Shown one piece after another: positions 1 through 30,064 of a stretch of 30,064 nucleotides of DNA (positions are counted from its first letter, which is position 1; every line of letters begins with the position of its first letter). The DNA comes from a virus. The notes under the pieces are model-generated. The model was not told the DNA's origin. It made no database searches and worked only from the letters and a program-made list of their open reading frames with translations. Location: IMG/VR virus record IMGVR_UViG_3300045902_000259, positions 1 through 30,064 of that record. One strand, written 5' to 3'. The translations under genes were made by a program, and so were the position numbers.

Positions 1-1
1 C

Positions 2-205
2 GCCGCAGCCCTGGCGGGCCAAATCCGCCCCACCAAGAAGCCGGACGGCGACAACGTGCTCAAGGCGGTCTGCGACGGGATCAATGGCGTCGTGTGGGCC
101 GACGACGTGCAGGCCGTGGATCAGCACATCAGCAAGGTGTACGGCCAGCGCCCAGAGCTGCGCGTGGTCGTGGCCGCGATCTCAGGCGCCAACGCGCCGT
201 ATTAG
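2..205 (+). CDS. RusA-like Holliday junction resolvase, C-terminal part
   Basis: The first 67 codons in the window are the C-terminal part of a protein that begins upstream. They contain KPDGDNVLKAVCDGING followed by VVWADDVQ, which matches the RusA family pattern of a D-x-D-N segment leading into an L-K-x-x-x-D helix and a closing D-D pair. In that family these acidic residues bind the metal ions used to cut Holliday junctions. Here the D at KPDGD, the D of CDG and the DD of WADD are all present. In phages RusA resolves recombination intermediates or branched DNA before packaging, which fits its place shortly upstream of the terminase genes. The N-terminus and start are outside the window. 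The stop codon TAG is at 203-205. Confidence 0.85.
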   Translation, partial: AAALAGQIRPTKKPDGDNVLKAVCDGINGVVWADDVQAVDQHISKVYGQRPELRVVVAAISGANAPY

Positions 206-219
206 GGTACCATTCCAGC

Positions 220-360
220 ATGGTGAAGCGGGTACGAGGGCGCAGACTGCTCGCGCAAAAGGATCGGGTGCGGCTTTTGCGCCCGCTTTGCCCGATGCCG
301 GGGCGCGGCTGTCGCGGGTTCAGTGGGAGATGTGGCGTGCGGCAATCGTGCACCAGCTGA
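220..360 (+). pseudogene. Remnant of HNH endonuclease 5' end (duplicate)
   Basis: The 46-codon frame starting at ATG 220 repeats the first ~26 codons of the HNH gene at 2216. About 69 of 78 bases match over 220-297 versus 2216-2293, including a long identical core around GCGCAAAAGGATCGGGTGCG. After residue 26 the resemblance stops and the frame continues as unrelated sequence (PGRGCRGFSGRCGV) to a TGA at 358-360. None of the HNH active-site residues is present. The similarity begins exactly at the ATG, and the upstream sequences differ. I read this as the cut-off head of an older HNH gene left beside rusA when the 367-2215 genes were inserted. It could still be translated as a short peptide, but no function is visible. 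Confidence 0.7.
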
Positions 361-366
361 GAGAAG

Positions 367-1458
367 ATGAAACTGCGTGAAGGGAACCTTGTGAGCCGCT
401 ACGACATTCACCCGCTGGCTGAACTTTTCCCTCGCATGAGCGGCGACGAGTACGCTGCGCTGAAGGAAGATATCAAGACGCATGGCTTGCTTGAGCCGAT
501 TTGGCTGTACCAGGGCAAGGTGCTTGACGGAAGGCACCGTTATCTGGCCTGCCTTGATGTCGGCGTCGAGCCGAGATTCCGCCAGTACGAGGGCGGCGAT
601 CCTGTTGGCTTCGTCGTCTCGCTGAACCTCAAGCGCCGGCACCTCAACGAGAGCCAGCGCGCGATGGTGGCGGCGAGCTTGGCGAACCTGGAAACGGGGA
701 GGCCGTCTGCAAATGCGCAAATTTGCGCAGTTTCTCAGGGTGATGCGGCACACATGCTCCAAGTGTCTCGCCGCTCCGTCCAGGCCGCCGCCAAGGTAGA
801 GCGCGAAGCGCCCGCGCCCGTCGTCGAGGCTGTGAAGGCCGGCAGGCTGTCGCTGAACCTCGCAGCGCAGGTGGCTGAGTTGCCGGACGAAGAGCAGGAA
901 GTCGTAGCCGCCGCTGAGCCGGAGCAGATGAGGGAGGTGGCGCGAGAAGTCATCCACAACCATCGTGCTCAGGGAACCGGCGAGAACGAGTGGTACACAC
1001 CGCAGGAGTACGTCGATGCGGCACGCAAGGTGATGGGTGCAATCGATCTTGATCCGGCATCAAGCGAATTGGCGCAACAGACGATCAAGGCCGGTTCGTT
1101 CTACTCAATGGACGACGATGGATTGCGGCACGAGTGGAGTGGCCGCGTCTGGTTGAACCCGCCCTACTCGCAGCCGGCTATTCACGAGTTCATGCAGAAA
1201 GCCGTGGACGAGTTCAAGGCCGGCAACATGACGGAGTGCATCGCGCTGACGCACAACTACACGGACACCAAGTGGTTCCACCTGGCGGCAGAACACGCGG
1301 CAGCAATATGCTTCACTCGAGGTCGCATTGCCTTTGTGTCGCCTGACGGCAAGAAAGCGGCACCAACACAGGGGCAGGCGTTCTTCTACTTCGGTGGCCG
1401 CATCGACGCCTTTGCTGCCGAGTTCAGCCGCTTCGGCTTCGTGATGGTGAAGCCATGA
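367..1458 (+). CDS. ParB-domain / DNA N6-adenine methyltransferase fusion
   Basis: A 363-residue two-part protein. Residues ~10-110 resemble a ParB/Spo0J N-terminal domain with the characteristic GRHRYLA box (55-61). A likely helix-turn-helix follows (~126-143, AAHMLQVSRRSVQAAAKV). Residues ~205-363 match the phage Dam-type N6-adenine methyltransferase family: NEWYTP (207-212), DLDPAS (227-232) and the catalytic NPPY (264-267). The family transfers a methyl group from S-adenosylmethionine to adenine in DNA. The ParB part may give sequence-specific DNA binding or a CTP switch, which is inference. Phages use such enzymes against host restriction or to mark DNA. ATG 367 follows GAGAGAAG. A second start, GTG 391 behind GAAGGGA, would lose eight residues. 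The stop overlaps the next ATG (ATGA). Confidence 0.88.
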   Translation: MKLREGNLVSRYDIHPLAELFPRMSGDEYAALKEDIKTHGLLEPIWLYQGKVLDGRHRYLACLDVGVEPRFRQYEGGDPVGFVVSLNLKRRHLNESQRAMVAASLANLETGRPSANAQICAVSQGDAAHMLQVSRRSVQAAAKVEREAPAPVVEAVKAGRLSLNLAAQVAELPDEEQEVVAAAEPEQMREVAREVIHNHRAQGTGENEWYTPQEYVDAARKVMGAIDLDPASSELAQQTIKAGSFYSMDDDGLRHEWSGRVWLNPPYSQPAIHEFMQKAVDEFKAGNMTECIALTHNYTDTKWFHLAAEHAAAICFTRGRIAFVSPDGKKAAPTQGQAFFYFGGRIDAFAAEFSRFGFVMVKP

Positions 1459-2039
1459 GCTTCAAGCGTCAGCTCACAATCGGCAGCGTTGGCGAGAGCT
1501 TGATAGCTCGTTGGCTGATGGCGCGTGGGCATGCCGTGCTGCCTGTGTACGAGATCGAGACGTCAAGCGGCAAGGGTCCGCAGTTGTTCTCTGGCAGTGG
1601 AGGTCTGGTTGCGCCTGACATGCTGGTCTTCACGGCAAACGGACAGATGTTCATTGAGGCGAAGCACAAGAGCGTGTTCACGTGGCATCGCAACACGCAG
1701 CAATGGACAACTGGAATCGACTTGCAACACTACAGGGACTACCTTCTGGTTGCAAAGCAAACGCGACTGTCGGTGTGGCTGATGTTCCTGCACAAGAGCT
1801 CTGTTCCTGATGAGCGCGACGTCAAGCATGGATGCCCAGAGAAGTGTCCGACTGGGCTGTATGGCGGGGAGTTATTCGACTTGGTGACGAAAGAAAACCA
1901 TCGGTCGAAAGAGCTTGATTTGTATCGTGACGGGTTCAAGGGACACGGCAAATCTGGCATGGTGTATTGGGCAATTGGCTCGTTGCGGTTGTTGGCATCG
2001 CTTGACGAAGTCATGGATGCAGGACTGCGTGTGGCATGA
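1455..2039 (+). CDS. Putative PD-(D/E)XK nuclease-like protein
   Basis: A 194-residue protein with an N-terminal GSVGESLIARWLMARGH helix (E14). It then has APDMLVF (D55) and MFIEAKHKS (E68, K70), spaced like the D...ExK catalytic core of the PD-(D/E)XK nuclease fold. Such folds occur in restriction enzymes, Holliday junction resolvases and repair nucleases. The C-terminal half contains HGCPEKCPTGLYGGELF and no other motif I recognise. The start overlaps the methyltransferase stop by four bases, so the two are probably co-translated. A nuclease next to an adenine methyltransferase suggests a restriction-modification or DNA-marking pair, but I infer that only from position and fold-level motifs. 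It could equally be a structure-specific DNA-processing enzyme. Confidence 0.6.
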   Translation: MSFKRQLTIGSVGESLIARWLMARGHAVLPVYEIETSSGKGPQLFSGSGGLVAPDMLVFTANGQMFIEAKHKSVFTWHRNTQQWTTGIDLQHYRDYLLVAKQTRLSVWLMFLHKSSVPDERDVKHGCPEKCPTGLYGGELFDLVTKENHRSKELDLYRDGFKGHGKSGMVYWAIGSLRLLASLDEVMDAGLRVA

Positions 2040-2215
2040 ACATCCTGGACTGCATGGGCGGCTGGTGTAAGCAGCGTCACAGGTGCCGCAACTACGTGGC
2101 ACCTACCGACAGGCGAGAACCAGTCGAGCGACTGTGCCTGCAGGGGCGTGATGTGCCGACGCCAAGGCTGGCGTCGGCAGCCCTGGCTATGACCCGAGCG
2201 TGGAATAATGCGCGC
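2036..2215 (+). CDS. Small Cys-rich reading frame, in frame with HNH
   Basis: Sixty codons starting at ATG 2036, overlapping the previous stop as ATGA. The start of the peptide (MNILDCMGGWCKQRHRC) and the later VERLC carry four cysteines, C6, C11, C17 and C34, that could bind a metal. Small Cys-rich proteins of this style are common near phage replication and packaging genes. There is no stop before the HNH start at 2216, so this stretch is either an N-terminal extension of HNH (a 158-residue protein ending at 2512) or a formerly separate gene that lost its stop. The HNH duplicate at 220 matches only from the second ATG, which favours the latter. Confidence 0.4.
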
Positions 2216-2512
2216 ATGGTGGAGCGTCTACGCGGGCGCAGACTGCTTGCGCAAAAGGATCGGGTGCGGCTTTTGCGCCCGTTGTGTCCTATGTGTTCGG
2301 CAGAGGGCCGCGTCGTAGCCGGTGTCGAGCTGGACCATCGCGTGGCTTTGGTCAACGGTGGGAGTAACGAAGACGAGAACATGGACCTTCTGTGCGTCCC
2401 TCATCACAGACTGAAGACCGCGGAAGATATGAACTTCGCGCCTCGCGGCTGTAATGTCCGCGGCGATCCGACAGACCCTCGTCATCCCTGGGCGCAGACG
2501 GGAGGGGGGTGA
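2216..2512 (+). CDS. HNH endonuclease
   Basis: A 98-residue HNH-family nuclease. It has VELDHRVALVNGG with the first DH pair (~39-40), then NEDENMDLLCVPHHRLKT with the N and final H residues of the motif. The cysteines at LCPMC and LLC may form part of a zinc knuckle. Phage HNH proteins beside terminase genes often stimulate terminase cutting during headful or cos packaging, as shown for HK97 gp74 and relatives. The position directly ahead of terS and terL fits. I chose ATG 2216 because the duplicate at 220 is similar only from this codon. No Shine-Dalgarno sequence precedes it, so translation may come through from 2036. An AATAAT at 2204-2209 leaves a leaderless transcript possible but unproven. 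Confidence 0.85.
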   Translation: MVERLRGRRLLAQKDRVRLLRPLCPMCSAEGRVVAGVELDHRVALVNGGSNEDENMDLLCVPHHRLKTAEDMNFAPRGCNVRGDPTDPRHPWAQTGGG

Positions 2513-3039
2513 AAAAGTCGAAAACTGATCAGTCGGGAAACCGTCCGCGCAGTCTTTTTTTACCCCAAACCGTCACTATGCCGAAACGAGTCCGTTCATC
2601 CGACACTGTCGCTGGCGCGGCGCAGGCATTCATCGATGCTGCGAAAGGCCTAGCCGAACCGCCGAAACACGTCACGCTGCGGCCGCAGGATCGGCCGTAC
2701 TGGGATGCGATCGTCGCGAACAAGCCGCGCGATGAGTGGCTGGAGGTTCAGCTCGTCGCAGCCGCGCAGCTCGCCCGCACGCAAGCCGACCTCGAGGAGT
2801 GGTCGGCACAGATGGAGCGTGAAGAGCCAGTCGTCTTCGTTGCCCCCAACGCGACGCCGAGGCCGAATCCGTTGTTGGTGGTGATCGAGCAGGCGACTCG
2901 CCGGCAACTTGCGCTCATGCGCGCCTTGGGCCTTGTGTCTACAGACGATCCTGCGGACGCCAAGAAGCGGCAAAACACCTTGAAGGCCGCGCGCAAGATT
3001 CGCGAGCAGCTGGCGAGCGAATCGTTGATTGCAATCTGA
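2509..3039 (+). CDS. terS: Terminase small subunit
   Basis: A 176-residue protein directly ahead of the large terminase. Its core contains PPKHVTLRPQDRPYWDAI, DEWLEVQLVAAAQLARTQAD and TRRQLALMRALGL, a helical pattern typical of P27-like or HK97-type small terminase subunits, which recognise phage DNA and start packaging. The C-terminus is rich in basic and polar residues (AKKRQNTLKAARKIREQL). GTG 2509 overlaps the HNH stop (GTGA) behind GGAGGGG, but the first 23 codons are unusual and include a run of T at 2552-2558. ATG 2578 (protein beginning MPKRVRSSD) is a credible alternative start, though it lacks a clear ribosome binding site. Confidence 0.8.
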   Translation: MKKSKTDQSGNRPRSLFLPQTVTMPKRVRSSDTVAGAAQAFIDAAKGLAEPPKHVTLRPQDRPYWDAIVANKPRDEWLEVQLVAAAQLARTQADLEEWSAQMEREEPVVFVAPNATPRPNPLLVVIEQATRRQLALMRALGLVSTDDPADAKKRQNTLKAARKIREQLASESLIAI

Positions 3040-3041
3040 GA

Positions 3042-4601
3042 ATGAGCCGCAAAGCTGCTCCGAGGACAAAGCCGATTGAGAAGATGACGCGCGGCGAGAA
3101 GGTCGTCGCGTTCATCGAGGAGTACTGCCGCGTTCCGGAAGGCAAGAACGTTGGCGAGCGGATTGTTCTGGAGCCGTTCCAGCGCAGGTTCATCCTTGAC
3201 GTCTACGACAACCCGCACGGCACGAGCCGCGCCTACCTGTCCATCGCGCGCAAGAACGGGAAGACGGCGCTCATCGCCGGCATCGTGCTCGCGCACATCG
3301 TCGGGCCTGTGGCCGAGCAGAACTCGCAGATCATCAGCGGCGCGCGCTCGCGCGACCAGGCCGCGCTCGTCTTCAAGCTCATGACGAAGATGATCGCGAT
3401 GGAGCCGCGGCTGGCGCGCATCACGCGCATCGTCCCGTCCAGCAAGATCATTGTCGGCTTGCCTCGCAACGTCGAGTACCGCGCCATCTCTGCCGAGGCG
3501 AAGACCGCGCACGGCCTGTCGCCTGTGGTTGCGATCCTTGACGAAGTTGGGCAGGTGAAGGGGCCGCAAGACGACTTCGTGGACGCGATCGAGACGTCGC
3601 AAGGCGCGCACGATCGGCCGCTGCTGCTGGCCATCTCGACGCAAGCCGCGAGCGACTCGGACCTGTTCTCAATCTGGATCGACGATGCGCGCACCAGCAA
3701 CGATCCGACCATCGTGCTGCACGTGTACGAGGCGCCGAAGGACTGCGACTTGCTCGACGAGGAAGCGTGGCGCGCGGCCAATCCGGCCGTCGGCAAGTTT
3801 CGGTCGCTGGACGACTTGCGCCGCCTCGCCGAGAAGGCGCAGCGCATGCCGAGCTTCGCGCCTACGTTCCGCAACCTGAACCTCAACCAGCGCGTTGAAG
3901 CCAGCGCGCCTTTCGTGTCGAGGGAGGTGTGGGACGAGAACGCAGACGAGCCGGGGTCGATTGAGGGTCAGGAAGTTTTCGGCGGGCTGGACCTCGCTTC
4001 TGTGTCCGACCTGTGTGCGCTGGTGCTGGTGTCGCGGTCTGGGGATGTTGTACCGACGTTCTGGCTGCCGGCCGAGGGGTTGGTCGACAAGGCGCGCGAG
4101 GCGCGTGCGCCGTACGACGTGTGGGCGCAGCAGGGCCACTTGTTGACGACGCCTGGGCGCGCCATCCAGTATGAGTTCATCGCCGAGTACCTGCGCGGCG
4201 TTTTTGATCGCTGCGACGTGCGCGCGCTCGCGTTCGACCGATACAACATGCGCTTTTTGCGCCCTTGGCTCGAGCGCGCCGGGTTCACCGAGGACGAGAT
4301 GGCGCGCTTCGTGGACTTCGGGCAAGGGTTCGTGAGCATGTCGCCTGCGCTGCGTGAGCTGGAGTCGCGGCTGCTCGCTCGCCAGCTGCGTCACGGCAAT
4401 CATCCCGTGCTGCGCATGTGCGCGGCCAACGCTGCGGTCGTCATGGACCCTGCAGGCAACCGCAAATTTTCAAAGAATAAAGCCACCGGGCGTATCGACG
4501 GGATGGTCGCGCTCGCTATGGCCGTGGGCTCGATGCCAAGTGAAGTCGAGGATGGAGACCTTGACGGTTTCATTTCCGCTCCAATCACGGCGAGGTACTG
4601 A
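3042..4601 (+). CDS. terL: Terminase large subunit
   Basis: A 519-residue packaging motor and nuclease of the Terminase_1 (HK97-like) family. The ATPase half shows the Walker A segment SIARKNGKT (67-75) and Walker B VVAILDE (162-168, with catalytic E168). A coupling segment, LLLAISTQA (~194-202), follows. The nuclease half has the expected acidic residues: GGLDLAS (D317), LAFDRYN (D399) and RIDGMVALAMAVG (D486). It pumps DNA into the prohead with ATP and cuts the concatemer. It lies two bases after the terS stop and ends five bases before portal. Its length is normal for the family. All key residues are intact. Confidence 0.96.
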   Translation: MSRKAAPRTKPIEKMTRGEKVVAFIEEYCRVPEGKNVGERIVLEPFQRRFILDVYDNPHGTSRAYLSIARKNGKTALIAGIVLAHIVGPVAEQNSQIISGARSRDQAALVFKLMTKMIAMEPRLARITRIVPSSKIIVGLPRNVEYRAISAEAKTAHGLSPVVAILDEVGQVKGPQDDFVDAIETSQGAHDRPLLLAISTQAASDSDLFSIWIDDARTSNDPTIVLHVYEAPKDCDLLDEEAWRAANPAVGKFRSLDDLRRLAEKAQRMPSFAPTFRNLNLNQRVEASAPFVSREVWDENADEPGSIEGQEVFGGLDLASVSDLCALVLVSRSGDVVPTFWLPAEGLVDKAREARAPYDVWAQQGHLLTTPGRAIQYEFIAEYLRGVFDRCDVRALAFDRYNMRFLRPWLERAGFTEDEMARFVDFGQGFVSMSPALRELESRLLARQLRHGNHPVLRMCAANAAVVMDPAGNRKFSKNKATGRIDGMVALAMAVGSMPSEVEDGDLDGFISAPITARY

Positions 4602-4606
4602 AGCGC

Positions 4607-5899
4607 ATGGGCACCATCTACCAATCGTTGCGGCGCTGGTTCGGCGCCATTGGCGCCACTGGCCAGCAAGCCGGCATTCAGTACGGCGAACCTTTCGCGC
4701 GCATCGGATCGACGCCGGAGTCGGCGAAGGACTACGGCATGGATGGCGCGATGCAGCTGTCGGCGGTGTGGAGTGCCGTTGAGCTGCTTGTCGACAACAT
4801 CGCGTCGTTGCCGCTGTTCGTCTACAACCGTTCAACGCAGGAAGAGGGCCACAAGACGCTTGCGCGCGACGCCTACCTCTTCAGGCTGCTGCACGACGAG
4901 CCCAATCGGCGGATGACGCCGATGGAGTTCTATCAGTTCCTGACCTTCAACTTCCTTTTGCGCGGCAACGCTTATGCGCGGCTGATTCGCGGCGCCAACG
5001 GCGAAGTGCTGGAGATGTGGCCGTTGGCCACCGATCAGGTCGAAGTCGAGGTGTTGCGCGATCGATCGGTCGTGTACAAGTACTACTACGAGGGCACGAT
5101 CGTCGTGTACGCAGCCGACTCAATCCTTCATTGGAAAGACAAGGGCAACGGCATCGTCGGCATGGACCGCCTGTCGTACATGCGCCAGTCTGTCGCGCTC
5201 GCTGTCGACGCTCACAATCACACCAACAACGTCTACCGCAAGTCAGCCAAGCGCCCTGGCGTCTTCATGATCGACAAGCTGCTGACGCAAAAGCAGCGCG
5301 ACGAGATCCGCGCCAATTACAAGGGGCTGGTCGAAGGCAGCGAAGACGACCTGCTCGTGCTTGAAGCTGGCGCGAAGTTTGAGCCGCTGAACATGACGCC
5401 GGCTGACTTGCAGCTGCTTGACACGCGGCGCTTTTCGATCGAGGAGATCGCTCGCTGGTTCGGCATCCCCGGCGTGCTCATCAACGACACGACGAAAGCC
5501 ACGACGTGGGGCTCGGGCATCGAGCAGATCATCCAAGGTTTCTACAAGTTCAGGCTGCGGCCGATGATCGCGCTGTTGGAGCAGGCGATCGAAGCGCGCG
5601 TGCTCACCGCCGCGCAGCGCAAGCGCTACACCGTCGAGTTTTCGCTGGACGCGTTGCTGCGCGGTTCGTTGAAGGAGCGGCTGGAGATCGGCGCGCGAGC
5701 CGTTCAGAACGGATTGATGACGCGCAACGAGTGGCGCCAGCTGGAGAACCTGCCACCGATGGAAGGTGGCGATGTGCTCACTGCGCAGTCCAATTTGCTT
5801 CCGATCACGAAACTCGGCGACAATTCGACTCGCGCCCAGGGCGGCGCATCAACAGACGGCGAGGCACCCGATGCTTCAAAAGACACTATCGCTCAGTGA
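4607..5899 (+). CDS. Portal protein (HK97 family)
   Basis: A 430-residue portal protein, the dodecameric ring at the head vertex through which DNA passes. Family signatures are the N-terminal SAVWSAVELLVDNIASLPL (52-70), LLRGNAYA (117-124), the C-terminal wing motif RRFSIEEIARWFGIPGV (274-290), and GLMTRNEWRQLENLPP (369-384). The last 40 residues are low-complexity and polar, as is usual. ATG 4607 is five bases after the terL stop. The 3' end overlaps the protease gene by 29 bases in another frame, implying translational coupling within the head operon. Confidence 0.95.
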   Translation: MGTIYQSLRRWFGAIGATGQQAGIQYGEPFARIGSTPESAKDYGMDGAMQLSAVWSAVELLVDNIASLPLFVYNRSTQEEGHKTLARDAYLFRLLHDEPNRRMTPMEFYQFLTFNFLLRGNAYARLIRGANGEVLEMWPLATDQVEVEVLRDRSVVYKYYYEGTIVVYAADSILHWKDKGNGIVGMDRLSYMRQSVALAVDAHNHTNNVYRKSAKRPGVFMIDKLLTQKQRDEIRANYKGLVEGSEDDLLVLEAGAKFEPLNMTPADLQLLDTRRFSIEEIARWFGIPGVLINDTTKATTWGSGIEQIIQGFYKFRLRPMIALLEQAIEARVLTAAQRKRYTVEFSLDALLRGSLKERLEIGARAVQNGLMTRNEWRQLENLPPMEGGDVLTAQSNLLPITKLGDNSTRAQGGASTDGEAPDASKDTIAQ

Positions 5900-6605
5900 C
5901 GTTCAGCTCAAGTTCGCCGGCGGCAAGGGCGAGGACGCCTGGACGTTCTCTGGCTACGCCTCGAAGTTCAATGGCGTTGACGCCTATGGCGACACGATCT
6001 TGCCTGGCGCGTACTCGAAGGTGCTCAAGGCGATTCGCTCGGGCGCGGCGAGGATGCCCAAGATGTTCGTGAATCACCGCTCGTGGGAGCTGCCTGTTGG
6101 CAAGTGGCTCAAGATTGGCGAGGACTCGGATGGGCTGCTCGTCGATGGCGAGTTCACCAAGGGCATGCCTACTGCCGTCGCTGTGCGCGCTGCGCTTCAA
6201 CACGAAACAGTTGACGGCCTGTCTGTTGGTATCCGGCTCGACCCGAATGAGGTCGAGACCGTCGACAAGGGCGACGGATCGCGCCCGCAGCGCATCATCA
6301 AGTCGGTTGCTGAACTTGCCGAGATCTCCATCGTCACCTTCCCGGCCGACGACGCCGCGCGCATCGATGTCGGGTCAGTGAAGTCTGCGATCGAAGGGTT
6401 TACCTCTCTTTCTGAGTTCGAGGACTACATGCGCGACGTTTGTGGTTTCTCACGGTCCGCGGCGAAGGCGTTCGTCTCGGGCATCAGCAAGGCCAATGCC
6501 CGGAGTGAGTCCGTGGTTGCGACCGAGCTCCCGCAAGACCTCGTTCGGCTCATCGCCGACAATCTCAACTTTGCCAAACACGTCCTGAAAGGAATGGCAC
6601 CATGA
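5871..6605 (+). CDS. Prohead protease (HK97 family, peptidase U35)
   Basis: A 244-residue serine protease that cuts the capsid N-terminal scaffold during head maturation. It begins MLQKTLSLSD and has FSGYASKFNGVDAYGD (26-41), the catalytic histidine in FVNHRSW (H69) and the catalytic serine in DGLSVGI (S118). The conserved strand AEISIVTFPA follows. Its C-terminal tail includes SEFEDYMRDVCGFSRSAAKAFVSG, a helical segment common in this family and possibly scaffold-like. I chose ATG 5871, preceded by GGCGAGG, rather than upstream ATGs because family similarity starts here. The stop overlaps the capsid start (ATGA). Confidence 0.95.
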   Translation: MLQKTLSLSDVQLKFAGGKGEDAWTFSGYASKFNGVDAYGDTILPGAYSKVLKAIRSGAARMPKMFVNHRSWELPVGKWLKIGEDSDGLLVDGEFTKGMPTAVAVRAALQHETVDGLSVGIRLDPNEVETVDKGDGSRPQRIIKSVAELAEISIVTFPADDAARIDVGSVKSAIEGFTSLSEFEDYMRDVCGFSRSAAKAFVSGISKANARSESVVATELPQDLVRLIADNLNFAKHVLKGMAP

Positions 6606-7795
6606 CCACCGAGTTCATTACCGAGATCAAGGCGCTGGCCCAGACCCAGTCGCTGCTGCTCGACACCACCAAGGAGCTGAAGGCCTGGTCCGAGAAGGCC
6701 AACGGCGAGATCGCCGCCAACAAGACCGTCGCCAGCGAGACCAAGGCCGCGCTCGACAAGCTCGCGGCTTCCGCCAACGAGCTGACCGAGCGGTGCCTGC
6801 AGCTGGAGAAGAAGGTCGCCGCCGGCTTCGAAGACGGCACCGACCACAAGCCGCGCGACATCGGCGATCTGTTCGTGAAGAGCGAAGCCGTGCAGTCCAT
6901 GATGGCCGGTCGCTCAAAGTTCGCCCGCCTGGAGATCAAGGCTGCGATCGTCAACGCCACCGGCCAGAACCAGCCGCTGGTGCCCGACATGCGCGTGCCC
7001 GGCATCATCACGCCGCCCGAGCGCGTGTTCACGATCCGCGACCTGCTGCCGGTGGGCCGCACCTCGTCGAACATGATCCAGTTCACCAAAGAGAACGTCT
7101 TCACCAACAACGCTGGCCCGCAGTACGCCTCGCCAAACTACGAGAACGTGCTGAAGCCGGAGAGCGGCATCACGTTCACGCTGGCGAACGCGCCTGTCGT
7201 GACGCTGGCGCACTGGATCCCGGTGTCGCGCCAGGTGCTCGACGACGCGCCTCAGCTGCAAAGCTACGTGAACGGGCGGCTGATGTACGGCCTGAAGCTG
7301 GAGGAGGAGGACCAGCTGCTCAACGGCTCGGGCACCAGCGGCAACATCAAGGGCCTGCTCACCACCGGCAACTTCGTGGCGTACAACCGCGCCCAGACCG
7401 GCGACACCAACATCGACACGTTGCGCCGTTCGATCACGCAGGCCGCGCTGAGCGAGTACCCGGTGGACGCCATCGTGCTCAACCCGGCCGACTGGGAAGA
7501 GATCGAGCTGACGAAGACGCAAGACAACGCGTACGTGATGGCCAACCCGGTGTCCATGGCTGGGCCGCAACTGTGGGGTCGGCGCGTCGTGCCCACCAAC
7601 TCGATCGCGGCCGGCACGTTCCTCGTCGGCGCGTTCCAGATGGGCGCGCAGCTGTGGGACCGCATGGACGCCGCGGTGCAGATCAGCTACGAAGACGGTG
7701 ACAATTTCAAAAAGAACATGGCCACGCTGCTGGCGGAAGAACGCCTGGCGCTCACTGTCTATCGGCCGGCCGCGTTCATCAAAGGCACCTTCTGA
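6602..7795 (+). CDS. Major capsid protein (HK97 family)
   Basis: A 397-residue capsid subunit. Residues ~1-80 are helical and charged with coiled-coil character (KALAQTQSLLLDTTKELKAW and similar), equivalent to the delta scaffold domain removed by the prohead protease. From about residue 110 the HK97 capsid fold follows: PPERVFTIRDLLPVGRT, ITFTLANAPVVTLAHWIPV, a long segment ending in EEEDQLLNGSGTSGNIKGLL, and YPVDAIVLNPADWEEIEL. The C-terminus AEERLALTVYRPAAFIKGTF is typical of the group. The gene has strong codon bias toward C/G third positions and is followed by a strong terminator, as expected for the most highly expressed structural gene. Confidence 0.96.
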   Translation: MTTEFITEIKALAQTQSLLLDTTKELKAWSEKANGEIAANKTVASETKAALDKLAASANELTERCLQLEKKVAAGFEDGTDHKPRDIGDLFVKSEAVQSMMAGRSKFARLEIKAAIVNATGQNQPLVPDMRVPGIITPPERVFTIRDLLPVGRTSSNMIQFTKENVFTNNAGPQYASPNYENVLKPESGITFTLANAPVVTLAHWIPVSRQVLDDAPQLQSYVNGRLMYGLKLEEEDQLLNGSGTSGNIKGLLTTGNFVAYNRAQTGDTNIDTLRRSITQAALSEYPVDAIVLNPADWEEIELTKTQDNAYVMANPVSMAGPQLWGRRVVPTNSIAAGTFLVGAFQMGAQLWDRMDAAVQISYEDGDNFKKNMATLLAEERLALTVYRPAAFIKGTF

Positions 7796-7812
7796 CGCAG
7801 TGACTGCGTGCT

Positions 7813-7849
7813 GGGCGGGAACGGTTCTTTGGGCCGTTCCCGCCCTTTT
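7813..7849 (+). terminator. Rho-independent terminator after capsid gene
   Basis: A perfect 12-base stem (GGGCGGGAACGG at 7813-7824 with CCGTTCCCGCCC at 7834-7845) and a nine-base loop are followed by TTTT. It sits 17 bases after the capsid stop. It likely ends or attenuates the transcript of the packaging and head genes, lowering expression of the genes downstream. Confidence 0.93.
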
Positions 7850-7866
7850 CATTCGGAGAACGTCGA

Positions 7867-8304
7867 ATGGAACTTGTCGATGTGGTGGCGCTAGCCCACT
7901 TCGAAGATTCTCGGGTCGGCAGCGTCGCGCGTAAGCAGCGCGTGCGCATCTCCGCTGAACTTGCCGATCAGCTCGCCAGCATGGGGCTCGTCCAGCGTGT
8001 TGTCCCTTTCGAGCCGGCGACGACCGCGCCCGTTCCATTCAAGGGCGATGGAGCGGGCGAGTTGTCGCCGTCGTCGCTTCCGGCCCATCACTCACACGCA
8101 GCGACTGTGACCTCGTCGCTGCAGCCCGAGTCGAGCGAGGATGGCGCGTCATCGTCATCAACGACTCCTGGCAACTTCTCCCCGACGCAGACGTCCTCTA
8201 CGCCTGCGACGGCACCTGGTGGGACGTCAAAGGCGCGCAGGCGCGCGAGTTCAAGGGCGAGCGATGGACGCAGGACCGAGGTGCCGCCGTCAAGCACCAG
8301 CTGA
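7867..8304 (+). CDS. Small head/connector-region protein
   Basis: The first ~45 codons look like a real protein: MELVDVVALAHFEDSRV, then VARKQRVRISAELADQLASMG and LVQRVVPFE. This resembles the short proteins between capsid and connector genes in many siphophages, whose role is not clear to me. ATG 7867 follows CGGAGAACGTCGA. After about residue 55 the frame becomes low-complexity Ser/Thr/Pro/Ala and runs 200 bases into the frame-0 coding sequence of the next gene without a stop. Only the N-terminal part is convincing. Either this protein has a long disordered tail or ribosomes change frame into the downstream gene. Confidence 0.6.
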   Translation: MELVDVVALAHFEDSRVGSVARKQRVRISAELADQLASMGLVQRVVPFEPATTAPVPFKGDGAGELSPSSLPAHHSHAATVTSSLQPESSEDGASSSSTTPGNFSPTQTSSTPATAPGGTSKARRRASSRASDGRRTEVPPSSTS

Positions 8305-8654
8305 ACTACGTCGAGTCGCGGAGCGCTCCAGGCCTGGGCCGCGGCGGCGTCATTCACCAAGGCGGCAACAGCGGGTACCAGGCGATCAACCTCGCCCATT
8401 GGTGGGGTGCGCGCAAGATCGTTCTGGTCGGCTTCGACTGCTCCAACGCGCCGGACGGTCGCGCGCATTGGTTCGGACAGCACGAGCGGCCGTTGTCGAC
8501 GCGTCAGCCGTTCGACATGTGGCTGCGTCTGTTCCCGACTCTCGCGCGCGACCTCGAAGCCGAGGGCGTACCTGTTGTCAACGCGAGTCGCGCGACTGCG
8601 CTCACATGCTTCGCTCGCGCGGCGCTGGAGGACGCGATTGATGCGGCTGCCTAA
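8061..8654 (+). CDS. DUF115/MptE-like fold protein, no canonical start codon
   Basis: This frame encodes VVAVVASGPSLTRSDCDL, WRVIVINDSWQLLPDADVLYA, a HQGGNSGYQAINLAHWWG region and RKIVLVGFDCS, ending at TAA 8652-8654. The early GSGPSL-type loop and the N-S-G-x-x-A-I-N-L-A helix are familiar from phage proteins of the DUF115/6-hydroxymethylpterin-diphosphokinase-like group, which are related to nucleotide-sugar-using enzymes. The frame is open from 7959 but has no ATG, GTG or TTG before the conserved region. The codon at 8061 is GTT, seven bases after GGAG (8050-8053), as if a GTG start had mutated. Alternatives are an ATT start at 8037, frameshifting from the 7867 frame, or a sequence error. 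It overlaps the methyltransferase gene downstream. Confidence 0.7.
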   Translation, partial: VVAVVASGPSLTRSDCDLVAAARVERGWRVIVINDSWQLLPDADVLYACDGTWWDVKGAQAREFKGERWTQDRGAAVKHQLNYVESRSAPGLGRGGVIHQGGNSGYQAINLAHWWGARKIVLVGFDCSNAPDGRAHWFGQHERPLSTRQPFDMWLRLFPTLARDLEAEGVPVVNASRATALTCFARAALEDAIDAAA

Positions 8655-9201
8655 AGAAAGCGTTCGCGGTGCGATCCGCGCGTTCATTGAACGTTTTGCG
8701 TGGCTGCTTGGCGACGACGTGCTGGAAGTAGGCTCGCGTGCGCACGATCCTGGCGCGTGGTGGATCATCAACCGCGACCTCGCGCTCGGCCAGTGGACCG
8801 GCGTCGACATGCAGCCCGGTCACAACGTCGATCGCGTCGTCGACATGCACACTCCACCTGAAGAGTGGCGCGGCCGATTCACCGGCGTGCTTTGCTCCGA
8901 GGTGCTGGAGCATGTTCGGCGCCCAACTGTCTTCCTTGAGGGTGTGCGCAGCGTGATGCGCCCGGGAGGGCTGCTGGTCGTGACGACGCTGTTCTCGTTC
9001 CCAGAACACGGCTTCCCGAATGACTACCGGCGCTGGACACGCGCTGGGCTGGAAGCGGAGCTGGAGGACGCCGGATTCACGCGCATAGAGACGTTCTACG
9101 ACGGCGTCTCTACTGTTCACCTCAACGATCACGGCGAGCCTGGCACGACACGGCGCGATCTTCCGCGCCACGTCTTTGCGGTGGCGAGGGCGCCAGCATG
9201 A
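8641..9201 (+). CDS. Class I SAM-dependent methyltransferase
   Basis: A 186-residue protein of the Methyltransf_11/UbiE type. The SAM-binding motif I is DDVLEVGSRAHD (25-36). The acidic residue after strand 2 is TGVDMQPG (D56). Motif post-I/II appears as GVLCSEVLEHVRRP (82-95), and motif III as MRPGGLLVVTTLFSFPEHG (106-124). The acceptor substrate cannot be told from sequence. Its partners are a glycosyltransferase and an MptE/DUF115-like protein, so a modified sugar, glycan or virion surface is the likely target. ATG 8641 has GGAGG eight bases upstream. The 3' end overlaps the next start (ATGA). Confidence 0.85.
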   Translation: MRLPKESVRGAIRAFIERFAWLLGDDVLEVGSRAHDPGAWWIINRDLALGQWTGVDMQPGHNVDRVVDMHTPPEEWRGRFTGVLCSEVLEHVRRPTVFLEGVRSVMRPGGLLVVTTLFSFPEHGFPNDYRRWTRAGLEAELEDAGFTRIETFYDGVSTVHLNDHGEPGTTRRDLPRHVFAVARAPA

Positions 9202-9890
9202 TACAGTTGTTGACGACGACCGGAGCGCGCCCGCTGGCCTTCTCGCTGTGCGTGCGGTGGATGGCGCGGCAGACCTATCTTGGCCCCGTCAGCTGGATCA
9301 TCGTCGATGACGGCCCGGAAGAAGTTTCCGCGCCGGCCATCCGCGGCTGGTCGATTGGGCTCGTGCGCCCGACGCCGCGCTGGCGTCCTGGCGAAAACAC
9401 GCAGGCGCGCAATCTGCTCGCCGGCCTCGAAGTCGCCTCGACTTCTTGGCCGCTCTTCGTGATCGAAGACGACGACTGGTACTCGCCAGACTACCTGCGC
9501 GTGGTCACAGATTGGGTGCAGGAAGCCCCGCTCGTGGGCGAGGGCAAGGCGAGGTACTACAACGTCGCCTTGAGGCGCGGGATGGAGCATCTGAACGTCC
9601 GCCACGCAAGTCTGTGCTCTACCGGTATGGACGGGTCGACGATCCCTGCGTTCCGCGACGCTGTGCGCCGCGGCGATTGCTTCATTGACATTGACTTGTG
9701 GGCGCGAGCGAAGCACAAGAAGGTCTTCGTCGGCACACATCACTGCGTGGGCATCAAGGGCCTTCCCGGCCGGCCCGGCATCGGGATAGGTCACTCGCCC
9801 GACTTCAAGGGAAAATCCGACCCCGAAGGCGCGCTGCTGCGCTCGTGGATCGGCAACGATGCGGAGGTCTACCTTGGTCAAACCCCCTAA
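9198..9890 (+). CDS. Glycosyltransferase, GT-A fold (family 2-like)
   Basis: A 230-residue protein starting MIQLLTTTGARPLAF. It has VSWIIVDDGPE (31-41) with the nucleotide-binding DD, the ENTQARNLLAGLE helix, and VIEDDDWYSPDYL (88-100), the DxD-type metal- and nucleotide-sugar-binding site. A later acidic segment, GDCFIDIDLWARA, could hold the catalytic base. Enzymes of this fold transfer a sugar from an activated donor. In a phage head operon the acceptor could be capsid or tail protein, DNA, or a host surface glycan, and none of these is decided by sequence. It is the third gene of the modification block and overlaps the next gene. Confidence 0.85.
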   Translation: MIQLLTTTGARPLAFSLCVRWMARQTYLGPVSWIIVDDGPEEVSAPAIRGWSIGLVRPTPRWRPGENTQARNLLAGLEVASTSWPLFVIEDDDWYSPDYLRVVTDWVQEAPLVGEGKARYYNVALRRGMEHLNVRHASLCSTGMDGSTIPAFRDAVRRGDCFIDIDLWARAKHKKVFVGTHHCVGIKGLPGRPGIGIGHSPDFKGKSDPEGALLRSWIGNDAEVYLGQTP

Positions 9891-10497
9891 GCCTATCGCT
9901 GGCCAGACGCTCGCCCCGTTCATCGACCTCGAAGATGTTCGCGCTCACCTGCGCCTCGACGCTTCCGGGTCGCCGCCGACGCACCCCGACGACGACTTGA
10001 TCGAGGCGCTTGTCGAGGCTGCGCGCGACTTCATCGAAGGTTACACGGAGCAGTCCTGGGCCGTTCGAACGTTTGAACAGTCGCTGGCGGCGTTCCCAGC
10101 CGGCCAGATCGAGCTGGGCATCGGCCCGTACATCTCGCTCACTTCGATTGAGTACAAGGATGAAGACAACGCCGACGCGACGATCGACCTCGACGATGTG
10201 GTGGTGGACTCGTATGGCGACCGCGCGTTGGTGTATCCTGCGGTGAACTTCGTCTGGCCGCCGACGTACCAGAGTCCCGTCGCCATCACCATCACATTCA
10301 AGGCCGGCTTCGGCCCGACAGCGAGTTCGCCCATCGAGACGGTTCACCCGGTGCCCAAGGCGGTGCGCGCCGCCGCACTGCTTATCGTCGGCCACCTCTA
10401 CGAGAACCGCGAGGACACTGTTGAGAAGGCGCTCGCGTCGATTCCGATGGGTGCCTTGGCGTTGATTCAGCGCTACCGCACACGGCAGGGAGTGTGA
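9874..10497 (+). CDS. Head-tail connector (gp6-like / phiE125 gp8 family)
   Basis: A ~207-residue head-completion protein. It opens with IDLEDVRAHLRLD followed by HPDDDLIEALVEAARDFIEGYTEQSW, the helix-rich signature of the gp6-like connector family. Beta segments follow (IGPYISLTSIEYKDED, SPVAITITFKAGF). A final helix, VPKAVRAAALLIVGHLYENRED, is also typical. It forms the ring under the portal. I prefer TTG 9874, with GGAGG six bases upstream. ATG 9859 would add five residues. The gene overlaps the glycosyltransferase end and its stop overlaps the next start. Confidence 0.88.
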   Translation: MVKPPKPIAGQTLAPFIDLEDVRAHLRLDASGSPPTHPDDDLIEALVEAARDFIEGYTEQSWAVRTFEQSLAAFPAGQIELGIGPYISLTSIEYKDEDNADATIDLDDVVVDSYGDRALVYPAVNFVWPPTYQSPVAITITFKAGFGPTASSPIETVHPVPKAVRAAALLIVGHLYENREDTVEKALASIPMGALALIQRYRTRQGV

Positions 10498-10835
10498 TCG
10501 TGCGCGCAGGCAAGCTCAGGTTCCGCGTCGACATCGAACAGCCGATGCCTACCACCGACGCTGCTGGCGGCGAGGTGCCTGCGTTCGAGCTGTACGCGAC
10601 TGTGTGGGCCGACATCATGCCCCTCAAGGGCCGCGAGCGCCTGGCTTCTGACCAGGTGGTCGCCGAGGTCGACACGCGCATTGTGGTGCGGTGGAGCGAG
10701 CAGATCGACGCTGTCACGCCCAAGTGGCGGATTGTCCACGATGGGGCCGTTTACGACATCAAGTTTGTCGGCCACATCGGGCTGCGCCAGCGCGAGGTCG
10801 AGTTCATGTGTCAGTCCGGCGTCAACGAGGGATGA
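10494..10835 (+). CDS. Head-tail joining protein (SPP1 gp16 / HK97 gp7-like)
   Basis: A 113-residue beta-rich protein: GKLRFRVDIEQPMPTTDA, FELYATVWADIMPLKGRER, DTRIVVRWSEQIDAV, then WRIVHDGAVYDIKFVGHIG and the last strand REVEFMCQ. This order matches the Phage_H_T_join family, the stopper that seals DNA in the filled head and joins the tail. The GTG start overlaps the connector stop (GTGA). GTG 10500 is an alternative start two codons later. Confidence 0.88.
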   Translation: MIVRAGKLRFRVDIEQPMPTTDAAGGEVPAFELYATVWADIMPLKGRERLASDQVVAEVDTRIVVRWSEQIDAVTPKWRIVHDGAVYDIKFVGHIGLRQREVEFMCQSGVNEG

Positions 10836-10838
10836 GCC

Positions 10839-11396
10839 GTGGCCATAGCTGGGCGCGTATTGGGTCGTTCTTCGAGGGCTGGGGCGGAGACACACGTCGC
10901 TGGTTTGCGTGAGCTCCTGGCTGGTCTTTCTGAGCTGCCATTCGAGCTTGGCAAGGGCGCCATCTACTCTGCGCTGGGCGGAGCCGCGCGCGTCGTGCGC
11001 GACGCCGCGGCCGCCCGCGCGCCGGTCATCGACGGCAACGCGCCCATGGTTCAGGCCGGCTACCGCGGCGTTGGCACAATGAAGCGCGCGATACGCGCCT
11101 CGCGCTCGAAGATCAACAAGGGGCAGGCCGGATTGTGGGAGGTCATCGTTCGCGTCAAGCCGCTGAAGAAGTCGCAGGAGCGCAAGCTCGGCCGGCGAGG
11201 CGCGAAGAATCCCAACGACCCCTACTACTGGTGGTGGGTGGAGTTTGGAACGTCGAAGATGGCGGCTCGCCCTTTCATGCGGCCCGCGTTCAACGACACC
11301 AAGGCCACGCAGCTGGAGATCATGCGCAAGCGCATGCGCGTCGGCATCGAGCGCGCGGCCAAGAAGATTGAGCAGGAGGTGCGCCGTGCAGCTTGA
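10839..11396 (+). CDS. Tail-completion protein, HK97 gp10 family
   Basis: A 185-residue protein with VAGLRELLAGLSELPFELG, AARVVRDAAAARAPV, a basic loop (KKSQERKLGRRGAKN) and YYWWWVEFGTSKMAARPFMRPAF. The last segment, an EFGTsk-maArPFmrPA motif, is the clearest signature of the HK97 gp10 family. Members act at the head-tail junction during tail attachment. GTG 10839 has GGGATGA upstream. An odd N-terminus (AIAGRVLGRSSRAGAE) precedes the conserved part, so the true start may be a little later. The 3' end overlaps the next gene by 11 bases. Confidence 0.87.
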   Translation: MAIAGRVLGRSSRAGAETHVAGLRELLAGLSELPFELGKGAIYSALGGAARVVRDAAAARAPVIDGNAPMVQAGYRGVGTMKRAIRASRSKINKGQAGLWEVIVRVKPLKKSQERKLGRRGAKNPNDPYYWWWVEFGTSKMAARPFMRPAFNDTKATQLEIMRKRMRVGIERAAKKIEQEVRRAA

Positions 11397-11748
11397 GCAA
11401 GCGATCTACGACGCCTTGACAGCGTCGCCAGGCACCGCGGCCGGGCCGAACGTCACTCCGGGCGTGGCGCCGCAAGGCACCAGCGCCCTGCCGCGCATCA
11501 CGTTTGCGCGCGTGGGCAACTCGCCGTCTCTGACGCTTGGCGGCAACGCCGGCGTCGACTTCGTGCGCATTCAGGTCGACTGCTGGGCGGCTAGCTTCGT
11601 CGCGGCGAAGGCGCTCGCCGAGGAAGTTCGCGACATCCTCGAAGCACAACCGTTCAAGGCGTTGCTGCAAAGTGACTTCAGCGCCTACGAGGCGGACACC
11701 AAGCTGCACCGTTGGTCGGCCGACTACCGCTGCATCGACAAGTTGTGA
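11386..11748 (+). CDS. Tail terminator/completion protein (DUF3168)
   Basis: A 120-residue protein starting at GTG 11386 with GGAGG six bases upstream. It starts VQLEQAIYDALTASPG and contains ALPRITFARVGNSPSLTLGG, then FVRIQVDCWAASFVAAKALAEEVRDIL. It ends with LHRWSADYRCIDKL. The pattern, a short helix with the bound-value strand and a long A-rich helix after a beta strand, matches the DUF3168 family found between gp10-like and tail tube genes, thought to form the tail terminator ring. The longer frame upstream is a shadow of the gp10-like gene. Confidence 0.85.
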   Translation: MQLEQAIYDALTASPGTAAGPNVTPGVAPQGTSALPRITFARVGNSPSLTLGGNAGVDFVRIQVDCWAASFVAAKALAEEVRDILEAQPFKALLQSDFSAYEADTKLHRWSADYRCIDKL

Positions 11749-11766
11749 CCCCTTTCGGCCGACAAG

Positions 11767-11786
11767 CCTCGGCCTTCAGGCCGGGG
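11767..11786 (+). promoter_or_regulatory. Hairpin between tail-completion and tail-tube genes
   Basis: CCTCGGCC (11767-11774) and GGCCGGGG (11779-11786) can pair through eight bases, with one T-G wobble and a TTCA loop. A TTTTT run follows only at ~11800, 14 bases further, so it is not a standard terminator. The 11749-11877 gap also has an A/T-rich stretch ahead of the tail tube ribosome binding site. It may stabilise or attenuate mRNA so that tail tube protein is made in excess. Confidence 0.4.
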
Positions 11787-11877
11787 AGGATGTCAAGATT
11801 TTTCCCCGCAAGCTCAAAAATCGGCGAAAATTCCACGCGGCTAGCCCCGCAGTTTCTTCTCACGAAAGGCCCATCAC

Positions 11878-12303
11878 ATGAGCTCAAATGCCCTCGAATC
11901 ACAAGGCACCACCCTTAAGATCGCCACCCTCGGCTCGCCGGCCACATTCGTGGCAATCCCTGACGTTCGGGACATCAACTTCCGCACCGGCTCGGCCACC
12001 GTCATCGACACGACCGACCTGAGTGCCACCACCGCGAAGACCAAGCGCATGGGCCTGCCCGACGAAGGCCAACTGACGTTCACGCTGATGTTCCGCCCTC
12101 AGCAGGCGCAGCATGCTGAACTCGTTGCGGCGAAGGCCGATCGCAAGGCGCGCAACTTCCGCGTCGTGCTCACCGATGCGTCGCCGGCGACCGAATACGA
12201 GTTCGCGGGTTACGTCCTGTCGATCCCCATCTCGGCTGCTGTCGACGGCGTCATCGAGTCAAACGTCACCGTCGAGATCGACGGTCCGGTCACCGAGGTC
12301 TAA
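11878..12303 (+). CDS. Major tail tube protein
   Basis: A 141-residue beta-rich protein: LESQGTTLKIATLGSP, VAIPDVRDINFRTG, IDTTDLSATTAKTKRMGLPD, QLTFTLMFRP, and EYEFAGYVLSIPISAAVDG ending TVEIDGPVTEV. The order of the DLS-type loop, the GLPDEGQL turn and a terminal 'sn-v-ieidGp' strand is usual in siphovirus tail tube proteins (lambda gpV-like). It polymerises into the tube around the tape measure. It stands in front of the chaperone and tape-measure genes, the standard order. AAAGG lies ahead of ATG 11878. Confidence 0.88.
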   Translation: MSSNALESQGTTLKIATLGSPATFVAIPDVRDINFRTGSATVIDTTDLSATTAKTKRMGLPDEGQLTFTLMFRPQQAQHAELVAAKADRKARNFRVVLTDASPATEYEFAGYVLSIPISAAVDGVIESNVTVEIDGPVTEV

Positions 12304-12306
12304 GCC

Positions 12307-12651
12307 GTGGGCCTCTCGCGCGACGCTATCCTCGCTGCGGAAGACCGGAAGGTCGAGGAAGTTGAAGTGCCGGAGTGGGGTGGCACCGTCAAGGTCGCCA
12401 CGATGACGGGCACGCAGCGCGACTCGTGGGAGCAGTCTCTCGTCGGCAAGACCGGCGTCAACATCGCCAACATCCGCGCTCGCCTCGTGGCGGCGTGCGT
12501 TGTGGACGACTCTGGCGCGCGGCTCTTCACCGACGAAGACGCGATCGCTCTCGGCAACAAGAGCGCGATTGCGCTCGATCGGGTTGCGAAGGTCGCGCAG
12601 CGCCTCAATGGGCTCGGCAAGGAAGATGTCGAGGCGGCACGGGGAAACTGA
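12307..12651 (+). CDS. Tail assembly chaperone, short form (gpG-like)
   Basis: A 114-residue protein starting at GTG 12307 with GAGG upstream: LSRDAILAAEDRKVEEVEVPEW, TVKVATMTGTQRDSWEQSL, and the C-terminal ALDRVAKVAQRLNGLGKEDVEAARGN. This resembles lambda gpG-type chaperones that keep the tape measure protein soluble while the tube assembles. It ends at TGA 12649-12651, directly after a slippery GGGAAAC. Most ribosomes should stop here, giving an excess of this form over the frameshifted fusion. Confidence 0.88.
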   Translation: MGLSRDAILAAEDRKVEEVEVPEWGGTVKVATMTGTQRDSWEQSLVGKTGVNIANIRARLVAACVVDDSGARLFTDEDAIALGNKSAIALDRVAKVAQRLNGLGKEDVEAARGN

Positions 12652-12869
12652 TTCGCCGCCCCGAGCGGCGATTCTACTTCGAGCTCGCCGAGCGCCTCGG
12701 GATGCCTGTCGGCGAGATGCTTCGGCGAATGGATTCGGCAGAGATCACGGAATGGATCGCGTTCTATGACCTGAGAGCCAATCCGCCGAAGAAAGCGCAG
12801 ACGCCAGAGGAGATTCGCGCGACACTGTCTCAGATGATGCACCTGAAGCGAAGGAAGCGCAGTGGCTAG
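12307..12869 (+). CDS. Tail assembly chaperone fusion (gpGT-like) by -1 frameshift
   Basis: A -1 shift on GGGAAAC at 12642-12648 joins the first 113 residues plus K to a second frame: LIRRPERRFYFELAERLGMP, VGEMLRRMDSAEITEWIAFYD, then a basic tail (MMHLKRRKRSG), stop 12867-12869, 187 residues in all. The T-like part with its 'lg-pvgeml-r-ds-eitEWiafy' pattern fits the DUF4035-like second halves of phage chaperones. In lambda the GT fusion binds the tape measure and tube protein. The second frame has no start of its own near the junction, so expression depends on frameshifting. Its end overlaps the tape measure start. Confidence 0.88.
12642..12670 (+). promoter_or_regulatory. Programmed -1 ribosomal frameshift signal
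   Basis: The heptamer G GGA AAC (12642-12648) is read in frame as CGG GGA AAC TGA, exactly the X XXY YYZ arrangement, and differs from the lambda G-T site only in its last base. TGA comes next. Five bases after the heptamer a hairpin begins: TCGCCGC (12653-12659) pairs perfectly with GCGGCGA (12665-12671) around a CCCGA loop. Slippery site, stop and stimulatory stem are all in the expected positions. Confidence 0.93.
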
Positions 12870-14847
12870 CCTCGGTTCTCTTGTTGTTTCGCTCGCGATG
12901 GACACGGCCCGGTTCACGGGCGACGTGGGCAAGGCAACGCAGCAGATGGCTCGCCTCACGGCTGAGGCAGGAAAGATCGGCGCGGCGATCAGCGCCAGCA
13001 TCGGCGCCGGCATTGCGGTCGTCGGGTCGCTCGTCAAGTCGTCGATCGATGCCGCAGATGCCACGACCAAGCTCGCGTCGTCGATCGGCATGACGACTGA
13101 GCAGCTGTCTCGGTATGCCTACGCCGCCGAGCTGGCCGGCTTGTCGCAGGAAGAGCTCGGTGCGTCGGTCTCCAGGCTGGCCCGAACCGTTGCGGATGCG
13201 GCTGCTGGCGGCAAGTCGGCTTCGGACGTCTTCGCCTCGATGGGCATCAGCGTCCGAGGCGCCAACGGCGAGATCAAGAGTTCATCCGCGATCCTGGCCG
13301 AGGTTGCCGACAAGTTTGCGTCGTACGAAGACGGGATCGAGAAGACTGCGCTGGCCCAGGAGCTGTTCGGCAAGAGTGGCGCGCGGCTGATTCCGTTCCT
13401 CAATCAAGGATCGGCCGGCCTCGCTGAACTCGCCAAGGAAGCCGACGCGCTCGGCATCACGCTCACCGACTCTGCCGGCCGCGCGGCCGAAGAGTTCAAC
13501 GACAATCTGAAACGACTTCAGAAGGTCAAGGAGGGCTTGGGCCTGCAGATCGCGCAAAAGCTATTGCCGACTCTGGAGTCGTTGACCAAGCAGTTGTTTG
13601 ACTCCGCGAAGAACAGCAATGCGTTCGGCCGCGCGGCCGAGGTCGCCGCGACTGGCGTGAAGTTGCTCATCTCTTCTGGCGCAATTCTCGTCGGGGTGTT
13701 CAAGACGATTGGCGATGCCCTGGGCGGCGTCGCGGCCGCCGCGGTCGCGCTTTTCCAGGGTGAGTTCAAACGCGCGGCGAGCATCGCTGCGGATGCTGTT
13801 TCCGGAATCGGCGCCAACATCAAGGGCACCGCCTCAACCGTCGCCGCCATCTGGGAGGAAACAGGCAAGAAGGTCGAGGGTGACGCGCTGAAGACGGGCG
13901 GCAAGCTCGCTGCGCCGATCGTCCTCGCGGCTGAAAAGGTGCGCAAGGAAGCGAAGGCGATCAAGACCGAAGCCGAGAAGATCTATGAGCAGGTCGAGCG
14001 GCGCCTGTCTGCGCTGCAGCTTGATGTCGACACCGCAGGCGCCAGCGACCGTATCAAGGGCCTCATCGAGCTGACGCGGCTAGGCGCCACCGGCGAGCAG
14101 CTCCAGCGGTACCTCGACTTGAGCGCCGCGCTCGAAGCGTACAAGGCCAAGGTCGAGGCCACGGCGGAGGCTGAGCGCGCACGCATGGATTTGCTTCGTG
14201 AAGGTGCGTCGCTCACGGAGAAGATGCGCACGCCTTCGGAGGTGTTGGCTGACGAGCTTTCGCGCTTGAACAGGCTGCTTGAAGCTGGAGCGATCACCTG
14301 GGAGACGTACTCGCGCGCGGTCTTCGCCGCGCAGGACGCATTCGACGCCGCGCAGCCGTCCATCGATGCTGCTGCGTCTAAGGCCGAGCAGTTCGTCAAG
14401 CGTGCCAAGGAAAACATTCAGGACGCTTTTGGCGAGGGCCTCTACAACATGATGAACGGCAACTTCACCAAGATCGGTGACTCGTTCGTCCGCCTCATTC
14501 AGCGCATGGTGGCCGAGGCGCTCGCCGCCAAGCTGGCCGAGGCTTTGTTCAGTGGCGGCAGCAGCGGCTTCGGCGGAGCTCTTTCAGCCATTGGCGGAGC
14601 ACTCTTCGGCGGCAAGGCCTATGGCGGCCCAGTGTCTGCTGGGCGGCCCGTGCTTGTTGGGGAGCACCAACCCGAGGTGTTCATCCCGAGCACATCCGGC
14701 AACGTCGTTCCAGTCAGCAACATGGGTCGCACAGTCAACCTCACGGTGAATGTGCAGGCGACACCAGGCATGAGCAGACAAACCGCGCTTCAGCAAGGCC
14801 AGCAAATCGGCGAAGGCATTCAGCGCGCGATGGTTCGCAACGGGTGA
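12862..14847 (+). CDS. Tail tape measure protein
   Basis: A 661-residue protein that sets tail length and guides DNA ejection. The N-terminus (SLGSLVVSLAMDTARFTGDV) and the repeated Ala-rich amphipathic helices are typical. Hydrophobic stretches occur at ~37-60 (IGAAISASIGAGIAVVGSLV) and ~225-310. The C-terminus carries FGEGLYNMMNGNFTKIGDSF and a Gly-rich segment, then GGPVSAGRPVLVGEHQPEVF, the lambda gpH-type conserved end. At 661 residues the tail would be roughly 100 nm by the usual 1.5 Angstrom per residue, which is an estimate. GTG 12862 has AAGGAAG upstream and overlaps the chaperone fusion. Confidence 0.93.
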   Translation: MASLGSLVVSLAMDTARFTGDVGKATQQMARLTAEAGKIGAAISASIGAGIAVVGSLVKSSIDAADATTKLASSIGMTTEQLSRYAYAAELAGLSQEELGASVSRLARTVADAAAGGKSASDVFASMGISVRGANGEIKSSSAILAEVADKFASYEDGIEKTALAQELFGKSGARLIPFLNQGSAGLAELAKEADALGITLTDSAGRAAEEFNDNLKRLQKVKEGLGLQIAQKLLPTLESLTKQLFDSAKNSNAFGRAAEVAATGVKLLISSGAILVGVFKTIGDALGGVAAAAVALFQGEFKRAASIAADAVSGIGANIKGTASTVAAIWEETGKKVEGDALKTGGKLAAPIVLAAEKVRKEAKAIKTEAEKIYEQVERRLSALQLDVDTAGASDRIKGLIELTRLGATGEQLQRYLDLSAALEAYKAKVEATAEAERARMDLLREGASLTEKMRTPSEVLADELSRLNRLLEAGAITWETYSRAVFAAQDAFDAAQPSIDAAASKAEQFVKRAKENIQDAFGEGLYNMMNGNFTKIGDSFVRLIQRMVAEALAAKLAEALFSGGSSGFGGALSAIGGALFGGKAYGGPVSAGRPVLVGEHQPEVFIPSTSGNVVPVSNMGRTVNLTVNVQATPGMSRQTALQQGQQIGEGIQRAMVRNG

Positions 14848-14850
14848 CAC

Positions 14851-15462
14851 ATGGCATTCTTTGAGGAGCAATTCGACGTTCGTCTGTCATACGGAGCACG
14901 TGGCGGCCCCGTTTGGAGCACGTCTGTTGCGAAGGTGCAAAGTGGGCGTCGTTCCGCGAATCGCAACTGGAGCGCGCCGCTGCACCGCTACAACGTCGGT
15001 CACGCTGTCAAGACGAACGAGGATTTCGAGATCGTGCGTTCGTTCTTCTACGTGGTGTTCGGTCAGTACGACGGGTTCCGGTTCAAGGACTGGAGTGACT
15101 ACGAGGCGACACAAGCCAACTCTTCCGCCACGCTGATCACCGGTAACACCTATCAGCTTCAGCGCAAGTACACCGTCGGCAACCGAACCTTTCTGCGCAA
15201 AATTCAGAAGCCGCGTCCTGGCGTGCAGGTGCGCCGGCTGCGTTCCGGCACATGGTCGAATGCGACCGCGACCGTGGACACAACGACCGGCATCGCCACG
15301 ATCAGCGGTCACATCGCCGGCGACACCTATGCCTGGGTCGGCGAGTTTGACGTGCCTGTCGCCTTCATGTCTGACGAGATGGAGGCTGAGATCGTGGACC
15401 AGGGCGACGATGAGTTTCTTGTGCGCTGGCCCCAGATCATCGTCGAGGAGATTCGCTTGTGA
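14851..15462 (+). CDS. Tail tip protein, DUF2460 (GTA g12-like)
   Basis: A 203-residue protein: MAFFEEQFDVRLSYGARGGP, NRNWSAPLHRYNVGHAVKT, FFYVVFGQYDGFRFKDWSDYE, YTVGNRTFLRKIQKPRPG, then GEFDVPVAFMSDEMEAEI and WPQIIVEEIRL. These conserved blocks, in this order, define the DUF2460 family, equal to g12 (distal tail protein) of the Rhodobacter gene transfer agent. It forms a ring below the last tube ring and starts the tail-tip cone. It is followed directly by g13-, g14- and g15-type genes. Confidence 0.93.
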   Translation: MAFFEEQFDVRLSYGARGGPVWSTSVAKVQSGRRSANRNWSAPLHRYNVGHAVKTNEDFEIVRSFFYVVFGQYDGFRFKDWSDYEATQANSSATLITGNTYQLQRKYTVGNRTFLRKIQKPRPGVQVRRLRSGTWSNATATVDTTTGIATISGHIAGDTYAWVGEFDVPVAFMSDEMEAEIVDQGDDEFLVRWPQIIVEEIRL

Positions 15463-16310
15463 AGACGTTCGCGGCGAATCTGGGCGCGCACTACCTGACG
15501 CGCTCGCTGACGCTGGCGCACTGCCTGCGCATTCAGCGCAAAGACGGCAACGTGTTCCGGTTCACTTCGCACGACGCAGACATCACTGTGGCGGGCGAGA
15601 CGTACCTTGCCGGCCCAGGCCTGGAACTCAGCGACGTCGTGTACACCGCCGGCCTTGCGCCAGACAACATGGAGCTGCGCATTTTGTACGCCGACGCGGC
15701 GATCACACGCGCAGACCTTCTCGCCGGCCGGTGGGACAATGCGGAGTTTCACCTGTTCGAGGTGAACTACCTCGACCCATCCGGAGGCACGAACGTCCTG
15801 GTCACCGGCACAACAGGCGAGGCCAAGATCGGGCGTGATAACGGCTTCACGATCGAGCTGCGGTCATTGAAGCAGAAGCTCGGACGTGCCGTCGGTGCAG
15901 TCACTCAGAAGACGTGCCGTTATCGCCTTGGCGACAGCAACTGCACCAAGCAGCTCGCGCCTTTCACCTTCACTGGGGTGCCGGTCACCGCCGCGGCGTC
16001 CCCGCGCCAGTTCACCGCGGCGTCTCGCAACGAGGCGGCCGGTTACTTCAAGGAGGGGCTCGTCACTTTCACGACAGGGCTGAATGTCGGCTTGCAGCGC
16101 AAGGTGAAAGCGTTTTCCGCAGGGGTGTTTGAGCTTGTCGCCCCGTTTCCCTTCACGATCGCGATCGGCGATCAGTTCACTGCTGTCGCCGGGTGCCAGA
16201 AGCGATTGGAGGACTGCCGTGACAAGTTCAACAACGTGCTCAACTTCGGCGGCGAGCCGCATCTCGTTGGAACCGATTCGCTCACGGCCATTCCCGTTCC
16301 CGGATCATGA
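15459..16310 (+). CDS. Tail tip hub protein, DUF2163 (GTA g13-like)
   Basis: A 283-residue protein with SLTLAHCLRIQRKDGNVFRF, TSHDADITVAGETY and ELRSLKQKLGRAVG, then the cysteine-bearing segments QKTCRYRLGDSNCTKQL and VAGCQKRLEDCRDKFNNVLNF. The four cysteines are conserved in the family and in the GTA hub coordinate an iron-sulphur cluster, as also seen in lambda gpL. The protein makes the hub that closes the tail tube. The GTG start overlaps the DUF2460 stop and has GGAG upstream. The stop overlaps the peptidase start (ATGA). Confidence 0.93.
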   Translation: MKTFAANLGAHYLTRSLTLAHCLRIQRKDGNVFRFTSHDADITVAGETYLAGPGLELSDVVYTAGLAPDNMELRILYADAAITRADLLAGRWDNAEFHLFEVNYLDPSGGTNVLVTGTTGEAKIGRDNGFTIELRSLKQKLGRAVGAVTQKTCRYRLGDSNCTKQLAPFTFTGVPVTAAASPRQFTAASRNEAAGYFKEGLVTFTTGLNVGLQRKVKAFSAGVFELVAPFPFTIAIGDQFTAVAGCQKRLEDCRDKFNNVLNFGGEPHLVGTDSLTAIPVPGS

Positions 16311-16720
16311 ACTACGAAAGTGTTGTTGCGCACGCACGCTCTTGGCTCGGCGTGCCGTTTCGGCACCAAGGTCGAGACCGCAACGGCGTGGACTGCGCAG
16401 GGCTCGTCATATGTCTGGGGCGTGAGCTGGGTCTGCTGCCAAAGGATTTTGACGTGAATGGGTACCGGCGCAGCCCGGACGGGACGATGCTGGCCGAGTG
16501 CGACAAGCACCTTGACATCGCGCCGATCGCGCAAGCGCATGTTGCTGTTATGCGATTTTCTGAGGAGCCACAACACATCGCGCTGCTCGTTCCTTACCGT
16601 CACGGCGGGTTGGCTGTTCTTCACGCGCTGGAGCGCTCAGGCAAGGTCGTCGAGCACCGGATCGACAGCGTCTGGCGCGACCGCATCGTGAAGACATATC
16701 GATTCAGAGGAGTGGCCTGA
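16307..16720 (+). CDS. Tail-tip NlpC/P60 peptidase (GTA g14-like)
   Basis: A 137-residue cysteine peptidase. The catalytic cysteine is in GVDCAGLV (C30), the histidine in PQHIALLV (H90), and the third polar residue is probably H106 in VLHALERSGKV. The N-terminal helix YESVVAHARSWLGVPFRHQG is also typical. NlpC/P60 enzymes cut peptide stems of peptidoglycan, so in the tail tip it would open the cell wall locally for DNA entry. Lambda gpK and GTA g14 hold the same position. Length is normal and the active site appears intact. Confidence 0.93.
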   Translation: MNYESVVAHARSWLGVPFRHQGRDRNGVDCAGLVICLGRELGLLPKDFDVNGYRRSPDGTMLAECDKHLDIAPIAQAHVAVMRFSEEPQHIALLVPYRHGGLAVLHALERSGKVVEHRIDSVWRDRIVKTYRFRGVA

Positions 16721-19700
16721 ATGGCCCAGCTTGTCTTAGGCGCGGTCGGCGCGGTTGTTGGCTTCTATGTCGGTGGGCCTACAGGGGCGCAAATCGGCTT
16801 CGCCCTAGGGTCGGCGGCCGGCGCTTCCATGACGACCCAGAAGGTGCAAGGGCCGAGGCTCGCAGACCTCAAGGCGCCTCAAAGTTCATACGGCGCCGTG
16901 TTGCCTTACGTAGAAGGCATGGTGCGAACGGCAGGCGTCTGGGTCTGGAACAGCGAGAAAAGAGAAACCGCGACAGTCACAGAGCGAGGCGGCAAGGGCG
17001 GTCCTTCTGTCGAAACTACGACCTACACCTATGACATGGATGTTCTGATTCTGCTGAGCGAGAACAAGCTCGGCGGATTGCGCAGGGTGTGGTCTAACGG
17101 AAAGCTGGTGTGGTCCGCTTCAGAAAATGCTACTGAAGACACGATCGAGGCGTCATCTGTGACGGATGCTTGGAAGCGCATCACATTTTATTCTGGCGCT
17201 TCTGGCCAGCTTCCGGATCCTACGTACGAAGCCGCTGTTGGCTCAGCTAATGCCCCTGCATACCGCGGCCGCGGCAGCGTCTTCATAGAAGGGCTGAACC
17301 TAGGGGGCAGCGGCCAGATACCTGTGCTCACCTTCGAAGTTTTTTCCGAGGGCTTCCCGGCAAGAGCGCCTTTCATTGAAGACTTTGAAGACGGTCTCTC
17401 TGTGTATGAAGACGACCCTACCAGGCCTGGTAGCACGGGGACGATCGGTTCGCAGTTCAGCATCATTACCGGAACTCCATTCGGTAATGCGATTCGCCTC
17501 GCCGGCGGAACGTTTCCTGCCATCGGTGTCCGTCGAGGACTGCAAGATCCGTATCGAACCTCGGGGTTCAGTTTTTGGACGCGGCTGTCTGGGTCTCTGA
17601 ACTCGGATGATTCTGGCGCGGTGGCGCTGCTCAACGCTAACGGGTCTACGATTCTTTGGGTGATTCCTTATCGGGAGCTCGGCTCCGATTCGCTTCGACG
17701 CCCCCGCGTGTTTGTGAACGGCAGCCAGTACTCTGTTGGCACCGCCGCGATTCCGGCGGGCCAGTGGATTCAGTTTGTTGGGATTAGCAACTACACGACA
17801 AACGTCTTCAGTCTCAAGGTCAAAGCTCAAGATGGCACAGAGCTGTCTTCTATACAAATCCCAGGGGTTGTAGACCTGACGGTTGCGTATCTGGCATTCG
17901 ACAGCGGGCGGAATCTGTCGCCGACTTCCTCCGCTACGCAAACAGACTTCGCCGAGTTCAAACTCTTCGCTACGCGAGCTGTGCCAGACGAAGTTCCACT
18001 GTCGGAGGTGGTCGCTCGTCAGTGTGAACGGGCCACCATTGCTGCTTCTGAATACGACGTTTCTGCTTTGTCGGGAAACGTGCGAGGTTTTGCTGTGTCG
18101 CAAGTGGTTTCGCCGCGCTCGGTCATCGAGATGTTGGGCATGGCCTACCAATTCGATGCATACGAAAGTGGCGGCAAGGTCGTATTCCGGCCTCGGGCTC
18201 AGGCGTCTGTTGCTACGATCCCGTACGACGATCTTGGCGCGAGTACAGGCGAGCGGCCGGAACCTTTCCCGTTGGCGCGCACGAACAATATCGAACTGCC
18301 ATCGCAGATCGTTCTGAAATACGCCAACGTCTTGAACGACTATCAAGATGGCGTGGAGCTGTCTGATCGGCTGACAACAGAGCTCAATTCTGTAGAGACC
18401 ACAGAGTTGGCCTTGGTTCTGACACCGACAGAAGCGCGGCGGATCGTAGAGATTCGGGCGAATGACATTCAGAACAGCGTGTTGAGTGTGCAAGGGCTGG
18501 CCGTAGACAGGTCGTACGCGCGCTTGGAACCTTGCGACGCGGTGACGGTCGTCGATGACGACGGTACTGCATATCGACTGCGCATCCTTCGTATTTCGGA
18601 CTCTGGGCTTGTCCGAAAGATCGATGGGGCTCTTGACGATCAATCCGTTGTATCAGGTTCGGCTAACACAGATGAAAACTACACCGAAAGCGAAGTTGTT
18701 CAGACCAAGGCCGGCACGAATCTGGAGTTGCTGGACATCCCGTTGCTTCGAGACATCGACGACGGCCTGATTCACTACCTTGCCGTCGCCAAGTCCACCA
18801 ACGATGGCGCTTGGCCAGGCGCGGAGGTGTTTCGAGCGCCGGATGACGTCTCGTACACGTCCATCGCCAAGTTCTCAGATCGCACCTACATCGGCAATGT
18901 TGTAGGCACCTTGGGCAATTTTGCAGGCGGCAACGTGTTCGACGAGGTCAATGCCCTGTCGGTAAAGGGTGTTGGCGTTCTGGAAAGCTGGACGCGCGAC
19001 CAGATTCTGAATGGCACCGCGCGACCTTTGCTTGTCGGTTCGGAGATCGTCTACTACAGGCAGGCGACCCCTGGCGGCGACCCGGGCGAGTACGTCCTGC
19101 GCGGCCTTCTGCGCGGCCGTCGCGGCACCGAGTGGGCTGTTTCTGGGCACACGGCGGGCGAACGCGTCGTGTTGCTCGCCGAGGCTGGCATGCGCAGAGT
19201 TGTCAACACTCAGGCGGAGCTCAATGTTGCGTTTGACTTCAAGGGGGTGACGAACGGTTCTGCTTTAGACTCTGTCACCAAAAAGACATTCACAAACACA
19301 GGCATCGCTTCTAAGCCATTCGCTCCGGTAGATTTGCGCGCGTCTGTGGTCGACGGTTCGACAGAAGTTGTTTGGAAGCGCAGGACTCGTTTGCAAACGA
19401 GATTCACAGGCTCCGCCGGCATCAATGTCCCGCTCGGCGAGGCGGAGGAAAAGTACGAGGTCTCAATCTACTCCAACTCGTCGCCTGTCTCTTTGCTGGC
19501 CAAGACGACGGTCACAGAGCCGCGATTCCGCGCGGTCGACGTTTCGGCCGCCACCATTCTGAAGACCTATACCAAGGGCCTCGCTTACCCGTACGTTCAT
19601 GCCGGCAACCTGTACGGCGTGGACGTCGAGGGGTCCGGCGTGCGACTCATGCATCGCATGAACAACGCCGGCGCCGTGGCGGCAAGCTCGTTCGCGCTGA

Positions 19701-20563
19701 GTGACAAGGGGGTGCTCTACGACGTGGTGTACGTCGGCGGAACCTGCTATGCGGTTGGGCACTTCCTGACAGACACCGTGCCGACTGCGTTCGCGGTGTC
19801 CCGGTTGCTCAAGTTCCAGCTCTCGACTTTCGGCACGCTGGACGACTTCTATTCTCCGAGCTCTCTGGGCGACGTCAACTGCCTCGCTTGGGACGGCACC
19901 AACATTTGGTCAACGGGCTACGTGACCGGAGTGCTGCGCAAGCATGCGGCGAACCTCTCTGTGCTCGAAACGTACAGCGTCGGTTCGGGTGCGTGGGGGC
20001 TGGCCTACGACGCTGGGACCTTCTACGTCGGCAGCGTCCAGCAGACCAAGGTTCGCGCCTATGTCCCGGGCGCATCTCCTGCGGTTCAGTGGGAGACCGA
20101 CCTCGGCCAGTATCATCAGCGCGTCTTCTTCCACAACGGGTTGCTGTTCGTCTCTTCAAGCTCAAAGGTCTTCGTGCTGGATGCGGATGATGGGTCGATC
20201 CTTGAGACCTACGACGACGGCGGGGCGCTCAACCTGGGCATCGGCGCGACCTTTTCTGTTGTAGCCGGTGAAGTGTGGTATCGGCCGTCGGTGGTCAATG
20301 CCGCCTTGGGTCCTTTCCGCAAGCTCAGTGCGACAGACGGCAGCATCGTCGGTTCCGTGCCGCTGGCGGATATGACGGCCGTTTTCGGCGAGATCAACGG
20401 CAACGCCTACGGCGTCGGCTCCCCGACCAACAACTTCAACAACTACGACGGGTATGAGTTCGAAGTCAGTTCAGTAGGCGCCGTCCTCACCAATGTTCAA
20501 ATTCGAGTCTCTCAGGTTGGCCGGAACGGCATAATTGGGTACGAAGCAAGCAAGGACCTCTAG
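16721..20563 (+). CDS. Tail tip/host-specificity protein (GTA g15/gpJ-like) with inserted domains
   Basis: A 1280-residue protein. The N-terminus (LVLGAVGAVVGFYVGGPTG, then GPRLADLKAPQSSYGAVLPY) is the usual start of the g15/gpJ-like tail tip group, as are the core segments (VFRPRAQASVATIPYDDLGA, TEARRIVEIRANDIQNSVLS, and EYVLRGLLRGRRGTEWA). Two inserts stand out. Residues ~215-425 form a beta-rich, concanavalin/LamG-like domain (PFIEDFEDGLSVYEDDP, SGFSFWTRLSGSL, PAGQWIQFVGISNYT, TDFAEFKLFATRAV). Residues ~943-1240 have recurring segments (NLYGVDVEG, DVNCLAWDGTNIWSTGYV, SGAWGLAYDAGTFYVG, FFHNGLLFVSSSSKVFVLD) that look like a beta-propeller. This sits inside the C-terminal fibronectin-like domain, which resumes as VQIRVSQVGRNGIIGYEAS. 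Both are candidate receptor-binding units. Confidence 0.87.
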   Translation: MAQLVLGAVGAVVGFYVGGPTGAQIGFALGSAAGASMTTQKVQGPRLADLKAPQSSYGAVLPYVEGMVRTAGVWVWNSEKRETATVTERGGKGGPSVETTTYTYDMDVLILLSENKLGGLRRVWSNGKLVWSASENATEDTIEASSVTDAWKRITFYSGASGQLPDPTYEAAVGSANAPAYRGRGSVFIEGLNLGGSGQIPVLTFEVFSEGFPARAPFIEDFEDGLSVYEDDPTRPGSTGTIGSQFSIITGTPFGNAIRLAGGTFPAIGVRRGLQDPYRTSGFSFWTRLSGSLNSDDSGAVALLNANGSTILWVIPYRELGSDSLRRPRVFVNGSQYSVGTAAIPAGQWIQFVGISNYTTNVFSLKVKAQDGTELSSIQIPGVVDLTVAYLAFDSGRNLSPTSSATQTDFAEFKLFATRAVPDEVPLSEVVARQCERATIAASEYDVSALSGNVRGFAVSQVVSPRSVIEMLGMAYQFDAYESGGKVVFRPRAQASVATIPYDDLGASTGERPEPFPLARTNNIELPSQIVLKYANVLNDYQDGVELSDRLTTELNSVETTELALVLTPTEARRIVEIRANDIQNSVLSVQGLAVDRSYARLEPCDAVTVVDDDGTAYRLRILRISDSGLVRKIDGALDDQSVVSGSANTDENYTESEVVQTKAGTNLELLDIPLLRDIDDGLIHYLAVAKSTNDGAWPGAEVFRAPDDVSYTSIAKFSDRTYIGNVVGTLGNFAGGNVFDEVNALSVKGVGVLESWTRDQILNGTARPLLVGSEIVYYRQATPGGDPGEYVLRGLLRGRRGTEWAVSGHTAGERVVLLAEAGMRRVVNTQAELNVAFDFKGVTNGSALDSVTKKTFTNTGIASKPFAPVDLRASVVDGSTEVVWKRRTRLQTRFTGSAGINVPLGEAEEKYEVSIYSNSSPVSLLAKTTVTEPRFRAVDVSAATILKTYTKGLAYPYVHAGNLYGVDVEGSGVRLMHRMNNAGAVAASSFALSDKGVLYDVVYVGGTCYAVGHFLTDTVPTAFAVSRLLKFQLSTFGTLDDFYSPSSLGDVNCLAWDGTNIWSTGYVTGVLRKHAANLSVLETYSVGSGAWGLAYDAGTFYVGSVQQTKVRAYVPGASPAVQWETDLGQYHQRVFFHNGLLFVSSSSKVFVLDADDGSILETYDDGGALNLGIGATFSVVAGEVWYRPSVVNAALGPFRKLSATDGSIVGSVPLADMTAVFGEINGNAYGVGSPTNNFNNYDGYEFEVSSVGAVLTNVQIRVSQVGRNGIIGYEASKDL

Positions 20564-20564
20564 C

Positions 20565-21584
20565 ATGCAACAACTTTCGTCTTCTCAGACCTTCCCCGAG
20601 GTCCCGATCAACGAGAACTTCGAGACCCTGGAGCATCAGCAGGTCTACGGCAAGCGCCACCCGGCCACGACCGGGTTGACGTGGGCGTACTACGGCGGTC
20701 GCTGGGGCGGGTTCTCGATCGCCAACGGCACCATCACGCTCACCAATGCCGCGACCAACTACCTCGTTGTCAATCGCAGCACAGGCGTCATCTCGTCGAG
20801 CACCAACACGACGAATTGGAACAACACGGCTGACTATGCGCGGGTCTACAAAATCACGACGGCCGGCAATGTCGTGACCGCGGTGGAGGACCACCGTGCT
20901 GGGCCCAATGGGGTGCATGGCGGCGGCTCCGGAGCTGTGGAGTTCCTGGGCCAGTTGCAGGACGTCGACACAACGGGGGCCACGAATGGTCAGGTGCTGA
21001 CGTACGACACGTCTTCTTCGCCGCCAGTGTGGAAGCCGGCTGCGGGCGGCGGCGGCGCGACGGCCGGGAAGCAGCAGGTGTTCATCCCTGCTTCGGCCAT
21101 GGTGCCAAGTGCCACGAACGGCTGCGAACCGTTGAGTACGATCGCCGTCGCTTCAGGCCAGCCGGATATCACTGCTTTGCGCTTCGATCCAACTACGACC
21201 GAGTACGCTGAATTTAGCATCTCGATGCCAAAGAGATGGAACGCCGGCACGTTCACCGCGAGGTTCGATTGGACGCACCCCGCCACCTCTAACAACTTTG
21301 GGGTTGTCTGGGGGATTCGCGCAGTGGCCCGCGGCGACGGAGACCCCATCGGCACCGCCTTCGGCACGGGCGTCGTGACGACCGACACAGGCGGGACCAC
21401 CAACACGTTGTATCGAACGGCGGAGTCTGCTGCCATCACCGCGTCTGGCGACCCGGCGAAAGAAGACACTGTGTTTTTCCAGGTGTACCGCGACGCGCCC
21501 AACGCGGCCGACACGTTGGCGGTGGATGCTATGTTGTTGGGCGTCAGCCTGTTCTACACGTCAGATGCGGAGAATGACGCGTGA
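20565..21584 (+). CDS. Tail fibre / phage side-tail protein
   Basis: A 339-residue protein starting at ATG 20565 with AGGA upstream. The N-terminal ~85 residues (FPEVPINENFETLEHQQVYG, TGLTWAYYGGRWGGFSIANG, LTNAATNYLVVNRSTGVIS) form a common N-terminal domain of phage tail fibres. A hinge with GATNGQVLTYDTSS and a Gly-rich linker (AAGGGGATAG) follows. The C-terminal domain (FIPASAMVPSATNGCEP, GTFTARFDWTHPATSNN, FFQVYRDAPNAADTLAVDA) is beta-rich and recurs in many phage fibre-associated proteins. It probably sits on the tail tip and touches the host. The longer frame from 20535 starts inside the tail tip gene and is unlikely. Confidence 0.8.
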   Translation: MQQLSSSQTFPEVPINENFETLEHQQVYGKRHPATTGLTWAYYGGRWGGFSIANGTITLTNAATNYLVVNRSTGVISSSTNTTNWNNTADYARVYKITTAGNVVTAVEDHRAGPNGVHGGGSGAVEFLGQLQDVDTTGATNGQVLTYDTSSSPPVWKPAAGGGGATAGKQQVFIPASAMVPSATNGCEPLSTIAVASGQPDITALRFDPTTTEYAEFSISMPKRWNAGTFTARFDWTHPATSNNFGVVWGIRAVARGDGDPIGTAFGTGVVTTDTGGTTNTLYRTAESAAITASGDPAKEDTVFFQVYRDAPNAADTLAVDAMLLGVSLFYTSDAENDA

Positions 21585-22270
21585 TCCTGAGTCCTTTGTC
21601 TGTTCAGCGAGACGCAGAGTTCAAGGACACTGCCATCCTGTTCAACTGCGACGGCCCGGACGGAACAGGGAACCTTCGAGACTCAGGCCGGAATCGTCTC
21701 GCTTGGACAACGACGAACGTGACACACAGCAACGTGACTGCTGTGTTTGGGAATACATCGGCTCGTGTCACGACGAACAACGGGCGCGTTTCCCGCGATT
21801 CGTCGTCTCTGGTGACGCGCTCTGGGGCCAACACGTGGACGTTCCAGACGCGCTTTCGCACAACGTCTTTGAGCTCTCCCATCGTCATATTCGACAACGA
21901 CAACCTGTCGACGAACACGACCGGCTGGCAAGTGTACATCAGCACGGCCGGGCGCATTGCAGTTTATTCTGGCCCGCAAGCTCTGAACTACGGGTTGTTC
22001 ACTGGCGGCGACATCGCGGTGAATACCTGGGTTGAGGTTGCGGTTACATGGGACGGCACCGTGCTGCGGTTTTTCAAGGACGGAACGCTTCTTGGCACAT
22101 CGCCTGCTGGATTCACGAATGTCTGGGGGAATCGCCTGACGCTTTTCAACAGCGCGTTCCACAGTCAAGGCGGAGCGGGGACCACCTACTACGACGCCTT
22201 GCGTTTCGTTAGGACTTGTCTTTTCACGACGTCGTATACGGTAGCCACAAAGCGTTTCACGGGATATTGA
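21581..22270 (+). CDS. LamG/concanavalin-like tail protein
   Basis: A 229-residue protein that looks like a jellyroll lectin fold: TAILFNCDGPDGTGNLRDSG, RVTTNNGRVSRDSSSLVT, NTWTFQTRFRTTSLSSPIVI, TGWQVYISTAGRIAVYSG, NTWVEVAVTWDGTVLRFFKDG and a final DALRFVRTCLF. The 'v-vtwdG-v-rfFkDG-llgt' hairpin is characteristic of LamG-type domains, which bind sugars or proteins. It is likely an accessory receptor-binding or decoration protein of the tail fibre. The GTG start overlaps the preceding stop (GTGA). It is asparagine- and threonine-rich and less GC-biased than the head genes. Confidence 0.75.
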   Translation: MILSPLSVQRDAEFKDTAILFNCDGPDGTGNLRDSGRNRLAWTTTNVTHSNVTAVFGNTSARVTTNNGRVSRDSSSLVTRSGANTWTFQTRFRTTSLSSPIVIFDNDNLSTNTTGWQVYISTAGRIAVYSGPQALNYGLFTGGDIAVNTWVEVAVTWDGTVLRFFKDGTLLGTSPAGFTNVWGNRLTLFNSAFHSQGGAGTTYYDALRFVRTCLFTTSYTVATKRFTGY

Positions 22271-22331
22271 TGTCACCAGACTTGTATTGCTGGCTTGGGT
22301 TGCGTCGACCGCGAGGATAATTAGGTGCACT

Positions 22332-22634
22332 ATGGAACGATACAACGGCGTAGAGCGCAGGGCTGAGTATCGACCGCCGATCGCGGCCGAGGTCAGGGCA
22401 TGGATCAGCGTCGGCGTCGTGCTGGCCGTGCAGATCGTCGGCGGAGTGTGGTGGGCAGCGACCCTGTCAGCGCAAAACGCCGGCATGCGCGACTTGCTTG
22501 TTCAGTTGCGCAGTGAGATGAAGGAATACGCTCTGAAGTCAGATGTCGAAAGGCGCTTTGACGAAAAGAACCGTGTGCTGCTCGATCATGAGTCGCGGCT
22601 GCGCTCGGTCGAGGCGACGAAGGGGAAGAGATGA
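22332..22634 (+). CDS. Small membrane protein of lysis cassette
   Basis: A 100-residue protein with one hydrophobic segment (AWISVGVVLAVQIVGGVWWA, ~24-43), followed by a charged, probably coiled-coil C-terminal half (LVQLRSEMKEYALKSDVERR). The layout fits an accessory holin, antiholin or inner-membrane lysis protein. It is not a typical i-spanin because the C-terminal part is short. ATG 22332 is chosen because the upstream part of the frame has no ribosome binding site. The stop overlaps the next start (ATGA), so it is co-translated with the putative holin. Confidence 0.65.
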   Translation: MERYNGVERRAEYRPPIAAEVRAWISVGVVLAVQIVGGVWWAATLSAQNAGMRDLLVQLRSEMKEYALKSDVERRFDEKNRVLLDHESRLRSVEATKGKR

Positions 22635-23113
22635 TTGCGGAATCACTCCTTGGCGGGATTGCCGGCGGCGTCTTCCGGCTTGTGCCGGAAGTGATGAAGT
22701 TGCTTGATCGGAAGAACGAGCGCGAGCACGAGCACCGGATGATGATGGTGGAGGTCGCGATCGCCGAGAAGCGGATCGAGGCGGGGCTCCGCGAAGGCGA
22801 CCAGCGGCTGCAGGCGAGCGAGTTGCAGGCTATGGCCGAGGCGCTGCGCGAACAAGGCGAGACCGCTCGCGCTGCGGGCCGTTTGGTCGCGGCGATCTCG
22901 GCGCTGGTCCGCCCGCTCGTCACCTACTGGCTGGTCTTTCTGTACTCCGCGCACAAGCTGGCCGCCGCGCTCCTCGCGTACAAGCGGGATGGAGATTGGC
23001 GCGAGATCGTCCAGAATTCTTGGGGCGAGCAGGACTGGACGATCATGTCGATGGTGCTGACGTTCTGGTTCGTCGGCCGAGTATGGGAGCGATCAAGTGC
23101 GTCGCGCGGCTGA
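22631..23113 (+). CDS. Holin-like protein (3TM GTA-type)
   Basis: A 160-residue protein starting MIAESLLGGIAGGVFRLVPE with a weak hydrophobic helix. A long charged helix (KNEREHEHRMMMVEVAIAEK) is followed by an Ala-rich segment and two hydrophobic segments, SALVRPLVTYWLVFLYSAHK (~92-111) and WTIMSMVLTFWFVGRVW (~138-154). This pattern resembles the family named for gene transfer agent release holins. Holins form the membrane lesion that lets endolysin reach the wall. It lies directly ahead of, and overlaps by 17 bases, the endolysin gene. Confidence 0.72.
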   Translation: MIAESLLGGIAGGVFRLVPEVMKLLDRKNEREHEHRMMMVEVAIAEKRIEAGLREGDQRLQASELQAMAEALREQGETARAAGRLVAAISALVRPLVTYWLVFLYSAHKLAAALLAYKRDGDWREIVQNSWGEQDWTIMSMVLTFWFVGRVWERSSASRG

Positions 23114-23570
23114 ACTGGCCAGCCCCCTAATCAAGCGCTGGGAAGGGCTTCACAAGAGGGTCGGCTCGAAGGTGGCGCCCTACTTGTGCCCGGCCGGCGT
23201 CTGGACAATAGGTTGGGGGTCGACGAAGTACCCTGACGGGCGAGCGGTGACGAAGGACGACCCGCCGCTCTCGCCGGAGGCGTGTGACCGCATATTCGAC
23301 GCCGACCTCCCGCGGTACATGGCGCAGGCGCTGAAGGCGTCGCCTGTACTCGCCGCCCACGAGGCGCGCCTCGCGGCGGTGACGAGCTTCGTGTACAACC
23401 TCGGCGCCGGCCGCTACCGGGCGTCTACCCTCCGACGGCGAATCGACGCCCGGGATTGGGTCGGAGCGGCGCAGGAGTTCCCGAAGTGGGTCCGGGCAGG
23501 CGGGCGAGTCCTCCCTGGGCTCGTAGCGCGCCGCGCCCAGGAGCGGGCGCTCTTTGAGCGTGGCAGCTAG
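23097..23570 (+). CDS. Endolysin, GH24 lysozyme family
   Basis: A 157-residue muramidase that cleaves the glycan chain of peptidoglycan. The catalytic glutamate is in LIKRWEGLHK (E16). The T4-type triad is completed by C31 in YLCPAGV, in the place of the usual D (a known variant in the family), and T37 in VWTIGWGST. The E-to-C spacing is a few residues longer than usual (KRVGSKVAP). C-terminal signatures are AVTSFVYNLGAGRYRASTLRR and FPKWVRAGGRVLPGLVARRA. No signal-anchor is seen, so it probably needs the holin for export. GTG 23097 starts within the holin gene. Confidence 0.92.
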   Translation: MRRAAELASPLIKRWEGLHKRVGSKVAPYLCPAGVWTIGWGSTKYPDGRAVTKDDPPLSPEACDRIFDADLPRYMAQALKASPVLAAHEARLAAVTSFVYNLGAGRYRASTLRRRIDARDWVGAAQEFPKWVRAGGRVLPGLVARRAQERALFERGS

Positions 23571-23597
23571 GCCGCCGAATGACGCAACCATTGGGCA

Positions 23598-23708
23598 ATG
23601 GCTGGGCGCCCGGAGCAAGAAAAGGCCGGCATCCGGTGCGCCCGGCGCACGCTAGACGACGGCCGCGTGATGGTCACGCGAGAGCCGTCTGCGGATCAGT
23701 TTGAGTGA
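23598..23708 (+). CDS. Possible 36-residue protein after endolysin
   Basis: ATG 23598 to TGA 23706-23708 encodes a short, polar peptide containing GRPEQEKAGIRCARRTLDDG and RVMVTREPSADQFE. It looks more natural than random frames in GC-rich DNA, but no family or clear ribosome binding site is visible. It contains a perfect palindrome, GTGCGCC-C-GGCGCAC, at 23636-23650 that could instead be a structural element at the end of the late operon. Confidence 0.3.
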   Translation: MAGRPEQEKAGIRCARRTLDDGRVMVTREPSADQFE

Positions 23709-23839
23709 TGATCAAACTGCGCCCGCAGGACGGATGCTAGGGCGTGGGCGCGGCGGTAGCCTGCCCCGCCCCGCCTCGCCAGGCCAGGCCGAGCCTTGCC
23801 TGCCTTGCCTCGCCTGCCTTGCCCCGCCCCGCCGTGCCA

Positions 23840-23966
23840 GGCCACGCCTTGCCCAGCCGCGCCTTGCCCAGCCCGGCCTGCCTTGCCATGCCACGCCCGG
23901 CCGAGCCGCGCCGCGCCTTGCCGCGCCGGGCCAGGCCGCGCCACGCCACGCCGAGCCACGCCTGCC
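23840..23966 (+). repeat. 127-base direct repeat, copy 1
   Basis: A 127-base segment of the GCCNN array that recurs, identical at every base I compared, at 24095-24221, 255 bases downstream. The order of variable dinucleotides is the same in both, so this is a copying event and not independent expansion of a short motif. Confidence 0.93.
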
Positions 23967-24016
23967 TTGCCTAGCCCAGCCACGCCTAGCCGCGCCTGCC
24001 TGGCCTGGCCACGCCT
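23959..24016 (+). repeat. 58-base direct repeat, copy 1
   Basis: A second repeated segment of the array, matching 24047-24104 over 58 bases. It begins inside the end of the first 127-base copy. The order along the array is therefore long, short, spacer, short, long. Confidence 0.9.
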
Positions 24017-24046
24017 CGCCTTGCCTAGCCCCGCCGCGCCCCGCCT

Positions 24047-24104
24047 CGCCTGCCTTGCCTAGCCCAGCCACGCCTAGCCGCGCCTGCCTGGCCTGGCCAC
24101 GCCT
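24047..24104 (+). repeat. 58-base direct repeat, copy 2
   Basis: Second copy of 23959-24016, displaced by 88 bases. It runs into the second 127-base copy at 24095. Confidence 0.9.
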
Positions 24105-24221
24105 TGCCCAGCCGCGCCTTGCCCAGCCCGGCCTGCCTTGCCATGCCACGCCCGGCCGAGCCGCGCCGCGCCTTGCCGCGCCGGGCCAGGCCGCGCCACG
24201 CCACGCCGAGCCACGCCTGCC
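24095..24221 (+). repeat. 127-base direct repeat, copy 2
   Basis: Second copy of the 23840-23966 segment, identical over 127 bases. It diverges at its right-hand end where the array finishes. Confidence 0.93.
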
Positions 24222-24246
24222 ACGCCATGCCGCGTCTCACACGGCG

Positions 24247-24711
24247 CTAGGCCGGTTCGCTGGTCAGCGACAGCCGCACGTTGAGCGTCATCTGCAGCAG
24301 CTGCAGAATGTCCTGCTCCACGCCGACCGCCGCGGCAACGCTCTGTGCGCGGATGAGCGCGGCATACACCCGGCCGCACTCCGCCAGCACGACCTCGCGC
24401 GCGATCTCGGCATCGTCGCGCACTCGCACGACCGAGGTGTAGCCCTGCTCGCGCACGCCGCACTCCGGGTCGCGCACGAAGTACGGCGCCCGGATCGTGC
24501 GGCTTTCGTTGGTGATGACAACGCGCACGTTGCGGATCAGCTGCCGCGCCACCTCGCGCCAGTGCTCTTCGGCGGCCTTCTGGACGTCCCAGTCGAACTG
24601 GTCGTGCAGCGGGCTGTCGGGACGCTTGGCGTCCTCCACCACGATATCGGGCGTCAGCGTGCCGTGCTGCTTGTGCAGCTGGATCAGGTAGTCGTTGACG
24701 GTCTGGTTCAT
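24247..24711 (-). CDS. Conserved phage protein of unknown function
   Basis: A 154-residue soluble protein: MNQTVNDYLIQLHKQHG, TPDIVVEDAKRPDSPLHDQF, VQKAAEEHWREVARQLIRNV, NESRTIRAPYFVRDPE and a C-terminal helical part (ILQLLQMTLNVRLSLTSEPA). I have the impression of similar proteins in other proteobacterial phages, always without an assigned role. The 'vvedA-d-sSPLH--FeWd' opening and the RAPYFVRD segment are probably the conserved parts. ATG at 24711 has GGAG eight bases upstream. It lies 16 bases after the 24728 gene and is surely in one operon with it, which suggests a shared DNA-metabolism role. That is inference. Confidence 0.75.
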   Translation of the reverse strand: MNQTVNDYLIQLHKQHGTLTPDIVVEDAKRPDSPLHDQFDWDVQKAAEEHWREVARQLIRNVRVVITNESRTIRAPYFVRDPECGVREQGYTSVVRVRDDAEIAREVVLAECGRVYAALIRAQSVAAAVGVEQDILQLLQMTLNVRLSLTSEPA

Positions 24712-24727
24712 GTCGCAATCTCCACTG

Positions 24728-25504
24728 TCAAGCCACGGCCTTGAAGCCGCGGCGGCGCACCTCGACGTCGAACCACGCGAGCAGCTCCGCGGTGTCGTCG
24801 TCGTAGGCCTCGGGGTCTTGCATCGCGGCTTCCTGAGCCGCGCGCCCGCCGGTCTGCGTGATCTCAAGCAGCTGCGGATCGTCCGCGCCGACGACGGTGA
24901 ACTGCCCGTAGGTGCCGGCGCCCTTCTCCGGCCGGAAGTCGCCCACGCCGACCGTCATGCCGGCGGCGGCCAGCAGGTTGGCGATGGCCTGCTCGCGCAT
25001 CAGGGGCTTCACAAAGGTGATGCTGAGCACCGCCGCCCACTTGGGCACGATGCAGCGGGTGCGCACGTCGGGCGTTCGGTTCATGTCGGCGGACCGTACG
25101 ATGGTGCTGTAGACCTGCGGGATGCCGTAGATGGGCACGTACTCGCCGGGGATGTAGGTGAGGCGGCCAATCTGCGACTTCTTGGCGCCGGGCAGGTCGA
25201 GGGCGGCGGTACGCAGCGCGCCCTTGAAAGCCGTCGACGGCAGCGCGAGCAGGGTGGGCGCGCTGGGGTCGCGCAGCCGCACGGGCGCGGCGCGGAACTC
25301 CTCGAGCGGGTTGTGCTTGAGGTTGCTGGCCTTGTCGGCGGCCGTCTTGCGCGGCGCCGGCAGCAGCAGCTCGTGCTTGGCCTTCTCGGCCAGCCGGTTG
25401 AGGATCAGCGGCGTGGTGCCGACGACGGCGACGGTGATGGTGCCGGTCTGGATCTCGATGATCGAGATCTCGCCGCTGTCTTGAGTTTGCTTTCGGGTTG
25501 CCAT
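24728..25504 (-). CDS. Conserved phage protein of unknown function (GVGDFRPEKG motif)
   Basis: A 258-residue protein: TGTITVAVVGTTPLILNRLAEK, a basic KTAADKASNLKHNPLEEF segment, LLALPSTAFKGALRTAALDL, TPDVRTRCIVPKWAAVLSIT, LLAAAGMTVGVGDFRPEKGA and TYGQFTVV. The C-terminal glycine-rich GVGDFRPEKGAGTYGQF loop after a beta-alpha-beta unit is reminiscent of ferredoxin-like RAMP proteins, but the likeness may be superficial. I recognise the type from phage early regions, not a function. The start ATG 25504 has AGGAG six bases upstream. A DNA-binding or annealing role is possible because of the basic loop and operon setting, but unproven. Confidence 0.78.
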   Translation of the reverse strand: MATRKQTQDSGEISIIEIQTGTITVAVVGTTPLILNRLAEKAKHELLLPAPRKTAADKASNLKHNPLEEFRAAPVRLRDPSAPTLLALPSTAFKGALRTAALDLPGAKKSQIGRLTYIPGEYVPIYGIPQVYSTIVRSADMNRTPDVRTRCIVPKWAAVLSITFVKPLMREQAIANLLAAAGMTVGVGDFRPEKGAGTYGQFTVVGADDPQLLEITQTGGRAAQEAAMQDPEAYDDDTAELLAWFDVEVRRRGFKAVA

Positions 25505-25526
25505 GATGTGCTCCTAGCTACGTGTG

Positions 25527-25551
25527 TCGCGGGTTTTGGCCTGTCCCGCGA
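25527..25551 (-). promoter_or_regulatory. Leader hairpin upstream of the 25504 gene
   Basis: TCGCGGG (25527-25533) and CCCGCGA (25545-25551) pair over seven bases with an 11-base loop, in the leader of the leftward gene starting at 25504. No T run follows on the - strand, so attenuation or mRNA stability is more likely than termination. Confidence 0.45.
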
Positions 25552-25553
25552 TA

Positions 25554-25568
25554 AACAGGGCAGCGATG
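25554..25568 (-). repeat. 15-base repeat AACAGGGCAGCGATG, copy 1
   Basis: Identical to 29527-29541. In both places the GCAGCG begins a stem (here with CGCTGC at 25577-25582) upstream of a leftward gene. It may be a shared regulatory or recombination sequence. Confidence 0.5.
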
Positions 25569-25604
25569 TCGGATTGCGCTGCGGTCGATCTTTTATCGGG
25601 CGCC

Positions 25605-25637
25605 GCCCAACGACGGCTACGCCGCTTGTGGTTGGGC
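25605..25637. promoter_or_regulatory. Inverted repeat GCCCAAC...GTTGGGC
   Basis: Seven-base perfect arms (25605-25611 and 25631-25637) enclose a small inner stem, CGGC-TAC-GCCG. The ends fit the integron core patterns RYYYAAC and GTTRRRY, but the element is only 33 bases long and lacks attC L boxes. A structured leader or operator in the 25505-25679 gap is equally possible. I see no good promoter in that gap. Confidence 0.35.
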
Positions 25638-25679
25638 CTGTCCCACCTAGGCTACGCAGCTGCGGGCAGTTTCCCGCGG

Positions 25680-25898
25680 CTACCGGGCCTCGCGCAGCCT
25701 CGGCGCGAGCGCGTCCAGCACGGCAGCGCGCTCCTGCGTCAGGCGCAGGAGGTCAAGATAGACCCCGGCCGGCACCTGGTGCGTGCCGGCCGCCCAGCGG
25801 CGGATGGTGCGGTCCGCGACGCCGAGGTCGCGGGCCAGTTGGGACTGCCAGCGGGGCCCGTAAAGGGCCTCGCCGGCCTCGACGAGGAGGCGGCTCAC
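25680..25898 (-). CDS. Small helix-turn-helix DNA-binding protein
   Basis: A 72-residue protein starting at GTG 25898: SRLLVEAGEALYGPRWQSQL, ARDLGVADRTIRRWAAGTHQ, VPAGVYLDLLRLTQERAAVL. The middle segment, with Q-L-A-R-D-L-G-V followed by T-I-R-R-W-A-A-G, is a clear HTH of the XRE/Cro style found in many phage small regulators. It may regulate the early operon or assist DNA replication. The GTG overlaps the stop of the preceding gene (GTGA). The long frame extending upstream of it is a shadow. Confidence 0.8.
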   Translation of the reverse strand: MSRLLVEAGEALYGPRWQSQLARDLGVADRTIRRWAAGTHQVPAGVYLDLLRLTQERAAVLDALAPRLREAR

Positions 25899-26095
25899 TG
25901 CTGGGCCTCGCGCCAACCCTGGGAGTGGCCGCGCTCGTGCTGGCCGCGCATCGCGTCGGCCAGCTCGGCGAGCTGCCGGCTGTTGACGGCAGCGATGACG
26001 CCGGCAGGGATGGCGTCGATGATGGCCGCCCACGTGCGCGGGTTGCGGCCGATGGCGGCCAGCCGCTGGGCGCGGCGGATCTTGATGGTGCTCAT
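25895..26095 (-). CDS. Small hypothetical protein
   Basis: A 66-residue protein: STIKIRRAQRLAAIGRNPRT, WAAIIDAIPAGVIAAVNSRQ, then LAELADAMRGQHERGHSQGW. It is helical, slightly basic at the start, and has no domain I recognise. It overlaps both neighbours (ATGA with 26092 upstream, GTGA with the HTH gene downstream), so the three are translated as one unit. Confidence 0.65.
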   Translation of the reverse strand: MSTIKIRRAQRLAAIGRNPRTWAAIIDAIPAGVIAAVNSRQLAELADAMRGQHERGHSQGWREAQQ

Positions 26096-26385
26096 TCGTC
26101 GTCTCCCACCCAGGTGTACACCCCAGCCCGGGGCAGGGCCTCGACCGCGGCGAGGGCGTCCTCGTCGGAGCCGTCCTCAAGATGGAACGTCGGCGGGGCG
26201 ACCCGCACGTCGTAGAGGCAGCGGGTCGTCCGCGCCTCGCTGGCGGGGACGCGCTCGTAGCGCCCGCCGATGCGGGCGCTGGGGTCCGTTTGCTGGTCCA
26301 CCGCCGCGCAGGCGGCTTCTGGAGTTTCGGCGTCAACGACGCCCCAGACGTGACCGGTGTAGGTTTCGATGATCGCGAATCTCAC
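26092..26385 (-). CDS. Small hypothetical protein
   Basis: A 97-residue acidic protein starting at GTG 26385: MRFAIIETYTGHVWGVVDAE, TPEAACAAVDQQTDPSA, YERVPASEARTTRCLYDVRV and a tail with EDGSDEDALAAVEALPRAG. The beginning, a beta hairpin with W-G-V-V-D-A followed by an 'A--A----d' helix, is a common pattern of small phage proteins of unknown role. The start is preceded by an AAGGAGG inside a small hairpin. The frame ends with ATGA overlap to the next gene. Confidence 0.7.
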   Translation of the reverse strand: MRFAIIETYTGHVWGVVDAETPEAACAAVDQQTDPSARIGGRYERVPASEARTTRCLYDVRVAPPTFHLEDGSDEDALAAVEALPRAGVYTWVGDDE

Positions 26386-26402
26386 AATGGCCTCCTTGCC
26401 AT
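26383..26402 (-). promoter_or_regulatory. Leader repeat with Shine-Dalgarno in a hairpin loop, copy 1
   Basis: On the - strand AATGGC-AAGGAG-GCCATT directly precedes the GTG at 26385. The arms are a perfect six-base inverted repeat and the ribosome binding site AAGGAG is the loop. The same 20 bases occur at 26890-26909 ahead of another gene. It should set or regulate translation initiation. Confidence 0.7.
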
Positions 26403-26405
26403 TAG

Positions 26406-26425
26406 GCGCCGGCCTGCGCCGGCGC
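26406..26425 (-). terminator. Possible terminator/hairpin after the beta-helix gene
   Basis: GCGCCGGC (26406-26413) pairs perfectly with GCCGGCGC (26418-26425) around CTGC. It lies between the beta-helix gene stop and the next gene's leader on the - strand. No T run follows, so it may only pause RNA polymerase or protect mRNA. Confidence 0.5.
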
Positions 26426-26445
26426 GGGTTGATGATCGGCCGCGC

Positions 26446-26892
26446 TCAGGCGGCCGGCACGTATGACGTGCCGAATGGGACATACGTCCCATCCTCCACC
26501 TCGGACTCGGGCGGCACATTCGCCCGAGTCCCGATCCAGCAGCGGTAACCGACCACTGCGTTGTTGCCAATGACTGCCAGGTCATCTACCTGGCAGATGC
26601 CGTACACGTTGGCGTTGTCGCCAACGGTCACCAGGTTGTACAGCCTGGCCTGATCCTGGACGACTGCGCCGGCGCCAATCCAGCACCGGGCGCCGATGTA
26701 GGCCCGGCGCCCGATGTAGGCGCCGGCCTCGATGACGGTGCCGTCACCGATGACGGCACCGTCGTCTACGTGGGCGCCGTCGCCCACGTAGACGAACCGC
26801 CCCAGCCGAGCGCTGGGGTGAACTCGGGCCGACTTCTCGACCCGCGTCCCCATCCCGATGGGGACGTAGTAGACACCTTCCGAACCGTCCAC
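26446..26892 (-). CDS. Left-handed beta-helix (hexapeptide repeat) protein
   Basis: A 148-residue protein starting at GTG 26892 with AAGGAGG upstream. Almost the whole length is [I/V/L]-G-x4-type hexapeptide repeats: VHPSARLGRFVYVGDGAHVD, GAVIGDGTVIEAGAYIGRRA, YIGARCWIGAGAVVQDQARL, LVTVGDNANVYGICQVDDLA and VIGNNAVVGYRCWIGTRANV. This gives a left-handed parallel beta-helix prism as in hexapeptide acyltransferases and gamma carbonic anhydrases. The usual catalytic histidine of the acyltransferases is not obvious; only one H appears in the early helix turns (AHVDD) and one in RVHPS. The protein may be a structural or binding module. A strong promoter precedes it, so it is well expressed early. 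Confidence 0.85.
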   Translation of the reverse strand: MDGSEGVYYVPIGMGTRVEKSARVHPSARLGRFVYVGDGAHVDDGAVIGDGTVIEAGAYIGRRAYIGARCWIGAGAVVQDQARLYNLVTVGDNANVYGICQVDDLAVIGNNAVVGYRCWIGTRANVPPESEVEDGTYVPFGTSYVPAA

Positions 26893-26909
26893 AATGGCCT
26901 CCTTGCCAT
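26890..26909 (-). promoter_or_regulatory. Leader repeat with Shine-Dalgarno in a hairpin loop, copy 2
   Basis: The same 20 bases as at 26383-26402, here ahead of the beta-helix gene. The stem is ATGGC/GCCAT (five bases), and the AAGGAG lies in the loop, followed by GTG. Confidence 0.7.
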
Positions 26910-26944
26910 CTCGCGCCAGGCCCCATTGCCCGGCGCATGTCCGC

Positions 26945-26973
26945 ACTATAGGCCACGCGCGGCAGCCTGTCAA
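26945..26973 (-). promoter_or_regulatory. Sigma70-type promoter for the beta-helix operon
   Basis: On the - strand, TTGACA (complement of 26968-26973) is a perfect -35 box. A 17-base spacer and TATAGT (complement of 26945-26950) follow. Transcription would start near 26938 and read leftward into the gene at 26892 and on to 24247. Confidence 0.85.
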
Positions 26974-26985
26974 GCGTGTTGTGGA

Positions 26986-27024
26986 CCCCTAGGGTTAGGG
27001 GGTGACGTGTGCGGCCCACACGTC
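26986..27024. promoter_or_regulatory. Two operator-like palindromes upstream of the promoter
   Basis: CCCCTA-GGGT-TAGGGG (26986-27001) lies 12 bases upstream of the -35 box. It is followed by GACGTGTG-CGGCC-CACACGTC (27004-27024, eight-base perfect arms). The second could also be a weak terminator for the gene ending at 27058. Their closeness to a strong promoter suggests regulator binding. Confidence 0.55.
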
Positions 27025-27057
27025 GCTCCGCTGCCCCGGCAGCCGCCCGGTGCGCTG

Positions 27058-27297
27058 CTAGGCCCCGCCGCGGCCGAGCACGGCGCCGTCCAGCCGCAGC
27101 CGGTAGGTCTGCGAGCGGCCGTCGATCTGCAGCAGCTCGCAGCGGGTGACCTGGCCGTGCAGGCACAGCTCAACGTGGCCGACGACGGTGCCTGCCGCGA
27201 TGATCGGCGGGCCTGGGCGCGGTGGCCACGCCTCGAGCTCGGCGTCGCGGCGGGCGCGCTGGGCGCGTGATCGGCGGGTGGTGGGCGCAACGCTCAT
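27058..27297 (-). CDS. Small hypothetical protein
   Basis: A 79-residue protein: a basic N-terminus (TRRSRAQRARRDAELEAW) followed by AAGTVVGHVELCLHGQVTRC and ELLQIDGRSQTYRLRLDGAV. The C-terminal half looks like a small beta-barrel. Similar short proteins with the H-G-Q-V-T-R-C/LL-I-DGR segment occur in phages, I believe, but have no known role. No clear ribosome binding site precedes ATG 27297. It ends with a TAG in GCTAGGCC. Confidence 0.6.
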   Translation of the reverse strand: MSVAPTTRRSRAQRARRDAELEAWPPRPGPPIIAAGTVVGHVELCLHGQVTRCELLQIDGRSQTYRLRLDGAVLGRGGA

Positions 27298-27315
27298 GCG
27301 GGTTGTCTACAGCAC

Positions 27316-27322
27316 GTTAGCC
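27316..27322 (+). mobile_element. Core site at the other end of the cassette
   Basis: GTTAGCC, the complement of the GGCTAAC of the attC-like site. Insertion at G|TTAGCC would put the cassette at 27317-27893 (577 bases). No attC-like hairpin is visible upstream, so the neighbouring site may be a secondary target. Confidence 0.5.
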
Positions 27323-27781
27323 CTCTTGCGACAGGCTGGCATGCACGTTGTCCCAGAACATGCGGTCATCGACGCGCAGCAGGAACCCTTCGCCCATCAT
27401 GTCGCCGCCGGTGCTCACAATGTGCGCCGCGCAAGTCCACGCCTTCGCTGTGTCCACATCATCCGGCGTGCAGCGCTCAATCTTCTCCAGCGCCAGCAGG
27501 TGCGGGCACTCGCGCGTCCTTACGCCTTTGCAGCACGTCAGGTGGTTGTCATTGACCGGCACTGGGGCCTGCATGCTGCACTGCTGGTGCGTTTGCGGCA
27601 GCGCGTTCTCGCGCTCCTGCCGGAACAGCCTCACCATTCGCGGCACCTCGTCGGCCATGGTCTTGGCGTCGTACATGAAGCTCAGCTCGCGCCACTCGTT
27701 GCCGGCTGCGCGCCGCTCGTCGCTGTGCCTGTTCACAGCAACATGCCATTCGTGGCTCAGCGGGTACTGCAACATTTCCAT
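27317..27781 (-). CDS. Cassette-borne hypothetical Cys-rich protein
   Basis: A 154-residue protein: MEMLQYPLSHEWHVAVNRHS, RRAAGNEWRELSFMYDAKTM, then ADEVPRMVRLFRQERENALP and a Cys-rich part (HQQCSMQ, HLTCCKGVRTRECPHLL, EKIERCTPDD, WTCAAHIVS). Six cysteines and nearby histidines could bind zinc. I do not recognise a family. ATG 27781 has GGAGG close upstream. The TAA stop is the complement of the TTA in the core site GTTAGCC at 27316-27322, and an attC-like hairpin lies on the other side, so it looks like the only gene of an integron-type cassette, read against the cassette direction. The start and stop fill nearly the entire cassette. Confidence 0.72.
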   Translation of the reverse strand: MEMLQYPLSHEWHVAVNRHSDERRAAGNEWRELSFMYDAKTMADEVPRMVRLFRQERENALPQTHQQCSMQAPVPVNDNHLTCCKGVRTRECPHLLALEKIERCTPDDVDTAKAWTCAAHIVSTGGDMMGEGFLLRVDDRMFWDNVHASLSQEG

Positions 27782-27797
27782 GTTTCCTCCACCAGAG

Positions 27798-27899
27798 GGC
27801 TAACCCCTCGGTCAAGGCGAGGCCCAACGGCTGGCCACACCTGTTCGCTACGGCTAGTTTTGCGGCGCCGTTGGTCTCGCATTACCTCAAACGTTAGGC
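27798..27899 (+). mobile_element. attC-like recombination site of an integron gene cassette
   Basis: Ends are GGCTAAC (27798-27804) and GTTAGGC (27893-27899), which fit RYYYAAC/GTTRRRY closely. The interior forms an imperfect hairpin: GGT (27810-27812) with ACC (27884-27886), a CAAG/ATT internal loop, GCGAG (27817-27821) with CTCGC (27876-27880), a GC/T bulge, and CCAACGGC (27824-27831) with GCCGTTGG (27867-27874), leaving a 35-base terminal loop. The 5' TCGGTCAAGGCG and 3' TTACCTCAAACGTTAGGC resemble the L-box halves of known attC sites in that orientation. The first 10 bases, with GAGGGCTAAC, are the inverse of GTTAGCCCTC at 27316-27325, as expected for the two ends of one inserted cassette. 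Confidence 0.68.
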
Positions 27900-28208
27900 A
27901 TCAACAACGCGCTCGTTCCAAGCGTTGTACTCAGCCTCGTAGCGCGCAGCGTTCACGTCGCTTTGCAGTGCGGCCATCTTTTCCATGATTTCGGCCTCGC
28001 AAGCTGCAATGTCAAGTTGCGGGTAGGCGTCTGGACTTTCCCACCCTGCGCCGAAATTGACCTCAGTGATGCTTACGCTCGGATCGTAACCCGGGCTGCC
28101 GACTCCGGCGCGTGCGTCAAACCACTGCGCCTCACCCCTGTCGTAATCGAAGCGCACGCGAAACTGCGTGTCTTCGTGCCATAACTCCAGTTCTGTCGGT
28201 AGCTTCAT
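27894..28208 (-). CDS. Hypothetical acidic protein
   Basis: A 104-residue protein starting MKLPTELELWHEDTQFRVRF at ATG 28208: DYDRGEAQWFDARAGVGSPG, SVSITEVNFGAGWESPDAYP, then QLDIAACEAEIMEKMAALQS and ARYEAEYNAWNERVVDA. It looks like a beta-rich first half and two helices. I do not recognise it. The TAA stop is the complement of the TTA in GTTAGGC (27893-27899), so its 3' end is precisely at the attC-like boundary. That suggests the attC insertion removed or replaced its original end, or that this gene is also cassette-derived. No second attC is seen upstream of it. Confidence 0.65.
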   Translation of the reverse strand: MKLPTELELWHEDTQFRVRFDYDRGEAQWFDARAGVGSPGYDPSVSITEVNFGAGWESPDAYPQLDIAACEAEIMEKMAALQSDVNAARYEAEYNAWNERVVDA

Positions 28209-28251
28209 ACTTTCTTTGCAAGTGTTGTGCGTCGTGACCCATGCCAACAGC

Positions 28252-28758
28252 TTATGCACGCCGAAAGCCGTCTGGTTCCGCCGGCGCACAGTCCGCCGGC
28301 CAGTGCCCGGCCAGCGCCTCGTCGGCAACCCTGGCGAGATAGGACAGCTCGGCCGTGTCGCCGCCGACCTCAATCTCCTCTTCAGGCGTCAAGGCAGCGT
28401 ACATGAAGTGACCCTTGATGCGGTCACGAATCTCGGTCAATGCCGAACGCAGGGTCTGCACATCCGCATTCGTCTCCAGCACTTCGCTGCCGCAGTCGTT
28501 CCAGTTGCGCATTGCGTAGTCCACGGCCTGGGCGTGAGTCGGCCACCAGGAGCCAAACGCATAACCTGCGTGGCACATGAGCCACTCTCTGGTGCCGGGA
28601 TCTGATCCCACTTGACGATAAACGACGATGAAGTCAGGATGGTCGCGCAACCAGCGGTAGCGCGCGGCGTCGGCCACAAGAGCAGGACGCTCGGCCTCAA
28701 GGTCGGCCACGCGGCGGCGCAGGTGCTCGCGCTCGGCAGGCGTCGGGCGACTGTGCAT
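28252..28758 (-). CDS. Hypothetical phage protein
   Basis: A ~168-residue protein from ATG 28758: MHSRPTPAEREHLRRRVADL, EAERPALVADAARYRWLRDH, PDFIVVYRQVGSDPGTREW, then HAGYAFGSWWPTHAQAVDYA and ALTEIRDRIKGHFMYAALTP. The 'DAaRYRWLRdhp' segment is frequent in small phage proteins annotated only as hypothetical. The C-terminal part TAELSYLARVADEALAGHWP is helical. A longer start, GTG 28833 with GAGGG six bases upstream, would add 25 residues and overlap the upstream gene by ~60 bases; it has the better ribosome binding site, so the start is open. Confidence 0.65.
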   Translation of the reverse strand: MHSRPTPAEREHLRRRVADLEAERPALVADAARYRWLRDHPDFIVVYRQVGSDPGTREWLMCHAGYAFGSWWPTHAQAVDYAMRNWNDCGSEVLETNADVQTLRSALTEIRDRIKGHFMYAALTPEEEIEVGGDTAELSYLARVADEALAGHWPADCAPAEPDGFRRA

Positions 28759-28771
28759 TTTGCTTGATGCT

Positions 28772-28987
28772 TCACTCAACAGGACGACTGACGGTTCCGC
28801 TTCGTTCTGCGTTAGCCTGCTGCGCTCTCTCACGTTTGGCCCTCAAACGAGCCAGCTTTGCAACCGTCTTTTTCAAAATCAGCGCGTCGTCCGGATGCGC
28901 CCAGCACTTGAACTGCACTAAGCCCGCAGCACGCAGCCGCGCTTTACGGGCGGCCTGGCGCTGGGCCGGAGTTTTTGCCGCGCTCAT
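28772..28987 (-). CDS. Small basic hypothetical protein
   Basis: A 71-residue protein starting MSAAKTPAQRQAARKARLRA at ATG 28987, followed by AGLVQFKCWAHPDDALILKK and TVAKLARLRAKRERAQQANA. The pattern 'raaGLv-f-vWahPdda--lkk-va-l' is common to short phage and plasmid proteins that look like ribbon-helix-helix DNA binders. It could be a regulator, but that is inference. It is between 28984 and 28252 in a run of overlapping leftward genes. Confidence 0.65.
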   Translation of the reverse strand: MSAAKTPAQRQAARKARLRAAGLVQFKCWAHPDDALILKKTVAKLARLRAKRERAQQANAERSGTVSRPVE

Positions 28988-29166
28988 GCTTTTGGAGCGC
29001 TCCGAAGAACGTGCAACATTCCACCGACGGTACAACGGTAGATGCGCCACTTCGGAGCATCAGGCGGCGAGTACCAGTAGGCGACGTGCCGCCCTTGCGA
29101 GTCGAGCTCGCGGCCGACGCGGCCAAGGCGCCGCGCAGCTTCCTTGGCGATGCGGGCGGGCATCAT
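28984..29166 (-). CDS. Small hypothetical protein
   Basis: A 60-residue protein starting at ATG 29166 with GGAGG seven bases upstream: MMPARIAKEAARRLGRVGRE, LDSQGRHVAYWYSPPDAPKW, RIYRCTVGGMLHVLRSAPKA. It overlaps the upstream gene (ATGATG shares the TGA stop) and the next gene by four bases. I do not recognise a family. The longer frame continuing upstream is a shadow of the neighbour. Confidence 0.65.
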   Translation of the reverse strand: MMPARIAKEAARRLGRVGRELDSQGRHVAYWYSPPDAPKWRIYRCTVGGMLHVLRSAPKA

Positions 29167-29372
29167 CGTGCCGCCTCCAGCACCTGCGCGAAGGTCCAAA
29201 CCTTCGCGCACCCGTCGTCGACGACGACGTAGCCGCGGGCAGCGTCGGCCCATGGCAGCTCGCCGGCGCCGGGCAGCGCCTGCACGCCGATGAGCTCGAT
29301 GCCCTTGGCGCGCAGCGCCCGAAGGGTCTTGGGGGAGAAGTCGCGCTGGGCGACGAGGGAAGAGACGCTCAT
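29163..29372 (-). CDS. Small hypothetical protein
   Basis: A 69-residue protein starting MSVSSLVAQRDFSPKTLRAL at ATG 29372 with GGAGG five bases upstream: RAKGIELIGVQALPGAGELP, WADAARGYVVVDDGCAKVWT, FAQVLEAAR. The second half looks like a small beta hairpin plus helix. Short proteins with the 'GyvvvDDG--kVwtf-qVl' ending appear in phage early regions, to my recollection, with no known role. Confidence 0.68.
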   Translation of the reverse strand: MSVSSLVAQRDFSPKTLRALRAKGIELIGVQALPGAGELPWADAARGYVVVDDGCAKVWTFAQVLEAAR

Positions 29373-29426
29373 TGGAGCCTCCGTAGGAATGCGCGGGATT
29401 GCGCTGTTTGCTGATCCGATGACTGA

Positions 29427-29455
29427 ATCTTAGCCGCCCGTGAGCACTCACGCAA
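29427..29455 (-). promoter_or_regulatory. Possible promoter with internal palindrome
   Basis: On the - strand TTGCGT (complement of 29450-29455), a 17-base spacer and TAAGAT (complement of 29427-29432) make a moderate promoter pointing at the 29372 gene. The spacer is overlapped by the palindrome CGTGAG-CA-CTCACG (29439-29452), a possible repressor operator. Confidence 0.5.
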
Positions 29456-29491
29456 GCGCTATTTACAACTGTTACATCTTCGCGCGGCGAC

Positions 29492-29511
29492 ACAGCTGGC
29501 TACCCAGCTGT
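29492..29511. promoter_or_regulatory. Palindrome ACAGCTGG-CTAC-CCAGCTGT
   Basis: Perfect eight-base arms with a four-base centre. On the - strand the right-hand arm overlaps a TTGACA that has no good -10 box. It may be a second operator or a hairpin in the 29373-29593 gap, which otherwise holds only the candidate promoter, the 15-base repeat and a GTTAGGC. Confidence 0.5.
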
Positions 29512-29526
29512 CAATGCGACAGGCTG

Positions 29527-29541
29527 AACAGGGCAGCGATG
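29527..29541 (-). repeat. 15-base repeat AACAGGGCAGCGATG, copy 2
   Basis: Identical to 25554-25568. Here GCAGCGA pairs with TCGCTGC (29546-29552), a seven-base stem. Confidence 0.5.
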
Positions 29542-29593
29542 ACTAGTCGCTGCTGCTGTGTGGGCCGGCGTCAGCGGCGGCAAAGCGCATGCG

Positions 29594-29866
29594 TTAGGCC
29601 CCACGAATCGCATCGCCAATCTCGCGCAGGGCGTCCATCGTCCACTGTGCAGCCAGCTCGCCGGCTGCGCTGTTTCCAACCGGCACGCGGTGCGCTTCGA
29701 CAATCCGCGCGCACCGCTCGCGCTCTGCGGCCACGCACGCGGCGGCGTAGGCGCGCATGTCCTCTGCGGTCCAGACGGGCACCTGCTCGGTGCCGCGCGT
29801 CACCACGTCGAAACGCTCTGGCATTGGAGGGTGGTCGTCGGCGGCCATTTGTTGCCGTTGGCTCAT
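29594..29866 (-). CDS. Small hypothetical phage protein
   Basis: A 90-residue protein: MSQRQQMAADDHPPMPERFD, VVTRGTEQVPVWTAEDMRAY, AAACVAAERERCARIVEAHR, ELAAQWTMDALREIGDAIRG. The segment 'a-D-rayAaacvAAERERCAriv' is widespread in short phage early proteins annotated as hypothetical, and the central cysteine is conserved. The ATG overlaps the stop of the gene upstream (ATGA). Its own TAA stop is the complement of TTA in GTTAGGC (29593-29599), the same arrangement as at the attC-like site, but no attC hairpin is adjacent. Confidence 0.72.
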   Translation of the reverse strand: MSQRQQMAADDHPPMPERFDVVTRGTEQVPVWTAEDMRAYAAACVAAERERCARIVEAHRVPVGNSAAGELAAQWTMDALREIGDAIRGA

Positions 29867-30064
29867 TGGTCGGTAGCCGGCGCAGTGGACGCATCACTTG
29901 GCTCGCTGCCGGCATTGTCATGCGCCACAAATACCGGGTCGACGTCCGGCTCGGCGTTGGTGTCGGCGTAGTCCACGACCTCGGCAGCCTGCGTCTTGCC
30001 CGAGATCACCGCCCGCACGGCCGCCAAACTGCCGCCTGCTGGCTTCACTTCGTCGGCGATGCCG
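29863..30064 (-). CDS. C-terminal end of an unidentified protein (partial)
   Basis: The frame is open to the window edge, so only the last ~66 codons are visible: GIADEVKPAGGSLAAVRAVI, SGKTQAAEVVDYADTNAEPD, VDPVFVAHDNAGSEPSDAST. It is acidic and poor in hydrophobic residues toward the end, like a flexible tail. The function cannot be judged. The stop overlaps the start of the 29866 gene, so both belong to one leftward operon. Confidence 0.55.
   Translation of the reverse strand, partial: GIADEVKPAGGSLAAVRAVISGKTQAAEVVDYADTNAEPDVDPVFVAHDNAGSEPSDASTAPATDQ

Follow-up and report, generated by a model that had tools for sequence, protein, structure and literature searches.

A probable integron gene cassette in a siphophage genome and a lineage of phage-encoded integrons with reversed cassette genes

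Positions 27316-27893 of the window, the 30,064-base virus record analysed here, very probably represent a genuine integron gene cassette (cassette A), the intact member of a small array in the genome of a temperate-type siphophage. This assessment is joint with two further points, a cassette pool shared among phages and a phage integron lineage able to capture such cassettes. The features of the array are listed in Table 1. Recombination by IntI at the attC site 27798-27899 is predicted from the sequence.

Cassette A, its boundaries and its attC site

An earlier note on this DNA had described a GTTAGCC core, GGCTAAC and GTTAGGC ends, half-sites resembling L boxes and a 10-base complement. All of these were located at the same positions, the complement being GTTAGCCCTC at 27316 and GAGGGCTAAC at 27795. 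The note had also named a good attC covariance score as support for its reading, and such a score was obtained. The covariance model was trained on 11 attC sites of plasmid resistance cassettes (class 1) only; a first training set, in which Vibrio and Shewanella sites with 5-nt spacers were mixed with class 1 sites with 6-nt spacers, was replaced by these 11 sites because the register did not align. The attC site of cassette A was the sole significant match of this model in the 30-kb window, and the runner-up scored 9.3 bits (E 2.8). Like canonical attC sites, the window site has a single extra base (C27813) in its L''/L' pair.

Table 1. Features of the array in the window. Positions are those of the window; G001, G002 and G008 are other virus contigs.
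Feature	Position	Strand	Details
Core GTTAGCC	27316..27322	+	Left junction of cassette A, G/TTAGCC; 7/7 complement of own R''
Complete integron gene cassette A	27317..27893		577 nt; 85.5% identity over 588 bp to G002, 86% to G001
Cassette A gene	27317..27781	-	154 aa, reversed relative to attC; TAA stop inside core GTTA
attC recombination site (recombination predicted)	27798..27899	+	102 nt; Infernal model R1, 31.3 bits, E 2.7e-6
R'' box GGCTAAC	27798..27804	+	Read in sequence, aligned by attC model
L'' box GGT(C)AA, extra base C27813	27810..27815	+	Aligned by model; column pairs 13-102 to 18-98
L' box TTACC	27882..27886	+	Read in sequence, aligned by attC model
R' box GTTAGGC	27893..27899	+	End of cassette A, start of next unit
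Gene of unit B	27894..28208	-	104 aa; stop codon in core, ATG start 28206-28208
Probable decayed attC	28774..28817	+	Ends in core GTTAGCC (28811); 28811 aligns with R' core of G008 attC (757)
Probable cassette C	28811..29593		Homologous at both ends to G008 cassette 757-1456 (blastn)
Probable decayed attC	29497..29599	+	Aligns with G008 attC 1405-1462; R'' GGCTACC, not GGCTAAC; R' GTTAGGC at 29593
Gene of probable unit D	29594..29866	-	90 aa, reversed; stop codon in core

The L''/L' helix was also supported by covariation. In an alignment of 34 model-found sites, which was fitted to the model and thus leans toward its structure but whose compensatory changes are real letters, the helix was 96.6% paired, with two-sided changes in seven of nine pairs. 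The covariation score was 0.429, compared to 0.131 for shuffled data, and the signal was destroyed when the partner was shifted by one column. The bottom strand is the expected folded substrate of the site. Its folding, which the earlier note had put forward as a check, was only mildly unusual (z -1.8, and -1.1 for the top strand); single-strand folding was rejected as proof of an attC because these values are too weak alone. No Rfam families and no tRNAs were found in the window.

Cassette A was also present in two other phage contigs, G001 and G002, which have no nucleotide similarity to the window besides this cassette (tblastx between the phages was uninformative). Its left neighbour is attI in G001, the attC of another cassette in G002 and neither of these in the window. 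The left flanks of the three copies share 23-32% identity and differ up to the core base at 27316, while the first 60 bp inside the cassette are 95% identical between the window and G001. The right flanks part directly after GTT, and the similarity among all three left and three right flanks is at random level (23-40%). Cassette A is thus a discrete unit in three contexts, with its edges exactly at the GTT cores. The core and the R'' box were complementary at 7/7 positions in most cassettes examined, including GTTAGCC/GGCTAAC in the window. The start core matching the cassette's own R'' and the edges at cores elsewhere bear out the proposal that the site holds one complete cassette of 577 nt with a reversed gene.

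Alternatively, the hairpin could serve the phage as a terminator or regulatory element, with mosaic homologous recombination carrying along a gene that is simply conserved in phages; this is extremely improbable. The gene family does occur in phages without an adjoining attC (L006, L007), which would suit such an explanation. Against it are the independent attC model score, the boundaries, which coincide exactly with the GTT cores in each of three contexts whose flanks are unrelated, the core/R'' complementarity and the presence of an integron integrase and attI beside the same cassette in G001 and G002.

The cassette A gene encodes a conserved, Cys/His-rich protein with 10 relatives in IMG/VR virus contigs (56-89% identity) and none in 84,980 bacterial and archaeal genomes, isolate phages or plasmids. 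The protein had no match in Pfam, PHROG or PADLOC, and its predicted structure (pLDDT 66) had no match in the PDB. At the DNA level, a search of 27200-30064 against isolate phages and plasmids gave a sole match of 43 bp, in Aminobacter. A near copy of the window attC was located on plasmid pSR8 of Aminobacter sp. SR38 (L008 6001-6130; NZ_CP062120.1 about 124770-124900). On this conjugative soil plasmid it adjoins a MAPEG gene and, with its R' core broken (GTCAAGC), is a remnant attC. An exact-pattern search of virus contigs with GGGCTAACCCCTCG returned 91 stretches, which were used for context only.

The window phage and the probable rest of its array

The window carries a siphophage structural block with terminase, portal, major head, tape measure and GTA-like tail genes. 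Most structural genes of another phage contig, G007, share approximately 90% identity with those of the window phage, relative to which G007 is circularly permuted. G007 matched the window at 22332-22613 and 29009-29383, two stretches that have the same order in both contigs and enclose the cassette in the window; cassette A is missing between them in G007. Cassette A is flanked by genes conserved in G007 and is therefore part of the phage genome, where it occupies a variable segment. A search for relatives of the left-flank gene (27058-27297), meant to locate an exact empty site, gave none. The earlier note had looked to relatives that lack the cassette, and G007 is such a relative; for a sister cassette, G001 and G002 differ in the same way. 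Its suggestion that a phage could carry cassettes was likewise upheld, both by the flanking genes conserved in G007 and by the same cassette in the unrelated G001/G002 phage.

The position of the site close to the contig end and the few family matches among nearby genes could suggest a bacterial chromosomal integron next to a phage, with the cassette in host DNA where the prophage contig ends. This is very unlikely, given the G007 matches on both sides of cassette A in the same order, the phage genes on both sides of intI and the array in G001 and G002, and the absence of the cassette gene from the 84,980 genomes searched. Readings of the window as a host flank or as a chimera were rejected on the basis of the G007 synteny.

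The note had treated the cassette as a single unit and missed that further units with decayed attC sites probably extend the array as far as the contig end. At least four units probably make up the array at 27316-30064; of its attC sites the first alone is intact, and units B to D are proposed from sequence comparison. The gene of unit B has 74% nucleotide identity to G008 8108-7809; no attC adjoins the G008 copy, and the stop codon of that homologue overlaps the start of the next gene. The two decayed candidates in the window, which are recognised by alignment with G008, were missed by the attC model in the window, and the G008 attC sites that flank the homologue of cassette C scored 25.9 and 26.5 bits. 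The opening bases of unit D are also those of cassette 2 in the L187 integron, with which it shares AAERERCA and a C-terminal RGA.

The window contig (G000, a 30-kb fragment) gave no match to TIGR02249 and so shows no intI. The attI of the phage integron lineage described below also had no match in the window, and the left junction of cassette A is not attI. Compared with a CALIN, a cluster of at least two attC sites that lacks an integrase, the window shows one intact attC, two decayed candidates and no intI. The decay of the neighbouring attC sites and the lack of an integrase on the contig would both fit a former attC that has since died in the window phage. This is rather unlikely, since 27798-27899 retains every one of its R, L and spacer features and the core pairs perfectly with the cassette start. 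An intact cassette remains the preferred reading of 27316-27893.

Two other features of the window were observed. Immediately to the left of the array, 26446-26946 encodes a hexapeptide-repeat protein on the minus strand (Pfam Hexapep; phrog_5353) in strongly repetitive DNA. The region 23400-24600 has a GC content of 73-75%, compared to 58-67% in the structural genes (1-23400), and its open reading frames have no PHROG match.

Phage-encoded integrons, their integrases and reversed cassette genes

The phage represented by G001 and G002 encodes a true integron integrase, which scored about 420 bits with TIGR02249 (cut-off, 265). The cut-off was also passed in 13 of 18 further records searched, some of which had been picked for other genes. 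The phage carries a complete integron with intI, attI and cassettes beside its own phage integrase (phrog_1). The phage integrase, lysis and tail genes are located on one side of intI and the array, and the early genes and terminase on the other. All integron-bearing phages in this analysis are metagenome contigs or bins, none of them an isolate.

G001 and G002, from the IMG metagenomes 3300037043 and 3300038679, are 100% identical over 12,387 bp, over 1,095 bp covering intI and attI, and over the 580 bp of cassette A. Between attI and cassette A, G002 has an extra cassette B with its own attC, whose R'' box GCCCAAC is complementary to the cassette start GTTGGGC. After cassette A, G002 contains the beginning of a second copy of cassette B. 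This could reflect the assembly of two array states; two arrangements exist either way. Similarly, G013 and G024 share 96.8% identity over the 4.8 kb that end at the attI core, and beyond the last core the identity is 95.9%; the arrays between these two cores are different (2.3 versus 3.4 kb). The similarity also ends at the attI core when L126 is compared with either G013 or G024, and when L122 is compared with L242. These array comparisons (G001/G002 and G013/G024) support capture of cassettes at attI, as far as can be judged from sequence. Near-identical phages differ by cassettes exactly at attI, and so the integron looks like a working part of the gene-swapping machinery of the phage.

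Arrays without intI were present on the virus contigs G004, G008, G025, G027 and G028, as in the window. Those of L109 10541-11952 (G004), L183/L233 (G027, G028) and L180/L234 (G025) have 4 to 7 attC sites, and G027 and G028 also have terminase and tail genes. The otherwise identical contigs L118 and L119 (G014/G015) differ by a 52-bp indel in the array, approximately 1.25 kb to the right of attI.

Relatives of the G001/G002 integrase were found at 23 virus loci. In a maximum-likelihood tree, 11 virus IntI sequences and three from metagenome bins (Burkholderiales, Zoogloea and Rubrivivax) formed one clade with a support of 99/97, apart from IntI1, the Vibrio IntI (IntIA), the Shewanella IntI and the second IntI of two member bins. 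The clade members have a common attI, GTTACGCCGCnGGnnnnGCGGTCGAATTnnnGTT, between intI and the first cassette. Among 399 genomes of one order, this attI was found in the seed bin only and was absent from the other 398. Tail or terminase genes are present on most clade contigs. L185, the nearest of the bin contigs, also represents a prophage and carries genes for a tail protein, a virion component and a phage integrase beside intI. Integrases of the clade were not found among isolate phages, where the nearest was IntI1 at about 54% identity. No LexA box was found near the phage intI, and for this reason SOS control is not claimed.

On L185, a strong sigma-70-like promoter (TTGACA-17-TATATT) is located at about 3249-3277, directly after the last attC, and faces away from the array. 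The loci L125/L129 (G021) and L127 (G023) encode integron integrases that do not belong to the phage clade, some of them adjoining tail genes; these are possibly independent acquisitions.

The cassette genes of these phages run opposite to the direction of attC and attI. By protein-level conservation, 21 genes were reverse, one was forward and three were undecided, and a two-phage codon model gave 26 reverse, one forward and 16 undecided. Self-trained codon models, a noisy method, assigned 21 genes in the phage arrays as reverse and three as forward, with many undecided; in plasmid, Vibrio and Shewanella arrays, the same models assigned eight as forward and one as reverse. Four reverse-frame proteins had family matches: two N6_N4 DNA methyltransferases, phrog_5086 and a crAss001_48-type protein. 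Some cassettes in this comparison of orientation and homology were common to several phages. In G001, G002 and the clade, the cassette genes are not oriented for a Pc promoter at attI, being reversed. The window cassette gene is codirectional with its minus-strand neighbours, and its direction appears to be in line with read-through expression from the phage. The reversed gene is thus a rule in the whole phage-integron lineage rather than an oddity of one cassette, a point that the earlier note had missed.

The array of the window, and with it the phage integrons, might also be a fragment taken up from a bacterial integron in the ordinary way, as published for Vibrio, Shewanella and P1 phages, with no dedicated phage lineage. 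Complete phage integrons of such a kind have been published (PMC9892861), and clade integrases occur in three metagenome bins of Burkholderiales and Rhodocyclales type. We regard this as unlikely, because the clade is separate from IntI1, IntIA, the Shewanella IntI and the second IntI of two member bins, one of the bin contigs is a prophage that encodes a tail protein and a phage integrase next to intI, the lineage attI is missing from the other 398 genomes of the order, and the cassette orientation is opposite to that of bacterial arrays. A phage integron lineage with its own integrase clade and attI is therefore the reading followed here.

Proposed explanation and comparison with known systems

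Under the proposed explanation, cassette A would have been drawn from a cassette pool common to phages, and phage-encoded integrons, with their own IntI and attI and often beside a phage integrase, would be able to capture such cassettes. The attC hairpins keep the usual orientation to attI, with the genes inside the cassettes turned. The cassette genes are reversed and therefore codirectional with intI and the leftward gene block of the phage, and they would probably be expressed by read-through from phage promoters rather than from a Pc promoter. Movement of the cassettes would be due to IntI and not to another recombinase. IntI acting in trans may have placed cassette A in the window phage, where neither intI nor attI was detected. 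The cassette genes may have accessory or anti-host functions, expressed from the phage operon.

Taken further, we consider it somewhat probable that temperate phages of Burkholderiales-type hosts have domesticated the integron as their own gene-exchange organ. A dedicated IntI and attI would lie beside the phage integrase, backward cassettes would drop genes into the leftward operon, and a pool of DNA methyltransferases and small proteins, possibly with anti-defence roles, would circulate among unrelated phages, including the integrase-less window phage.

The known role of integrons is that of gene-capture platforms in bacteria; those in phages are known mostly as passengers. Phage mosaicism is normally ascribed to homologous or illegitimate recombination, and a phage integron would give a defined, site-specific mechanism for part of it. 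The reversed cassettes suggest how an integron adapts to an operon running toward attI. The presence of the same cassette in an unrelated, integrase-encoding virus points to a family of virus-borne integrons swapping genes between phages. The cassette pool would be a ready list of candidate anti-defence genes, and the att sites are short, with standard assays available.

Recombination of attC with attG is an insertion outside integrons, which places a cassette at a GTT site other than attI, and the left junction of cassette A in the window is likewise a non-attI GTT site. Such attC x attG insertion is mentioned in PMC12901181.

Compared to class 1 integrons, the attC anatomy is close enough that a model trained on class 1 sites only finds the phage sites, and the phage attI (TGTTACGCCGC..GG) resembles attI1 (TGTTACGCAGCAGGGC..). 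The phage system differs in that its IntI has about 54% identity to IntI1, its cassette genes are reversed and it is phage-borne. Unlike in class 1 integrons, no resistance genes were identified in the phage cassettes examined. In the integrons of Treponema (PMC3607928), the cassette genes are codirectional with intI, as here; in that case, however, intI itself is turned and transcribed toward attI, whereas in the phages intI starts at attI as usual and the cassette genes are turned.

The earlier note had called attC sites in phage genomes rarely described and had missed that phage attC sites and integrons were already reported by Qi et al. 2023 (PMC9892861). That study described attC sites, cassettes and CALINs in isolate phage genomes. 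Temperate phages contained three complete integrons and one In0, and virulent phages contained CALINs. DNA methyltransferases were among the cassette genes, and IntI1 recombined phage attC sites in E. coli. The phages studied here likewise have attC sites and cassettes inside their genomes, with DNA methyltransferase cassettes. The complete integrons of that study derive from host or plasmid integrons, whereas here a separate IntI clade and its own attI are tied to phage modules. The arrays in two of its virulent phages are described as typically oriented; here, in contrast, the genes within the cassettes are turned, and entire cassettes or arrays distinguish phages that are otherwise nearly identical.

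Full-text searches of open-access papers gave no description of a phage-specific integrase clade or of phage integrons with reversed cassettes. A phage-dedicated integron lineage with reversed cassettes and array turnover thus appears to be undescribed so far. Cassettes with an attC site were already known from phages, whereas phage-dedicated integrons with reversed cassettes and visible array turnover look like a new variant of them.
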